Of a stretch of 50,256 bases of DNA, positions 1 through 50,256 are shown piece after piece. Every line of letters starts with the position of its first letter. Within the stretch, counting starts at the first letter, position 1. Source of the DNA: a virus; the IMG/VR virus record IMGVR_UViG_3300007038_000011, positions 1-50,256 of that record, one strand, 5' to 3'. The notes under the pieces were generated by a model, which was given only the letters and a program-made list of their open reading frames with translations, did not search any database and was not told where the DNA came from. A program made the position numbers and the translations under genes.

Positions 1-27
1 CCACCACCACCACCACCACCACCACCA
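1..27. repeat. (CCA)9 trinucleotide repeat at the contig start
   Basis: Nine perfect CCA units open the sequence and lead straight into the first gene. Other leaders here read like CACCACCAGGAG, so this may be an expanded form of that leader that has lost its SD core. It could also be an artefact of the assembly ending in a simple repeat. Confidence 0.9.
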
Positions 28-29
28 TT

Positions 30-473
30 ATGCAAGAGACCCGATACCATCGACTTTTGTACGCCCTCGAATCGGACGCCGGTTGGACGTGTCAGGATAC
101 GATCGATCTGTTTTTCGGGGTCGTCCTCGAGCATTGCCCCGACGCCTTCGTCGATCGGCTTGTCGAGGTCGCCGGAGACCGTTTCGACTGGACTCCCGAC
201 ACGCTGGAAGGCCGAAGCGGCGTCGACCTCCAGGAGGCCGAACTCGAGGCCGACACGACCAGCGGGCCGGGCCCCTCGGCCGGTGACGTCGAGCGGGCCG
301 TCGAGATTGTCCGACAGTGGCGCCGGGACGCCCGCGGGGAGGGCGACATTCACCACACCAGACGGGCCCCCCAGCGGGTCCGCGCCTTGTCCCTCCTGGC
401 CGAGCTGGCCTTTCGGGACGAGCTCCCGCCCGACCTATTGGAGCCTCTGACGGCCGACGAGGTGCAATCGTGA
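30..473 (+). CDS. hypothetical protein (147 aa)
   Basis: I do not recognise a family. The protein is acidic and looks soluble and mostly helical, with no membrane segment or signal peptide. The ATG follows the CCA repeat with no SD visible, so either the true upstream leader is missing at the contig end or translation depends on the repeat. Its TGA overlaps the GTG of the next gene, which marks it as the first visible member of a rightward operon. If the genome is circular, that operon continues from the genes at the right end. The reading frame is well supported by GC-rich third positions and by the coupled stop/start. Confidence 0.7.
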   Translation: MQETRYHRLLYALESDAGWTCQDTIDLFFGVVLEHCPDAFVDRLVEVAGDRFDWTPDTLEGRSGVDLQEAELEADTTSGPGPSAGDVERAVEIVRQWRRDARGEGDIHHTRRAPQRVRALSLLAELAFRDELPPDLLEPLTADEVQS

Positions 474-715
474 TTGACCGTCCCCGACCAATGCGCGTCT
501 CGTTCTACGTCCGCGGGGCCGACGAGCCGGTCGCCGAGTTCGGCCCCGGGACCAACAACCGCCCGATCGCCCAATTGCCCCACAAAGGGGAGGCGCTGGC
601 GCTATGCGGCGACGAATACGTCGTCGTCGATCGCTACGCCGTCATCTATCCGACAAAAGACGTCGATTTCTGGAAGGTAACCGTCGAGGAGCGCCCCCAT
701 GCCGATCAGTCGTGA
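470..715 (+). CDS. small hypothetical protein (81 aa)
   Basis: I do not recognise it. I chose the GTG at 470 because it overlaps the preceding stop (GTGA), the usual coupling in this genome; an internal ATG at 491 is an alternative. The sequence alternates short hydrophobic and charged stretches, as expected for a small beta-rich domain. The end of the gene overlaps the next CDS by 17 bases. It lies in the early rightward group of small genes, which in phages often encode host-takeover factors, but nothing in the sequence shows such a role. Confidence 0.6.
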   Translation: MIDRPRPMRVSFYVRGADEPVAEFGPGTNNRPIAQLPHKGEALALCGDEYVVVDRYAVIYPTKDVDFWKVTVEERPHADQS

Positions 716-1316
716 GCTCGAGCAATGCTATCCCGACAACTGGCAAGAGATCCGCGCTGCGGTTCTCGAGCGGTCGACCGACAAGGAGGTCGACTTTGTC
801 CGAGGGTTGGCCGAATGGGGCAACGACCCGCCCGACGTCGACGACTCTCCGCCCCCGACCGACGACCTCGACGACCGGCCCCGTTGCGAATGGTGCGGGG
901 CCCCAAACAAAACCCGGTTGTTTCGATGGGAGCGTTATTGGTCGTTTGCCGGAAACGCGCAATGGTACGGCCCGGCGGGCGGCGAGGCGGTCTTTCACGG
1001 GGAAGTGCCGGCCCCGTCAGACGTGCGCAGAACCGAAATTGTGTTGACCACCGCCCACCTCTGCCATTTCCCGCCGTGCGAAGACCTTGGCCACCTCCGG
1101 GCGCTCTGCCAGGCGTGCCACCTCTGGTATGACGGCCGCCCCCGCCAGCGGGAGGCCCGGGAGTCGATCACCGCCGAGCTGGCCGGCCAGACGACCCTCT
1201 TTGATTCCCGGACAAACGGGGGCCGGGAATGCCCCCACCGAGGGGCCGACATGTCGGTCGACGAGAAGACCGGCGCGGTAAAAGTGCGGCGCGAGGCCCG
1301 GGAGGCCCGTCGATGA
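699..1316 (+). CDS. HNH-like protein with zinc-binding cysteines (205 aa)
   Basis: The middle of the protein has a CEWCGAPN knuckle near residue 67. About 60 residues later comes an LTTAHL stretch, followed by LRALCQACHLWYD. This is the order seen in small phage HNH-type proteins: a first CxxC, an AH-L strand carrying the first active-site His, then a CxxCH that closes the zinc site and the beta-beta-alpha fold. The N-terminal third is acidic and proline-rich, and the C-terminal tail is basic. HNH enzymes nick or cut DNA. As it sits far from terminase, a homing, defence or host-DNA-damage role is as likely as packaging. The gene overlaps both neighbours. I infer the family from motif spacing only. 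Confidence 0.6.
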   Translation: MPISRELEQCYPDNWQEIRAAVLERSTDKEVDFVRGLAEWGNDPPDVDDSPPPTDDLDDRPRCEWCGAPNKTRLFRWERYWSFAGNAQWYGPAGGEAVFHGEVPAPSDVRRTEIVLTTAHLCHFPPCEDLGHLRALCQACHLWYDGRPRQREARESITAELAGQTTLFDSRTNGGRECPHRGADMSVDEKTGAVKVRREAREARR

Positions 1317-1768
1317 AATGGATCACCGCTAGTTCGATGAACATCGCCGACGGGGCCGACTGGTGCCGTTGGGTCCCCTTCAAGCGGAGCCATCGCTGCG
1401 GGGAATGCGGAGCTCTGTGCACCATGATCTCCCCGGACGTGCCCGCCGACCCTTATCCGACATGCAAGGCGTGTGACGACGACGTCGAGGCGGGGGCCGT
1501 CCGGGCGGTCGTCGACTTCGATCCACGCCACGGCGTCGGCGGCCGAAACACTTCAGTCGTCGTCTTTCGGGAAACGATCCGGTGGAAACAGGCTATTTTC
1601 GCTCTGTGCAACCTGGTCGATACGCCTCGGAGCCGGGCGTCCCTGTTTCGTGAATACTACAAGGCGGGCCGACTTCGGCGGGCGGAGGTCGACGGTAACC
1701 CGTGCCTCGACTTTATCCGCTTTCGGCGGCTTTGGTTTGGGTATGAACATAACCGATCACGGCTTTGA
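1313..1768 (+). CDS. hypothetical protein with two CxxC pairs (151 aa)
   Basis: The ATG overlaps the preceding TGA (ATGA). The N-terminal half has a CGECGALC motif and about 25 residues later CKACDDD, which together look like a four-Cys zinc ribbon. The C-terminal half is basic and aromatic-rich and could bind nucleic acid. I recognise no catalytic motif or family. It follows the HNH-like gene directly and may work with it, but that is only a positional inference. Fifteen bases separate it from the next start, which has its own strong SD. Confidence 0.6.
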   Translation: MKWITASSMNIADGADWCRWVPFKRSHRCGECGALCTMISPDVPADPYPTCKACDDDVEAGAVRAVVDFDPRHGVGGRNTSVVVFRETIRWKQAIFALCNLVDTPRSRASLFREYYKAGRLRRAEVDGNPCLDFIRFRRLWFGYEHNRSRL

Positions 1769-1783
1769 CACCAGGAGGCCACA

Positions 1784-2221
1784 TTGACTGACTACACCGA
1801 AATGAGCACCGAAAACCTTCTGCTATTGCTCGAATGGGAAGCCAACTCGGGCAAGCCAGTCGACGATCAGAAAGCAAAGCGGCTCCTTTCGGCCGCCGCC
1901 GCGCGGATCGAACACTTCGTCGGTATGCTCGAGGACTCATCGGCCGTTGCCACGCTGCAAGCGGCCAGCCCGAAGCGCGAAGAGGCGGCGGCCGACCTCG
2001 ACGGGATAGCCAAGCGTATCCGGGCCGGAGAGCTCGACGTCGTCGCGGTGGCCGGCGTGGAATCCGACGACCACGGAGGCGGCTCAATCTGGGCCGTGGA
2101 ACCGGCCCAACCCGACTACAATATCGATCAGCTAATCGGCGCGCTGGCCGTTATGCGGCACGCCCTCGCCGAGCGTTCCTACGAGGCCTCCGACGACTTC
2201 GATCCAAACCCCGACAAATGA
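1784..2221 (+). CDS. hypothetical protein (145 aa), TTG start
   Basis: No family recognised. The TTG start is set by a strong SD in the conserved leader form ACACCAGGAGG a few bases upstream. The first 70 residues look like an amphipathic helical bundle; the rest is acidic with a short Gly-rich break. No Cys cluster, membrane segment or known motif is visible. The stop overlaps the ATG of the next gene, so the two are probably translated together. Confidence 0.6.
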   Translation: MTDYTEMSTENLLLLLEWEANSGKPVDDQKAKRLLSAAAARIEHFVGMLEDSSAVATLQAASPKREEAAADLDGIAKRIRAGELDVVAVAGVESDDHGGGSIWAVEPAQPDYNIDQLIGALAVMRHALAERSYEASDDFDPNPDK

Positions 2222-2502
2222 CCATGCCGAACCGATACCGACAACAACTCCCCGATCGCCTGGTCGACGCCGTCGACGACTACCTCGAGGCCCGGCCGCC
2301 ACGGCCGTCGGAGACCTCGAGCCGGTGGAAGCGCACCGCCGGCGCCTATGCGACGACGGTGAAATACTTCCGCATCTGGAAGTTTGAGGCCGCCCGGCGG
2401 CTTGCTCAATCGGCCAACCCGGAGACACCAGCCGATCACCTTCAACGTGCCATCTACGTCGAGGCCGCCCGGGCAACCGGCCGGCTCGAGGAGTTCGGAT
2501 GA
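2218..2502 (+). CDS. small hypothetical protein (94 aa)
   Basis: No family recognised. The start at 2218 (ATGA overlap) gives M-T-M; a second ATG at 2224 is possible. The protein is basic and rich in Arg and Tyr, with two predicted helices, so it could bind nucleic acid. It overlaps the next gene by four bases and is part of the tightly packed run from 1784 to 2840. Confidence 0.55.
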   Translation: MTMPNRYRQQLPDRLVDAVDDYLEARPPRPSETSSRWKRTAGAYATTVKYFRIWKFEAARRLAQSANPETPADHLQRAIYVEAARATGRLEEFG

Positions 2503-2840
2503 ACGTCCAACGCCGATACCGATACCAAAAGGGCGACACTGAGATCGTCCGATCGTCCGACCACCTCCAGGAGGCGGCCCGCCGGATAAAGTCGGCGGCG
2601 ACCGACGCCAAAGGGCGCACACCAGACGCCCCGACGATCTCCCGGATGAAACACCGGTGCGGTCTGGCGCTGCAAAGATTCGACGCCGAGCTCGCCGACT
2701 ACCTGGCGATCCGCGTCGAGCCCGACGACGGCCGCCTCGAGCTTCGAACCGGGCCGGCCTCTGGCGTAACGGTCACCCTCGAGAAGCGGGCCAAGCCGTC
2801 CGACCCGTGGCGGGTCGTCCGCGAACACACAGCCGATTAA
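2499..2840 (+). CDS. hypothetical protein (113 aa)
   Basis: No family recognised. It starts with an ATGA overlap. The N-terminal half is basic and helical; the C-terminal half alternates hydrophobic and charged residues like a small beta sheet. It is the last gene before an internal promoter-operator block, and its stop codon forms part of the first operator palindrome (TTAACCCG at 2837). Transcription entering from upstream can therefore be separated from transcription starting at 2851. Confidence 0.6.
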   Translation: MNVQRRYRYQKGDTEIVRSSDHLQEAARRIKSAATDAKGRTPDAPTISRMKHRCGLALQRFDAELADYLAIRVEPDDGRLELRTGPASGVTVTLEKRAKPSDPWRVVREHTAD

Positions 2841-2879
2841 CCCGGTCGGGTTGACTTGGTGGCCCGCTCGGGTTACCGT
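2837..2879 (+). promoter_or_regulatory. promoter with two overlapping operator palindromes
   Basis: The -35 is TTGACT (2851-2856) and the -10 is TACCGT (2874-2879), 17 bases apart. One palindrome, TTAACCCG-GT-CGGGTTGA (2837-2854), runs into the -35. A second, imperfect one (CCCG-CT-CGGGTTAC around 2863-2876) fills the spacer and touches the -10. The second has the same geometry as the operators in the divergent region at 44641-44743. A repressor bound at either site would block RNA polymerase. Confidence 0.6.
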
Positions 2880-2885
2880 TGCGGT

Positions 2886-2899
2886 GTGGCAATTGCCAC
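2886..2899. promoter_or_regulatory. perfect 14-bp palindrome in a 5' leader
   Basis: GTGGCAATTGCCAC lies just downstream of the promoter at 2851, about where transcription should start. Its sequence differs from the TAACCCG operators, so it may bind a second regulator or form a hairpin at the 5' end of the transcript. Confidence 0.4.
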
Positions 2900-2935
2900 G
2901 GGCCGACAATCGTTACCGTAACGGAGACACCAGGT

Positions 2936-3256
2936 ATGTATCCCGAAATTTGCCAGATCCTTCGAGAAGTCCTCGGCGCCGACCTCTTCGGCGACGTGCG
3001 AATCGATCAGGGCGACGACTTGGTCGCCGCCCGCTGGACCAACCCCGACGAGCCGGCCGAATACGTCGACGTCGTCGTCGACCTCGAGGCCCGGGAGGTG
3101 ACCAAGGGGATCGGCGTGGCCGGGTGCCCCGGCGACGTCGACGGCCGTTTTTTGGCCGCCCGCGGCCGCCTCGAGTTTGAGCTCTTCGGGGCCCGCGACG
3201 ACGGCGGCGACACGGCCGCCCCCAACGCGACGACGACCAAGCGGCGCGCCCGCTAG
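2936..3256 (+). CDS. acidic hypothetical protein (106 aa)
   Basis: First gene after the internal promoter. The ATG follows the leader GGAGACACCAGG; a longer upstream reading would run through the promoter region and is rejected. The protein has about 80 acidic residues with alternating Asp/Val strands, then a basic tail (TKRRAR). I recognise no family. Being the promoter-proximal gene of an operator-controlled unit, it may be made early or on derepression. A strong GC-rich hairpin follows at 3265-3297. Confidence 0.6.
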   Translation: MYPEICQILREVLGADLFGDVRIDQGDDLVAARWTNPDEPAEYVDVVVDLEAREVTKGIGVAGCPGDVDGRFLAARGRLEFELFGARDDGGDTAAPNATTTKRRAR

Positions 3257-3264
3257 TCCGCACC

Positions 3265-3297
3265 GCCCGCCGGGGACCGTTGAGCGGCCCGGCGGGC
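3265..3297 (+). other. intercistronic hairpin
   Basis: A perfect 10-bp stem, GCCCGCCGGG with CCCGGCGGGC, encloses 13 bases. No T-tract follows, so it is not a standard intrinsic terminator. It may protect the 3' end of the upstream message or cause pausing. Confidence 0.5.
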
Positions 3298-3341
3298 ACA
3301 TTTCACCCTCTGAAGCATTTCAACCGACACCAGGAGCCATC

Positions 3342-3887
3342 ATGTCCGACGACGACCGGGGAAACGACAACTGGCGCAAAATCACCGTCGACGAGATCAA
3401 GAAAATCCGAAAGCATTTCGAGGAGGCGGGTCGGGACCGCAACTGTAAGGAGATCGTCGCCCGCGTTCTTAGGGCCGTTGAAGATCGACGAGACGACGAC
3501 TTGCCGGCGCCCGTATACAACATCGGCGACGTCGTATTCCAAAAGCGGCCCGGCGGGGGCGAAACGCTCGGGAAAGTGTCCTCGAGGAACTACGTAAATC
3601 ACTGGAAATACGGCGTGACGCCGATTGAGCCGAACCAAAAAACCGACAACCCGCTCGCGGTAAACAAAACGAGCGGGGAGTCGGGCTCGAGGTCTCATTC
3701 GTGCGACTTGCGCCGCCCCGAGCCCGGGCTTGAGCGGCTCCGGGCGTATCTCTTGGCGTTGAAAATCGAACGCGACCGGGCCGAGCTCCGCTTCGATCGA
3801 CTGGACTCGGAATGCGCCCGTATGGTCAAGGCGTGGCAAGTCGCCGACGGTGTGCGGTCGAAGCTCGACGGCTTCACGACCGAATAA
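3342..3887 (+). CDS. hypothetical protein (181 aa)
   Basis: No family recognised. The ATG at 3342 follows the leader ACACCAGGAGCC. The first 70 residues are helical and charged. The centre (about residues 64-110) reads like a small beta barrel followed by a Ser/Gly-rich linker. The last 60 residues form a likely coiled coil with heptad leucines. A 13-bp hairpin lies inside the gene (3643-3684) at the linker. The layout suggests a two-part protein that dimerises through its C terminus. Confidence 0.6.
   Translation: MSDDDRGNDNWRKITVDEIKKIRKHFEEAGRDRNCKEIVARVLRAVEDRRDDDLPAPVYNIGDVVFQKRPGGGETLGKVSSRNYVNHWKYGVTPIEPNQKTDNPLAVNKTSGESGSRSHSCDLRRPEPGLERLRAYLLALKIERDRAELRFDRLDSECARMVKAWQVADGVRSKLDGFTTE
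3643..3684 (+). other. hairpin inside a coding region
   Basis: CCGAC-aa-CCCGCTCG pairs with CGAGCGGG-ga-GTCGG around a 12-base A-rich loop, and an A6 run precedes it. The element sits in the linker part of the gene at 3342, where coding constraint should be low. It could be a pause or mRNA-processing site. Confidence 0.4.
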
Positions 3888-3916
3888 CGCGCCCCGAGCG
3901 ACCTCAGGAGGTGAAT

Positions 3917-4271
3917 TTGGAAACGCTAGACCTATTCGCAGAACTCGACACGGGCGACGAGACACCGGCCGATTATGTCGGCCCGCTTGAAGCGCCCCCC
4001 GGTCCCGCCGTCCGAGGATCGTTCATGGGTTCGGGTTTCGGAGCTTTCGATCTACCTCGAATGGCTCGACGAGATCCGCGAGCTATTGGCACGCCACGGC
4101 GATCGGGCGGTAGAGGCATGGATGCGCCCCGTTGCGCCGGCCGACTTGGCCGACGAACTTCGGGCCGTCGCCGAAGCCATTGTCGAGCTCGCAGAAAACC
4201 TCTGCGCAGTCGCCGACGCCGTCGAACACGCTGAACATTGGACCGATCAAATAATGGGCGGTCGACGGTAG
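3917..4271 (+). CDS. hypothetical protein, frame broken at a C6 run
   Basis: A strong SD (AGGAGG) five bases upstream sets a TTG start at 3917, opening METLDLFAELDTG. That frame loses sense after a run of six C at 3995-4000. Removing one C joins it smoothly to the frame ending at 4271, giving a natural sequence through APPVPPSEDRSW into a helical region with a WLDEIRELL stretch. An ATG at 3975 could start the downstream part alone, but it has no SD. The joined protein would be about 117 aa, of unknown function. A one-base sequencing error is more likely than a natural frameshift. Confidence 0.5.
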
Positions 4272-4299
4272 GCCGCTAGACTGGAAACAGGAGACACCG

Positions 4300-4779
4300 A
4301 TGCAAGAGCTAATCACCGAACCTAAAAGCGCCCCCGACCTCGTGCTCGTCGGTTGCGGCAAGGCCAAGCGCGACGAAATGTCGGAGGCCCGCGACCTCTA
4401 CACCTCGACGCTCTTCGCCAAGAGGCGCACCTACGCCGAAGCCTCCGGCGCCCCCTGGCGGATCCTCACGGCCCACGGCGCGGCGCTATTCGAGCCCGAC
4501 GACCTCGTCGGCCCCTACGATCGCGAGATCAGTCGACTAGGGGACCTCGAGCGGGAGCGATGGTCCGCGGCCCTCGAGCGTCGGATCGACCCGCTGCTCG
4601 ACTCGCTCGACGACGGGGACGGTCAGATCATCATTGAGGTGCACGCCGGCCGCCGCTACGCCGAGGCGTTCGTCGAGGCCGCCGGCCCGGCTCTGCTACG
4701 ACACCGGTGCCGTGTGATTCACCCGGTCGGCGGGCTTCAGATCGGTGAGCAATTGGCGTGGTACACGCGCCAGGAGTAG
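4300..4779 (+). CDS. DUF6884-like protein (159 aa)
   Basis: The N-terminal LVLVGCGKAKRD, the following YTSTLFAKRRTYAE, then WRILTAHGAALF and VGPYD match the pattern I associate with the DUF6884 family common in phages and actinobacteria. In that family a short Cys-containing strand (S/GC.K.K), a Y.S..F helix and an ILSA.hG loop are conserved. The biochemical function of the family is not known to me. Length is typical. The ATG follows CAGGAGACACC. It is the last gene of the left rightward operon, directly upstream of the gene-free structured segment. Confidence 0.6.
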   Translation: MQELITEPKSAPDLVLVGCGKAKRDEMSEARDLYTSTLFAKRRTYAEASGAPWRILTAHGAALFEPDDLVGPYDREISRLGDLERERWSAALERRIDPLLDSLDDGDGQIIIEVHAGRRYAEAFVEAAGPALLRHRCRVIHPVGGLQIGEQLAWYTRQE

Positions 4780-5140
4780 ACGCGGGCGGTTGGTGGCGTT
4801 ACGGTCTCACGGGCTTGTCGTGGCCGTCAGACGGTGAAGGGGCCTCCCCGAGTAGCCGATCCCGGCCGGCGGCAAGCGCGACCCGGGGGCAACGCCGGGG
4901 ACGGCCCAGACGCGGCAAAGCGTCGGATCGTCGTGAAACGGTGCACCGCTTCACCAGAAGTGCTCTCCCGATAAGCGGCGACGCCCGGCGCGGCGTGCAG
5001 CTTGGGCAAGGCGACGGTGTGCAGTGCCGCAGAGGACTTAGGCGCCTTTGTGCGGGTGCAATTCCCGGCCGTCGCCGGTTAGTGACTTGCGATCTGATCT
5101 CGGAGAGTCTACGGTCGTCGGTGCGACGGCCTCGTCGCCC
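4780..5140 (+). ncRNA. candidate structured non-coding RNA
   Basis: This 361-base gene-free stretch lies between the last rightward gene and the terminator at 5141. Visible stems include CACG/CGTG inside GTCT/AGAC (about 4804-4832), CCCGG/CCGGG (about 4882-4899), GACGC/GCGTC with loop ggcaaa (about 4909-4924), and a long self-complementary run GTGAA..GGTGCACC..TTCAC (about 4934-4955). The last module is closed by GGCGACGG (5010-5017) with CCGTCGCC (5069-5076). It contains CCGCA/TGCGG and a T-arm-like GGGTGCAATTCCC, so it resembles a tRNA-like 3' domain. High GC makes chance stems common, so the RNA is a candidate only. No open frame here looks coding. Confidence 0.4.
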
Positions 5141-5205
5141 CCCGCCCGTACCTGGTGTGATTCGTCGGCCCGAATCCTTCCCAAAAACGGGCGGGTTTTT
5201 CTATT
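5141..5205 (+). terminator. intrinsic terminator of the rightward operon
   Basis: CCCGCCCGT (5141-5149) pairs with ACGGGCGGG (5187-5195) as a 9-bp stem, followed directly by TTTTTCTATTTCTT. The 37-base loop holds a smaller TCG..CGA stem. It ends transcription coming from the left operon; the opposite direction lacks a T-tract. Confidence 0.7.
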
Positions 5206-5449
5206 TCTTGTGCCTCCGGCCGGCCTTATCCCCCTCCCTGGTCGACATGGCAACCCACCAGACGGCCGTTGATAGGGCGCCGACGGTCAACACCGCGACG
5301 GCCGTCCCCGCCGACGCTCCGGCGGCCACGGCGGCCGCTTCACTCACGGGGCGAACGAGCTGATAGGTGCCGGCCGTCGTCGTTGCGACGAGCCCGGCGG
5401 TGGCGAAGAGCAAGAATCCCCAGAATAAAACGGTGATCAGATACCTCAT
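5201..5449 (-). CDS. small two-helix membrane protein (82 aa)
   Basis: The start at 5449 is an ATGA overlap with the upstream gene. Two hydrophobic segments are clear: residues 3-23 (LITVLFWGFLLFATAG) and about 36-60 (Ala/Val/Thr-rich). A short basic tail ends RRHKK. It is the last gene of the leftward lysis/membrane cluster. Size and topology fit a holin, antiholin or small inner-membrane accessory. No family is recognised, so the role is inferred from position. Its stop codon lies within the T-tract of the opposing terminator. Confidence 0.55.
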   Translation of the reverse strand: MRYLITVLFWGFLLFATAGLVATTTAGTYQLVRPVSEAAAVAAGASAGTAVAVLTVGALSTAVWWVAMSTREGDKAGRRHKK

Positions 5450-5931
5450 TTGGTTCCCTGGTCTGAGGTGGCCCGCCCTATCCAATAGCCGGCCCCACCG
5501 CCCACCAGGAGGGCCGCAACGGCCACCGTGTAAGTGACGAATTTCGGGAGCGTGGTCGTGCGAAGTCGCTCGTTTTCGGCCCCTTTCTCACCTAGCCGAT
5601 ACGCGAGCTCTTCGTTACGGTTTTGCGCTTTCTGGCGTTGTTTGCGCGCCTCGTTGGTGCGCCCGACTTGCTGGTTGAAGGCGCGCTCCCTGGCGACAAG
5701 TCGGTCGGCGATAGAAGGGTAGTGTCGGCCGAGTTCGGACCATGCCATCAACTCGCATGCCCGGCCGTTGTCGAGCTCGACGGGCCCCTCGCCGTCGTGT
5801 TTGTCGGTGCACCGCTTGACCTTCGCGCCGACGGCCTTTTTTGCGGCGTCGGCTGTACGCGGCGGGTTGGTGTAGGCGGCCGAAGGGGCGACGGCCACCA
5901 CAATGATCAGCAATGCGGCGATCCTATTCAT
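5446..5931 (-). CDS. secreted, membrane-anchored coiled-coil protein, spanin-like candidate (161 aa)
   Basis: The ATG at 5931 gives a signal-peptide-like N terminus (MNRIAALLIIVVAVAPSAAY) with a likely cleavage after A-A-Y. The middle has two Cys (RCTDK, RACEL) and a long charged, Gln/Arg-rich coiled coil. A second hydrophobic segment (TYTVAVAALLVGGGAGYWIG) lies near the C terminus. Exported coiled-coil proteins beside an endolysin are often i-spanin or Rz-like, but Rz normally has only the N-terminal membrane segment, so this topology is unusual. It overlaps both neighbours by a few bases. Confidence 0.5.
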   Translation of the reverse strand: MNRIAALLIIVVAVAPSAAYTNPPRTADAAKKAVGAKVKRCTDKHDGEGPVELDNGRACELMAWSELGRHYPSIADRLVARERAFNQQVGRTNEARKQRQKAQNRNEELAYRLGEKGAENERLRTTTLPKFVTYTVAVAALLVGGGAGYWIGRATSDQGTK

Positions 5932-6247
5932 CGGTGCTCCTCGCGTCTCTGAGGAAGTCGGCTTGTTGCTCGAGCGAATCGGCCAGCGAATCACCGGTCG
6001 GCTCCTCGAGGTCCGCCATGTCGTCGGCGACCGCTTCGGTGTCCGACGAGGTCGTCGGATCCTGGTCGGCTTCGGGGGCCCCCTCGAGCGGCGTGTCGGA
6101 CTTGGTGCGGTCCCGGGCGGCGCAAAGTGAGGCGACGGCCCCGCCGACGGCGGCCAGAATCTTCGACCCGTATATGAGGGCCAGACCGGCCAAGATCACA
6201 ACGGCCGCGACCGTCACTATGTCTATGGTGTCCGCCTCGAGTTTCAA
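5924..6247 (-). CDS. small membrane protein with acidic tail (107 aa)
   Basis: A single hydrophobic helix spans residues 10-40 (VTVAAVVILAGLALIYGSKI and the Ala-rich stretch after it). A disordered, strongly acidic tail of about 65 residues follows, rich in Asp, Glu, Ser and Thr. This bitopic layout suits a lysis regulator or a small membrane anchor. No family recognised. It overlaps the genes on both sides by 4-8 bases, so the cluster is translated as a unit. Confidence 0.5.
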   Translation of the reverse strand: MKLEADTIDIVTVAAVVILAGLALIYGSKILAAVGGAVASLCAARDRTKSDTPLEGAPEADQDPTTSSDTEAVADDMADLEEPTGDSLADSLEQQADFLRDARSTDE

Positions 6248-6663
6248 GATTCAACCTCGACGTCACTGATCGACTCTAAGTCGGTGCGGTCGACGAGCTC
6301 CTCTTTGAGTCGCCGGATCATCCGATCCCGCTCCTTGATCTGCTCGTTTTGCGCGGTGTTGTAGGCCTCGAGTCGTTCGACTTCGGCCTCGAGGGACGCC
6401 CGCTCCTTGTGTGCGGCGCCGAGGTCGGCGCGCAGTCGGTCAATGTCATCGCGAAGCTCCGCGCGAATGTCGCCGGCCGCCTCGTCGATCGCGTTGGAGC
6501 GGTCGTCGGCGGTCGTCGTCGGATCCGGTTCAGCTGAATCCGGCTGATTCCGGTCCCGTCGTGCTTTTTCGGCTGACGCGCCGAGGCCGAGTAGGGTTAC
6601 CAGTCGACGTCCGACTCCTCTTCGAGGCAGGCGTCCACCTGCATGAGCCGTTCCTCGCACCAT
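6244..6663 (-). CDS. coiled-coil protein (up to 139 aa), start uncertain
   Basis: From about residue 60 the protein is a continuous coiled coil (DIDRLRADLGAAHKERASLE and onward). The frame is clear, but the start is not. The ATG at 6663 would overlap the upstream gene by 67 bases, whereas a CTG at 6603, just before that gene's stop, gives a more typical junction and a short hydrophobic N terminus (TLLGLGAS). It may pair with the other coiled-coil membrane proteins of this cluster. Function unknown. Confidence 0.45.
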   Translation of the reverse strand: MVRGTAHAGGRLPRRGVGRRLVTLLGLGASAEKARRDRNQPDSAEPDPTTTADDRSNAIDEAAGDIRAELRDDIDRLRADLGAAHKERASLEAEVERLEAYNTAQNEQIKERDRMIRRLKEELVDRTDLESISDVEVES

Positions 6664-6989
6664 GCGGCGTGGGCTTCGGCGGCGTCGAGACGGTTCTCGA
6701 CCGCGTCGAGCTCCGACCCCATCTGGTCGATCTTCTCTCGCAGATCACCCACCTCCTCCTTGTATTCGGCGGCCTCGGCCTGGGCCTTGCGCCGGCGCTT
6801 CCGCTCATCCTTGTATTGGCCGAAGAGGTCGTCGCGCAGCGTGTCCTCGATGTCGGCCTGCATGCGCTGACGCTCGACGTCGGCCTTGTCCTGGCCGGTA
6901 ATGTACCGCAGGACGGCCGCGCCGAGGGTGGCCAGCGCCCCCATCAGGGCGCCGATGGCGGCGTAGGCTAGTTTGGGAGGGACATCCAT
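6597..6989 (-). CDS. membrane-anchored coiled-coil protein (130 aa)
   Basis: Residues 7-30 form one hydrophobic helix (AYAAIGALMGALATLGAAVL). From residue 35 to the end the sequence is charged with heptad repeats, a coiled coil ending in an acidic tail with two Cys. Such N-in, single-span coiled-coil proteins downstream of a holin and endolysin often serve as inner-membrane spanins (Rz-like), so this is the better spanin candidate in the cluster. No matching lipoprotein partner (lipobox plus Pro-rich Rz1) is visible. The ATGA overlap fixes the start at 6989. Confidence 0.5.
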   Translation of the reverse strand: MDVPPKLAYAAIGALMGALATLGAAVLRYITGQDKADVERQRMQADIEDTLRDDLFGQYKDERKRRRKAQAEAAEYKEEVGDLREKIDQMGSELDAVENRLDAAEAHAAWCEERLMQVDACLEEESDVDW

Positions 6990-7351
6990 CACCCGCCCCC
7001 TTCGTACTGGCGCAGCACCTCGGCGATCGTGGAGTCGTCGCCCAGATAGGCGATGACGGCCCGAAAGAGCCCGGAGGCGACGAAGCCCACCCCGGCGCCG
7101 TAGAAGGCGCCGACGGCCGGCGGAACGGCATCGCCCCGGACGAGGGCGGCCGCCCCGAGGATATCGCCGAGCAGGGCGCCCGACAGGACGCCGAGGGCGA
7201 CGGGGACGACCGGAAGGGTCCGCTCGACAAGCGGGTGGTCCCGGGCGTCCAGGCCGCGGAGGATGCGTTTGTAGACCTGGACGACGAGCGCGATGCCGAC
7301 CGTCCAGGCGATCAGGTGGGCGTATGGGCTGGTGAGGATGTAGCGGATCAT
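6989..7351 (-). CDS. multi-span membrane protein, holin candidate (120 aa)
   Basis: Three hydrophobic stretches are visible: about residues 10-27 (AHLIAWTVGIALVVQVY), 46-68 (VPVALGVLSGALLGDILGAAAL) and 80-98 (AVGAFYGAGVGFVASGLF). A short charged C terminus follows. Size, three-span topology and position directly after the endolysin gene (ATGA overlap) suit a class I holin, which would form the membrane lesions that release or activate the lysin. I recognise no holin family signature, so the call rests on topology and context. Confidence 0.5.
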   Translation of the reverse strand: MIRYILTSPYAHLIAWTVGIALVVQVYKRILRGLDARDHPLVERTLPVVPVALGVLSGALLGDILGAAALVRGDAVPPAVGAFYGAGVGFVASGLFRAVIAYLGDDSTIAEVLRQYEGGG

Positions 7352-7992
7352 ACGGACTCCACGAGGTGGCGGTGATCGATGCGGATGATCTGTCGAATGT
7401 CGTCGACCGGTCGGCTCGCTTTGACCACGCCTTTGCCGTGCGAGCCATCGAATCGCTCGCCGGGGGCGTTCGCCTCGAACGTCCGAACCTCGCCGGACTG
7501 AGCGGGCGCCCGTGCGACCGTGATGTGGTCGCCGTAGGGTCGACCGACGGAGGTCTCGACGACCAGGACGTCGCCGACCCGGATCGGCGGTAGGTCATCG
7601 CTGCGGCGGGCATCGTAGGCGGCCGGTCGGTCGTATCCGGACTCGCTCCACTTCTGGCCGGAGCCGAGACGGTAGGTCGACGGCATGACCTCCTCGCAGA
7701 TAGCCGGGTCGACCGACACGCCGACACACTGGCCGTCCTTGAGGTGGTCGCCGATCCGCCGGAGGGCGCATGCCGCCCCGTGGCCGCAGTAGTCGGGGTC
7801 GGGCGGACGCTCGTAGCCGTCCGGGCAGCCGCCCAGATCCGGGTCACGCAGCCACGATTCCCAGCCGTTGGCGTCGAATAGCTTCGTCACGCCCGGGGCC
7901 GGGCCTCCGTCGTCGTGGATGTTTCGCCGCCAGATGGCGTGATAGGCGCGGACGATGGCCTGGCCGACGGTCTGTTGATCGTAGTCGTTCAC
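7348..7992 (-). CDS. probable endolysin, CHAP/NlpC-P60-like cysteine peptidase (214 aa)
   Basis: The layout fits a papain-like amidase/endopeptidase: a candidate nucleophile Cys at about residue 69 (DYCGHGAAC, at the start of a helix), then IRVGDVLVV, then GDHITVA with the candidate His at about 156, and TFEANAPG with the third polar residue. In CHAP and NlpC/P60 enzymes the order is Cys, His, then Asp/Glu/Asn, and the GDHI/GHVAI strand is typical. No signal peptide, membrane segment or wall-binding domain is visible, so export would need a holin. The start is a GTGA overlap with the upstream metallopeptidase-like gene. Confidence 0.55.
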   Translation of the reverse strand: MNDYDQQTVGQAIVRAYHAIWRRNIHDDGGPAPGVTKLFDANGWESWLRDPDLGGCPDGYERPPDPDYCGHGAACALRRIGDHLKDGQCVGVSVDPAICEEVMPSTYRLGSGQKWSESGYDRPAAYDARRSDDLPPIRVGDVLVVETSVGRPYGDHITVARAPAQSGEVRTFEANAPGERFDGSHGKGVVKASRPVDDIRQIIRIDHRHLVESV

Positions 7993-8567
7993 GGCAGATA
8001 CTCCTCGAATCGCTCGTCATTCGGGTCGAAGATCGCCGGACTCAGTCGCCCGGCGCGAAGCGCATCGGCGATGGCGCTGAAGGTCTCGAGCGCCTTCTGG
8101 CGGTCGGCCGCCCACAGGTAGGCGGGGCCCGAGATGGCCTCGGCGAAGCGGCGCGGCCAGTGGCTCGGGACCTCGCCGGTCATCCGGTAGATGGCGACCA
8201 GCTGCATCCCGTAGCCGCGCATTTCCCATCGGGCGCGGGCTCGGCCGGAAAAGATGTAGCCAAGCCGGAAGCGCAGCCCGTGGGCCTCGTCGTCGTAGCG
8301 GTGGGCGAGCTCGTGGCAGACGACCGCGTAGTCGTAGGGGTTGGTCAGGTCGACGTCGTGGCCGCGCGGGGCGTAGATCACCGATCCGAAGGTGGTCCAA
8401 TAGCGATCGAACAGCGGATTGGCGGCCCCCAAGCTGAGCGCCCGAACCAGCCAAAAGAGCACGCGGACAGCCCAGGCAGCCGCCCGGTGCCACCATGCGG
8501 CGTAGTTCGGTTTGGTGCGCAGTTGGGTGTTGGTGACGGCGATCTTCTGCTGGAGGCCGTTGATCAT
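7989..8567 (-). CDS. HExxH metallopeptidase-like protein (192 aa)
   Basis: A clear zinc-protease motif, CHELAHRYDDEAHG, lies at about residues 84-97. A Glu about 26 residues after the HELAH (ARWEMRGYG) is suitably placed as a third ligand, as in gluzincin/SprT-type folds. A hydrophobic, Trp-rich segment precedes it (about residues 25-48, LFWLVRALSLG) and could contact membrane. The C terminus is helical. The gene lies between the last tail-fibre-type protein and the endolysin, with coupled overlaps to both. It may be a virion-associated or lysis-associated protease. The family assignment is by motif only. Confidence 0.55.
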   Translation of the reverse strand: MINGLQQKIAVTNTQLRTKPNYAAWWHRAAAWAVRVLFWLVRALSLGAANPLFDRYWTTFGSVIYAPRGHDVDLTNPYDYAVVCHELAHRYDDEAHGLRFRLGYIFSGRARARWEMRGYGMQLVAIYRMTGEVPSHWPRRFAEAISGPAYLWAADRQKALETFSAIADALRAGRLSPAIFDPNDERFEEYLP

Positions 8568-9418
8568 GGCACCACCGCCGGATCCCAGGGGACGACGCAT
8601 CGCTGAGAGGCGCCCGAGTCGCGCATGATGTGCATGACTCCCTTGCCGGAGCCGTCCTCCCGGCGAATCAGTGAGCCGAACACGTCGGCGATGAGAAAGA
8701 CGTATTTCGCCACACCGACCATCGTGCCGTCGTTACCGCCGGCCAGTACCGGCACGATGGACGGGCGGTTCGGGACACCGCTGCCGCCCGTCAATTTGTC
8801 TGGTGAAACGGCGCTTACACCGTGTGCCGTCGACCATGTCGTCGTATCGACCCGGACGACGGAATTCTGCGAGTAGTCACCAAGCCAGAGCGTCGGAATC
8901 GAGCCGTCCCATCCCGGTTGGTCAACGAGTAGACCGAGCCCATCCATGTCGGCACCGGAATCGGAGGCGAACCCGGAGATATAGACCTTGCCCAACTGCG
9001 CCCCCTCCGGGGTGTAGCCGGAGGAGTCTTTCCAGAGCAGTTGGATCATGTCGACGTGTTCGGCGATCAGGAAGTCGGTCTCGTGCCCCGGCAACGACTC
9101 GCCCACGACGACCTCCGAACTCGCCTCGCTGCTGGCAGAGCTCGTAGGGCTCGACGAATCAGTGATCTGGGCCGAGGGGTCGATCATGCCCACCAGCTCG
9201 CCGGATCCGTTCTCCCGGAGATTCAGGTGCCAATTCTCCTGGCTATCAGCCGGCTCAACCAAAAAGGACACATTCCCCGCTGGCCCGCCGTCGTTCGTTT
9301 CATGAGCGACGGTGAACTTCGTGCTCGTATTCGCAAAGTGGTCGTAGAGTTCGGCCAAGTAGCCGGCCCACGTCGCTGAAGCTGCCGTCAGCTTCTTGCA
9401 GTCGGGCTGAAAGCTCAT
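8564..9418 (-). CDS. putative virion structural protein (284 aa)
   Basis: The protein is beta-rich, with Ser/Thr/Gly strands and a Ser-rich linker around residues 88-105, and has few charged clusters. This composition resembles tail-tip or fibre-associated proteins of myoviruses. I recognise no specific family. It follows the fibre genes and precedes the metallopeptidase-like gene. The start lies just after the upstream stop (GTGTAACTATG), so translation is probably coupled. Confidence 0.5.
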   Translation of the reverse strand: MSFQPDCKKLTAASATWAGYLAELYDHFANTSTKFTVAHETNDGGPAGNVSFLVEPADSQENWHLNLRENGSGELVGMIDPSAQITDSSSPTSSASSEASSEVVVGESLPGHETDFLIAEHVDMIQLLWKDSSGYTPEGAQLGKVYISGFASDSGADMDGLGLLVDQPGWDGSIPTLWLGDYSQNSVVRVDTTTWSTAHGVSAVSPDKLTGGSGVPNRPSIVPVLAGGNDGTMVGVAKYVFLIADVFGSLIRREDGSGKGVMHIMRDSGASQRCVVPWDPAVVP

Positions 9419-9420
9419 AG

Positions 9421-9651
9421 TTACACCGTTGACGGTGAGTTGGTGAGATTGTCGGAGTCAGATAGCGCGCCACTCTTCGGTGTCGGAATGCTGCCGACCC
9501 GCGCAATGACGGCCGCGATCTGCAAGTTTGCAGGTCGCGGGTCAGGGGTGACGATGCCATTGGCGATCACATACTCGTGCATCTCAGCTTCGCTGAAGCT
9601 GTCGAGCCCTTGCGACCGCTTCGGCCCAATTCTGTCACTCAAGATACTCAT
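9421..9651 (-). CDS. small hypothetical protein (76 aa)
   Basis: No family recognised. It has a charged N-terminal half and a C-terminal half rich in Pro, Ser and Asp. It begins 70 bases after the preceding gene. That gap holds an AT-rich imperfect palindrome (AAAGTgAA..TTtACTTT, about 9704-9722), unusual for this GC-rich genome. It sits in the fibre region and could be a fibre-assembly factor, but nothing in the sequence proves this. Confidence 0.45.
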   Translation of the reverse strand: MSILSDRIGPKRSQGLDSFSEAEMHEYVIANGIVTPDPRPANLQIAAVIARVGSIPTPKSGALSDSDNLTNSPSTV

Positions 9652-9721
9652 CTTATCCCAGTGCCGGCGCCCACCTGGGCGTCACCCGGCCGTCGGTTTG
9701 CGCAAAGTGAATAGTTTACTT

Positions 9722-10699
9722 TCATGATCCGAGCGCCGGATAGGCTACCACACCAACCCGGCCGTCGGTCGACGTCAGCGTGACGGCCAGCCGATCGAAG
9801 AATGCCAGACTCGACAACACCTCCGTCCAGTTTTCGGTGAGGTCGAACGCCCCCCCGTTGTTGACCTTCGACCAATTGCCAGTTACGGCGTTTCGCGCCC
9901 AGAACTCAACGCCCTTCACGTCGGTCGCCTCGGCCGACACGTCGAGGGCGGCCGAACCGCTCGAGTTGTCGGCGATGGTGAAGTCGGCGGCCGAATGTGT
10001 GGCGTCGAGCGACAGATCGCCCGACACCGACAAGGTCACGTCCGTTTGTCCGGCCGGCTCGACGAGTATCGTGTAGTCGCCGCCGGCCTCGGGCTCGAGG
10101 TCGGCGTTTACCGGGGCGCTCGAGGCGTTGAGGGCGTCGACAATCCCCTCGGCGATCGACTGGTAGTCGGCCCCGGTGCCCGCCGACGTGTAGTCGACGG
10201 CGTAGACGTCCGATGGTGTCGTGACAGTGACCGTGTAGGTCGTCGAGTTGGCGACCGTCGACACCGAAATGTGCGACCATCCCCCTTCGATGGTGATCCG
10301 GTCGCTTTTGCCGTCCCCGTCGGTGTCCTCGAGGACCGCGCGCACCGGCTCGGCCATCTCGTGCACGTCGTCGGCGACCAGCTTCAGGATTTCGGCGACC
10401 GTGGCGTCGGCGTCGGACGCCTGGCTCGTCGTCGTGCCGTTGATCGTGAGCCCGTAGCCGGTCGAATCGACGACCGCATCGACTTTCACGAAGGCCTTTC
10501 GCCGGCGCGGGTCGTCCCGGAGCTGGACCTCGACGGCCGCGGCGTGTGCCTGGCCAATGTCGGCCCCGTCGGCGCCCTCCGGGGGATAGGGGAGCCCCCC
10601 GGACACAATCGGCGACTCCTCCAGATCGTGCAGTGTGCGCACGACCGGCCCGTCGCCGGCGTTGAGCCTGGTGATTTGTGCGAGCGTTTTGTCGCCCAT
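9722..10699 (-). CDS. tail-fibre-like protein with repeated beta domains (325 aa)
   Basis: The first 60 residues look like an attachment region. At least two beta-sandwich-like repeats follow, each with a TYTVTV-type strand, an 'IAEGIVDALNAS'-type helix and a closing strand. The same strand-helix-strand pattern occurs inside this phage's sheath and decoration proteins. The C-terminal part (VKGVEFWARNAVTGNW to the end) looks like a separate tip domain. It would sit on the virion surface, probably for host contact. SD GAGGA precedes the ATG. Confidence 0.5.
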   Translation of the reverse strand: MGDKTLAQITRLNAGDGPVVRTLHDLEESPIVSGGLPYPPEGADGADIGQAHAAAVEVQLRDDPRRRKAFVKVDAVVDSTGYGLTINGTTTSQASDADATVAEILKLVADDVHEMAEPVRAVLEDTDGDGKSDRITIEGGWSHISVSTVANSTTYTVTVTTPSDVYAVDYTSAGTGADYQSIAEGIVDALNASSAPVNADLEPEAGGDYTILVEPAGQTDVTLSVSGDLSLDATHSAADFTIADNSSGSAALDVSAEATDVKGVEFWARNAVTGNWSKVNNGGAFDLTENWTEVLSSLAFFDRLAVTLTSTDGRVGVVAYPALGS

Positions 10700-10744
10700 C
10701 GGTCAATCCTCGTCGTAGGTGGTGAGTGCCGCGCTGGTCGCAGA

Positions 10745-12043
10745 TTAGGGCAACGTGTCGCCCAGATACAGCACCACGATCGTGAAGTCCCCGTCGGCCG
10801 CCGATGCTCCCGAGTCGTTCGACTGGACGTCGATCTCGGCGATCCCGATCCCGTTGTCGACAATTTCCGCGGCCATTTCATTCGACTCGGCCTTGACGGC
10901 CGACACGATCGGGATCACGGCATATTGCCCGTTGGTCAAGTTGTGGTCGCGGTCCAGAGTCAGCGTATAATCGCCGGTGGCGTTGTAGGTGACCGACCCG
11001 AACCCCTCCTCATCGCCGAAGCTGGCCGAGCTCCCGGCCCCGTCGACGTCGACGTATGCGGCTGCGATCGGGGTCAAGAGTGATTCGATGATTGTGTCGC
11101 GCTCGCCCCCGTCTTTGACGGCCATGCGCGCCCCGGAATGAATGTCGGCGTGTTCGACGCCGACCCGGTTGCCAGCGTCGGCCCCGTCGGGGTGCCCAAG
11201 AAATTGAACGATCCCGCCGTTGGAGGTGACGGGGTTGACGACGTCGGCCAGGAGGTGCGCTACACCGAAGGCGCCCCGATTTGAGAAGTCCTCGTTGAAG
11301 AGCTCGAGCCACGGCCGGCCGCCCGAAAAGTTGCTTTGCCGGAGTACGTAGTCATCGGCCCCCGAGACCGCCCAGCGAAAGACGGTGTCGATCTTGGCGG
11401 TCAACCTGGTCGTGAGGTTGAGCGTCGATAGGTGCGTTTCCATCATCGTCCGTTTGTCGTCGACGTCGGCCGGCTGAACGGCCACTTGCCCCGAGGGGCG
11501 GGTCACGTCGGCGACACGGATCCAACTGGACGACGGGGCCGACGGGGCCGACGGCGACCCGCCGGGGGCTCCCTCGACGACCTCGACGTCGAACTCCTTG
11601 GCGACCGTCTGCTCGGCCTCGTCGGCGTATTTCGACCCGTCGTCGGGGTCCCGGAAATAGACCGTCTCGGCGTCGGTGCGGTTTTCCGTCGGCCGGATGA
11701 ACACCGAGTCGATCCGCGGGTTGGCATCTTGGTTTTCGGTGAACGAGACCGGCTGCTCTTGGGTAATCAGGATCGGCTTGACGTCCGACTTGTAGTCGTC
11801 GCCCTCTGCGGTCTGCTCGGCCAGCACGAGCCCCGGCTGAAGGTCGATCGACGCGCTCCCACCGGGGGCGTCGGGATAGGCGGCGCGGCCGATGAATCCC
11901 TGGCCGAAGTTGTTGTCGCGGTCCCGCATGAGGCCCCAGAGGACCGCGGCGACCGTCGCCCATGCCGATTTAGCGAGGTCGTTGAGCTTGCCCTCTGTGA
12001 GGGCCTCGTTGGCGTTCTGCAAGATACGTCGAATGCCGATCAT
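10745..12043 (-). CDS. tail fibre or distal tail protein (432 aa)
   Basis: It follows the gpI-like baseplate gene with an ATGA overlap, the usual place for fibre genes (gpH in P2). The N terminus is helical, then a segment with FGQGFIGRAAYPD and LVLAEQ. The rest is beta-rich with a Ser/Pro linker and an acidic C-terminal domain. I recognise no receptor-binding signature. It is probably the fibre or fibre base attached to the wedge, with the protein at 9722 as a second surface component. Confidence 0.55.
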   Translation of the reverse strand: MIGIRRILQNANEALTEGKLNDLAKSAWATVAAVLWGLMRDRDNNFGQGFIGRAAYPDAPGGSASIDLQPGLVLAEQTAEGDDYKSDVKPILITQEQPVSFTENQDANPRIDSVFIRPTENRTDAETVYFRDPDDGSKYADEAEQTVAKEFDVEVVEGAPGGSPSAPSAPSSSWIRVADVTRPSGQVAVQPADVDDKRTMMETHLSTLNLTTRLTAKIDTVFRWAVSGADDYVLRQSNFSGGRPWLELFNEDFSNRGAFGVAHLLADVVNPVTSNGGIVQFLGHPDGADAGNRVGVEHADIHSGARMAVKDGGERDTIIESLLTPIAAAYVDVDGAGSSASFGDEEGFGSVTYNATGDYTLTLDRDHNLTNGQYAVIPIVSAVKAESNEMAAEIVDNGIGIAEIDVQSNDSGASAADGDFTIVVLYLGDTLP

Positions 12044-12762
12044 AGGATCGATCCCGTGGTCTGAATGTGCGAAAGGTGCGCGACTTCTGGTGTATCGCGA
12101 ATGATCATACGCCAGTCGACTCCGTGCCCGAAGTGTGCCTCGAGCCATCGTTCGACGGCGCGAAATACCTGGCGGTTCTCCGAGAAGGGGGCCGCCGGCG
12201 TATAGCAATCAAACCCGGTGTAGACCTCGGCGTCGAGATCACCGACGTGAGGCCCGACTTCGTAGACGGCCACCTCCGGGACGGGGACGACGACGAACAC
12301 GACGAACGGGTTATCCGTATCGGGGGCCAGGAATCCCGAAGGGCCGACATAGAAGGCGGCATCGGGGTCCTCGGCGATCCCGGTGTCGGTCGGGGTGCCC
12401 ACCAGGCGGGGCTCGTGTACCTCGACGTCGTAGCCTTCGAACCGGAGCCGGCGCCGGCATTGCTGGCGGATCCGGTCGGGCGTGGCCGCCCCTGGTCGCA
12501 GTTGGGCCTCGTCGGCCAGTTGCTCGTCGGACTCCCACGGTAGCCGTTCGGTCCCGCGGTCTTTCGCCAGAGCGTCAAGCCACGGCCCCTCTGAGGTGCG
12601 CCGGTCGGCCAGCTCCTCGAGGGCTTCGGCCAGCTCCTCCACGTAGGCCAGAACAACGGCCGTGCCGCGCGATAGCGCCCGGCCGATCGCGTTGGCGGGG
12701 AAGAGCCAGTCGGGGCCAAGCGCGCGAAGCTCGTCGGCGATTTCGTCGGCGTCTCTACTCAC
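12040..12762 (-). CDS. baseplate wedge protein, P2 gpI / Mu gp48-like (240 aa)
   Basis: The order gp25-like, gpJ-like, then this gene, then a fibre matches the P2 W-J-I-H and Mu gp46-47-48-49 order. The N terminus is helical (LAEALEELADRRTSEGPWLDALAKDRG), followed by RIRQQCRRRLRFEG and a beta-rich C terminus, which suits the gpI/gp48 group that links fibres to the baseplate. The start is GTG overlapping the upstream stop. Assignment is from gene order and general layout; no unique motif was seen. Confidence 0.6.
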   Translation of the reverse strand: MSRDADEIADELRALGPDWLFPANAIGRALSRGTAVVLAYVEELAEALEELADRRTSEGPWLDALAKDRGTERLPWESDEQLADEAQLRPGAATPDRIRQQCRRRLRFEGYDVEVHEPRLVGTPTDTGIAEDPDAAFYVGPSGFLAPDTDNPFVVFVVVPVPEVAVYEVGPHVGDLDAEVYTGFDCYTPAAPFSENRQVFRAVERWLEAHFGHGVDWRMIIRDTPEVAHLSHIQTTGSIL

Positions 12763-13307
12763 GGTAGCGTGTCCTCGTGGGTTTCAATGTTGACCATGCC
12801 GCCGGCCATTCGCCACTTCTCGAGGTCGCTGTAAAACGACGATTGCACGGCGTCGGGGTCGGTGGTGTCGGCGGTATAGGCGGCGTGCACCGTCGTGATC
12901 CCCGTCCGGCGGTTCTGGTCGGCCCGGGAGGCGACCACACCGTCGATCTGCTCGGCGTAGTAGGCCAGAGCGTCGGGCGTGCCGCGGTGAATCCCGTCGG
13001 CACGATAGTCCTCGACGCGCTGGCGGTAGCTGGCGGCCGTCTCACCGTCGCGCCGGGCCAGATCGGGCCCGTAGTAGTCAACGGCGGTCTGCTCGAGGGC
13101 CTCGTCGGGGGCGGTGTCGATCCAACGGCGCTGAAGGCGCCGCGAGATCCAACGGTGGATCGACCGGCCGGCAATGGCGGTCACACCGGCGAAGGCGTCG
13201 AGCACCGAGCCCTCCGAAAAGTCGTTGAGCTTGGTGTCGGGGTCGTCTACGACCTCGGCTTCAAACCGGTCGTACAGATCCGAAAACGTCGGCAATTCAG
13301 TTGCCAA
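12759..13307 (-). CDS. baseplate J-like protein, short form (182 aa)
   Basis: The N-terminal part has the baseplate_J pattern: FSEGSVLDAFAGVTA, then a helix, then WIDTAPDEALEQTAVDYYG, and RDGETAASYRQRVEDYR. The TTG start at 13307 has a GGAGG six bases upstream. P2 gpJ is about 300 aa, so this is a short version missing much of the C-terminal beta region. In the baseplate, J proteins form the periphery of the wedge. It overlaps the gp25-like gene by 11 bases. Confidence 0.65.
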   Translation of the reverse strand: MATELPTFSDLYDRFEAEVVDDPDTKLNDFSEGSVLDAFAGVTAIAGRSIHRWISRRLQRRWIDTAPDEALEQTAVDYYGPDLARRDGETAASYRQRVEDYRADGIHRGTPDALAYYAEQIDGVVASRADQNRRTGITTVHAAYTADTTDPDAVQSSFYSDLEKWRMAGGMVNIETHEDTLP

Positions 13308-13698
13308 TGGTGACCTCCGAGACTTTGGTTTGTGTGCCGTCGACTTTGGCTTCGGTGGTGATCTTGGTCGCCGACGGCTTGCCGTCGACCGGCTCGACGA
13401 GCACGCGGTGATCCTCGACGAGCGGGAAAGTGGCCAGCGCACGATCGATCCGGTTGAGGATCCGTTGCTGGCGGGTCGGGGTCGGCGGTTCGGATTGCTG
13501 GGCCTCGAGGTCGGCGCCGAGTTCGGGGCGGTGTGGGATCCCGCCTGGTGCCAGGAAATAGACGCGCTCGAGGCGCTGCGACACCAACTCTTCGCCCTCG
13601 ACGGGGGCGAGGTCGTAGACCGGATCCCCTTGGTCGTCGGTCCCCGACTCGACGGCTTCGAGGTCGGTCGACACGTCTCTGATAGGCTGGTCGGTCAT
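13297..13698 (-). CDS. gp25/gpW-like baseplate wedge protein (133 aa)
   Basis: Size, position directly before the J-like gene, and the central LERVYFLAPGGIPHRPELGADL stretch fit the T4 gp25 / P2 W family, in which an 'L.t..GERv..P.yG..l' strand is conserved. Here the Gly-x-x-x-Pro-x-x-G spacing is kept but the EPR-type core is altered, so the match is moderate. gp25 anchors the wedge to the sheath initiation site. Confidence 0.55.
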   Translation of the reverse strand: MTDQPIRDVSTDLEAVESGTDDQGDPVYDLAPVEGEELVSQRLERVYFLAPGGIPHRPELGADLEAQQSEPPTPTRQQRILNRIDRALATFPLVEDHRVLVEPVDGKPSATKITTEAKVDGTQTKVSEVTIGN

Positions 13699-14336
13699 GG
13701 TCTCCCTCGGGTCACGGTGAGTCTAGCAGTCTCGGCGACGGTGACAATGTCGGTGGACGTCGATTGCTCCTCGGCCCAGAGGCGCACCTTGTCCCCTTCG
13801 GACACGTCGAGGGGCACCCGGGGGATCGCGACATTCCCACCGGTATCTTGATACCAACCGGCCCACCCGCTCGCCCCCGGGATCGGCTCCCACGATAGTC
13901 CGTCATAGTGTTCGACCAGAAGTTCGACGCGGTGGTCGTCTATGTCGGCGTTGGAGGTGAACGAGCATGCGGCCGACACCAGGAAACGGCCCGCCTCTTC
14001 GAACTCGACGTCGTCGTTTGCCACCGTGAAGGGCCCGTCGTTCATCCGGCTGGTGTCGAGCGACAGTTGCCCCCCGACGACCGACACGGCTTCAGAGGTG
14101 GAATGGTAGACGTCGACGGCCCCGCGCCATCGCTCTTCGAGGTGTTGGTAAATCGCCCCGAAGAGCGGGTCGATCTGTTGGTGTTGGAGGTCCCGCCAGG
14201 TTGCGGTCGGCTCGAGGCCGTAGGTGGACGCTTGGGCCTCCCCGATTTGCTGGTCGGGCGACCAGTCGTCGCGCTCCTGGTCGATCTTGTCGATGTAGTC
14301 GTCAACGGCTTTGACGGCGTCGAGTAAGTCAGTCAC
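13695..14336 (-). CDS. baseplate-region protein with C1q/TNF-like beta domain (213 aa)
   Basis: The N-terminal 85 residues are helical. From about residue 88 onward the sequence looks like a jelly roll: alternating strands, 'FTVANDDVEFEEAGRFLVS', then 'HRVELLVE', and a final 'LDVSEGDKVRLWAEE' strand before the last 'ARLTVTR'. This order resembles C1q/TNF-type trimeric heads found on some phage and bacterial surface proteins. It lies between the spike and gp25-like genes, an unusual place for such a domain. It could be a carbohydrate-binding appendage. GTG start by overlap. Confidence 0.5.
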   Translation of the reverse strand: MTDLLDAVKAVDDYIDKIDQERDDWSPDQQIGEAQASTYGLEPTATWRDLQHQQIDPLFGAIYQHLEERWRGAVDVYHSTSEAVSVVGGQLSLDTSRMNDGPFTVANDDVEFEEAGRFLVSAACSFTSNADIDDHRVELLVEHYDGLSWEPIPGASGWAGWYQDTGGNVAIPRVPLDVSEGDKVRLWAEEQSTSTDIVTVAETARLTVTRGRP

Positions 14337-15018
14337 TTCGCACCTTCGAACTCTTGATTATCCTCACGGGCGTTTTGACGGCCGGCGCCGGGGAGGCGGG
14401 GGCCGATGTGGATGGGATAGGTTGCGGGCCCGGAAGTGGCAACAGTGGGGCGATCGTCCCGTGTGTGTGCGTGTTGGCGTGGCTCGCCAGTTGCTTCAGC
14501 TCGCCGCTCGTCGGGTTGGCCAGAGCGGGGGCGTCGCCGGGTTGCTTTCCCCCGTGGCGTATGTCCGATGAATCCACGGTCACGGTCCCGGCGTCGAAGG
14601 TGACGTCGTCGGCCGACACTTTCACGGTCCCGTCGGGCTCCACTTCGACCGTCGTGTCGTCCCCGGCGCGTATCTCGACGCCCTCCCCGTCCGGGGCCAC
14701 GAAGTACGTGCGCCCCCCTTCGAGGTCCTCGTCGAGGGGCATAGCGTCATCGGTCGGGGCGTAGCCGGTCACGCGGGCCCGGTTCGGGTCCCCGTCGATT
14801 AGCTGGACGTCGACCGTGTCCCCGGCTTCGGGCACCCGCACAAGGCCACCACCGCTCCCGCCGATTGCCACGTCGAGATCGGCCCAAAGGTCCCCGCCGT
14901 CGTCGAGCTCGACGTGCACCTCGACGCGCCCCCCGACGATCTCGGCGGCCAGCACCCGGGCCTCGGAATGCTGGCGTAGACGCTGCTCGTGGTCGTTTAT
15001 TTCGCCTTCAATCGACAT
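14329..15018 (-). CDS. baseplate spike protein, gpV / Mu gp45-like (229 aa)
   Basis: The first 90 residues form an OB-like barrel (VEVHVELDDGGDLWADLDV..GDTVDVQLIDGDPNRARVTGY). A run of short beta repeats with 'ADGEGVEIRAGDDTTVEVEPDG'-type periodicity follows, typical of the triple-stranded beta helix of gpV and gp5 spikes. Near the C terminus is a THTHG, often part of the metal-binding tip, then a Pro-rich tail. It would form the trimeric membrane-puncturing tip at the end of the tube. The TAATG overlap couples it to the hub gene. Confidence 0.7.
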   Translation of the reverse strand: MSIEGEINDHEQRLRQHSEARVLAAEIVGGRVEVHVELDDGGDLWADLDVAIGGSGGGLVRVPEAGDTVDVQLIDGDPNRARVTGYAPTDDAMPLDEDLEGGRTYFVAPDGEGVEIRAGDDTTVEVEPDGTVKVSADDVTFDAGTVTVDSSDIRHGGKQPGDAPALANPTSGELKQLASHANTHTHGTIAPLLPLPGPQPIPSTSAPASPAPAVKTPVRIIKSSKVRSD

Positions 15019-16400
15019 TACTTGTCATCCCCGAGGAGGGTAAATTCCATCACACCATCGTCGATCGTGAGGCGGTTGATCAGTGTGAGATCGCACGAAT
15101 ATTCGCCAGAGCTCGAAATTTCGTGCGACGCCTTGTCGACAAATAGCGGTGTGTCGACGACACGCCAGCCTCTCGCAAGCTCTTCGGCGACCGCCCGTTC
15201 AAACCCCTGGCGCTGTAACTCGCGGGCCTTCTGGGCGTCACTGACGGCCTTTCGCAACACCGTCCGACTTTCGCGGTTGACGAATACGCGCACCGTGTCC
15301 CCATTGCCCAGCGTCGGCACCCGGAATGACTCCTCGGCGACCTCGAGGCGGCGCGGGGTGACTTGGTTTTTCTCGAGCTCCCACGTCCGCATCTCTTTGG
15401 TCTCGAGCTCGACTTCGATCTGTTGCTGCGAGTACCGCTCGCGGATCCGCCGGGCGACGTCGCGCAGTTTGGCGGGGGTCGGGTCGGGGTGTTCGATGGA
15501 AATGCGCTCGGTCTTCTCGGATTCCACCGGCTGAGGCTGGCCGCCCTCCCGGGCGACCGATTTCGACTTCACGGCCTTTTGAGGGAACCGCCCCTCCACG
15601 ATCTCGAGGGTCCCCGGGTCGCGGGCGACTACCAAGATGTTCGGGATTTCGGTGCGGTCATACTTTTTCTTGATCTTCAGGCTCGAGAGGTTGCGCCCCC
15701 GGACGAATGTCGGGGCCGACTCTTCGGTCTGAAATGAACGCGGCGGCCGGACGACGACCCGATCATGCTTGACGGTCACCACGGATCCCGTGCGGCCGAC
15801 GAGCTGCGAGAGCCCCTCCCAGATCGTCGCGTCTTTTTTGGCCCGGTATTGAGACCGCTTTTTGCCCTTTCCCGCCGGAATGGTCGGCGCCTTGCCCGGA
15901 TAGCCGTCGACGACCTCGAGGAGCGACGCGCTGGGTACGGTCTCGAGCACGTCGGCGACAATGTCGACGGCCGGCCGCCCAAGCTCGACGCTTCGGTGCC
16001 CCCATTGCTCGTCGAGCAAAAACGCCGAATGGTCGCGACCCGAGAGCGTCACCTCGTCGGCCCCGTCGTTGCTGAAGTCCTTTTCGATCTCGTCGACCGT
16101 GCCGATCAGCGCGCGGTTGGTCGCGTCGCGTATCTCCAGGGACCGATCAAGCCCCCCGGTGTCACCGATGAAAAGGTCGACCGATACCGACCGGACGAGG
16201 CGCGGGTCAATCGGAAAGACCGACTCCCCAAACGTGACTTTGAACGTGTCGGCGGTGTTGAGGTCGTTTCGCTCTACGGAAATGCTCGAGGGCTTGACGG
16301 CCAGGAGGCGCAGGAGGTCCCCGGTTCCCTCTTCGAACGACCCGCTCCGGGGCAAGATCGCGATGTTTGCGCGTGCAGAAGGGTAGTAAATGCGCGGCAT
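15018..16400 (-). CDS. baseplate hub protein, gpD / Mu gp44 / T4 gp27-like (460 aa)
   Basis: It lies between the LysM protein and the spike, as gp44/gpD do. The N-terminal region has ISVERNDLNTADTFKVTFGE and 'LIGTVDEIEKDFSNDGADEVTLSGRD', typical of the first hub domain that binds the tube. The middle ('ATIWEGLSQLVGRTGSVVTVKHDRVVVRP') matches the usual 'gr.l...a...gl....' region, and the C-terminal half includes 'GDTVRVFV'. It connects tube and spike. TAATG overlaps at both ends show tight coupling. Confidence 0.65.
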   Translation of the reverse strand: MPRIYYPSARANIAILPRSGSFEEGTGDLLRLLAVKPSSISVERNDLNTADTFKVTFGESVFPIDPRLVRSVSVDLFIGDTGGLDRSLEIRDATNRALIGTVDEIEKDFSNDGADEVTLSGRDHSAFLLDEQWGHRSVELGRPAVDIVADVLETVPSASLLEVVDGYPGKAPTIPAGKGKKRSQYRAKKDATIWEGLSQLVGRTGSVVTVKHDRVVVRPPRSFQTEESAPTFVRGRNLSSLKIKKKYDRTEIPNILVVARDPGTLEIVEGRFPQKAVKSKSVAREGGQPQPVESEKTERISIEHPDPTPAKLRDVARRIRERYSQQQIEVELETKEMRTWELEKNQVTPRRLEVAEESFRVPTLGNGDTVRVFVNRESRTVLRKAVSDAQKARELQRQGFERAVAEELARGWRVVDTPLFVDKASHEISSSGEYSCDLTLINRLTIDDGVMEFTLLGDDK

Positions 16401-17416
16401 TATTTTTCCGGGATTTCGAGGGTGTCGCCGGGCGATATGGTCGACGTGTCGAGGTCGTTTTTATCGGCGATTTCGGTCCAGCGCGACCAGTCGCCGAGGT
16501 ACTGTTGGGCGATCGACTGAAGGGTCTCCCCGGCCCCGACGACGTGCTCGACGCGGGTCGGCGGCCGAAGGGACGCGGCGATCTCGCGTAGGTAGGCCAG
16601 GAGGTCGGCGAGCAATCGGCGGCTTTGGTCCTCGACACGGCCGTTATAGTCGTCGACGGCCAGCTCTGAAGGGCCCGGCTCGGCGATCGACGAGACGGCC
16701 GTCGACTTCAACCGCTCGGTGGCCGACTGCACACCGCGGGCGGCCGACCGGAGTCGTGATTCGGCGGTCTTTTTGGCCTCGAATGGCACCTCCGCCCACG
16801 AAACCGCCCCGCTGAGGGCTTGGGCCGCGGCGGCGTGTGCGTTCTGCGCACGTCGAAGGGTGTTGGCGATCTCATTTGCGAAGGAGGTGTCGATCCCGTC
16901 GGGACGGTCGTCCTCGGCGGTGGCAAGGGCCTTTTCGAGCTTGTCGGCAATGGCGGCCGACCCTTCCGACGGCGCCGGTTCGAACTCGTGGACGGTCTGG
17001 GCCTCTGGCGGGGTCGACCAGTGGGGGCGAAAGTCGATTTCGTATTCGAAACGGTTCGAATAGACCTCTTTGACGACGGCGTCGAAGGTGCCCCACCTCT
17101 GCTCGCCGTATTCCATCCGAATCAAGCCTCCCGACCGGGCCATCGCTCGCATGGTGTCGGCGATCCGCTCGGCATGGCCCGCCGAGCCGGACGACCACCA
17201 TTGATCGTCGACAACCCCTTCGAGGTGCACCGGCTCCGGTTCGTGGCCGTGTACCTGGACCGAACGCTCGTCGCTGGCGTATTTCGTGACGGTCTCGTCG
17301 ACCTTGCCGCCCCACTGGACGGGCGGCTCCGGGAGGTCGTGCTCGACGAGCTCGAGTTGCTCGACGTCGTCGGTATCCTCCCGGACAAAAACAATCGGCT
17401 TGATCTCTTCGGCCAT
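16400..17416 (-). CDS. LysM-containing tail protein (338 aa)
   Basis: The C-terminal 50 residues are a LysM domain: HVVGAGETLQSIAQQYLGD, then a helix, and PGDTLEIPEK. The rest has an N-terminal beta domain and a long alpha-helical middle. LysM tail proteins (T4 gp53, Mu-type gp43/P2 gpX group) sit after the tape measure gene and stabilise the hub-wedge interface; the LysM there binds protein or glycan. Position, length and domain order agree with that role. Confidence 0.7.
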   Translation of the reverse strand: MAEEIKPIVFVREDTDDVEQLELVEHDLPEPPVQWGGKVDETVTKYASDERSVQVHGHEPEPVHLEGVVDDQWWSSGSAGHAERIADTMRAMARSGGLIRMEYGEQRWGTFDAVVKEVYSNRFEYEIDFRPHWSTPPEAQTVHEFEPAPSEGSAAIADKLEKALATAEDDRPDGIDTSFANEIANTLRRAQNAHAAAAQALSGAVSWAEVPFEAKKTAESRLRSAARGVQSATERLKSTAVSSIAEPGPSELAVDDYNGRVEDQSRRLLADLLAYLREIAASLRPPTRVEHVVGAGETLQSIAQQYLGDWSRWTEIADKNDLDTSTISPGDTLEIPEK

Positions 17417-17418
17417 GC

Positions 17419-19388
17419 TTAAAACCCCTTGGCGAGCGGCCGGATTGCTTGCCGTGTCTTCCGGCCAGAAATGTCCGCCGATCGCAGAGCAATCCGATCG
17501 GGATTAGCGTCCGATTCGATGTTCTGTTCGATGTTGTTCGTTATGTCGACGTTTGGGGATCCTTGGCCGGACTCCCGGCGCGTCTCGTCGGCGGCGTTCG
17601 CCGCCTTTTCGGCCGCGTTCTTTTCGTCGCCGCCCGTGTCGAGACCATCTTTGAAGGCCAACACGCGCCCCTCGCGGCCCGACTCGACGAACTCGTCGCG
17701 GGCCCGCCTGGCCCCCTGGTCGAAGGCGTCGAACATCAATTGCCCCGGGTCGGTGAGAAGCTGGGAGGGGTTGGTCGTGATCGCGCTGTAAAGGTTGCTG
17801 ATAGAGTAGAACACGCCCTTGAGGGTCGCCACCAGGAAACGGAAGGCCTTCACCACCTTCGCGACCCCGCCGATCACCAGGCCGAACACGCCGACGACAC
17901 CGGTGCCCAAGGCGTCGACGAGCCACATGATCCCGTCGAGGAGGCCGTCGGATCCGCCTATCCCAAACGACATGAGAAGAGCGTTTATTTGAGTTTGGAG
18001 GTCGGCGACCATTTGCCAGAAGAAAATCCGGGCTTGGTTGGTCGTGTCTGAAAAGACGCGAAACGTACCGACCAGCATCCCGACGACGACCATCAGCGGG
18101 GCGAGGACGGCCGACAGAGACGATAGGCCCGCCGCGGCCGACGCGAACAACCCGCCGCGGCCGTCGAGCCGAGCGACCCGAGGCCGATAGCGCGTCCGCC
18201 GACACTGAGGAGCCCCAGAAGACCAGCCCGGCCGCCTTTCTTGGCCGCGCCGAGCGCCTTGCCGCCGACTCCCTTCAACCTGGCGCCGATACCGGGACCG
18301 CCTCGAGCGGCGCTATACAGCTTGCTTGCCCCGCGGCCGATCCCGGAGGTGGCCACCATCGCCCCCGCCGACCGAAGCGCCCCCGACCGGGCCGACCGAA
18401 CGACACCGGCCCCGCCCAGAAGGAGGCTCGTCGCGGCCAGCGAATCAAGGTGATCTTTCGTCCAGCGTGCCCACGCCCCGACGCTACGAACGGCGTCGCC
18501 GAGATCCTGGCCAAGTGCCTCGGCCGTCTCCTCAATCGTGCCGCGGTTGTCTCGAAACCACCCGATGAACAACTCGAGCTCGTCGGTGATTCCTTTGGCG
18601 AAAGCGTCGCCGGCCGTCAGGAGGAACCGGTTGATAAATTCGGTGGCCGTCGCCGTCAGTCCGCCCAGTGAGTTTGCGAACCGATCGAGCATCGGATCGG
18701 TCTCACTCAACACGTCGTTGAGCACCCGAAACCCCTTGGCGGGGTTGGCCTCAACCATCTTGTTGAACTCCTTGGTAGTCGAGGCCCCCATTTGCTCCAG
18801 GAGCGGGTTTTTGAGTCCCGCGAAGGTCTTGACGTTTGCCCGGGCCCGGCCGCCGAGGATCATCCGAATGTCGCGGCCGGCTTGCTCATAATCTGAGCCC
18901 GTGAAGGCGACGGCCGCCCCGACCGACCGTTGTGTGAATTGGGCGATCTGCTCGTTGGAAAGCCCCAAACCGGCGACCGCGGGGGCGGCCGACTGAAAGA
19001 GCTGAGTGAATTTCTGGCGGGTCGCCGGGGAGGTGATCGACCGTTCGGAAAACCGCTTGAAGAGGTTGTCGGCCTTGCGGAGGTTCTGTTCGAAGCTATT
19101 GGCCTCCTTCGACAGAACTTGAAAGGTGCCGGCGATCTGAATCCTGGCCTTTTCGGCGTTGTGCGACAGTTGGAGCATGCGAGCCCCGGCCACGCCGGCG
19201 CCGAGGGCAAGGCCACCGGCGGCCAGCCCGCCCCCAATGGCAAGCATGCGCTTCAGAGACGACCGGGCCCGCTGGGCACGCCGATCCATCTCTTCGATCT
19301 TGTCGGCGGTACGCTCGGCCTCCCGGCGCGCTTGGGCCCCGTCGACGTCGAACACCGTTTCGACTCTGTATCGGGCACCAAGTGGCAC
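17419..19388 (-). CDS. tape measure protein, frame broken at a G3 run
   Basis: The first frame, from a GTG at 19388, has a charged helical start (GAQARREAERTADKIEEMDRR), an Ala/Gly hydrophobic segment around residue 52, and a long alpha-helical body ending GSTAAAG. There it runs out of sense at CCC 18151-18153 and continues in the -1 frame (FASAAAGLSSLS) to 17419. That part has more hydrophobic helices and an acidic tail. Adding one G restores one frame of about 655 aa, which is short for a myovirus tape measure. A sequencing error is the simplest explanation. The tape measure sets tail length. Confidence 0.65.
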
Positions 19389-19390
19389 GG

Positions 19391-19677
19391 TCAGACCTCG
19401 GGGAGGGGGTTATCTTCGTCGTCCAGAAGAGCTTGAAGGGCGTCGTGGCGCCGGAAGAGCTCGCGGAGGGGGAGGTTGTCGGCTTCGGTCCAGTCGTGGC
19501 GTCCGTATCGTGCCAGCGCCGCTTGCACCCGGGTCAGGTTCTCGTTGAGCTCGCGCCCAAATGGGTAGACAAGCCACGCTGGCGGTATTCGTCGTTTCTG
19601 CGACCCTCTGGCCCGACGGAGGTCGTGGGCCAGACCTTCGGCCGCGATCAGCCGATCGTGACGCCTTCCAGAAAATC
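19391..19677 (-). CDS. tail chaperone extension, -1 frame (T-like)
   Basis: Open in the -1 frame relative to the upstream chaperone gene, starting at the sequence GATTTTC (minus strand of 19671-19677) close to that gene's end and finishing two bases before the tape measure GTG. It has no ATG or GTG start of its own near the overlap. Its sequence (FGRELNENLTRVQAALARYG and DNLPLRELFRRHDALQALL) looks like real helical protein. A programmed -1 slip here would make a G-T fusion, as in lambda and many other phages. The alternative is initiation at a rare CTG. Confidence 0.5.
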
Positions 19678-20586
19678 CTCCTCCTCCTCTTCGCTGGGCG
19701 TCGACACCGACATAATGACGTGAAGCGCCAGGTTTTGCTCCTTGATCGAAAGCCACTTGTCGAGGCCTTCACCGTCGTCGCCGTAGAGGGTTTGATAGTT
19801 GACCTCTTCGCCGGCGATCGACGTGATACAGTTGCGAAGGATGTTCTCTGAGGCCTCTTTCTGAAGGGTCGCCTCGTGTTTTTTGAAGCGCGCGGACACT
19901 TGCTCGGTGGCCCGCCGGATCCGCTTCGAGGAGGGCATCATTCCGCGCACCGGTACGGCCGCCTCTTTGGCCTCTTCGAGTTGGTCGACCAGCCGGTCGA
20001 TCCGCTCGTCGAGTTGGTCCCGCTGGCGCTCGAGCTTCGCCCGGGCCTCTTCGGGCGTGTCCCCGTCGAAGTGCTCGGCGACCTCTTCGGCGGTGCGATC
20101 GTCGAGGGCGTCGAGTTCGTCGCCGAAAAATTCGGCGTCGACGTGTGCCTTGTCGAGCTCGCCTTCGAGGTCGTTGACACGCTCCAGATTGTCGCCGTGA
20201 AGGAGCGACGTCGTCCAGTATTGGTCCCCGTCGACCACCGCGAGCCCCTGGTGATCTTCGGCCCACTCTAGCGCCCGATTTGTGGGCTTTCGCATGGTCT
20301 CGAGCATGCGGCGCAAAAGACCTTGCTCCTTGGGGTTGAGCCGACGATCCAGCTTGCCGTGTCGGAGGTCCTCATAGGCCATTTTGCGACCGTCGATCTC
20401 CTTGATCGTCAGTCGCAAGAGGTTCGGCACGGCCGCCTGTTCGGCGACGACGGCGTCGGCGAGGTGTTGGTCGGCGACAAGCTCGAGGGCCCGGCGGGTG
20501 TCTCGACAGTCGGGGACGACTCCCTTGACGGTTTTGCCGGTCGGTAGCGGGGCGGTCCACGTCTGGTGTAGCTGGTGGCGGGGCAT
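19648..20586 (-). CDS. tail assembly chaperone-like protein (312 aa)
   Basis: It lies between the tail tube and the tape measure, where tail chaperones (lambda G, P2 E) are found. The middle is a long coiled coil (about residues 140-220) rich in Glu and Arg. The last residues are a Glu run (SEEEEEDFLEG). It is longer than most chaperones. The probable start at 20586 lacks a canonical SD but follows the repeated leader CACGGACGAAA. A -1 slip near the end would extend it through the frame ending at 19391. Confidence 0.5.
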   Translation of the reverse strand: MPRHQLHQTWTAPLPTGKTVKGVVPDCRDTRRALELVADQHLADAVVAEQAAVPNLLRLTIKEIDGRKMAYEDLRHGKLDRRLNPKEQGLLRRMLETMRKPTNRALEWAEDHQGLAVVDGDQYWTTSLLHGDNLERVNDLEGELDKAHVDAEFFGDELDALDDRTAEEVAEHFDGDTPEEARAKLERQRDQLDERIDRLVDQLEEAKEAAVPVRGMMPSSKRIRRATEQVSARFKKHEATLQKEASENILRNCITSIAGEEVNYQTLYGDDGEGLDKWLSIKEQNLALHVIMSVSTPSEEEEEDFLEGVTIG

Positions 20587-20611
20587 GTCTTTCGTCCGTG
20601 GTAGAAGTGGC

Positions 20612-20631
20612 GGCCCGGTCAACGCCGGGCC
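20612..20631 (-). other. intercistronic hairpin after the tail tube gene
   Basis: GGCCCGG (20612-20618) pairs with CCGGGCC (20625-20631) around a six-base loop, between the tube and chaperone genes. No T-tract follows. It may stabilise the abundant tube message or reduce read-through. Confidence 0.4.
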
Positions 20632-20639
20632 TCGGGTGA

Positions 20640-21065
20640 TCAGACTTGTTTGCGGCCCTTGGCATCCCATTCCAGGGTGTTCTCGTTGGCCTCTTTCTGG
20701 CCGGTCGTTGAGCCCGACCAGTGAAACTTGACGCCATAGTAACGATACGTCCGGGTCGCTCCCAGCTTCGGGACGTATTTCGTGTGGTAGATTTCGAACT
20801 CGGGGACCGGTTCGCCGTTGTAGTAGGCCGACTCCTGGGCATCCATCAAGTCATCGGCCGTGAAGTCCTCCTCCTCGAATGTGGCGTCGCCCGACCACCC
20901 GCTAAACGTCTGGCGTACCGGCTGCTCGCGGCTACCACACCGCTCTTGACGCTCCCGCGACTGCTCGGGGTTGAAGTTCATGTCGTTCGGCTGAATCGTC
21001 TTGACCGGCCCGTCGTCGCCGACCAATTCGATTCGGTAGTCTTCACCTCTGGAAATTCCAGTCAT
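20640..21065 (-). CDS. tail tube protein (141 aa)
   Basis: It follows the sheath gene, as the tube gene does in contractile-tailed phages. The size (141 aa) is within the usual range for tubes. The beta-rich sequence begins 'ISRGEDYRIELVGDDGPVKTI' and ends with 'YRYYGVKFHWSGS' and a charged tail. No unique motif was recognised, but order (sheath, tube, chaperone, tape measure) is diagnostic. A GAGGTG SD lies six bases before the ATG, and its leader carries a TTTAGACGT motif shared with the capsid gene leader. Confidence 0.65.
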   Translation of the reverse strand: MTGISRGEDYRIELVGDDGPVKTIQPNDMNFNPEQSRERQERCGSREQPVRQTFSGWSGDATFEEEDFTADDLMDAQESAYYNGEPVPEFEIYHTKYVPKLGATRTYRYYGVKFHWSGSTTGQKEANENTLEWDAKGRKQV

Positions 21066-21124
21066 CGTTTCACCTCTGCACGTTAGTCACGTCTAAAAGT
21101 CGGTCGCCTGGTGCCCCGGCCGCG

Positions 21125-22891
21125 TTACTCTATCGGTTCGATGGTGACCTCACGGCCGACCGTGATTGAGTTGATCAGCGATCCCATCTCGCCCCAGAGG
21201 TCGACCTTGGTTTTGTACTGCACGGAGTCGCTCGTCTTGTTGATAATCTGGACCGTGAAGCCCTTGATCATCTGCGAGTCCTCGTTTTCCGGCGACCCTT
21301 CCAGCGTCTCGAGCATCGTTTCGAGCGACCCTTTCGACCCGCGGACGTTGCCCGGATACGGGGGCTCCGACTGGTACGGTGTGAGGACCTTCCCGCTGTT
21401 CTCGGCGATCAGATCCTCCATGCGGATCGTCGGGATCGGATTGCCCGCGGTCGTAACACCGCTGATAATCGTCCACTTTCCGCCCTTGCCCTTCTCGAGC
21501 GACAAAGCCCCGGCGGCCCGGGCGTCGACATAGTCGGCCCGGGTCGGTGCGACGTCCGGTTCGAACGCGCGCACCGGTTTCAGGTACTCGGCGAACCGTG
21601 CGGCCGCCGGCGAAATGTGGGGCGACCCGTTGACCAAGATCGACGCGATGAACGGCGCGAGGTCGACGGTGCGGAGATCCCCTTCGATGAATTGCTCGAC
21701 GCGGTGGACGGCCAGGAGCAACCGGTCATCCGAATAGCTGTTGGCGACCGTGATATTGTTGTCGAGCGAATAGGCCCCGGTCGACACGCTCGAGGAGACC
21801 GCTTGCGTCAGAGCCACCGCGCCCATCTTGTCGGCGTGCAGTTGCAGCTCGGCGATCAAGCCGTTGTTGGCCGTCCCGTCGAGGTGGTGCGGCTCCAGGG
21901 GCATCACGACGCCGCCCTTTTCGTCGGCCTCGAGGATCGACAGAGCGTCGATGTACGGTTGGTTATCGGACGCCCCGAGGGAGGCGTCGGCCCCGCCCGA
22001 AAGATGGGCGTTGTTGGCGCGGCTCGGCGGGTTGTTGGCGGCGCCGAAGTTGCTCGCCCATTCGAAGTCCACGAAGTCGATCGCGTCGTTGATTTCGTCG
22101 GCCACCGCGGTCGTGTCATCCCATGCGAACGGCCCGTAGGTGGTGACGTCGTTGCCCCATGCGACGGTGAGTTCGAAGTCGCTCCCGCCGTTGACCGGCG
22201 CGTGACCGATCGCGATCTCGTCGCCGACGGCCCCGACATATTCGGCGTCGATGTTGTATTGGTTGTCACCTTGCGTGAAGGAGTGCGCTCCGGTCGCCGG
22301 AGAGTTCGTCGACACGCTCCACGATTCGTTTCCGTTGCCGTAGACCGACATAACGTCGTTGGACGTGTCGGCGTCGGCGGCGACCTCTTCGGACAACGTG
22401 GTGTGGGCGTTGATCTTGTCGGCGAGGTCTTCCAGTGCCTCGTCTTCCGACGTGTGGTCGCCCGACGACCCGTCGCTGGTGATCGTGATCGGGCCCCCTT
22501 CGACATTCGAAAAGGTGAGCTCGTAGGAGTCCCCAGCGTCGTAGGTGCCGATCGTGTACTGGCCGGCCGCCCGCACCGTGATCGCCGCCTTCGCCTGGCT
22601 GGCCTCCGAAATGCGAACCGCGTGGATCTCCCCCCACTTTTTGCCCGACAGAGCCCGAAACCCGGGATAGTCGGCCGGGGCATCGGTCTTGCCGATCAGA
22701 TTTTCCTCGAGCTCCGGCCCGGCCCCGATCTCGACGATTTGGGCGACCGGCCCCCACGGGAATTGTCCGACGACCTTCAGGAGGCCGGCGTTGGAGTCGA
22801 TCTCCGGTTGCTGGGTCGGCTCGTTTTTGTCGATGTAAACGCCCTCGAGCTCGTACCATTCGGTCGGGATGCTACTGTAAAACGTCGCCAC
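21125..22891 (-). CDS. tail sheath protein (588 aa)
   Basis: The N terminus ('GVYIDKNEPTQQPEIDSNAGLLKVVGQFPWGP') and the C-terminal third ('MEDLIAENSGKVLTPYQSEP', 'KGSLETMLETLEGSPE', then 'INSITVGREVTIEP') fit contractile sheath proteins, whose C-terminal domain is the most conserved. Residues from about 110 to 270 hold an inserted beta-rich region of the strand-helix-strand type also seen in the fibre-like and decoration proteins here, likely forming the outer surface. The sheath contracts to drive the tube through the envelope. Length is slightly above the common 390-500 aa because of that insert. Confidence 0.8.
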   Translation of the reverse strand: MATFYSSIPTEWYELEGVYIDKNEPTQQPEIDSNAGLLKVVGQFPWGPVAQIVEIGAGPELEENLIGKTDAPADYPGFRALSGKKWGEIHAVRISEASQAKAAITVRAAGQYTIGTYDAGDSYELTFSNVEGGPITITSDGSSGDHTSEDEALEDLADKINAHTTLSEEVAADADTSNDVMSVYGNGNESWSVSTNSPATGAHSFTQGDNQYNIDAEYVGAVGDEIAIGHAPVNGGSDFELTVAWGNDVTTYGPFAWDDTTAVADEINDAIDFVDFEWASNFGAANNPPSRANNAHLSGGADASLGASDNQPYIDALSILEADEKGGVVMPLEPHHLDGTANNGLIAELQLHADKMGAVALTQAVSSSVSTGAYSLDNNITVANSYSDDRLLLAVHRVEQFIEGDLRTVDLAPFIASILVNGSPHISPAAARFAEYLKPVRAFEPDVAPTRADYVDARAAGALSLEKGKGGKWTIISGVTTAGNPIPTIRMEDLIAENSGKVLTPYQSEPPYPGNVRGSKGSLETMLETLEGSPENEDSQMIKGFTVQIINKTSDSVQYKTKVDLWGEMGSLINSITVGREVTIEPIE

Positions 22892-22900
22892 GGGTGTCTC

Positions 22901-23497
22901 CTATCGCTGGGCTTCGGTTGAGTTCGAAAAGGTTGCCTGTTCGTACCAACTGCGGGTGAGTTCGTAGGTGCGAGCGGTGATCGTCCACTGCAATCGAAAC
23001 AAGCCGCCTTGCACACCTTCGGCGTCGAGCGTCGACGGGCCTTGCACGTCGAGCCGGGCTTCGGCGTCGAAGTGCTTGTCGAGGGTGACAGAGAGGCCGT
23101 CGGTCGGCGGCCGGTGTTCCTGGTCGTTGGGCGTCGGGTCGAACAACTGCGCGACCAGCGGGACCATGCCGGCCCGTTCTGTTTTCGTGGCCGTGTAAAG
23201 GTCGATGGTCATATCGACGGTGATCGCCTTTCGGCGCCAATAGACGACGATCTCGTCGTCCCCGTCCCCGTCGACGTCCGACAACTCGCGGCGCTCCTCT
23301 TCGGGAGCCATCGACTCGCGGTTCGGGTCGCCCATCAACACCGTAAACGACGGGGCCGAAAATTCGTCGTTATCCTTCCATCCGCGGAAGACCTCGACGG
23401 GGTCGGTGTTCGGCCAGGAGACCGCCTCGAGCGCCGCGCAAAGGTGGTGCCGCAATTCGTCGACCACGCCCCGCTCTGGTGTCGTCTGAAAGGCCAT
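22901..23497 (-). CDS. tail terminator/completion-like protein (198 aa)
   Basis: It lies between the gp10-like neck protein and the sheath, the usual place of the tail terminator. It opens with an amphipathic helix (VVDELRHHLCAALEAVSWP), then strands 'FTVLMGD', 'KAITVDMTIDLYTATK', and a C-terminal 'LFRLQWTITARTYELTRS'. This helix-then-beta order is common in the tail terminator group (lambda gpU-like fold), but no signature residue was identified. Its ATG overlaps the previous TAA. Confidence 0.5.
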   Translation of the reverse strand: MAFQTTPERGVVDELRHHLCAALEAVSWPNTDPVEVFRGWKDNDEFSAPSFTVLMGDPNRESMAPEEERRELSDVDGDGDDEIVVYWRRKAITVDMTIDLYTATKTERAGMVPLVAQLFDPTPNDQEHRPPTDGLSVTLDKHFDAEARLDVQGPSTLDAEGVQGGLFRLQWTITARTYELTRSWYEQATFSNSTEAQR

Positions 23498-24096
23498 TAC
23501 TCAACGTCTCTGAGCTCTTCGTAGATGAACTCGTCGAGGATCCGCTCTGCGCGGTCGATATTCGACTTGACCATGTAGTTCGGCTCGGTCCCCTGGCGGC
23601 CGATTTTTTGCTGTATGCCGATCGCCATGTTGATCGCCCCGTCAGATACTTCGCTGAGGTCGTCGAAGTGTTGAGACGCGCCGTCGATCGCCGCCTTGCC
23701 GGCCGCCTGTACGTCGCTCTCCGTCGACCCTTCGGCCGCCCGGGCCTCGTCCATCGCCTTCAAGGCCTCGAGCCCCGTCCCGAAGTGGCGGACAACCCAT
23801 TCAATCAACGGCTTCAGAGGGGGCGTGTGCGGCCGGCTCCCAAGCTCGAGCACGCCGATATAAGGGACGTCGTTACTGATAATCGCGATGGTGTCGTCGT
23901 CGCCGCCGAGGTCGACCTCAATATCCCAACCGGCGCGCGCCTGGCCGCGGTCGCTGGGGGTCGCCTTGACGACGATCGGGAGGAACTCTTGGGCCGTCGA
24001 GATCGCGGCCCGTTTGGCCGCCATGATTTGCCCCTCGACATTTTGCCGGATCCGCGCGCCGATCTGGCCGGAGGTGACTGTCATCGTGTCGACCAT
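23497..24096 (-). CDS. HK97 gp10-like head-tail/neck protein (199 aa)
   Basis: The pattern 'IVVKATPSDRGQARAGW', then 'ISNDVPYIGVLELGSRPHTPP', and 'LKPLIEWV' is typical of HK97 gp10/ phage minor tail component proteins, where 'TP..TG.l..sW', 'n..pYa..lE.G' and 'p...l......' are conserved. The region after residue 110 is helical and longer than in most members. It would sit at the head-tail junction. A strong SD (AGGAGG) precedes the ATG. Confidence 0.65.
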   Translation of the reverse strand: MVDTMTVTSGQIGARIRQNVEGQIMAAKRAAISTAQEFLPIVVKATPSDRGQARAGWDIEVDLGGDDDTIAIISNDVPYIGVLELGSRPHTPPLKPLIEWVVRHFGTGLEALKAMDEARAAEGSTESDVQAAGKAAIDGASQHFDDLSEVSDGAINMAIGIQQKIGRQGTEPNYMVKSNIDRAERILDEFIYEELRDVE

Positions 24097-24097
24097 G

Positions 24098-24484
24098 TCA
24101 ATCCTCCTGCTCTTCGAGAGACACTTTCCAGCCGACCTCGTGGTCGCCGCCGCCGAGGTCGGTCACGGCCAGCACCCGAAACGGGGTGCCGTCTGATAGA
24201 CGCTCGACGCGGTCGCCGTTTTGGAGCATGTCCTCGTCGACTTCGAACTCGAGGTCGGCATCGGCGTCGAGCCGGCCGCCGGTGAAGTCGCTCCGGGCGT
24301 TGGTGGCGTAGACGACCGCGGTGAACTTTTTCTCCTGGCGCGTGGCCCCTTCGGTCTCACCGAGCCGGTTTTCGGTCCCGCCGGTGTACCGCACGCGCAC
24401 GAAATTCGGGGCGTCCGGCTCGAGGTGTGAGCGGGAGTCCCGGAGGCGCTGGTGCGCTTTGTCGAGGTCGAAGAGGTTCGACAC
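24098..24484 (-). CDS. head-tail connector/stopper-like protein (128 aa)
   Basis: It sits between the gpW-like and gp10-like genes, as head-closure or stopper proteins do. The first 25 residues are helical, and the rest is a beta barrel-like pattern ('FTAVVYATNARSDF', 'DEDMLQNGDRVERLSDGTPFRVLAV', 'HEVGWKVSLEEQ'). The same pattern is found in gpFII- and gp16-like stoppers. No specific residue proves the family. GTG start. Confidence 0.5.
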   Translation of the reverse strand: MSNLFDLDKAHQRLRDSRSHLEPDAPNFVRVRYTGGTENRLGETEGATRQEKKFTAVVYATNARSDFTGGRLDADADLEFEVDEDMLQNGDRVERLSDGTPFRVLAVTDLGGGDHEVGWKVSLEEQED

Positions 24485-24487
24485 GGT

Positions 24488-24754
24488 CTATTCCAGGGTG
24501 ACAGAGGGGCCTTGAATCGACGCGGACGACGAGCCGCCGTCCCGCTCGCTGCGACGCCATGATTTCGCCCGCTTCAAGCGGGATTCCCAGACCTTGCGCT
24601 CTTTGCGTAGCTCCTCGAGCGGGACAAGGTCGGTCGAAATACCTTCGCGTGAAAACGACTGCGGCTCGTCCTCACGGCCGCGGATCCGTTCGTTGAGCTC
24701 TGCGATCCGGTCGCGACATTCGGCGACAGTGTATTCGGGTCGGTCGATGGTCAT
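24488..24754 (-). CDS. gpW-like head-tail joining protein (88 aa)
   Basis: Starting at the ATGA overlap (24754), the protein has an N-terminal helix (VAECRDRIAELNERIRG), a short beta hairpin around 'QSFSREGISTDLV', a second helix (PLEELRKERKVWESRLKRAK), and a Ser-rich tail. This helix-hairpin-helix plan with the 'leeL...i..le..l' second helix is that of lambda gpW and related joining proteins. It would bind to the portal ring after packaging. Confidence 0.55.
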   Translation of the reverse strand: MTIDRPEYTVAECRDRIAELNERIRGREDEPQSFSREGISTDLVPLEELRKERKVWESRLKRAKSWRRSERDGGSSSASIQGPSVTLE

Positions 24755-25362
24755 TCGAGCACCTCCGCGGTCACCGTCGACCACTTCCAGTTGAACCGGC
24801 CGCCGGCCGCCTCGACGATCCGCTTTGCACCCTCGAGATCGTCGAGGTGCGCGTGCGGGAATCGGCGGGTGACCTCCGGGACGGGCGCGACGATCACGTC
24901 GTTGATTCGGATCTTCCGGTCATTCGGTTCGCAATGGATTTGGACGATCTCGACGTCGTCGATGTCGACCTCTTCGGCCGGCTGGCCCGCCTCCTGGCCG
25001 TCGTCGTCCGCGGCGCCCGGGTTGTCGGGGGTGTCGCCCCCGTCGTCGGAGCCCCCGCCCTTCTCGCGCCACTGCGGGCGCTTGACCGGCTTGTCATCGT
25101 CGGTGTCGGGGTCGGCCTCGCCGGTCGGATAGTCGTCGTTCTGGTCGAAGGCGAGGTCGTCGGGCGGGGTGACACCGTGCGTGTTGAGAATCGCGACCGC
25201 TTGCCGGCCCCCGTCCTCGAGGGCCGCGCGGATTTCGGCGGCGAGCTCTTCGTGTGACCGGCCGCGCACCTCCCGGCCGACAACCGTCTCGAGGTCGTGG
25301 CCGAGGTCGCGCTTTTCGGAAAGCTCGAGCTCGTCGATGGTTTTGTTTTCCTGGTCGGGCAT
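24751..25362 (-). CDS. capsid-region protein (203 aa)
   Basis: The N terminus is helical, with 'EIRAALEDGGRQAVAILNTHGV'. The middle (about residues 75-130) is a disordered acidic Asp/Gly/Pro stretch. The C-terminal 70 residues look like a compact domain ('IHCEPNDRKIRINDVIVAPV..VTRRFPHAHL'). It follows the major capsid gene, so it may be an accessory capsid or early neck protein. I recognise no family. Its leader carries the repeated CACGGACGAAA element. Confidence 0.5.
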   Translation of the reverse strand: MPDQENKTIDELELSEKRDLGHDLETVVGREVRGRSHEELAAEIRAALEDGGRQAVAILNTHGVTPPDDLAFDQNDDYPTGEADPDTDDDKPVKRPQWREKGGGSDDGGDTPDNPGAADDDGQEAGQPAEEVDIDDVEIVQIHCEPNDRKIRINDVIVAPVPEVTRRFPHAHLDDLEGAKRIVEAAGGRFNWKWSTVTAEVLE

Positions 25363-25398
25363 GATGGGGCCTTTCGTCCGTGAGGGTGATAGCAGTCA

Positions 25399-25431
25399 GC
25401 CGGGGGCCGGCCGCGTGACCGACGCCCCGGC
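25399..25431 (-). other. hairpin after the major capsid gene
   Basis: GCCGGGG (25399-25405) pairs with CCCCGGC (25425-25431) around a GC-rich loop with further pairing. It lies between the capsid stop and the next gene. No T-tract follows, so it is a candidate 3'-end stabiliser of the capsid mRNA. Confidence 0.4.
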
Positions 25432-25459
25432 GGTGCCGGTTCAACGACTCAACCGTCGA

Positions 25460-26485
25460 TCACGGCGTGTAATACTTGAAGCGCCGCGCGACCTTCCGTT
25501 TCCCGAAGCCGGGGATCCCGTTGTCATACATGCCGAGAACGACCGACTTGGTCTCCCGGTCCTCGACGAACGTCTCGTAGGCGGGGGAGCTGGCGTCCCG
25601 GCCGTTGAGTTTCGTAGAGGCACGGTGCCAGCGGATCGCCGGCCGTTGGTCTTCCCGAAGCTGTTGGACCGTGAAGATCCCCCAACCCTCATCGACCGGG
25701 TCGGAGAGCGACCCGTCGGCCTTGGGATACTTGTCGTGGAGCACGACGTGCAAAATTCCCTCGACATAGAAGAGGTCGAAGGTCTCCGGGGTGCCGTCCG
25801 GGTCGCTCGGCTGCTGCGGGATGTACTTCTGGTTGAGGTCGTCGAGCTTCAGGATTTCGGCGGCGGTCACGCCGTTGACGAACGCCAAATTCGGGCGCTG
25901 GCCGATGTCCTGGTAGTACCGTTCGATCAGCTTCTTGTATTCGTAGTGCGGGTTGCACGACGAGTTGTCGAAGTCGACCGACGGCCCGGTATCGTCGACG
26001 ACGTGCTCGTCATAGGGAATGTCGAGCTTGACGTCGCCTTGGTCGTAGACGAACGACTTGTCGTTGAGCGCCGAGAGGACCGCGTTGACTTGCAGCGTCC
26101 GGCGCAAGTCCTCGAGGTAGCCGGTGCCCTCGACGATCCCGCTTCTGGCCACCATCGGCCGCCCGTCGCCGTCGAGTTCGATCTCGTCGTCCTCGACGTC
26201 CCAGCTTCGGCCGTCTTTCATGGTGAACGGTTCGATCCGCATCTCCTCGACGCGCATCCCTTTCCGGCGGGCGTACCGGTCGCCGAAGCCGGTGATCGTC
26301 GCCTGCTTGTCTTTCTGCTGAATCCAGACGCGCGCTTCGATCTTGTCGTCGTCGTGCTCCTCGAGCGACACGTAATTGAGAATCTGGCGCTGGCGCGGCA
26401 CGGTCTCATCGATCACGCCGTCGATATAATCGCCGGTGATCTCTTCGGGCTCGAGAAAATCTCTGAGGTCGACAGAAGTAGCCAC
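25460..26485 (-). CDS. major capsid protein, lambda gpE-type (341 aa)
   Basis: The sequence fits the phage_cap_E group: an N-terminal 'DETVPRQRQILNYVSL..', 'KIEARVWIQQKD..RYARRKGMRVEEMRIEPFTMKD', 'LRRTLQVNAVLSAL', a glycine/asparagine mid region, 'LAFVNGVTAAEILKL', then a C-terminal 'TKSVVLGMYDNGIPGFGKRKVARR'. Length (341) equals the typical size. It forms the icosahedral shell. The start is GTG with a GGAGG five bases upstream, and the leader contains TTTAGACGT, shared with the tube gene. Confidence 0.75.
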   Translation of the reverse strand: MATSVDLRDFLEPEEITGDYIDGVIDETVPRQRQILNYVSLEEHDDDKIEARVWIQQKDKQATITGFGDRYARRKGMRVEEMRIEPFTMKDGRSWDVEDDEIELDGDGRPMVARSGIVEGTGYLEDLRRTLQVNAVLSALNDKSFVYDQGDVKLDIPYDEHVVDDTGPSVDFDNSSCNPHYEYKKLIERYYQDIGQRPNLAFVNGVTAAEILKLDDLNQKYIPQQPSDPDGTPETFDLFYVEGILHVVLHDKYPKADGSLSDPVDEGWGIFTVQQLREDQRPAIRWHRASTKLNGRDASSPAYETFVEDRETKSVVLGMYDNGIPGFGKRKVARRFKYYTP

Positions 26486-26542
26486 AATGGCCTCCGTTTA
26501 CGTCTAAAGGTGGTAGGTCGCGAGCCGGCGTCCGTGCCGCCT

Positions 26543-26559
26543 TGGCCCCTATCGGGCCA
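26543..26559 (-). other. hairpin between decoration and capsid genes
   Basis: TGGCCC (26543-26548) pairs with GGGCCA (26554-26559) around five bases, just after the decoration gene stop. No strong T-tract is present. Confidence 0.35.
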
Positions 26560-26564
26560 GTCGA

Positions 26565-27725
26565 TCAGGTTGCGTTGCTGAACTCGAGCTTTGTTTCGAG
26601 CACCGCGCGGGCCGACGGGGTGAGCCCGTCGACGCTGGCCGTGCGCACCTCACCGCGGGGGCGGGTTTTGATCAGCATGTTTTGGGGCGTGTAGGTGAGC
26701 TCCGAGGTCGTTTCGGTGACCTCGACGATCTTGTATTCGCCGTTCCGTTCGCTGGCGACGAGCTCCCCGTTCGAAAACGTCAGGGTTTTCGCCAGGGTCA
26801 ACTCGTTGGCCCCGGTGTCGACGCCGGTGATTTCGGCGGCCGTCGAGTCGTCCTCGGTGAACGTCATATCGGCCGAAATGTCGGAGTCGACGTGCGTGTA
26901 TGTGAACTCGTGGCGCTCGTCGGCCAGAGTCATTGTGAACGTCGACGGCGAGCCGGCCGACGACGAGGCCGACCCGAGGTTCCCGTCGTCGTAGTTGGAG
27001 AGCTTCTCGTCGATTTGAGTCGCCAATTCAGAGGCGATCGTGTCGTCGGTGTCGGAGTTGGCTTGCATCTGGGCGTCGATCGTCAACAGGTCGTCGCCGT
27101 TCTCGTCGACGATGTTGATCGTCACGCCGATCGCCCCGGTGTAAGTCCCGTCGGGGATCGACCCGGTCAGCGTCGCGGTCGCCGGCCCAATGTCGACGAC
27201 CATCCCCTTTGCGAAACGACTGGCGTCGTTGACCGTGACGGTGTCGGACGTCGTCGATCCGGCATCCTGGACGGTGTCGAAAGAGCGGGTCGGGTCGACC
27301 TCGACGGCCGCTCCGGCGTTGAGGTCGAAGGTGCCCCCGTCGACGGTGATCGTGTCGTTGGTCTCGTCGAGGTCGGTGATCTGGCGGAACCGGTCGGCCC
27401 CGGTGGCCACCGACTCCGGGAGCTCGAGGTAGTCGCCGACGCGAAACTGGCGGACGAGCGACCCGTAGTCGTCGCTCCCGACGTCGAAGGTGTTGCCCGC
27501 CCCGCCCATGTCGGCGTCGAGCTCGGCATATCCGAGCGGATAGTGCAGCCCGTCGCCGATGTACTTGCCGATCACGGTCCCGGCGGGAATTTGGATGTAG
27601 AGCTCCCCGGCGCGGTTTTTGGTCGCGATCGACACCGATCGCCGTTGCTCCTGGCCGAAGGCGTCGAGGAACACCTCGTCGGTGTCCCGTCGAATGCCGA
27701 TATACTGGTGATTGATCCCGTTCAT
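26565..27725 (-). CDS. head decoration protein (386 aa)
   Basis: It lies directly upstream of the capsid gene, as decoration genes (lambda D-like) do. The N-terminal 100 residues carry a small beta domain ('RRSVSIATKNRAGELYIQIPAGTVIGKYI'). Large beta-rich inserts follow with 'GVTINIVDENGDDLLTIDAQMQANSDTDDTIASELATQIDE', a strand-helix domain of the type also found in the sheath and fibre proteins. The C terminus has 'LTYTPQNMLIKTRPRGEV'. It is much larger than lambda D (110 aa), so it probably projects from the capsid. ATG at 27725 with GGAG nine bases upstream. Confidence 0.55.
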   Translation of the reverse strand: MNGINHQYIGIRRDTDEVFLDAFGQEQRRSVSIATKNRAGELYIQIPAGTVIGKYIGDGLHYPLGYAELDADMGGAGNTFDVGSDDYGSLVRQFRVGDYLELPESVATGADRFRQITDLDETNDTITVDGGTFDLNAGAAVEVDPTRSFDTVQDAGSTTSDTVTVNDASRFAKGMVVDIGPATATLTGSIPDGTYTGAIGVTINIVDENGDDLLTIDAQMQANSDTDDTIASELATQIDEKLSNYDDGNLGSASSSAGSPSTFTMTLADERHEFTYTHVDSDISADMTFTEDDSTAAEITGVDTGANELTLAKTLTFSNGELVASERNGEYKIVEVTETTSELTYTPQNMLIKTRPRGEVRTASVDGLTPSARAVLETKLEFSNAT

Positions 27726-27742
27726 CGTGTCGCTCCTGGTCA

Positions 27743-27783
27743 AGAAAAAACGAAACCGCGGCCGGATAGTCTCCGGCCGCGGT
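27743..27783 (-). terminator. intrinsic terminator inside the head operon
   Basis: On the minus strand, ACCGCGGCCGG pairs with CCGGCCGCGGT (an 11-bp perfect stem, loop of seven) and is followed by TTCGTTTTTTCTTG. This is the strongest terminator seen in the window. It lies between the scaffold gene and the decoration/capsid genes, so it should lower read-through into the most abundant virion genes or need antitermination. Confidence 0.65.
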
Positions 27784-27822
27784 CCCTGCGGCTATTGCTG
27801 GCGTCGTGTGTCGAGCCGGACC

Positions 27823-28560
27823 TTACAGCCGGCTCCCTTCTCGTGCGCTCTTGGCGTCTTTCGCGGCCTTGCGGCCCTTTTCGTAATCGGTCTCGGGCTC
27901 GTCGCCGCCGGCGGCCTCTTTGTCGCCGGGCTTGCCGTCCCCAGAGCCCGGCGAACTCGTCGAGCCGGGGGCGGGGTCGTGGTCGCGGAAGAGCTCCGGC
28001 ATATCGTCGCGCAAGTCCTCGACGGCGCCCTTTGCGCCCGACACCTCGCCGGTATCGGTGTCATAAGAGATAGCGTCGCGATCGACCAACTTCAAGCTCC
28101 GCCCGGGCGATTTGAGCCCGGCCTCGGCCGCTTCACGCTCGAGCGCGGCGTCGATCGTGGCCTTTCGGGCCTCACGTCGGGCCTCTTCGGCCTCCCGCTT
28201 GGCCGATTCGGCGGCCCGTTCGGCCTTTTCCTTTTCGGTGAGGTTGGACTCCTTGGCCTCCTGGCGCTCTTCGCGCAGCTTCTCGAGTTCGGTTTCGGCC
28301 TCTTCGCGCTTTTTGCGCTCGGCCTCGAAACTGTCCTCGAGCGCGTCGACCTTCCGGGCCAAGTCGGCCGGGTCGGGGCCGCCGTCGGAGTCGTCCGGGG
28401 ATCCGTCGGCCCCGTCGGTATTGTCGTCCGGGTCGCCGTCGGCGCCGCCCTCGTCGGGGTCGTCGTCGGGGTCGTCCGGGTCGTCGTTGAAGGCGAAGGC
28501 GGCCGGCGGGGCGCCGCCCGGCCCGTATCGCAGAAGGCGAATCAATTCGTCGCGGTCCAC
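27823..28560 (-). CDS. scaffold-like capsid assembly protein (245 aa)
   Basis: GTG start with SD GGAGA. Residues 25-65 are an acidic Asp/Gly/Pro stretch. From about 65 to 135 is a long Glu/Lys/Arg-rich coiled coil (VDALEDSFEAERKKREEAETELE), and the end is Gly/Ser/Asp-rich with a basic terminal helix. Acidic plus coiled-coil plus basic C-terminal end is the layout of scaffolds acting upstream of the capsid gene. No protease domain is fused. It guides procapsid assembly and leaves before packaging is complete. Confidence 0.65.
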   Translation of the reverse strand: MDRDELIRLLRYGPGGAPPAAFAFNDDPDDPDDDPDEGGADGDPDDNTDGADGSPDDSDGGPDPADLARKVDALEDSFEAERKKREEAETELEKLREERQEAKESNLTEKEKAERAAESAKREAEEARREARKATIDAALEREAAEAGLKSPGRSLKLVDRDAISYDTDTGEVSGAKGAVEDLRDDMPELFRDHDPAPGSTSSPGSGDGKPGDKEAAGGDEPETDYEKGRKAAKDAKSAREGSRL

Positions 28561-28997
28561 GGCGTTCTCCTGGTGGTGTGCAAGTGCCCGAGCCGCTCGA
28601 GCCGGCGCCGACTTTCCCGGGCGGGGGCGGTGTCGGTGGTGTGCCCTTGGTGTGTTCTTCAGAGCCAGCGTGCCCGGACACTGGCTCCCCGTCTCGTGGG
28701 GAGCATGATGCGGCGGGGTGTCCCGCCAGGCGGTCGGGGCGGATTCGAACCGCCGGCGCCGGTGCGACCGGCTTGCCGAGATTGTCCGACCCTCAAAACC
28801 GAGGCGACCGCTACGTCGCCGCCTTCGAGGTCCGCTCCGCTTGGCTTGCCGGTGGTGACTCGCCTTGCATCAACGCGGGGATCCACTTCGGCCCGCTTGG
28901 TCGGTCGGAAATGCCGCGGCCCCGCCGCCCAGACTGACGCTGAATGGAAGGAGGATCGGCCGCGGCGGTTTTGAGCATACCGCCATCGGCGCGGCCG
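28561..28997 (-). ncRNA. gene-free structured segment in the structural operon
   Basis: Between the scaffold start and the gene at 28998 are 437 bases without a convincing gene. Consecutive stems are visible: GCCAG..CTGGC (about 28663-28685), GCTCCCC..GGGGAGC (about 28684-28704), GGCGGG-gtgt-CCCGCC (28712-28727), then the tRNA-like element (28730-28810), and GGCGAC..GTCGCC (about 28804-28820). Such a block is unusual inside a tight structural operon. The segment may be a noncoding RNA processed from the transcript, or a relic of inserted DNA. Confidence 0.4.
28730..28810 (-). other. tRNA-like element, type unclear
   Basis: The minus strand carries a near-perfect T arm, GGCGG-TTCGAAT-CCGCC (28738-28754), followed by CCGACCG. 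That strand pairs over six of seven positions with CGGTCGC about 74 bases upstream, giving an 81-base unit. No D arm or anticodon arm with good pairing was found. A stem GCCGG/CCGGC sits where a variable or anticodon arm should be. It is probably a degenerate tRNA or a tRNA mimic rather than a working tRNA. Confidence 0.35.
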
Positions 28998-29360
28998 TCA
29001 ACGGCCCGGCTGTATGTCGTCGGCCTCGAGTTCGCCGACTTCGAGGTCGATCTCGCCGGAAAGGTAACGGCGGTATGTCCGGGCGACGTCGGCCAGCCGG
29101 CGCGACCGTATGGCCCCCGGGACCTCGACGACCTCGCGGTCGTATTCGTCCGGGAGGGTCACGTCGACGGTCCACGGGTCGGCCGGCAAGAGGAACACGG
29201 TCACGACGTCGTCGGCCAAGATCGGCGCCTTGACGTCGTTGACGAACACCGTCCGGCCGTCGAGGTCGAACACGACGTAAAGGCGCCCGCGGTCGGCCTC
29301 GACGCGGATACGCTCGAGGGTGTGCGTTTCGCCGTTCGGGTCGGTCACTTCAATATCCAC
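28998..29360 (-). CDS. hypothetical protein in the head gene cluster (120 aa)
   Basis: No family recognised. GTG start after the leader ACCAGGAGCCCCC. The first 80 residues alternate hydrophobic and charged residues in strand-like blocks; the C terminus has a helix (RRLADVARTYRRYLSG) and an acidic tail. It lies just downstream of the Mu-F/ADP-ribosyltransferase gene. That position would suit an immunity or regulatory partner of a toxin-like domain, but no sequence feature proves this. Confidence 0.5.
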   Translation of the reverse strand: MDIEVTDPNGETHTLERIRVEADRGRLYVVFDLDGRTVFVNDVKAPILADDVVTVFLLPADPWTVDVTLPDEYDREVVEVPGAIRSRRLADVARTYRRYLSGEIDLEVGELEADDIQPGR

Positions 29361-29372
29361 GGGGGCTCCTGG

Positions 29373-31879
29373 TCATTTCTGGTCTTGCCATTCGAACACG
29401 GGGTCGTCGCTGGCCTCGTCATAGTCGCGGTTCTGGTGCCGGTTTCCGACATATTCGCCGTCGACGCCGTACAGATCGGCGACGATCTCGTTTTCGTTGT
29501 CCCCAAGAAGCGGGCTCCGGCCGTCCCGGTTCCCGCTCCCGTAAAAGGTCGTCGCCCGGTGAAGCGGGACCTCGTCGAAGCGCATCAATTGTTTGCCCTT
29601 CACGTAAACGGCGTTCATGGCCGAATTTGATTCCATCGGCCCGCGGGGCCATACCTGGCCGGACTCGCCCGGCTCGAGGTCGTAGGCGTCGACGACGTCC
29701 GACTTTCGAACCGACCGATACAGCCGGAGGTGGTCGCCGTCGGGCGACTTGAAGGGGAGATCCATGTTCGACAGTAGCTCGTGAGTGTAAGCGTGTTGCC
29801 GGATGAACGTCTCACGGGCGACCTCGTCGTATTCGTCGGCCGTGTAGCCGGTCTCCCTGATACCGCGGCGCCGAAAGTCGTCGGCGTTTTTCTCGACGGC
29901 GTCTTTCCCGTGCAACCAAAACACCTCGTCGGGGTCGCTCCAGTCGAGATCCCGACTCTGCGCATACATGGTTTTGAAATACGACGATCCCGCCGACCAA
30001 GAGTCGCCCCGCTGGCGTATGTGAGCTCGTCGGTCGCCTGGTCGGGCACACCATCCTCCCGCATTTCCACCTTCGCCTTCACGAAGTCGTCGCGGTATTT
30101 CTCGACATAGACGTCGTCGCGCATCTTGCGGTTGACCTCGGCCAGATCCTCCAGCTCCTCGAGCCGGGCCCGGGCCGTGGGGGCATCTTGGTCGACCGCC
30201 TCCAGGAATGCCGCGCGGCGCTCGTCGTCGAGGTCGTCGAACGGGTCAAGGAGGTCGTCGATCGACGTGCCCCGGTATGCCTCCGACGCCCGGTCGTCGT
30301 ACCACGGCCGCATGCTGAAGAGCTCTGTCACATGATCATTCCAGTCGGCCCCCTTGGCGTCTCCTTGGGCCCGGAAGGCCATCGCCCCGCCGTTGTCAAT
30401 TCGCCAGATCGTCCCGTCGGGGGCGATCATCATGTTGTCGAGGTTGAGGCCGGCGGCATCCCAATTCGCCATCAGCGCATCAACGCCGGCGTGTTCTTGG
30501 AGAGCATCGCGGGCGGCGTCGAGCTCGTCGGCCGTCGCCCCGTTGAGGTATTCGCCGAGCTCCTGGCCTTCGATCTTTTCGGCCAGCTTGACCGGGTTGC
30601 CGTCGGCGTCGGTGTACTCACGAAACCGGGGAACCGGGACGTTGAGCTCCTGGTAAGCGGCGTCGGCGCGCATTTCGGATTTGATATGCTGGGGATCGGC
30701 CCCGGATTTCATAACGAACTCCTGGCCGGTGTCCGGGTCGCGCATCAACTTCGCCCCCGTCGAGCCCCCCAAGTCCCCGACCTCTTCGAGGGCGTCGAGC
30801 TCGTCGGGGAACATCAACCCCTCTTGGGCCCCGTCTGTTGAGACGGGCGGCTCGGCGTTGGTGCCGGCTTCGGGCGTGGGGGCGGGGGGCGTGGCCTCGT
30901 CGGCCAGCTCGTCGACCGCCTCGACGACGACGGCATCATCGACCGGCGTGTTTTCGTCGATCGCCCCGTCGGCCATGTCGTCGAGGAGGTCGGCTGAGTC
31001 GTCGGGCCCCTCCTGGTCGGCGCGGCGCTCGCGGCGCTTGCGGGCCGCCCGTTTCATCCTGGTGTCGGCCGTCGCGTCGACATTGTCGAGGTACGGGACC
31101 TCCTTTTCCCGGTCGTTCGGCCGGCCCGGCGGGTGCAAATAGCGGCGCCCCTCCCCGTCGACAAAGTCCTCGTCGACGTCCCTAACCTGGCCCTCGAGCG
31201 GATAGGAGTCGGCGTCGGTGCGGTGGTCGAAGGTGACGATCGCGGTCTTCTGAATGTCCTCGCGCACGCCCTTATGCCGGGTCGCGGCGATCGTCTTGTG
31301 GTGCGCGTTGTTGTAGGCCCAGGACAGTTCCGTCCGGGCGATCCGGTCGGCGGCGTACCGGCGCCGGCCGATCATCTTCTGTATGCGGTCGGTCAACTCC
31401 GTGCGGTCGCCCCTGGTGGCGATGGTGTGGGCGAGCTGGGATTCCATGCGCTTGATCAGATCCATGCCGTAGCGGGTCACCGATGTTTCGTGCCGGCGGA
31501 GCAAGGAGTCGGCCGATATGGCCGATATGGCCGCCAGGTTGGGCAAGCGCATTTCGGCCCCGTAGTGGTCAAGCCAAGCGTTGAGCTCGGCGGCGACGTC
31601 GTAGCCGGCTTGACGTGTCAGAAGCGCCGACACGTTCGCCATTTCGCCCGACGCGGCGTCGACATAGCTTTGTGCGGTCTGGGCGAATAGGGCTTGGATC
31701 CGGGCTTGCTGGGCGCGGAAAGAGTCTTTCGGGAGCTGTTGCAGCTCGTTTCTGAGGGTGTCGAAGGCCCGATCTAGCACGCGGCGGACACGCTTGCGGC
31801 CCTCTTCGGTCATCTTGGCGAGCCGGCGGTCGTTGCGCCGGCCGATCTCGACGATCTGTTCGGGGAGCTCTTCGGGCAC
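29373..31879 (-). CDS. Mu-F head protein with kinase-like and ADP-ribosyltransferase domains, frame broken at a G4 run
   Basis: Residues 1-265 match the Mu gpF/SPP1 gp7 plan: helical N terminus, ADRIARTELSWAYNNA (about 177-192), then FDHRTDADSYPLEGQVR and LHPPGRPNDRE. After an acidic linker, residues 370-550 look kinase-like: GGSTG loop, VMK near 391, NWDAAGLNLDN near 472-482, and WRIDNGG near 492. At about residue 624 (C run 30007-30010) the frame shifts; adding one G continues as SWSAGSSYFKT. The rest has LRLYRSV, ESNSAM and DNENEIVADL, the R, S and E-x-E landmarks of ADP-ribosyltransferases. The joined protein is about 835 aa and probably enters the cell with DNA. Confidence 0.65.
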
Positions 31880-31905
31880 CGGTCACCTCCCGGGACGGGG
31901 CGGGG

Positions 31906-33471
31906 TTATTGATTCTCGGGCGGATCGGTGTTGGTGGCCGGGTCGTTGTTGGGCGCGGGCGGGGCGTTTCGGCTCGGCGGTTGAATCCCGACGGTGCCCC
32001 CGGCGGCCGCCTCGAGGTCTGCCTCCTCGAGGAAAGCGTCAATGTCGTCGATCCCGTAGTACTTCGCGACCCGCTCCAGCGCCTTCCGTTTGTCGAGGAT
32101 CCCGGACTCGTGAAGCTGGACGGCGGCTTGTACCTCCTTCAGGAGGTCGTCGACGGTCGGCTCGACGGGGGCCGGCCAGGAGACGGCCACTTTTCGCCGG
32201 TCGTAGCCGGCGGCCGCCAGGAGCTTCGCCATGAATCGGGCGAGCCCCTTCCCGTAGCTGGTGCGAAGCTCGTCGACTTGGGCGAGGGTCGGCCGGAGCA
32301 TGCGCTCGAGGGCGACGCCGGATTGTACTTGGGCCGCCTCCTGCGGGTCGTGTTTCGCGACCCTTGCCATGTCGAAAAACACCTTTCGCACGAGGTCGAT
32401 GTATTCCATCGCCGTCGTCTGGCCGCCGCCTTGAAGCTCCAGGAGCTCGGCGGTCGGGACCGAACCGTCCAGCGGGGAGGGCGGGAGGGTCAAGGTGTTG
32501 TTGGCCCCACGCTTGATCGTGTCGCCTTCGTCCCCGGCGTCGATCCCGCTAAACACCGTCGTCGGCTCTTGGTTGTAGGAGATCCCCCGGTCAAGCTGGG
32601 AGAGGGTGTAGTTGACGGAGTCCTCGAGGGAAAATTCGGCCTCGCTGAGGAGGGGCGTGCCGTCGACGTCGCCGGTGATCTGGGGGCCGTTGGTGATCCA
32701 TTCGGCGGGCACAAAGCCGAGGCCGTGCTCGACGGTGTTGTCGTTTTCGGTCCAGTCCAGATCGTCGGGGTCGGTGACCGTCTCGACGTCGATCGGGTCG
32801 TATTCGTGTGTCGTGGTCGGCGTGAAGCGGCGCCGGTGTAGCCATACCGTCCGGTCGCCGGTGATCGGGTCGGCTTCGAGGTCGAACCAATACTCGTCGA
32901 GCTCGACAAGCTCGTCGTCGGCAATGTCGTAGGCGGCCGCGGTGGCAAGGTCGTCCCGGCCGAAGGTCGGCTTGCACATTGACGTCGACGAGACCTCCGT
33001 CGACCAGCGCGCGCCCCCGCCGTCGGTCTCCCGCTTGTGGAAGATCAGAACGACCGACCCGTGAAGGAGGCCCAAACGGCCGACCTCTGAGAGCTTCGAT
33101 CGCACGCCCGCCCCGTCCTCGTCGTCGGCAAAGTGGCGCTCGAGGACCGCCCGCTCTTCGTCGAGGGCCGCTTCGGTCTCGTCGGGGCCGTCCCCTTCGT
33201 CGTCGAGCTCCAGGTCGACTGAGGGCTTTCGATTTCGGCCGAAGAGGTAGGAGTTGACCTCGTCGACGGCCCGCTTTGTCAGTCGGACGCGCACCCGGGG
33301 CTTCTTGTCTCTGAGGGCCACACCGTCGGCATTCCAGTCCTCGAGGTGGTCATATTGCTTGCCCCAATAGTAGGCCGACGCGGTGCGTTGCTCCCGCTCG
33401 CGGTCGGTCAAGCCGTAGAATTTCGCAAGCTCGAGGGCCTCGTCGAGTTCTCTAACACCAGGGGAGATCAC
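31906..33471 (-). CDS. portal protein, SPP1 gp6-like (521 aa)
   Basis: The protein lies between terminase and the Mu-F gene, as in SPP1/Mu-like phages. It has 'YYWGKQYDHL' and 'RLTKRAVDEVNSYLFGR' near the N terminus, an acidic loop, 'DDELVELDEYWFDLEADPITG', 'HGLGFVPAEWITNGP', 'FSLEDSVNYTLSQLDRGISYNQEPTTVFSG', and a C-terminal helical stretch 'SGVALERMLRPTLAQVDELRTSYGKG'. This matches the portal wing, clip, stem and crown layout. It forms the dodecameric DNA gate. Start GTG overlaps the terminase stop. Confidence 0.75.
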   Translation of the reverse strand: MISPGVRELDEALELAKFYGLTDREREQRTASAYYWGKQYDHLEDWNADGVALRDKKPRVRVRLTKRAVDEVNSYLFGRNRKPSVDLELDDEGDGPDETEAALDEERAVLERHFADDEDGAGVRSKLSEVGRLGLLHGSVVLIFHKRETDGGGARWSTEVSSTSMCKPTFGRDDLATAAAYDIADDELVELDEYWFDLEADPITGDRTVWLHRRRFTPTTTHEYDPIDVETVTDPDDLDWTENDNTVEHGLGFVPAEWITNGPQITGDVDGTPLLSEAEFSLEDSVNYTLSQLDRGISYNQEPTTVFSGIDAGDEGDTIKRGANNTLTLPPSPLDGSVPTAELLELQGGGQTTAMEYIDLVRKVFFDMARVAKHDPQEAAQVQSGVALERMLRPTLAQVDELRTSYGKGLARFMAKLLAAAGYDRRKVAVSWPAPVEPTVDDLLKEVQAAVQLHESGILDKRKALERVAKYYGIDDIDAFLEEADLEAAAGGTVGIQPPSRNAPPAPNNDPATNTDPPENQ

Positions 33472-34979
33472 GCCGCGCTCCTATTGTCGGCAAAAATAGA
33501 CCAGTCGAGTCGGGCCACGCCGCCGCCGTCGTCGTGCTCGGTGAGCACGGCGTAGCGTAGGGCGTCGACCGCGTGGTCATCCTCTTTGACCGGCTTCTCT
33601 GTGTTGTCGTCGCGGTAGCGGTAAGAGGACAACTCACGGCGGAGGTTAGCGCACGACCGATGCAGGTACAACGCGGGGCGGGAAGGGCCGCCCTCTGGGG
33701 GCGCGACCGGCTCGAGGAGGGCGGCCAGAGCTTCGATCCCGGGGGCCACGGCGTTGTTTGCCGGCCGGACGTCGAGGCGCTCCCCGTCGGTGTCGGTGTG
33801 CGATCGGCACGTCTGAATGTGGTCGGGTTGCGAAGGGTCTGCCCACCACCGGGACACACCGCGGATCCCGGCCGCACGGGACAAGCGGCGTACCCAAGAG
33901 TCGGCGTGCCGGTTGCCCCCGGGCGGGGAGACGGTAAGCCGCTCCTGGTAGTCCTCACGATAGGCGTACAACGTCCCGTCGTCGGTCTTGGCGATCTCAA
34001 TCTGGGCGCCCGGGTTGGCGTGGCCCCAGTCGAGCCCGCCGAACTTGGCGACCACGCGCGACCACGGGATTTGTGTCACGACGTGGGTGTCGTCGTCGAG
34101 GAATGCTTCGAACACCTTGCCGCGGAAGGCCTCGAAAGACGCGGCGTAGTTGCGCAGATAGATCGGCTCGGGGAGGTCGCGCTTGGCCCGCTGGGCCTCT
34201 TCGACCAGCGCGGGCACGGCCGTGTTGTCGATGGTTTTGAAGTGCAGCCCGTACCATCCACGCGACCGCTCGCCCCGCCCCAATTGCGTTTTCTGCCATT
34301 CGTCGAAAACCCAATTTTTGCCCATCGGGGTTGTCGTGAAGAGCGCCCACCCTTGTTTGTCCGACAAGGTCGACGCGACGTTATCGTGCCACGTCTGGGC
34401 CTTCATGCGGGCGGCCTCCTCAACCCAAACCCCGTCGAGGCCGGCGGCGACCAGTCGCTCGGGCCGGTCGGCGCTCTTGAACTCAATCCGTATCCCGCCG
34501 ACGAGCCAGAGCCGGGACTCCGACTCGTGCCATTTGAGTATCAGATCGGACTCTTCGGGTTGCCCCAGAACCTCGAAAATCTCCTGTTGAGGGTATCCCG
34601 TGAGGTCGTGAGTCGGGGCAACAACCCAATAGGTAAGCGCGGCCTTGGTCTTTTTGGAGAGGTTGGCCGGAGCGGTCCACGTCCCGCCGGCGTCGCGAAA
34701 CGCCTGGTAGTCGTCGGCGATGTTCGGGAGGAAGTGTGAACGGGCGCCGCCGTAGGTCTTCCCGGCCCGACGGCCGGCCACGAGCATAACCCGGGGATGG
34801 TGGCGGTTGTCGGCGAGCTCGCGTTGCTTCTCGTGCGGTTGGTAGTCGGCCAGGTATTCGGCCGCGAAGGTGTCCGGGTCGGGGAACCGGTCGGCCTTGT
34901 CGGTCCTCGAGCTCCCGCGGGCGATCGGGGTCGTCCGGGCCAGGCGGCGCCGGATACGTTTGGCGGTCTCATAGGACAC
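33468..34979 (-). CDS. terL: terminase large subunit (503 aa)
   Basis: The ATPase half has Walker A GRRAGKT (69-75) and Walker B with catalytic Glu in LDGVWVEEA (181-189), then FTTTPMG as the coupling motif. The nuclease half has the acidic residues expected: GGLDWGH, RWWADPS and KEDDHAVDALRYAVL. Together these form the packaging motor and headful or end-cutting nuclease. Length is typical. Order TerS, TerL, portal, Mu-F is classic. GTG start without a strong SD, probably coupled to TerS nine bases upstream. Confidence 0.85.
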   Translation of the reverse strand: MSYETAKRIRRRLARTTPIARGSSRTDKADRFPDPDTFAAEYLADYQPHEKQRELADNRHHPRVMLVAGRRAGKTYGGARSHFLPNIADDYQAFRDAGGTWTAPANLSKKTKAALTYWVVAPTHDLTGYPQQEIFEVLGQPEESDLILKWHESESRLWLVGGIRIEFKSADRPERLVAAGLDGVWVEEAARMKAQTWHDNVASTLSDKQGWALFTTTPMGKNWVFDEWQKTQLGRGERSRGWYGLHFKTIDNTAVPALVEEAQRAKRDLPEPIYLRNYAASFEAFRGKVFEAFLDDDTHVVTQIPWSRVVAKFGGLDWGHANPGAQIEIAKTDDGTLYAYREDYQERLTVSPPGGNRHADSWVRRLSRAAGIRGVSRWWADPSQPDHIQTCRSHTDTDGERLDVRPANNAVAPGIEALAALLEPVAPPEGGPSRPALYLHRSCANLRRELSSYRYRDDNTEKPVKEDDHAVDALRYAVLTEHDDGGGVARLDWSIFADNRSAA

Positions 34980-34988
34980 GGTGCCCCG

Positions 34989-35549
34989 TCAGTCGTCGAG
35001 GAGTCGGCCCTCGGCGGCAAGGGCCCGCACGACCTCGTCGACGCCGAGCGCGTGTGATTCGGCCTCGAGGGCCGCCTTATACAAGTCGGTCGTCGCCCGT
35101 ATCAGTGAGGCGACCTCTTTGACGCTGGCCTCCTCGAGCGACATGTCAGAAAGGGCCTCGTCGATCTGGGCCTTCGCCGTCGCGGCGGTTTCCCGGGCAT
35201 CGTCCGCGAACTCCTGGACGTGCGATCGGTGCTCCTCCAGTTGGTCAAGGTGTGCCTGTTCGGCCTTGCGCTGGGCGATTTTCTCGAGGTGGCGATCCCA
35301 CGCGCGGGCGCGAGATTGCCAGTCGTGCGCGGACGACCAGTCCTCAAAAAATCGCGCGGCTTTTCGTCCGCCCTTGGCTCGCTCCTTGTCCGCCCGCTGG
35401 GGGCCCCAATTCCATTCGGCGTAGGCATACCACGCCTTTTGGATGGTCCGGCCCTCCCCCTGGTCGCGATACAGCTTGAAGGCCTTGAACGCCTTGTCGG
35501 TCTCGTCGTCGCGTCGATCCCACGGGTTGCGGGTGTCGTGTTGGGCCAC
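34989..35549 (-). CDS. terS: terminase small subunit-like protein (186 aa)
   Basis: It directly precedes terL. The N-terminal half has 'DDETDKAFKAFKLYRDQGEGRTIQKAWYAY' and 'DWQSRARAWDRHLEKI', like a helix-turn-helix DNA-binding region common in phage TerS proteins with the 'W..Ra.a.d......' pattern. A long coiled coil follows for ring assembly, and the C terminus would contact TerL. It recognises the packaging start site on phage DNA. GTG start with SD GGGAGGTG. Confidence 0.65.
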   Translation of the reverse strand: MAQHDTRNPWDRRDDETDKAFKAFKLYRDQGEGRTIQKAWYAYAEWNWGPQRADKERAKGGRKAARFFEDWSSAHDWQSRARAWDRHLEKIAQRKAEQAHLDQLEEHRSHVQEFADDARETAATAKAQIDEALSDMSLEEASVKEVASLIRATTDLYKAALEAESHALGVDEVVRALAAEGRLLDD

Positions 35550-35552
35550 GGG

Positions 35553-35855
35553 TCACCTCCCGGAGTCGGCTTCGAGGCGGGTGATCTGTACGGCCTCGTC
35601 GGCGTCGAACACGATCCGGCCGCAGTCGTGGTTGTACGTCTGGCCGGACAATTTGAGGCGGACGAGGTGCCGGTCGCCGTCGTCGCCTCGAATCGCGTCG
35701 AAGTGTCGCCACTTGTCACGCGACAGAGTGCGGCGGTCTTTCCCGGCGCGGTGGTGCCATCGGACGTCGGCGAGGTTGTGCCGGACGTTGAGCACCACGA
35801 TCTCTGTGTCCCCTATCTCTATTCGGCTGCTAGCTGTGATTCCGAGCACGAGCAC
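35553..35855 (-). CDS. CsrA-like RNA-binding protein with C-terminal extension (100 aa)
   Basis: The GTG start (35855) has SD GAGGAGA. The first 48 residues follow CsrA/RsmA: LVLGITASSRIEIGD, then EIVVLNV, then ADVRW, and GKDRRTLSRDKW, in line with the family pattern L-x-L-x5-I-x-IGD, I-x-V-x-V, VR-(L/I) and K-D-x3-HRE-E. The Arg of SRDKW aligns with the RNA-contacting Arg44 of CsrA. A 50-residue extension of unknown fold follows. CsrA binds GGA motifs in mRNA leaders and controls translation. It overlaps the RecU-like gene by 26 bases. Confidence 0.5.
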   Translation of the reverse strand: MLVLGITASSRIEIGDTEIVVLNVRHNLADVRWHHRAGKDRRTLSRDKWRHFDAIRGDDGDRHLVRLKLSGQTYNHDCGRIVFDADEAVQITRLEADSGR

Positions 35856-36396
35856 GGGCGATCTCCTCGAGGTCGTAGACTTGGGCGATACGGTCGAGCC
35901 ACGTCTCGCGGGTTTGGAGACGGTAGCGGTCAGAGTCGGCCCAAGGGATAGAGCGCCGGCTGGTGATTCCGGCGACGACGCCGTCGGAGGAGACGGGATA
36001 TGTGAAGGTTTGCCACTGCGGGAAGGGCTTGTCGGTATCCCAATAGCGGCGGACGAGCACGAAGGAGAGGGCCCCGTAGAGGGCATGGTCCGCCAGGATT
36101 TCCAGTTGTGTCGGTGCCTCGTCGTTTTTGCGGGCTTCAAGTCGGTTGAGCGGGAAGTAACGGTCGTGGGAGCAAACCTTGGCCTCAAAAGCCACGCTTC
36201 GGCCGTTCGCCAGGGTGCCCACAAAGTCGACCTCCCGACGTGTGTCTCGGTGGCCGATGATCTTGGCGCCTTCACGGCGTAGGACGTTGATCGGGTCGGG
36301 AACCGACACGACGCGGGCACGGCCCGCCTCGTGCAGTCGGGTGTTTATCTTCTCGACTTCGCGTTCGAAGTCTTTTCCAGAGGTCGAATTGCCCAC
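35830..36396 (-). CDS. RecU-like Holliday junction resolvase (188 aa)
   Basis: It has the RecU plan: GKDFEREVEKIN at the N terminus, 'VVSVPDPIN', 'GHRDTRREVDFVGTLANGRSVAFEAKVC' with Asp57 and the E-A-K (Glu71, Lys73) of the PD-(D/E)XK centre, then 'FPLNRLEARKNDEAPTQLEILADHALYGALSFVLVRR'. RecU enzymes cut Holliday junctions; in phages they debranch DNA before packaging, which fits its place just upstream of terminase. GTG start with leader ACACCGGG. Confidence 0.7.
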   Translation of the reverse strand: MGNSTSGKDFEREVEKINTRLHEAGRARVVSVPDPINVLRREGAKIIGHRDTRREVDFVGTLANGRSVAFEAKVCSHDRYFPLNRLEARKNDEAPTQLEILADHALYGALSFVLVRRYWDTDKPFPQWQTFTYPVSSDGVVAGITSRRSIPWADSDRYRLQTRETWLDRIAQVYDLEEIARARARNHS

Positions 36397-36455
36397 GGCG
36401 AACGGCCCGGTGTGTACGGCAAAACAAACGGCGACGGGAAACGCGCGGCGCCGGT

Positions 36456-37076
36456 CTATGCGCCGAGGTCGGTGTCGAGGTCGGCGAGGCGGGACTCGAC
36501 GAACTCAAAACCGATCGACGTGTCGTGCTCCTCGTTGTGGGCCTCGAGGTAGTTCCCCAGAGCATTGAGCACCACGGCCTCGAGTTCGTCGTCGACGGCC
36601 TTCTCGAGCCGTCCACGCTCGGCGAATACGTACAGCGTGGAAAGCGTCTCGACGCCCCGGTCGCGAAGCTCGTCGGCCGTGTCGGGGTCAATGTCGAGAT
36701 CGTCGATCTGGCCGTCGAGTTCGTCGGGTCCGGCCGACCCGTTGATCTCGCGCAAGAGCGGCGGTTCGCTCTCGCGCCGGAAGGCGTCCAGTTGTGAGGC
36801 GGCCGCACCGTCCAGCTCCTCGAGCGTTTCGGGGAGCTCGTTGGCCAGGTTGCGGAGCCGGTCGTCGACGGGCACGCCGAGCGTTTTGGCCCGCTCGGAC
36901 AAGTCCGACAGAAGCTCTTGGAGGGCTTCGCCGAAACCGTCGGTTTCGAGCCGGAGCTCGGCCAGCTTCATCTTTTCGTGGGAGACGATTTCGGGGGCCT
37001 CCGTGGCGATGAAATGGCGCACCACGTCGGCGGTGTAGTCGTTGAGGATCGATCGGGCATCTTCGGGAGAGGTCAT
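36456..37076 (-). CDS. acidic hypothetical protein, first gene of the late unit (206 aa)
   Basis: No family recognised. The ATG at 37076 follows the leader element CACGGACGAAA, about 50 bases downstream of the -10 at 37131. The protein is acidic and almost wholly helical, with leucine-rich stretches (LAELRLETDGFGEALQELLSDL) and a central ELDGQIDDLDID. Being promoter-proximal in the packaging/structural unit, it could be a late regulator or internal virion protein. Confidence 0.55.
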   Translation of the reverse strand: MTSPEDARSILNDYTADVVRHFIATEAPEIVSHEKMKLAELRLETDGFGEALQELLSDLSERAKTLGVPVDDRLRNLANELPETLEELDGAAASQLDAFRRESEPPLLREINGSAGPDELDGQIDDLDIDPDTADELRDRGVETLSTLYVFAERGRLEKAVDDELEAVVLNALGNYLEAHNEEHDTSIGFEFVESRLADLDTDLGA

Positions 37077-37130
37077 CGCGTTTCGTCCGTGAGTCAAAGG
37101 AGAAGTGATAGTCGATCGCGTGCGGTTGTG

Positions 37131-37158
37131 AGTATAGCGGTGCGGGGCCGCGGGTCAA
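37131..37158 (-). promoter_or_regulatory. probable late promoter
   Basis: On the minus strand TTGACC (37158-37153) lies 16 bases from TATACT (37136-37131), the best sigma70-type match in the leftward unit. It lacks the TAACCCG operator of the early promoters. It would start transcription of the packaging and structural genes from 37076 downward. The -35 overlaps the end of the upstream gene. Confidence 0.6.
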
Positions 37159-37451
37159 TCCAGACGCCCGCCGTAGGCCCGGAAGGCGCCGACCATCACG
37201 AGGGATATGGTCTGAGATACGCCCCGGGCCTCGGCCGGCGAAAGGGGCCCGGCGTCGTGGGCGACCAGCTCCGCCAGCTTTCGAGGGTGCCCCGGGGGCG
37301 GCCCGTCGTCGGCGGTCGTCACCATAAGTGCGGTCGTCGGAAGGGCCGCGCAGAGCGACCAGTAGCAGAGACGGCGATACGCCTCGGGGTCGGCACCATC
37401 GGGGGTGCGCAACAGACGAATTTCGACGGCGTGATCAGTCGGTTGAATCAA
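37155..37451 (-). CDS. small hypothetical protein (98 aa)
   Basis: TTG start (37451) with AGGAGG nine bases upstream. It overlaps the end of the methyltransferase gene by 17 bases. Mostly helical, with 'YRRLCYWSLCAALPTTALMVT' in the middle and 'LSPAEARGVSQTISLVMVGAFR' near the end, so it may be weakly membrane-associated or a helical bundle. No family recognised. Confidence 0.45.
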   Translation of the reverse strand: MIQPTDHAVEIRLLRTPDGADPEAYRRLCYWSLCAALPTTALMVTTADDGPPPGHPRKLAELVAHDAGPLSPAEARGVSQTISLVMVGAFRAYGGRLD

Positions 37452-38211
37452 AGCGGAGGGCCTCCTGGCCGAGCTTGCGGTCGCGTAGCGTACAGCCGGA
37501 CTCTTCGGCCTCGAGCCGGTCGGACGCTTGGTCAAAGTATCGCTCTTGCATTTCGTAGCCGATGAATCGGCGGTCGTTGAGGATCGCGGCCACGCCGGTC
37601 GTCGCCGATCCGGCGTAGGGGTCCAAGATGGTCTCGCCGGGCTCGGTGAAGTCCTCGACGAGGTCTGAGAAAAGCCGGAGCGGCTTCTGTGTCTCGTGGA
37701 ACCGCTCGTCGCGGCCGATCTGCGAGTTGGCGACGTTGCACGACCAGATCGCGGCCGACCCGCCGTTATTCCACCGCTTGCGGCCCGGCGGGTGCATGAT
37801 CGCGATCCCTTCGCCGGGCACGCCGGGACGGTCCCCGGTGAATTGCGGTGTGGGGTTGGTCTTTCTCCAGAATCCCGCCCGGATCCAACGCTCCTCGCCG
37901 GCGGCGGCCGCGTAGTCGCCGAGTTGCTCGAGGGCGCACATACAGACGACCCACCGGCCGGCGACCTCGAGGAGCGGGCGGACAATGTCGGCCGGGTCGA
38001 TCGGGTCGAATGACTTCGGGGCCGACTCGCCTCCTGGTGACGTCGTTTTCGTGTCGGGATCCCACGAGCCCCGGCGGCCGTTTTTGTGGGTCCGTTCGTC
38101 GTAGGGAGGATCGGATAGGACGACGTCGACGTCGAGGTCGTCGAACGCCGGGTCGTCTTGCCACCGGCCGAGCCGCATTTCCCAATTGTTGCCGTGTCGG
38201 GATTCAACCAT
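37435..38211 (-). CDS. DNA methyltransferase, beta-class N6-adenine/N4-cytosine (258 aa)
   Basis: Catalytic motif SDPPYDER (33-40) comes first, and the SAM-binding motif LDPYAGSATTG (196-206) last, with the linking HETQKP (172-177). That order defines beta-class enzymes such as RsrI and CcrM, which methylate adenine N6 or cytosine N4. The target recognition part is short. It overlaps the cytosine methyltransferase gene by eight bases. With no restriction endonuclease partner in the window, it probably protects phage DNA from host restriction or regulates phage DNA. Confidence 0.8.
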   Translation of the reverse strand: MVESRHGNNWEMRLGRWQDDPAFDDLDVDVVLSDPPYDERTHKNGRRGSWDPDTKTTSPGGESAPKSFDPIDPADIVRPLLEVAGRWVVCMCALEQLGDYAAAAGEERWIRAGFWRKTNPTPQFTGDRPGVPGEGIAIMHPPGRKRWNNGGSAAIWSCNVANSQIGRDERFHETQKPLRLFSDLVEDFTEPGETILDPYAGSATTGVAAILNDRRFIGYEMQERYFDQASDRLEAEESGCTLRDRKLGQEALRFDSTD

Positions 38212-39062
38212 CTTGCACCTCGTCGTCTAACTCGAGATCGACAGTGACCGGATCGTCATACTTTTCGTTTTGCGCCCAATACCAGACGCAGCCGGCGACA
38301 AAGGATTGCAGTTGCAACCGCCAACTGTGCGGGGACTTGGGCCTCCCCGAGGGCGTCCCATTGACGAGATAGCCGACCGGTATCCCCATCAACCACTCTA
38401 CGAACCGGGGATTCAGTGTTCCAGAAGCATCGCCAGCCCTCCTCTTCACTTCCGTGAGGAGCCCATTGCCAGATTTCGCCGATTGCTTCGAGGATTGATA
38501 AAGCCCTTTCTGAGTTGTCGGCGTCGGCCACGTCGACGGCCCCGATCCAAAGTCGATCGCGTCGGTGCGGCGCGCCAATGGCTGAAGCCGGAAGGCAGAG
38601 CCATGCAACGCGATACCGCAGCGCGGCCAAGTCCCGGAGAAGTCGCCCGAAAAACTGGTGAGACCGGGCAAGGAGCCCTGGTACGTTTTCCAGGATTGCA
38701 ACCGGGGGCCGAGACTGGCGAAGGCATCGCACCGTCTCCCCCCATAGTGAACCGCCTTTCTCGGGTTGACCGCGGTTCTCTGTGTTGGACGACGACCACG
38801 GTTTGCAAGGGAATCCGGCGGTGAGCAGATCGCACCTCCCCCGAAACGGCCGTGCGTCGAAGTTTCGCACGTCGCCCCAAATCGGAGCCTCTGCGAGCCA
38901 GCCGGCCCGCATGCGGTCCCGGAGGATCTCTTGTTTGTAATCGTCGTTCTCGACGTAGCACACCGGCCGCGCTCCGAGGGCTTGTGAGCCCAGCACGCCG
39001 GCGCCGATTCCAGCAAACAAAGCCAATTCGCGAATGTACGGGATTCCGGGATATAGGCCCAT
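38204..39062 (-). CDS. C5-cytosine methyltransferase, two alternative C-terminal frames
   Basis: The N-terminal frame is secure: LFAGIGAG (15-22), FPCKPWS with catalytic Cys86, ENVPGLL (125-131) and APHRRDRLW. At C4 (38540-38543) two readings are possible. Frame A continues to 38256 with VRRVVDG and LGEAQVPAQLA, like the usual RvvdG and LGNgqVP ends. Removing one C gives frame B, with STWPTPTTQ and LNPRFVEWLMGIP, also a family signature, ending in an acidic tail at 38204 that overlaps the next gene by eight bases. Local GC is lower and codon use differs from neighbours, suggesting transfer. Frame B looks favoured. Confidence 0.65.
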
Positions 39063-39077
39063 GACACGGGAACCTCC

Positions 39078-39572
39078 TCAACAGTAGTTGAACCACAAGT
39101 CGCGCGGCTGGTCGGTGTCGGCCCGCTGATAGGCGGCCTCGAGGCAGATCGCCAGGAAGAGCCGGTCGGTCGGGGTCTCCTTTTCGACCAACAACCGCGG
39201 CCGGGCCCACGTCTGGAAACTGCGGGGGCGGCCCCGGTCACGCCGGCGTCGCCGGACGCCCGACATGCAATTCGTTGAGACCTCCCAGAAGCGCCGCTCG
39301 ACGTGCAGATTTGTTGAGTTGAGCGCCTCCCCGGCCCACGTATCGACCCGCTCGAGGGCGTCCTCTGCAAACTCTAGATCCTCGTCGAGCCGGTCGACCT
39401 CCGCCTCGAGGTCGTTGATCTTGGTGGTGACCTTGTCGACGACACCGCGGAATCGGTGGCGTGCGTCGGGGTCGTCGATCCGGTCGATGATCCGGTCAAG
39501 CTGGGCCTCGAGGTTGTCCTCGGGGTGCCGGTCGGCGTCGCGCTTGGTGTGGTCGGGTTGGTCGTCGGACAT
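39078..39572 (-). CDS. coiled-coil hypothetical protein (164 aa)
   Basis: ATG at 39572 with leader ACCAGGAGCC. Residues 1-90 are charged and helical, including a clear coiled coil (TTKINDLEAEVDRLDEDLEFAEDALERVDTW cut into heptads). A basic central cluster and a C-terminal helix with 'DRLFLAICLEAAYQRA' follow. No family recognised. It directly follows the helicase gene and could be a helicase loader-like or accessory protein, but that is only positional. Confidence 0.5.
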   Translation of the reverse strand: MSDDQPDHTKRDADRHPEDNLEAQLDRIIDRIDDPDARHRFRGVVDKVTTKINDLEAEVDRLDEDLEFAEDALERVDTWAGEALNSTNLHVERRFWEVSTNCMSGVRRRRRDRGRPRSFQTWARPRLLVEKETPTDRLFLAICLEAAYQRADTDQPRDLWFNYC

Positions 39573-39598
39573 GGTGGCTCCTGGTGGTCTGGTGTTGG

Positions 39599-41065
39599 TC
39601 ACGAGAATTGACGCCAGTTGAACTCTTGGTCGGCCCGCTCTTCGTCGTTTTGCTTCGGCCGGTCGCCCCGCCAAGTCGAAAACCGGCTGTAAGCCCCCTG
39701 GTAGCCAAGCTCGGCCCGGGCCCCGAGGCCACCGTGGCGGGAAAGCTCCTGGTGAACCTCGGTGTACTTGGCCGACTCGCCTTGGTCGTCCCGATACGGG
39801 CGGTGGACGATCAGCATATGGTTGGCATCGTTGCCGCCCCGTGAGAGCCCCCGGACGTTGGAGAATCGCGGCCGTTTACCCTGTTGAGTGAACCGCTTTT
39901 CGGCTTGCTTATCGAATTGGAAGAGCACGAATACGGGGACATTTCGAGATTTCGCGGTATCGTTGAGCCGGGCGGCGACCTCGTCATAATCGGCGAAACG
40001 GCCTTGCTTCGACCGGAGGCCGGCCGTGAAGTTTTGCAGGTAGTCGGCGACGACGATCAGCCGATCATGGTCCAGCTTTGCTTTCCGGCGGCGCGTCTCG
40101 AGCTCCAGCTCCCGCACGTCGGTGCGGCCTTGCACGTCGACCTCGAGATCCCACCGACAGAAGGCCTTGCACCCTTTGAGGATCCGATCGCACGTATCGA
40201 CGTCGAGCTCGTCGAGGAGCAACTTGTCCCGGGCGGCCTCGCCGTCGTCGTCGTACCGGTGCGACCCGTCGAGGTCTCGAATCTTGGCCCGCGCGGCATT
40301 GACGTCGACCGACGAATAATGGGCCACATACCGGGCTTGAATTTCGATGTGACTCATTTCCGTAGAGTAGAAGTCGACGGCGAAGTCGTGTTTTTCGGCA
40401 AGGTGCGCGGTCACGGCGATCGCCAGGGCGGTCTTTCCCATCTTGGTGAGCCCGCCGAGATAGTAGGTCCGCGACAAGGCGATCCCCCCGCCGAGCAATT
40501 GGTCAAGGTCAATGATGCCCGTCGACCACGCTTGGTTGTTCGCCGCGCCCGGCCGGAAGGTGTCGAGGAACTTCTCGTTGATCGCTTCGCTGGTGATCTT
40601 GGTTTCGGTTTTCGACCGCGTGTCGTCGCGCATCTCTTCGATCACGCCGGCGGCCAGCTCGTCGGGGTCGGCGCCCCGCTGGTGCGCTTTCTGCGACAGT
40701 CGGCCGCCCACGCCGGCCATATGCCGGAGTCGGCTGAGTCTCACCAGGATTTCGAGGTACTGGCCGACATTGGCGGCCGTCGGGACCTCGTTGGCCAGAC
40801 CGGCCAGAAACGACGCCCCTCCGACTCCCTCAAGCGTCCCGTTTGAGTCGAGCACGTCGCCGATGGTCACGACGTCGACGCTTTTGTCGTCGTCGACCAC
40901 CTCGGCGATTGCATCCCAGATTTTGCGGTGTCGTTCGCGATAGAACGCCGTGCGGTCGATTCGCTCGGCGGCGGCATAATAGGCGTCGCTCTGGAGAAAG
41001 ATCGCGCCGAGCACGGCCCGCTCGGCGTCGTCGTCGTGTGGCGGTATCTCTATGTCGTTCGGCAT
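39599..41065 (-). CDS. DnaB-like replicative helicase (488 aa)
   Basis: The N-terminal domain follows DnaB: 'DDDAERAVLGAIFLQSDAYYAAAERIDRTAFY', 'HRKIWDAIAEVV', 'LAGLANEVPTAANVGQYLEIL'. The ATPase domain has 'STGIIDLDQLLGGGIALSRTYYLGGLTKMGKTALAI' with Walker A around 204-212, 'VDFYSTEMSHIEIQAR' (the motif with H1a Glu), 'LIVVADYLQNF' as Walker B, 'FVLFQFDKQAEKR' as the sensor region and 'VRGLSRGGNDANHMLIVHRP' with the Arg finger area. It unwinds DNA at the fork; no primase domain is fused, so host primase is probably used. Confidence 0.8.
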   Translation of the reverse strand: MPNDIEIPPHDDDAERAVLGAIFLQSDAYYAAAERIDRTAFYRERHRKIWDAIAEVVDDDKSVDVVTIGDVLDSNGTLEGVGGASFLAGLANEVPTAANVGQYLEILVRLSRLRHMAGVGGRLSQKAHQRGADPDELAAGVIEEMRDDTRSKTETKITSEAINEKFLDTFRPGAANNQAWSTGIIDLDQLLGGGIALSRTYYLGGLTKMGKTALAIAVTAHLAEKHDFAVDFYSTEMSHIEIQARYVAHYSSVDVNAARAKIRDLDGSHRYDDDGEAARDKLLLDELDVDTCDRILKGCKAFCRWDLEVDVQGRTDVRELELETRRRKAKLDHDRLIVVADYLQNFTAGLRSKQGRFADYDEVAARLNDTAKSRNVPVFVLFQFDKQAEKRFTQQGKRPRFSNVRGLSRGGNDANHMLIVHRPYRDDQGESAKYTEVHQELSRHGGLGARAELGYQGAYSRFSTWRGDRPKQNDEERADQEFNWRQFS

Positions 41066-41089
41066 GGTGTCGGCCCACCTTGTGAGGGG

Positions 41090-42067
41090 TTATCGGTTGT
41101 CGTCGGACTCGAGGACCTTCTTGAAGTATCTGAAACAGGGTCGATCGGCGGTGTGGGTTTTGGCGAGGGCGTATTCGATTTGAGACTGAGTGTGCCCGGC
41201 CAGGATGGTCAAGAGTCGTTTGGTTTGAGACGGCGGGAAAGATTTGCCGACGGCCTCATAGTAGACTTTGCGGAACTTCTCGGGGGGGATCGGATAGTCG
41301 CCGACGGCCTCGAGGTTGAGGTGCAAACGGAAGTATTTCCACCGGTGCGGCCGGTCGACGTGGCGGGACTCCTTGATCGCCCAGCGGATTGTTTCGGCGT
41401 CGAAATACGCGCAGATCGCCCGGGCTTCGGTCAGCCGTTCGCGGTTGGTGTCATAGCGAAGTCGGCCCTCTGTCAGTCGGGACCATTCCGACGCCAGCAT
41501 AGACGGGTCGATCTGTTGGTCATCGGGGCCCAGAGGTTGCGGGTCGTGCGGTTTGAGCCAGTCGGGGGAATCGGGGGCCCGGTCGTCGGCCGGCGGGTCG
41601 TCTGGGGGGTCCTCGCGTGTGTGCGCTAGCTCGTGCTCTTGATACTCTCTCTTATTTAGTTCTAGATCGGATTTTCCGATCTGGTCCAGATCGGATTTTC
41701 CGATCTGGTCAATTCCGCCCGATTTGGCCTCCTGGCGACGGGCGATTTCGGCCTCCGGGTCGTCGACCGGCCGGTCGAATACGTGGACCTCGTGGGGCCC
41801 GAGGGTCCCGTCGTCGTTGCGGATCCGGTGGCGGTACAGGTAGCCGGCCTCCTCCAGCTCCTCGAGCCCCGACCGGAGCGCGTCCCGCCCGTCGGTCGAC
41901 ACCTTGACGAGGTGCGACTGGTAGACCGTCCAGTCGGGCGGGAGAGACGCCAGAAGGGCGATGATCCCCTTTGCTTTGAGCGAAAGGCCTTCGTCTTGCA
42001 GCGTGTCACGCGGCACCCTGGCAAAAGGGTCCCGCGTGCGGTGAAACTTCATCGGTGATTTGGGCAC
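41090..42067 (-). CDS. replication initiator-like protein with winged helix (325 aa)
   Basis: Residues 1-105 resemble the winged-helix part of phage replisome organisers ('LSLKAKGIIALLASLPPDWTVYQSHLVKVSTDGRDALRSGLEELEEAGYLYR'). The linker then contains two tandem copies of DQIGKSDL, encoded by palindromic repeats that are candidate origin iterons. An acidic, Pro-rich stretch and a C-terminal helical domain follow. The organisation, initiator upstream of a DnaB gene with repeats inside, parallels lambda O. GTG start at 42067; ATG at 42052 is an alternative. Confidence 0.6.
   Translation of the reverse strand: MPKSPMKFHRTRDPFARVPRDTLQDEGLSLKAKGIIALLASLPPDWTVYQSHLVKVSTDGRDALRSGLEELEEAGYLYRHRIRNDDGTLGPHEVHVFDRPVDDPEAEIARRQEAKSGGIDQIGKSDLDQIGKSDLELNKREYQEHELAHTREDPPDDPPADDRAPDSPDWLKPHDPQPLGPDDQQIDPSMLASEWSRLTEGRLRYDTNRERLTEARAICAYFDAETIRWAIKESRHVDRPHRWKYFRLHLNLEAVGDYPIPPEKFRKVYYEAVGKSFPPSQTKRLLTILAGHTQSQIEYALAKTHTADRPCFRYFKKVLESDDNR
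41637..41706. other. candidate replication origin inside the initiator gene
   Basis: Two copies of the perfect inverted repeat AGATCGGATTTTCCGATCT (41664-41682 and 41688-41706), 24 bases apart, abut the AT-rich run 41637-41663 (cttgatactctctcttattt). The plan of iterons next to an AT-rich unwinding region inside the initiator gene is that of lambda O. The repeats keep the reading frame (8 codons each). Confidence 0.5.
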
Positions 42068-42132
42068 AACAACCTCGTCGGTAGCGCGTACAGCTACGGA
42101 TCCGATACCTCAACATCGCCCCCCGTTGGCCG

Positions 42133-42651
42133 TCAGTCGTCGGCCGGGTCGGGGCCTCCGCCCCAACCGTCGTCGGCCTCGACGACGATCTCGGCGTCTT
42201 TCGCGGGGATCCCGGCCGGTTCGTATTCGGCCGCTTGTCTGGCCGCCTCTTTGGGCGGCACCTCGTCCCGGGCCGCAAGATGGTAGTCGAGCGCGTGCCT
42301 CTGGTCGAGCATGCGGCGGGCCAGCGACCAAACCCGGCTGCAAAATAGCTCAAAAAACGCCCGCTCCGGGCTTTCGTCACGATAGTCCCGCACCGCCCCC
42401 TTGACGTCGTGGTATTCGATCCGCCTGGCCTCCGACTCGAGCACGTCGACCAGCTCGTCGGCCGTGCAGATAAGGCGGGCCGGATAGCCGGCGTTATCGG
42501 TGGCTACGAATTGCAGCGGGTGCTCGCCGTCGAAAACCCGTTTTTCGAGCTTGTAGAGGGTCACGGCGTCGCGGGCCCGTATCTGGAATTTCTCCGGCTC
42601 GTCTTTCGAGCGGGAAACGGACACGAAACCAAATTCAAAGCAGATATACAC
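42133..42651 (-). CDS. hypothetical protein (172 aa)
   Basis: GTG start at 42651, seen as 'GTGTATATC'. Residues 1-60 alternate hydrophobic and basic residues; the middle has 'LVDVLESEARRIEYHDV' and 'ERAFFELFCSRVWSLARRMLDQRHALDYHL' helices; the end is acidic with DGWGGG. No family recognised. It lies directly upstream of the replication initiator and could be a replication accessory. A terminator-like hairpin lies just upstream. Confidence 0.5.
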   Translation of the reverse strand: MYICFEFGFVSVSRSKDEPEKFQIRARDAVTLYKLEKRVFDGEHPLQFVATDNAGYPARLICTADELVDVLESEARRIEYHDVKGAVRDYRDESPERAFFELFCSRVWSLARRMLDQRHALDYHLAARDEVPPKEAARQAAEYEPAGIPAKDAEIVVEADDGWGGGPDPADD

Positions 42652-42720
42652 GGTAAGCCTCGTCTAATGTGCCGCGCGGCGGGCGCCTTGCCGCCGTATC
42701 GGCGATTATGTGGTGTGGCG

Positions 42721-42754
42721 AGTATAAGGCGCCCGACATTGCGGCCGGGCGCCT
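42721..42754 (-). other. terminator-like hairpin with TATACT
   Basis: On the minus strand AGGCGCCCG pairs with CGGGCGCCT (9 bp, loop of ten), followed by TATACT rather than a T-run. It separates the gene at 42774 from that at 42133. TATACT itself could be a -10 box, but no -35 at suitable spacing is visible. Confidence 0.45.
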
Positions 42755-42773
42755 CTGCGTCCCTTCTGCGGCC

Positions 42774-43415
42774 TTATTCGGCCTTGCGGCCTTTCATGAT
42801 CCGGTCGGGGCCATCCATGTAGGACGTCCCGCCGTACAAAAGCGTTCGCATGTCGTCGGCGTCGAGCCCGTTCAAGGTGCCGATCGGGTCGACGTGGATC
42901 GCTTCGGGGGCCTTGCGCCCGAAAACCCAAAGGGTCACCGCCATCATGTCGCGCAGCTTGAAGGCCGTGTCGTCCGACGGGGTTTCGTCGGTGGCGATCC
43001 CGAAATACGACAACTGTCCGGCGACCTCCGGGAAGGTCGGATAATCCCGGGAGTCGTGAAGGGCTTCGATCGTCGAGGGGAGCGACCCGTCCAGCATGTC
43101 GACGGCCCCGAGGGCGAAGTGTCCGGCCGCCGCCAGGGTGTGCGCGATGGTGGCCGCTCCGTAGGTGTTGAACATCTCCCGGAGCGACTCGAGGCCCGCT
43201 TCAATTTCGTCGGTGGTGCCCGGGTGACTCAATCCGACAAGTCCGTTGACCTCGGCGATCCGCTGGCCCTTTTGAATCTTGCCGGTGACGTGGTTTGCCA
43301 CCTCGCCGACACCGTTCATCGCCTGGCCGTGATAGGCGATCAGGGACCGTGACTGGTTGAACGGCGTGATCTCTCGAATCTTCGATTCTGCGCGTTTCAT
43401 GTCGTCGACATCCAT
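42774..43415 (-). CDS. hypothetical protein (213 aa)
   Basis: ATG with leader ACACCAGGTAAAACC. Helical throughout, with 'LGLSHPGTTDEIEAGL'-like and 'AATIAHTLAAAGHFALGAVDMLDG' stretches; no Cys clusters or membrane segments. It ends MKGRKAE. No family recognised. Third gene of the leftward unit starting at 44580, in a position typical of recombination/replication regulators, but no function is implied by sequence. Confidence 0.5.
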   Translation of the reverse strand: MDVDDMKRAESKIREITPFNQSRSLIAYHGQAMNGVGEVANHVTGKIQKGQRIAEVNGLVGLSHPGTTDEIEAGLESLREMFNTYGAATIAHTLAAAGHFALGAVDMLDGSLPSTIEALHDSRDYPTFPEVAGQLSYFGIATDETPSDDTAFKLRDMMAVTLWVFGRKAPEAIHVDPIGTLNGLDADDMRTLLYGGTSYMDGPDRIMKGRKAE

Positions 43416-43490
43416 GGTTTTACCTGGTGTGGTAGAGTGTCGGCTAAAAAGCGTGGCTCGTCAGATCGCCGGCCGCTAACCCGACGAATG

Positions 43491-43510
43491 ACGGCCCCCG
43501 GCGGGGCCGT
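43491..43510 (-). other. intercistronic tetraloop hairpin
   Basis: ACGGCCCC (43491-43498) and GGGGCCGT (43503-43510) form a perfect 8-bp stem with a four-base loop, just after the stop of the gene at 43522. No T-tract. Confidence 0.45.
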
Positions 43511-43521
43511 TTCGCCTCGAG

Positions 43522-43995
43522 CTAATCCCCGGCATGATTCAACGTCGTGATCCGAACGTCCGGCCACGACCGAATATGGGTTCGCGCGTTGGCAATGGCG
43601 TTGTTGAGGTCGTCATACTCACCGGTCGTTTCAAACCCTTGACCTTGGAGCCGGTCGACTTGCACGGCGTATCCCTGTGCGTTGCCGTGTAGCAAGTGGA
43701 AGGATACACCAGCGTCGAACACCTCAATCAAACCGGCCACGGTCTCTAGGTTATTTTCGCGGGTCGAAGTCTGTTCACCGATACCGGCGGCCCGGCCGAT
43801 CTTCGCGGCCGCCTTTTCGGAGACGGCGACCTCTGAAAACTCGACGTCGCCGGCCGGAAGGTCCCGGCGTGCTGAGTCAAACTCGGCGGCGTCCCGGTCA
43901 TCGTACAACCCGATAAGGGTCGACTCTGTGCCTCCGCGGCCGTCCAGCGTGTGAAGTGTCGCGGCGATCAGTGTGACGGTCTCGACTTCAAACAT
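43522..43995 (-). CDS. hypothetical protein (157 aa)
   Basis: ATG at 43995 with leader CACACCAGGGATTGCC. Beta-alpha alternation, with 'VTLIAATLHTLDG', 'LIGLYDDRDAAEFDSARRDL' and 'NLETVAGLIEVFDAG'. No Cys pairs or known motifs. It is the second gene of the leftward unit next to the divergent control region, so it is likely expressed early. No family recognised. Confidence 0.5.
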   Translation of the reverse strand: MFEVETVTLIAATLHTLDGRGGTESTLIGLYDDRDAAEFDSARRDLPAGDVEFSEVAVSEKAAAKIGRAAGIGEQTSTRENNLETVAGLIEVFDAGVSFHLLHGNAQGYAVQVDRLQGQGFETTGEYDDLNNAIANARTHIRSWPDVRITTLNHAGD

Positions 43996-44021
43996 GGCAA
44001 TCCCTGGTGTGGTTGGAATGT

Positions 44022-44042
44022 GCGGGGGCATCCCGCCCCCGC
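44022..44042 (-). other. intercistronic hairpin
   Basis: GCGGGGG (44022-44028) pairs with CCCCCGC (44036-44042), a 7-bp stem with a seven-base loop, between two leftward genes. No T-tract. Confidence 0.45.
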
Positions 44043-44049
44043 GGTGGTG

Positions 44050-44580
44050 TCAGTCGACGACGACTTCGACGTTTTGGCGCGCCTCGACGGCCGCCCGGCC
44101 CTTTCCATTGTCGAGCTCGAGGTCGAACACGGTGTCATCGTGCCCCGGGATGATCTCGGTGATCGTCCGGGTGCCGGGACTATCGCCCCCACTGTGCGAA
44201 AATTTGACAACGACGACGTCGCCGACTTCGAGGTCGCGGCCGGACTTCTGGGCGAGCGTCGAGTCGATCGACGGTTCCCGGCTACATGATTCGGCGTGCA
44301 CCGGTGTCGCCCCCTGCGGCCACTGGTATTCGCATTCGTCGCACACCTCGAGCCCGTCGGGAATGTCCCGGGCCCGTTCGCGAAGTCGAATCTTGCAGCC
44401 GGCCACGAGCCGACCCTTATCCAACTGAAAGAGCGCCGCGGCCTTTTCGACGGTGGTGTCGAGGACCTTGATTGAATCCTCGACGTCGAGTTCGAAAAGG
44501 GCTTCGGCCGCCGTGTCGATCAAGCGGTCGCAAATGGCCAGCGTGTCGTCGGAAAGTTCGTCTTTCGAGTAAGTCGTCAT
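44050..44580 (-). CDS. acidic protein with zinc-knuckle-like motif (176 aa)
   Basis: First gene of the leftward unit. ATG at 44580 with leader ACACCAGGTACAACC. N-terminal helical part 'LAICDRLIDTAAEALFELDVEDSIKVLD', then 'CKIRLRERARDIPDGLEVCDECEYQW', and 'HAESC', giving a possible C-x2-C...H-x3-C zinc site. The C-terminal part is a small beta domain (VGDVVVVKFSHSGGD). It may bind DNA or RNA. Being the first gene from the leftward early promoter, it may be a regulator. Confidence 0.55.
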   Translation of the reverse strand: MTTYSKDELSDDTLAICDRLIDTAAEALFELDVEDSIKVLDTTVEKAAALFQLDKGRLVAGCKIRLRERARDIPDGLEVCDECEYQWPQGATPVHAESCSREPSIDSTLAQKSGRDLEVGDVVVVKFSHSGGDSPGTRTITEIIPGHDDTVFDLELDNGKGRAAVEARQNVEVVVD

Positions 44581-44640
44581 CGGTTGTACCTGGTGTGTCA
44601 GTTGAAAGGTTGTCGGCCCTAATCCCGTCGCCGGGCATCC

Positions 44641-44669
44641 TTTGTAACCCGAGCGGGTTACGCCGTCAA
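44641..44669 (-). promoter_or_regulatory. leftward early promoter with operator
   Basis: On the minus strand TTGACG (44669-44664), 17 bases, then TACAAA (44646-44641). The spacer is filled by GTAACCCG-AG-CGGGTTAC (44644-44661, + strand), whose 8-bp arms are perfectly complementary. It would drive the genes from 44580 downward and be silenced when the operator is bound. Confidence 0.7.
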
Positions 44670-44714
44670 GCGCCCGATACGGAATTGGGCGCCGGCTAAC
44701 CTCGACAACACGAC

Positions 44715-44743
44715 TTGCAATCATAACCCGGCCGGGTTAAGGT
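44715..44743 (+). promoter_or_regulatory. rightward early promoter with operator
   Basis: TTGCAA (44715-44720), 17 bases, then TAAGGT (44738-44743). The spacer contains the perfect 16-bp palindrome TAACCCGGCCGGGTTA (44724-44739). It would drive the recombination and repressor genes from 44810 rightward. The arrangement mirrors the leftward promoter, so one regulator should control both. Confidence 0.7.
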
Positions 44744-44809
44744 CGCCGACCCGTCGGGCAACTGGCGGATCGGGCCGACAACCTCGAATCAACACCACCA
44801 GGAGACACC

Positions 44810-45157
44810 ATGCCGACACGCGATTTCACGCTGAACGGTCTCACCTTCGACTTTCAAATCACGACCAAGCGCCACGGCAACGAGGCGCTTCAAGTCGCCG
44901 GCCATGCCCCCCTTAAAGTCGTGCGGGCGGTACTTCACGAGCTGGCCGACACCGTCCAGCCGGCTCCGCTGGTCTCGAAATGGGATATTCGGTTTCCGAA
45001 CGCCGGCGACGTCGCCGGCGCTTGGGAGGGTCCGAACGGCCACCGGTGCCCGGCATCGGCCCTCACGACCGACCCGGGGCATCCCGACCGTGCGGCGATC
45101 CTTCGGTGCGCCGCGCGTTGTGAGCTACAATCCCGATTGAACGCAAACAAGTCGTAG
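44810..45157 (+). CDS. small hypothetical protein (115 aa)
   Basis: First gene of the right rightward unit. ATG after CACCACCAGGAGACACC. An N-terminal beta-rich part ('FTLNGLTFDFQITTKRHGN') is followed by a helix 'LKVVRAVLHELADTV' and a Cys/His-containing end ('HRCPAS', 'LRCAARCELQS'). It may bind zinc. No family recognised. Its transcript begins at the operator-controlled promoter upstream. Confidence 0.55.
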   Translation: MPTRDFTLNGLTFDFQITTKRHGNEALQVAGHAPLKVVRAVLHELADTVQPAPLVSKWDIRFPNAGDVAGAWEGPNGHRCPASALTTDPGHPDRAAILRCAARCELQSRLNANKS

Positions 45158-45170
45158 ACACCACTAACGC

Positions 45171-45188
45171 GGGGGCGCCACCGCCCCC
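45171..45188 (+). other. intercistronic tetraloop hairpin
   Basis: GGGGGCG-ccac-CGCCCCC, a 7-bp perfect stem after the stop of the gene at 44810. No T-tract follows. Confidence 0.45.
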
Positions 45189-45213
45189 GACCTTCTACCT
45201 TTGAGAGTGTGCT

Positions 45214-45588
45214 ATGTGCCGCGCGCAGTATGTCAGAAAAGTAGTCGAGCGATCGGGCCGATATGGAACCTCGACGCCGGAAGGCCGGCCGGAGTTGGTC
45301 GTCGTGCGCGACGACGGCGACGGGTCTTATACCGGGGCCGTCGACCTCAACGATGCAACCTTCGCGCTGGTCGACGGGGTCGGCGATCACGACGAGCTCG
45401 TCGCCTCCCTGGCCGTCGCCGGCGTGCAGACCTCCGGCGATCTTGGCTGCCCGATCTGCTACGGGGCCGGCCGCGTCGAGCAAGGCGCGTGCCGCTTCTG
45501 TGACGGTCAAGGGTGCATCATTTGCTCCCACCAAGGGGAGACGTGGGCCGTGTGCCCGTGCTCCGAAGAGCTCGAGATCAGGGAGTAG
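45214..45588 (+). CDS. Cys-rich protein with DnaJ-type zinc motifs (124 aa)
   Basis: The C-terminal half has CPICYGAGR, CRFCDGQG, CIIC and CPCS, a cluster of CxxCxGxG-type knuckles like the central domain of DnaJ. No J domain is present. The N-terminal half alternates strands ('GRPELVVVRDDGDGSYTGAVDL'). Similar stand-alone knuckles recur at 48928. Such proteins often act as zinc-dependent binding modules, but the target here is unknown. ATG without a strong SD. Confidence 0.55.
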   Translation: MCRAQYVRKVVERSGRYGTSTPEGRPELVVVRDDGDGSYTGAVDLNDATFALVDGVGDHDELVASLAVAGVQTSGDLGCPICYGAGRVEQGACRFCDGQGCIICSHQGETWAVCPCSEELEIRE

Positions 45589-45590
45589 CC

Positions 45591-45845
45591 GTGGAATGTG
45601 CCATTTGTGGGGGCCGGCTGGTCGACGCGCCAACGTCGACCGGGGCCCTCGAGCAATGCGACGACTGCAAGTCGATCACCGTGCCCACCGACCTTCCGAA
45701 TGTCTATTATGAAACGGCCGACCAATGGCTCGACGCCGACCGTCTACAACGCCGGGCCCGTCAGTTGGAGGTCGCCGGCTTGGTATCGCTGGCCGACCAG
45801 ATACGCCGGGTGATTCCGTTTGCGCAAAAACGGCTTGACGACTAA
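45591..45845 (+). CDS. zinc-ribbon protein (84 aa)
   Basis: GTG start (45591) after AGGGAG. CAICGGR near the N terminus and CDDCKS about 20 residues later make a four-Cys ribbon. A helix (LDADRLQRRARQLEVAGLVSLADQIRRV) follows. It probably binds nucleic acid or a protein partner. The last ten bases of the gene form the -35 region of the promoter at 45835. Confidence 0.55.
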   Translation: MECAICGGRLVDAPTSTGALEQCDDCKSITVPTDLPNVYYETADQWLDADRLQRRARQLEVAGLVSLADQIRRVIPFAQKRLDD

Positions 45846-45862
45846 CCCGGCCGTGCTATGGT
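45835..45862 (+). promoter_or_regulatory. promoter with degenerate operator
   Basis: TTGACG (45835-45840), 16 bases, then TATGGT (45857-45862). The spacer contains TAACCCGGCCGTGCTA (45843-45858): the left arm is exact, the right arm differs at two positions. It drives the recombination genes. A weaker operator would be released sooner. Confidence 0.6.
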
Positions 45863-45928
45863 TTGCCCAACCGGGCCACGTCCCGGGCGGGCCGACAACT
45901 CACTTTGTTTCTACACCAGGAGTATCCG

Positions 45929-46984
45929 ATGGTTGCAACGCTATCGCCCGAAGAGATCCCCGAAGAGCACCGATCCGGCTTTGAGCCGGGCCGATGGAAA
46001 GACGTCCCGATTGAGGTGTACCACACCGATCCGGCGATCTCGTCGTCCGGTCTGAAAGACGTCGACAAGTCCCTCCGAACGTACCTGCACGGCCGCCAGG
46101 AGACCGACGACGACCCGAGCGCCTATCAGACCTTCGGACGTGTCGCCCACAAGGCGCTCCTCGAGCCGGACAAGTTCGACCGCGAGCACGTCAAAAGCCG
46201 GCCGCCGAGCCGGCCAGGCGACAAGGGTTGGAGGTCGAATCACTTCGGGACGGCGGCCGCCTTCGCCGACGCCCTCGACGACCAGACGATACACCGCACG
46301 GGCGTCGAAGAGGTCGACGTCGATCAACGCAAGTCGATCGCCGAAGAGTGCCCGGTGTCCGACGGGACGGTACGGAAATACATGAAGATCGACGGCTTCG
46401 AGGACCTCGTCGAGCATTTCGCCCATTGGGGATATGACGCCGACAACGACTTGATTGACGGCGGGGAGCTCGAGCGGGCGATCGCATGCCGAAAAGCGGT
46501 GCTCGACACGGCCGCCGGCGACTATCTGTTTCGCCAGCTCCCGCAAGGCGCCGCCGAACATTCGTTTTGGATGCGCGACCCGGACACGGGGATCATGATG
46601 CGGGTCCGGCCCGACTGGCTCGTCTACGGGCCGAACGGTTGGATCGTCGTCGACGTCAAAACGACCACCGACGCCGGGCCGTTTAAGTTCCGCCGGAAGG
46701 TGTGGCGGTACGGCTACCACCGACAAGCGGCTTTCTACACCGATAATCTCGACGCCCACCTCGGGCCGATCGCCCGATTCGTCTGGTGTGTCGTCGAGAA
46801 AGAGCCCCCCCACGAGGTCGCCTTCTACGAGCCCGAGCACGAATGGGTCGACGACGGCCGGGCCTCCTATCGGGCGGGCCTCGAGCGGCTCGCCGAGTAC
46901 TATCGCGACCCGGGCGGCACCTATCTCGGCATCGGCGATCCGGACACACCGATCGAAGTCCTCACCAAATCGGCCTCGGCGTAG
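45929..46984 (+). CDS. RecE/exonuclease VIII-like PD-(D/E)XK nuclease (351 aa)
   Basis: ATG at 45929 with ACACCAGGAG. The pattern 'IEVYHTDPAISSSGLKDVDKS' and 'TFGRVAHKALLEP' followed by catalytic 'MRVRPDWLVYGPNGWIVVDVKTTTDA' (Asp229, Asp242-x-Lys244) and 'YGYHRQAAFYTD' is that of the phage exonuclease VIII/DUF3799 group. It would chew 5' ends of double-strand breaks for annealing by the next gene's product. Length and position upstream of the annealing-like protein support this. Confidence 0.75.
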   Translation: MVATLSPEEIPEEHRSGFEPGRWKDVPIEVYHTDPAISSSGLKDVDKSLRTYLHGRQETDDDPSAYQTFGRVAHKALLEPDKFDREHVKSRPPSRPGDKGWRSNHFGTAAAFADALDDQTIHRTGVEEVDVDQRKSIAEECPVSDGTVRKYMKIDGFEDLVEHFAHWGYDADNDLIDGGELERAIACRKAVLDTAAGDYLFRQLPQGAAEHSFWMRDPDTGIMMRVRPDWLVYGPNGWIVVDVKTTTDAGPFKFRRKVWRYGYHRQAAFYTDNLDAHLGPIARFVWCVVEKEPPHEVAFYEPEHEWVDDGRASYRAGLERLAEYYRDPGGTYLGIGDPDTPIEVLTKSASA

Positions 46985-47002
46985 ACGCCTGGCCTTACAC
47001 GA

Positions 47003-47014
47003 CGGGGAAACCCG
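47003..47014 (+). other. GNRA-tetraloop hairpin between recombination genes
   Basis: CGGG-GAAA-CCCG lies in the 57-base gap. A GAAA tetraloop gives unusual stability for a four-bp stem and suggests a protein- or nuclease-recognised end. Confidence 0.4.
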
Positions 47015-47041
47015 CAACTTGCACCACACCAGGAGCGAGCG

Positions 47042-48508
47042 ATGAGTAACGGAAAATCGAACGTCCAGAGCTACAACGGCGGCGCCGGGAAAGCGGTGCC
47101 CGACAACCCCTTTTCGGGGGCCCAAAACAAGAAGGGCGGACTGGCCAACCCCTTGGGCGAATACAAGCAACAGAAGGCCGAATCGGAAGTGAAGGCCGCG
47201 ATCTTTCTGGCCAAGCAATTCCCCCGCGACCAGGAGGTCGCATACGACCGGATCATGCAAGCGTGTCAGCGCCCCCGGCTGGCCGAAAAGGCGACGTATC
47301 AGTATCCGCGCGGCGGGGAGACAGTGTCGGGGCCGTCGATCCGGCTGGCCGAAACGCTGGCCCTCAATTGGGGAAACCTCGACTTCGGTGTCAGCGAGCT
47401 CGGCCGTGAAAACGGTGAGTCGACCGCCGAGTCGTATGCTTGGGACCTCGAGACGAACGTGCGCCAGTCGGTGACCTTCCAGGTTCCCCACCAGCGCAAA
47501 GCCTACGGGAACATTCAGTCGGTCGACGACCCGCGGGACGTGTACGAATTGGTCGCCAACATGGCGGCCCGCCGGCTTCGAAAGTGTATCCTCGGCGTGA
47601 TCCCGGGCGACGTCGTCGATCAGGCGGTCGACCGGTGCAAGCGCACGATCGCCGAAGGGGACGGGTCGGTTCCGTTCGCCGACCGGGTGCGCAACATGGT
47701 CCACGGCTTCTCGTCGGACCTCCAGATCCCGGCCGAAGCCCTCGAATGGTATCTCGGCCACGCCCCCGGGCAAATGGGGCGCGAAGAGTTCGCCGAGCTG
47801 GCCGGCGTCTATCAGTCGATCGCCGACAACCATTCATCGCGCGACGACCACTTCGGCGGGTTTTTCGACTCGCGCAACACGACGCCCAAATCGACGCCCA
47901 CGGAGGCCGGCCAGGAGCCGGGCGGCCGGCCGGGCCGTGAGGACAACGGCGCGGGCATCAACGACGCGATCAAGGCGGGCCAGTCGGGCGAAGCCCCAAG
48001 CGGCCAGACGGCCCCCGAGGCCCGCACCTACGGGGACGACGACCAGAGCGACGCGCCGGACGCCGACGCCCGCGACGCCCTCCACGATCACGCCGGCGAA
48101 GTCGCCGACGACGTCGTCAAGCGGGTCGGCAAGCGGGACTTTTCGAACCTCAAAAACTGGACGACGGCCAAGCGGTCGATCGGATCGCTTCTGGGCAAAA
48201 CGTCGGCCGGCGAAAACGACCGGGCCCGCTTCTACCGCGCCATCGGTCTGAAGTGGTGCCGGCTCGCCGACGTCGATCCGGGCGACCTCGAGATCGCCGA
48301 CTCCGATCGGCTTGTCGAGTACCTCCCCCCCGAGGTGCTCGAGTTCGAAGCCGGGCGACTTCGGGATTTGAGCGCCTCCCCGGGCGACGACGGCCAGCTT
48401 TCGCCGCGCGACGAGCATGTATCCGCGGTGGTCTTCCAGGAGCTCAACGACGGCGGGGACGGCCGGGCGACGTCCGATATGTTCGATGGGGATTATATCC
48501 CCCACTAA
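47042..48508 (+). CDS. putative ssDNA-annealing/recombination protein (488 aa)
   Basis: It directly follows the RecE-like exonuclease, as RecT does. The N-terminal 240 residues have 'KAAIFLAKQFPRDQEVAYDRIMQACQRP', 'YPRGGETVSGPSIRLAETLALNWGNLDFG', 'ESYAWDLETNVRQSVTFQVPH', 'DPRDVYELVANMAARRLRKCILGVIP'. I have seen this pattern in phage proteins next to exonucleases and take it as a divergent annealing protein; I cannot name the exact family. A disordered acidic linker (about 280-350) leads to a second helical domain. It would pair complementary strands. Confidence 0.55.
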   Translation: MSNGKSNVQSYNGGAGKAVPDNPFSGAQNKKGGLANPLGEYKQQKAESEVKAAIFLAKQFPRDQEVAYDRIMQACQRPRLAEKATYQYPRGGETVSGPSIRLAETLALNWGNLDFGVSELGRENGESTAESYAWDLETNVRQSVTFQVPHQRKAYGNIQSVDDPRDVYELVANMAARRLRKCILGVIPGDVVDQAVDRCKRTIAEGDGSVPFADRVRNMVHGFSSDLQIPAEALEWYLGHAPGQMGREEFAELAGVYQSIADNHSSRDDHFGGFFDSRNTTPKSTPTEAGQEPGGRPGREDNGAGINDAIKAGQSGEAPSGQTAPEARTYGDDDQSDAPDADARDALHDHAGEVADDVVKRVGKRDFSNLKNWTTAKRSIGSLLGKTSAGENDRARFYRAIGLKWCRLADVDPGDLEIADSDRLVEYLPPEVLEFEAGRLRDLSASPGDDGQLSPRDEHVSAVVFQELNDGGDGRATSDMFDGDYIPH

Positions 48509-48517
48509 CCACCGCCC

Positions 48518-48539
48518 CGGGGCCGGGTGACCGGCCCCG
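48518..48539 (+). other. GNRA-tetraloop hairpin after the annealing gene
   Basis: CGGGGCCGG-GTGA-CCGGCCCCG, a perfect 9-bp stem with a GTGA loop, eight bases after the stop. No T-tract, so it is probably a 3'-stabilising element. Confidence 0.5.
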
Positions 48540-48572
48540 CTGCACGCTATCCAACCACACCAGGAGACACCA

Positions 48573-48890
48573 TTGGCAGAACACGATTTGAAGCGTCTCG
48601 ACGCCATCGGCCACCGGCTCGGCGAATCGGAGGGCGACCTCGAGGTCGTCCGCGACGAGCTGTTCGACCTTTCGAATGAAGAGCGCCTCCGAGTACTGCG
48701 CACCGGCGCCGGCCTCTCGCAAGCGGAGCTGGCCCGACAGATTGACGCCGGAGACCACACCGTCCCGAAATGGGAATACGGCGATCGGACCATCTCGGCC
48801 GAGTACCTCCTCCGGCTGGTGCGGGTGTTCGACGAGGTCTATTCGGACTTCAGGATCGGCGATCTGGCCACGCCGTCCGACGACGAATAA
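48573..48890 (+). CDS. XRE-family transcriptional regulator (105 aa)
   Basis: TTG start set by ACACCAGGAGACACCA. After a charged N-terminal 30 residues, residues 36-90 form an XRE helix-turn-helix ('VLRTGAGLSQAELARQIDAGDHTVPKWEYGDRTISAEYLLRLVRVF'; helix 2 LSQAELARQI, helix 3 DHTVPKWEYG). Such proteins bind short palindromes as dimers. It lies in the unit controlled by the TAACCCG operators and is the only DNA-binding regulator found nearby, so it is the first candidate to bind them. Confidence 0.7.
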   Translation: MAEHDLKRLDAIGHRLGESEGDLEVVRDELFDLSNEERLRVLRTGAGLSQAELARQIDAGDHTVPKWEYGDRTISAEYLLRLVRVFDEVYSDFRIGDLATPSDDE

Positions 48891-48927
48891 GCCCCGGGCG
48901 GCCGCCCAAGACACACCAGGAGATCCC

Positions 48928-49149
48928 ATGCGCGACAAACCCGAAACACGATTGTGCCCCCGCTGCGGGGGTCGGGGGAGCACACAGATCGAAACAACCG
49001 TGCGTTGCCCCCACTGCGGGGGCCACGGCTTCGAGACCGAAAACGGCGCGGATCGAAGCTGCGCGACGTGCCGGGGCACCGGCCGCACGCGAAAACGCCG
49101 ATCACAAGATTGCGGGCGGTGTTGGGGCACCGGCCGCGTTCACCACTAA
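48928..49149 (+). CDS. minimal DnaJ-type zinc-finger protein (73 aa)
   Basis: ATG with ACACCAGGAGATCCC. The protein is almost wholly four knuckles: CPRCGGRG, CPHCGGHG, CATCRGTG and CGRCWGTG, exactly the CxxCxGxG repeats of the DnaJ central domain, without the J domain or substrate-binding barrels. It would bind two zinc ions. A phage could use it to bind host chaperone clients or as an RNA/protein adaptor. Confidence 0.65.
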   Translation: MRDKPETRLCPRCGGRGSTQIETTVRCPHCGGHGFETENGADRSCATCRGTGRTRKRRSQDCGRCWGTGRVHH

Positions 49150-49174
49150 CCGACGACACCACCAGGAGGCACCG

Positions 49175-49642
49175 ATGAAAGACCGACCGATTTGCCCCGA
49201 CTGTGGGAGCGACCAGCTTGAAAGGATGTTTCGCAAAACGGGGATCGACATTCCCGTCGAGGCGAAATTCACCGAGGTCGGGGAGTTCAAACACTGCACC
49301 GATACACACAGTGAAGACATTCACCTCGACGTCGCGAAGGGGTTTATGTGCCTCGACTGCGAGGCCCAATTCGACCAGCCGAAACCCGAGGGCGGATTTT
49401 GCCCCTACGAGCATCCCGCGGCCCCGCCGCCGGATGAGATTTGGCACGATCTTCCCTTCTCCGACGACACGCCCGACGAGCTCGACGCCGCCCGGGCCGA
49501 CCTCGACAAGATCGGCGGCCTCGAGGAGGCGCGCTTGAAGCTCGAGGACCTTCAGAAGATCGCCGAGCCATCCAAAGCGGCACGCTACAAGATCGCCGTC
49601 CTCGCGTCGGTGATTCGGGCCGAAGGCCAGGGGGGCAAATGA
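49175..49642 (+). CDS. zinc-knuckle protein with coiled coil (155 aa)
   Basis: ATG with ACACCACCAGGAGGCACC. An N-terminal CPDCGS and a downstream CLDCEAQ plus CPYE make zinc sites; the middle is acidic; the C-terminal 55 residues form a helix (LDKIGGLEEARLKLEDLQKIAE). No family recognised. It overlaps the next gene (ATGA). Confidence 0.55.
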   Translation: MKDRPICPDCGSDQLERMFRKTGIDIPVEAKFTEVGEFKHCTDTHSEDIHLDVAKGFMCLDCEAQFDQPKPEGGFCPYEHPAAPPPDEIWHDLPFSDDTPDELDAARADLDKIGGLEEARLKLEDLQKIAEPSKAARYKIAVLASVIRAEGQGGK

Positions 49643-50247
49643 ACACGACCGATCTGATAGCTCTGGGCCTCCTGGCCGCGCTGGGGCGCCGCGCCTCGGC
49701 CGTCGTCGAGGCCGTCGAGGTCGGCATGCCCGACGACAAGCTCGAGGCATGGGGCGACATGTACGAAGTCGGCCCCGAGGTGCCGGCGCGCCGGGCGACC
49801 ATCGGGTTTCTCGAGGTCGTGATCGGCCGGCTCCTGGCCCGCGGGGCAAGCCCGCTATTTGTGGCCGAGGCCCTCCAGTCGACCCGGTGCCTCTGGGCAT
49901 GCCCCGAGCACGGGTCGCTCGAGGAGGGGCAACTGGTCGTCCACGGGCCCCCGAAGTTCGTCAACGTCGTCGCCGACACGACCGGCATGGAATGCTATTC
50001 GTCGATTGAGGCGGCCAAGCTGGGCGCCGAGCCGGCTGGCCTCTTGCCGGCCCCCGGTGAAGAGTCTGGCGCGTCTTTCCGTCGAAGTGACTGGCATTGT
50101 GAGGAGTGCGGCTGGCTCGGCGCTGATCTCGACGTTCATTCGGTGTCTGACATTGATCGCTGGCCGCTTTGCCCGCGCTGCGAGTCCCGTGTCGTCGACC
50201 CGGCCGCCGACAAACTCACCAGGGAGCGCCAGAAGCGCGCCCGGTGA
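49639..50247 (+). CDS. protein with two zinc knuckles (202 aa)
   Basis: ATGA overlap start. The N-terminal 100 residues are helical (LIALGLLAALGRRASAVVEAVEVG); the middle has CPEHGS; the C terminus has CEECGW and CPRCES about 30 residues apart, a zinc ribbon, then a basic tail. Its stop lies inside the terminal inverted repeat. If the genome is circular the next gene is that at 30. Confidence 0.6.
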   Translation: MNTTDLIALGLLAALGRRASAVVEAVEVGMPDDKLEAWGDMYEVGPEVPARRATIGFLEVVIGRLLARGASPLFVAEALQSTRCLWACPEHGSLEEGQLVVHGPPKFVNVVADTTGMECYSSIEAAKLGAEPAGLLPAPGEESGASFRRSDWHCEECGWLGADLDVHSVSDIDRWPLCPRCESRVVDPAADKLTRERQKRAR

Positions 50248-50256
50248 GTTTGTCGG
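50207..50256. repeat. 14-bp inverted repeat at the contig end
   Basis: CCGACAAACTCACC (50207-50220) and GGTGAGTTTGTCGG (50243-50256) are exact inverted repeats around a 22-base loop that itself contains GCGC/GCGC. The contig stops on the last base of the second arm. This may be the terminator of the last gene, a foldback assembly artefact, or a true hairpin end of a linear genome. Confidence 0.6.

What the first reader, a model, noticed from the sequence alone, without database searches (positions are those of the whole stretch)
29373..31879. Mu-F head protein fused to a kinase-like domain and an ADP-ribosyltransferase
Seen: the ADRIARTELSWAYNNA and LHPPGRP landmarks of Mu-F, then GGSTG, VMK, NWDAAGLNLDN and WRIDNGG in kinase order, then LRLYRSV, ESNSAM and DNENE in R-S-E ADP-ribosyltransferase order. 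Known: Mu-F proteins are minor head proteins, some carry toxin domains, and some phages inject enzymes such as T4 Alt. Inferred: one virion polypeptide delivers two modifying activities with the DNA. I do not know this exact three-part combination as characterised.
Basis: partly seen in the sequence, partly recalled or inferred. Interest (0 to 1): 0.75.

Follow-up and report, generated by a model that had tools for sequence, protein, structure and literature searches.

The report
Phage head protein carrying kinase and toxin-like domains
A minor head protein of an uncultured tailed phage carries a kinase-fold domain and then a new ADP-ribosyltransferase-like domain, followed by a small gene that looks like its antidote; the same arrangement recurs in dozens of other viral contigs and prophages, so it looks like a real, widespread injected-effector system that no paper I found describes.

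Summary
On the minus strand, directly after terminase and portal, 31879-29373 encodes MuF (31088-31552), a kinase-fold domain (30047-30811) and, in another frame after a break near 30000-30030, a C-terminal domain (29439-30017) with invariant R...S...E-N-E. I searched the pieces apart and mended nothing. The kinase fold is solid: pLDDT 93, 439 PDB matches at E<=1e-3, every catalytic residue invariant. The C-terminal domain belongs to a family with no Pfam match. It occurs behind the same kinase domain in 40 of 79 deduplicated relatives, 26 of them with a detectable MuF domain; nearly all read through unbroken. Its ART identity is likely but unproven: R-S-ExE order, the same C-terminal slot that classical ARTs (PF03496) take in 22 other kinase proteins, never both together, and ART-enriched but non-significant fold hits. 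New here: the small downstream ORF 28998-29360 belongs to a family found immediately after these genes in 36 loci, on either strand, and beside none of the classical-ART ones. That is a toxin-immunity arrangement. Best reading: a MuF polymorphic effector carried in the virion, with a kinase-ART payload and its own immunity protein. Delivery, activity and targets are inferred.

The parts
29373..31879 (-). whole gene region, GTG start at 31879, two frames
31088..31552 (-). MuF (minor head / SPP1 gp7-like) domain
   Evidence: PF04233 E 3e-4 below curated cut-off, phrog_3517 2.2e-6, TIGR01641 2.5e-3; profile of relatives 6.8e-23 (profile seeded from this sequence); relatives L053 and L067 pass the Pfam cut-off
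30047..30811 (-). kinase-fold domain: GGSTG loop, K (30707-30709), E (30674-30676), NWD Asp (30458-30460), Asn (30434-30436), DNGG Asp (30395-30397), all invariant in 66 sequences
   Evidence: AlphaFold pLDDT 93.4; 439 PDB chains E<=1e-3, the 50 listed all protein-kinase folds; weak HipA_2/HipA_C/APH matches in relatives
30000..30030 (-). frame break between the kinase frame and the C-terminal frame
   Evidence: relatives are uninterrupted
29439..30017 (-). ART-like C-terminal domain: Arg 29715-29717, Ser 29628-29630, ENE 29487-29495
   Evidence: (R93, S122, E167, N168, E169 invariant in 34 sequences)
28998..29360 (-). small downstream ORF (120 aa), immunity-like partner family
   Evidence: HMM trained without the window finds it at E 6.7e-6 (scaled to 6,535 small ORFs); family next to C-terminal-domain genes in 36 loci, never next to classical-ART ones
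31906..33471 (-). portal protein
   Evidence: phrog_64 1.4e-12
33468..34979 (-). terminase large subunit
   Evidence: phrog_2 8.9e-27; TIGR01547
27823..28560 (-). head scaffolding protein
   Evidence: phrog_4708 3.7e-11

Best explanation
It is a MuF-type polymorphic effector of a tailed phage. The N-terminal MuF domain places the protein in the head (inferred from known MuF proteins). The C-terminal part is a two-enzyme payload: a HipA/Bud32-like kinase-fold domain with all catalytic residues, then a new R-S-E ADP-ribosyltransferase-like domain. Most likely it enters the bacterial cell with the DNA and modifies host proteins (inferred), and the small protein encoded next door protects the producing or lysogenic cell by binding or antagonising the ART-like domain (inferred from linkage). 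Shown: domains, residue conservation, kinase fold, recurrence, kinase-ART coupling, specific linkage of the small gene. Not shown: delivery, catalysis, target, immunity. In this contig the gene is broken between kinase and ART-like domain; whether that is a contig error or a real mutation is open.
For: Position between portal and scaffold genes. MuF profile matches. Kinase fold and residues. 79 deduplicated kinase proteins: MuF-kinase-new domain 26, kinase-new domain with no detected MuF 13-14, kinase-classical ART 22 (2 of them with MuF), new domain and classical ART together 0. Portal-kinase-classical ART fusions and kinase-ART proteins in cultured phages, one recorded as particle-associated. 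Two Gordonia phages have portal, kinase protein and a separate ART gene in close succession. Invariant R, S, E-N-E in 34 sequences. Small downstream family in 36 loci of this type, 0 elsewhere. L027 holds two complete kinase-new-domain genes and a remnant in tandem, as expected of toxin cassettes.
Against: No fold match of the C-terminal model is significant (best PDB E 0.95, TM about 0.24), and the profile-profile match to classical ARTs is weak (8 of 200 block shuffles score as high). No virion proteomics. No integrase (PF00589) found in the window, so a lysogenic need for immunity is not shown for this phage, though the record may be incomplete. Frame broken here.
Confidence: 0.6

Rival explanations
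1. The C-terminal domain is not an ART but another enzyme or binding domain; R-S-E order is coincidental. The protein is still a MuF-kinase effector with an immunity-like partner.
For: No significant fold or profile match to any ART.
Against: R, S and ExE are the main invariant residues with spacing (29 and 45-47) close to classical ARTs of the same slot (27 and 39-41); the longest profile alignment (115 columns; 80 columns never reached in 200 block shuffles) puts R, S and ExE in register; 13 of the 50 listed PDB hits are ART-superfamily proteins; shares its slot with classical ARTs, never both.
Confidence: 0.2
2. The kinase-fold domain is not a second effector but a regulator in cis: it modifies the fused ART-like domain and keeps it silent until delivery, as the kinase-fold protein SidJ modifies the catalytic Glu of the SdeA ART (PMC6858067).
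For: The C-terminal domain was never found without the kinase domain: 31 of 31 loci fetched with the C-terminal domain alone and still holding it. The kinase pairs with at least two ART types while N-terminal carriers change about 18 times and C-terminal types about 12 times on the kinase tree.
Against: Those loci may share one ancestral fusion (the 40 rows need only 3 changes), so linkage alone does not show regulation. The domain keeps an ordinary kinase active site. An immunity-like gene already exists.
Confidence: 0.15
3. The protein acts in the producing cell (lysogen fitness, exclusion of other phages, host takeover before assembly) rather than after injection.
For: Late or lysogenic expression would also need an immunity gene; some immunity-like genes lie on the opposite strand.
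Against: Repeated fusion to head proteins (MuF, portal) and a particle-associated relative.
Confidence: 0.1
4. In this phage the ART-like part is a decayed remnant and only MuF-kinase is made.
For: The frame break is in the record, and two other loci (L033, L062) break within about 20 codons of the same place, all in the same direction.
Against: The C-terminal frame keeps every invariant residue, the neighbouring partner gene is intact, and a contig error would look the same.
Confidence: 0.3

Closest known systems
MuF polymorphic toxins of temperate phages (PMC5576092)
   Same: MuF at the N-terminus, enzymatic C-terminal extension, small ORF right after the gene; ADP-ribosyl transferases among the payloads.
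   Different: The text names no kinase domain and no three-part MuF-kinase-ART protein; this ART-like family has no Pfam match; temperate lifestyle not shown here.
Bxa, MuF-ADP-ribosyltransferase of a Bacteroides prophage with immunity proteins Bsi and BAH (PMC11699363)
   Same: MuF-ART fusion in the head module with an adjacent small immunity gene.
   Different: The word kinase does not occur in that paper's main text; the ART-like domain and the small protein here are families without Pfam matches.
Polyvalent proteins and their kinases (PMC5512222)
   Same: Virion-carried multidomain proteins with ART and kinase domains.
   Different: The kinases described there have an insert between the conserved His and Asp of the active site; here the motif is NWD with Asn 6-8 residues on. 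No explicit MuF-kinase-ART architecture in the passages read.
[quoted passage not shown]
   Same: ART fused to MuF and encoded beside terminase and portal.
   Different: The passages read do not mention a protein-kinase-fold domain between MuF and ART.
SidJ-SdeA (PMC6858067)
   Same: A kinase-fold enzyme paired with an ART.
   Different: Two separate secreted proteins that act in eukaryotic cells; an analogy only, no sequence link tested.

Membership tests
MuF minor head proteins | MuF domain (PF04233 / TIGR01641) match | tested here: inconclusive
   window below curated cut-offs (21.9 v 29.6 and 18.2 v 39.65 bits), but close relatives pass and a profile seeded from the window gives 6.8e-23
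MuF minor head proteins | gene in the packaging/head module, next to portal | tested here: met
   terminase, portal, this gene, small ORF, scaffold in order
MuF minor head proteins | present in the virion | not testable with these tools
   -
MuF polymorphic toxins | variable C-terminal payloads on a conserved carrier | tested here: met
MuF polymorphic toxins | small adjacent immunity gene specific to the payload | tested here: met
   linkage in 36 loci, none with classical ART; protection itself not tested
MuF polymorphic toxins | temperate phage | tested here: inconclusive
   no PF00589 integrase in the 50 kb record; relatives also found in bacterial genome contigs such as Nostoc linckia
Protein-kinase fold | fold and catalytic K, E, D, N, D | tested here: met
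Protein-kinase fold | phosphotransfer activity | not testable with these tools
R-S-E ADP-ribosyltransferases | R, then S-x-S, then ExE in order, invariant | tested here: met
   R93, S122, E167-N-E169 invariant in 34 sequences; the second Ser of ESTS varies in some
R-S-E ADP-ribosyltransferases | ART fold | tested here: inconclusive
   model pLDDT 83.7; ART-enriched but non-significant Foldseek hits
R-S-E ADP-ribosyltransferases | match to a known ART family (PF03496, PF01129) | tested here: not met

The most novel reading that the evidence does not exclude
A new class of phage head effector in which a kinase-fold domain and an ART act as one unit, the kinase-fold domain chemically controlling (or acting jointly with) the ART, with a dedicated small immunity protein; the same kinase-fold domain is carried with different ARTs on MuF, portal and other virion proteins.
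Probability: 0.15. Interest if true: 0.88.

Novelty: new variant of a known kind. Interest (0 to 1): 0.7.

Why it matters
It points to a widespread (over 500 kinase relatives in IMG/VR) kinase-plus-ART payload that phages appear to carry in the head, with an ART-like family and an immunity-like family that Pfam does not hold. It gives a concrete set of intact genes for testing how virion-delivered enzymes take over bacteria, and whether a kinase fold controls a fused ART.

Tried and rejected
Single-sequence searches of the C-terminal piece in phages and viral contigs: nothing (a relative's domain also found none in phages). PDB sequence profiles for the kinase, C-terminal and small-protein families: nothing meaningful. 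Profile-profile comparison of the C-terminal family with classical ARTs: score not significant, only alignment length and residue register speak for it. Programmed frameshift: considered because three loci break at nearly the same place in the same direction, rejected as unlikely because positions differ by about 20 codons, I saw no shared slippery site by eye, and most relatives read straight through. Near-identical contigs to judge the break: none found. Portal adjacency across all relatives with the window's own portal: profile too narrow to be informative. Whether the 'kinase alone' proteins hide an ART: 8 of them share a third C-terminal domain without R-S-E order.

Full report
What was checked. 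The record is a 50,256-base IMG/VR virus contig, 65% GC. The gene starts at GTG 31879 on the minus strand and stays in one frame to about 30000-30030; the rest reads on in another frame to 29373. I treated the two pieces separately throughout and put nothing back.

Context. The order on the minus strand is terminase large subunit, portal, this gene, a 120-aa ORF and a head scaffolding protein, a standard head module.

MuF. The window's MuF domain is weak in Pfam and NCBIfam but recognised by several PHROG head-morphogenesis families. Relatives of the same architecture pass the curated cut-offs.

Kinase domain. Phage tblastn found this part in 19 records, several annotated ADP-ribosyltransferase. 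IMG/VR gave 529 relatives and bacterial genome contigs 43, many from Verrucomicrobia and related groups. In 66 aligned sequences K41, E52, D124, N132 and D145 are invariant. The AlphaFold model has pLDDT 93.4, and Foldseek finds 439 solved structures at E<=1e-3; the 50 listed are protein kinases, with Kae1-Bud32 first. Weak HipA-family Pfam matches occur in relatives.

C-terminal domain. [quoted passage not shown] In 34 sequences R93, S122, P143 and E167-N-E169 are invariant. No Pfam family fits. In the model (pLDDT 83.7) R lies on a strand followed by a helix, S on a later strand and ExE just before the last strands, the order known for ARTs (own knowledge). Of the 50 PDB hits listed 13 are ART-superfamily proteins (C3 exoenzymes, tankyrases, XopAI), but none is significant. 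Profile comparison with the classical ARTs aligns 115 columns with all three catalytic positions in register; 8 of 200 block shuffles score as high, none aligns 80 columns or more. I therefore call it ART-like, not ART.

Architecture survey. Among 79 deduplicated kinase proteins, 39-40 carry this domain (26 with a detected MuF), 22 a classical ART, 8 a third domain, and in about 10 nothing was detected; none carries both this domain and a classical ART. Carriers include MuF, portal (L005, L006, L077, L081, L084) and large proteins of cultured phages. On the kinase tree the C-terminal type changes at least 12 times and the N-terminal carrier 18 times, so the kinase domain is the constant centre; the rows with this domain need only 3 changes. 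Searching with the C-terminal domain alone returned 32 loci; one (L171) held no detectable copy, and in the other 31 the kinase domain lies in the same gene or an adjoining broken frame.

Immunity-like gene. Clustering ORFs downstream of these genes, then searching 6,535 small ORFs of all loci, showed a small family of about 85-140 aa directly after the gene in 36 loci with this domain, usually within 20 bases, five times on the opposite strand, and nowhere else, including the classical-ART loci. The window's ORF 28998-29360 is a member at E 6.7e-6 by a profile trained without it. It has no Pfam match. Together with tandem copies and a remnant in L027, this is the layout of polymorphic toxin systems and resembles Bxa and its immunity protein Bsi (PMC11699363).

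Interpretation. The most likely reading is a virion-borne MuF effector with a kinase-ART payload and cognate immunity. Head placement and delivery follow from what is known of MuF proteins and T4 Alt (PMC5512222, PMC9503650, PMC5576092), not from data here. Whether the kinase-fold domain is a second effector or a regulator of the ART is open; SidJ-SdeA (PMC6858067) is a precedent for the second.

Limits. No delivery, activity or target is shown. The profiles for MuF and the small family were iterated on related loci, though the window test for the small family excluded the window. Figures and supplements of the papers were not available, so an earlier drawing of this architecture cannot be excluded. 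The frame break is unexplained.

Noticed in passing
L033/L142 (L142:5911-6022), L062:7094-7205, window 30000-30030: Three divergent loci break frame within about 20 codons at the start of the same C-terminal domain, all in the same direction. Not explained.
   Followed up: partly
L052, L053, L055, L067, L071, L079, L086, L092 (C-terminal about 230 aa): A third C-terminal domain behind the same kinase domain (TTTxxRxRxGV, SSxSDxxTGGAxY, RxDAxSYxxD, NETxFKxG); in the six of these scanned with Pfam (L052, L053, L055, L067, L071, L086) nothing matches it.
   Followed up: partly
L027:3121-10226 region (two genes and a remnant): Two complete kinase plus ART-like genes, a fragment of a third and a classical ART gene in one contig: looks like a toxin cassette array.
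   Followed up: no
L005, L006, L077, L081, L084: Portal protein, kinase-fold domain and classical ADP-ribosyltransferase in one polypeptide.
   Followed up: partly
L010, L011, L012, L015, L016, L018: In cultured phages the kinase-ART gene is followed by conserved genes including a NUDIX hydrolase (annotated in L012 and L016), and a small MW...YxNFK protein that also follows many of the new-type genes.
   Followed up: no
L117 (Legionella longbeachae), L123 (Chlamydiales): The kinase-fold domain also occurs in large proteins of these bacteria (2033 and 1125 aa) without an ART hit.
   Followed up: no
window 35830-36396: Holliday junction resolvase-like gene near the packaging module (phrog_843, 5.6e-20).
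   Followed up: no

Follow-up and report, generated by a model that had tools for sequence, protein, structure and literature searches.

Palindromes built into four predicted promoters suggest a shared repressor regulon in an uncultured tailed phage

Introduction

At the level of anatomy, the closest described counterpart of the locus reported here would be the gp33 repressor of mycobacteriophage BPs and its operators. In BPs, the -35 and -10 elements of P_R flank the operator O_R, and the 103-aa active form of the repressor, which has five binding regions in the genome, controls four promoters (PMC4557955). A single repressor word that is scattered through the genome and occurs at promoters is also characteristic of the inverted repeats of Streptomyces phage phiC31 and the operators and stoperators of cluster A mycobacteriophages (PMC9283540), where the conserved sites number 18–30 (PMC4557955). 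In L5, a monomer binds asymmetric sites, which affect elongation as well (PMC9283540). In phage lambda, the palindromic operators O_L and O_R, which overlie divergent early promoters, are tripartite (PMC4557955). The literature on inverted repeats, phiC31, and nut/put sites yielded no closer match than BPs.

Here, we analyzed a record of 50,256 bases with 65% G+C from a virus of bacteria (IMG/VR record IMGVR_UViG_3300007038_000011; the whole stretch is called the window below). A first-pass annotation of this DNA had described palindromes in two divergent promoters and compared them with a lambda-type switch with one site per promoter.

Results and discussion

According to a simple gene call, all genes from 5446 to 44580 lie on the minus strand, and all those from 44810 to the right end, together with those from 30 to 4779, lie on the plus strand. 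Because the gene blocks on either side of the 229-base gap (44580/44810) have opposite directions, this gap is where both blocks start. No end repeat that would close the record into a circle was found, so the two plus-strand stretches are only presumed to form one block. An inverted repeat with 17-nt arms, 94% complementary and 16 nt apart, occupies the right end (50207–50256), and the record starts with a run of CCA; these ends may be assembly artefacts. The genes for a tail sheath, portal, terminase, DnaB helicase, replication initiation protein, and exonuclease VIII show that the virus is a tailed phage, whose tail is probably contractile. On the minus strand at 37435–39062, DNA methyltransferase genes of the N6/N4 type (37435–38211) and the C5-cytosine type (38256–39062) lie side by side. 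The plus-strand gene at 47042–48508 encodes a large protein, the first half of which matches PHROG 3657 (E = 5.9e-92). Relatives of this protein are found in phages that infect very different hosts, and some adjoin exonuclease genes, suggesting that it is probably a recombination partner.

The gap between the blocks contains a divergent pair of predicted promoters that resemble the sigma-70 type (Table 1). As the first-pass annotation had stated, the palindrome TAACCCG-NN-CGGGTTA fills the 17-base spacers of both promoters. It is placed in the same way between the hexamers on the two sides: it begins three bases past the -35 element, and its terminal TA doubles as the opening TA of the -10 element. 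These two copies are the only ones of this palindrome in the window with zero mismatches. Judged by consensus, the rightward promoter is weak (TTGCAA 4/6 and TAAGGT 3/6, 7/12 in total). The operator centres are 79 bp apart, which corresponds arithmetically to approximately 7.5 helical turns, so looping between O_L and O_R is not favoured. A dimer bound at either site would cover the spacer together with the start of the -10 element and thereby keep RNA polymerase off, and the pair would control the start of both gene blocks.

Table 1. Positions of the putative regulatory elements and associated genes in the window.
Feature	Position	Strand	Description or basis
Upstream operator TAACCCGGTCGGGTTG	2838–2853		Mismatch-tolerant site scan; putative
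Predicted promoter before ORF 2936–3256	2851–2879	+	TTGACT / 17-base spacer / TACCGT; promoter scoring
Spacer operator TGGCCCGCTCGGGTTA	2860–2875		Mismatch-tolerant site scan; putative
Leader element GGGCCGACAAT	2900–2910	+	Leader alignment, word count
Gene behind two-operator promoter	2936–3256	+	Gene call; function not assigned
First gene, leftward unit	44050–44580	-	176 aa; no family match
Leader element GGGCCGACAAC, leftward unit	44609–44619	-	Leader alignment, word count
Leftward predicted promoter	44641–44669	-	TTGACG (44669–44664), GCGTAACCCGCTCGGGT (17), TACAAA (44646–44641); sequence, promoter scoring
Putative operator O_L	44645–44660		Perfect palindrome TAACCCG-AG-CGGGTTA in leftward promoter; sequence
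Rightward predicted promoter	44715–44743	+	TTGCAA (44715–44720), TCATAACCCGGCCGGGT (17), TAAGGT (44738–44743); sequence, scored
Putative operator O_R	44724–44739		Perfect palindrome TAACCCG-GC-CGGGTTA in rightward promoter; sequence
Leader element GGGCCGACAAC, rightward unit	44772–44782	+	Leader alignment, word count
First gene, rightward unit	44810–45157	+	115 aa; no family match
Predicted promoter before exonuclease gene	45835–45862	+	TTGACG / 16-base spacer / TATGGT; promoter scan and scoring
Degenerate operator TAACCCGGCCGTGCTA, 2 mismatches	45843–45858		Mismatch-tolerant site scan; putative
Leader element GGGCCGACAAC	45889–45899	+	Leader alignment, word count
Exonuclease VIII-like gene behind third promoter	45929–46984	+	PHROG 412, E 9.4e-60; Pfam DUF3799
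Cro/CI-type helix-turn-helix (XRE) protein, candidate repressor	48573–48890	+	105 aa, TTG start; Pfam HTH_31, HTH_3

When mismatches were allowed, three further palindrome sites were detected, giving a total of five sites at four promoters; the two additional promoters, at 2.85 kb and before the exonuclease gene, are absent from the first-pass annotation. At 2.85 kb, TGGCCCGCTCGGGTTA lies in the spacer in the same register as in the divergent pair, and its centre is 22 bp from that of TAACCCGGTCGGGTTG, whose TTG opens the -35 element and which overlaps the stop codon of ORF 2499–2840. This distance, approximately two helical turns, would permit adjacent dimers to sit on the same side of the DNA, possibly with cooperative binding. 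Therefore, the proposal of one site per promoter applies to the divergent pair and fails at 2.85 kb, where there are two. The operator TAACCCGGCCGTGCTA overlaps the stop codon of ORF 45591–45845, and its end falls on the TA of the -10 element; its promoter was one of only two promoter-like sites found between 43500 and 49500 in a mechanical scan. Both the site at 2860 and that at 45843 carry two mismatches, which are confined to one half-site, and the spacers of the four promoters are 17, 17, 17, and 16 bases long.

Palindrome sites with three or fewer mismatches numbered seven in the window, against an expected 1.97 ± 1.18. When we considered the composite pattern, defined as TTG, 5–6 bases, and a palindrome with two or fewer mismatches that ends in TA, four copies were present in the window, and the mean and maximum in 200 dinucleotide shuffles were 0.0 and 0, respectively. 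Elsewhere among viral contigs, the exact palindrome occurred in 36 stretches, none with a TTG at the right distance, so these matches were taken as chance. A search for a promoter with half of the palindrome returned two viral contigs, neither of which was related. In an unrelated viral contig with 48% G+C (L105, 4923–4944, minus strand), the promoter-like TTGACAAGATAACCCGGTCGGGCATAGT has a partial palindrome that is similarly placed, a resemblance probably attributable to chance.

All five sites are symmetric, overlap core promoter elements, and lie in predicted promoters. The earlier proposal that one protein represses both units is strengthened in that the geometry is repeated at four promoters rather than two, which makes joint control probable. 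We consider it quite likely that one phage-encoded dimeric repressor jointly represses four sigma-70-like promoters through operators built into them, with the 2.85 kb and pre-exonuclease promoters as members of the same regulon. The location of the dyad between the -35 and -10 elements and the imperfect -10 boxes would also suit an activator of the MerR type, which binds in the spacer and twists the DNA for the polymerase. However, MerR-type promoters have spacers of 19–20 bases, and the spacers of 16–17 bases found here, which are of optimal length, place these promoters outside that class. Moreover, the only recognized regulator is of the Cro/CI type, and such activation is very unlikely.

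Comparison with related viruses was limited by distance: terminase searches returned six viral contigs with 48–53% identity, and no close relative was present in the collections searched. Searches with the leftward first gene and the XRE protein found no relatives, and a BLAST search of the region against annotated phages gave no match. A host search across seven bacterial genomes of one phylum, one of which carries a terminase relative, likewise found nothing. The window palindrome did not occur in the relatives, all of which are distant (approximately 50% terminase identity). Three large relative records (G003, G012, and G002) were studied in full. In G003, which has a 127-base direct end repeat, a different palindrome, GTCGTCAA-NN-TTGACGAC, is present in three copies (6098, 9528, and 10681), one with one mismatch, and each copy lies 0–7 bases downstream of the -10 element of a predicted minus-strand promoter. 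At two of the three promoters, the -35 region TTGACGAC is itself the half-site. One copy is in a divergent gap (10649–10894), and another lies at the start of an operon that includes a 104-aa XRE gene. A divergent gap of G012 contains the two long palindromes GATATACactccgtGTATATC and AATTAGGgaaatttcCCTAATT (5196–5257), one of which meets the -10 element and the other the -35 element of a predicted promoter. Words resembling CCCTAATTTAT are repeated near these G012 palindromes. No repeated promoter palindromes were found in G002. Thus, palindromes at predicted promoters recur in part of this phage group, although their words differ.

When the four window regions were aligned from promoter to start codon, a second feature, separate from the operators, was observed on the same four predicted transcripts. 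The 10-mer GGGCCGACAA occurs in exactly four copies on both strands of the record, one per palindrome promoter, within the leader and always on the sense strand. This word was first noticed in these very leaders, but the shared-word test allowed for any word; the longest word common to shuffled leaders was a 7-mer (20,000 trials), as was the longest common to quadruples of other gene leaders (50,000 quadruples). GGGCCGACAA lies 20–28 bases from the -10 element, 25–29 bases from the start codon when the following pyrimidine is included, and 13–17 bases from the ribosome-site word CACCAGG, which also precedes ten other genes. Its spacing to the start codon is more constant than that to the promoter, which points to, without proving, a role in RNA. 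Each of the four leaders could be folded into a hairpin, but these folds had no greater stability than those of shuffled sequences and were given no weight. Matches to the leader word were found in nine contigs, none of which encodes homologues of the window. Two high-G+C viral contigs that are probably unrelated to the window (L106, 989–1019; L114, 2–32) have GTGGCAGGGCCGACAAC, which contains GGGCCGACAA, in common just past a promoter-like stretch.

To our knowledge, GGGCCGACAA has no counterpart, and it is the least explained part of the system. As a tentative and rather doubtful reading, the four promoters of this phage, in which no lysogeny module was recognized, might be two-layer cassettes: one protein would repress initiation at the spacer operator, and GGGCCGACAA, whose distance to the ribosome site varies less than that to the promoter, would be a second signal at the RNA level, for antitermination or translation, carried by the same set of transcripts. 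The joint recurrence of operator, leader word, and ribosome-site word could also have arisen by the duplication of a cassette, without any common control, and two promoter regions in G003 are near copies of each other. However, the sequence between the conserved elements has diverged in the four window regions, so it is the elements that were retained, and duplication without common control is very unlikely.

In terms of the repressor, the six-frame search identified only one HTH_3 protein in the record, that encoded at 48573–48890. Both of its Pfam matches (HTH_31: E = 1.6e-7, 32 bits, cut-off 27; HTH_3: E = 2.1e-6, 28.1 bits, cut-off 23) exceed the curated cut-offs, which places the protein in the Cro/CI (XRE) family, and its PHROG matches are phage regulators. 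Its structure, predicted from the single sequence, is of modest confidence (mean pLDDT 68.1). As the sole HTH_3 match, it retains the place of best candidate that the first-pass annotation had given it, and it is most likely the repressor. The gene is the second large gene past the exonuclease gene and is not adjacent to the divergent operators but approximately 3.8 kb away, within the rightward block, so repression of this block would curb the production of the repressor as well, as in Cro-like negative feedback.

This distance, and the many phage genes without a family match, would also fit operators that are real but are bound by a different protein, either a regulator of the host or a phage protein that lacks annotation, such as the product of the first gene of a unit. 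On the other hand, the 48573 protein has no HTH_3 rival in the record, the 16-bp dyad suits a Cro/CI-type dimer, and the G003 operon behind a palindrome promoter contains a similar small XRE gene, although the alignment of the two proteins spans only 34 residues, 13 of which are identical. A host binder is further disfavoured by the absence of any excess of the word in the bacterial genome with the terminase relative (G017; 109 forward vs. 165 in the reversed control). A binder other than the XRE protein is therefore a real possibility, albeit clearly the less likely one.

The arrangement resembles the dispersed-operator regulons of BPs and phiC31 in that the same word occurs at several promoters. 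As in BPs, a palindromic operator lies between the -35 and -10 elements of a predicted early promoter, and the candidate repressor is small. However, the 12-bp palindrome of BPs is half of a two-part site, whereas that of the window is a 16-bp dyad. In BPs, moreover, the repressor gene adjoins the switch and immunity depends on integration, whereas the window has a distant candidate, no integrase that could be found, and a shared leader word. The five sites are fewer than those of phiC31 and cluster A and, in contrast to the asymmetric L5-type sites, are symmetric and confined to predicted promoters. The window shares with lambda the palindromic operators over divergent promoters and a small Cro/CI-type protein, but has a single site at each divergent promoter instead of multipartite operators. 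Lambda CI has a cleavage domain, and no CI-like protein was found in the window.

The comparison with a lambda-type switch was not borne out in other respects. A full lysogeny switch like that of lambda or BPs, in which the repressor maintains the prophage, would be consistent with operators over both divergent promoters and with the dispersed further sites, as in BPs (PMC4557955). Nevertheless, searches of all six frames of the record detected neither a tyrosine or serine recombinase (PF00589 and PF00239) nor the S24 domain of a CI-type repressor, although these absences are not final, since part of the genome may be missing from the record. Furthermore, no lysogenic promoter was identified, neither a repressor gene nor a repressor promoter was found at 44.6 kb, and the XRE gene lies well inside the rightward unit. 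A full lysogeny switch is thus unlikely, and because of the missing S24 domain and recombinases, early shut-off by the proposed repressor is at least as likely as lysogeny.

Conclusions

The original observation is confirmed and enlarged, and the leader word is the element left unexplained. The kind of phage switch is familiar, and its parts are unusually tidy. For an uncultured phage group, this provides a clean, testable regulon in which the operator, the target promoters, and a candidate repressor can be named from the sequence. The quite different promoter palindromes in two distant relatives would fit a fast turnover of repressor specificity while the virion module is conserved.
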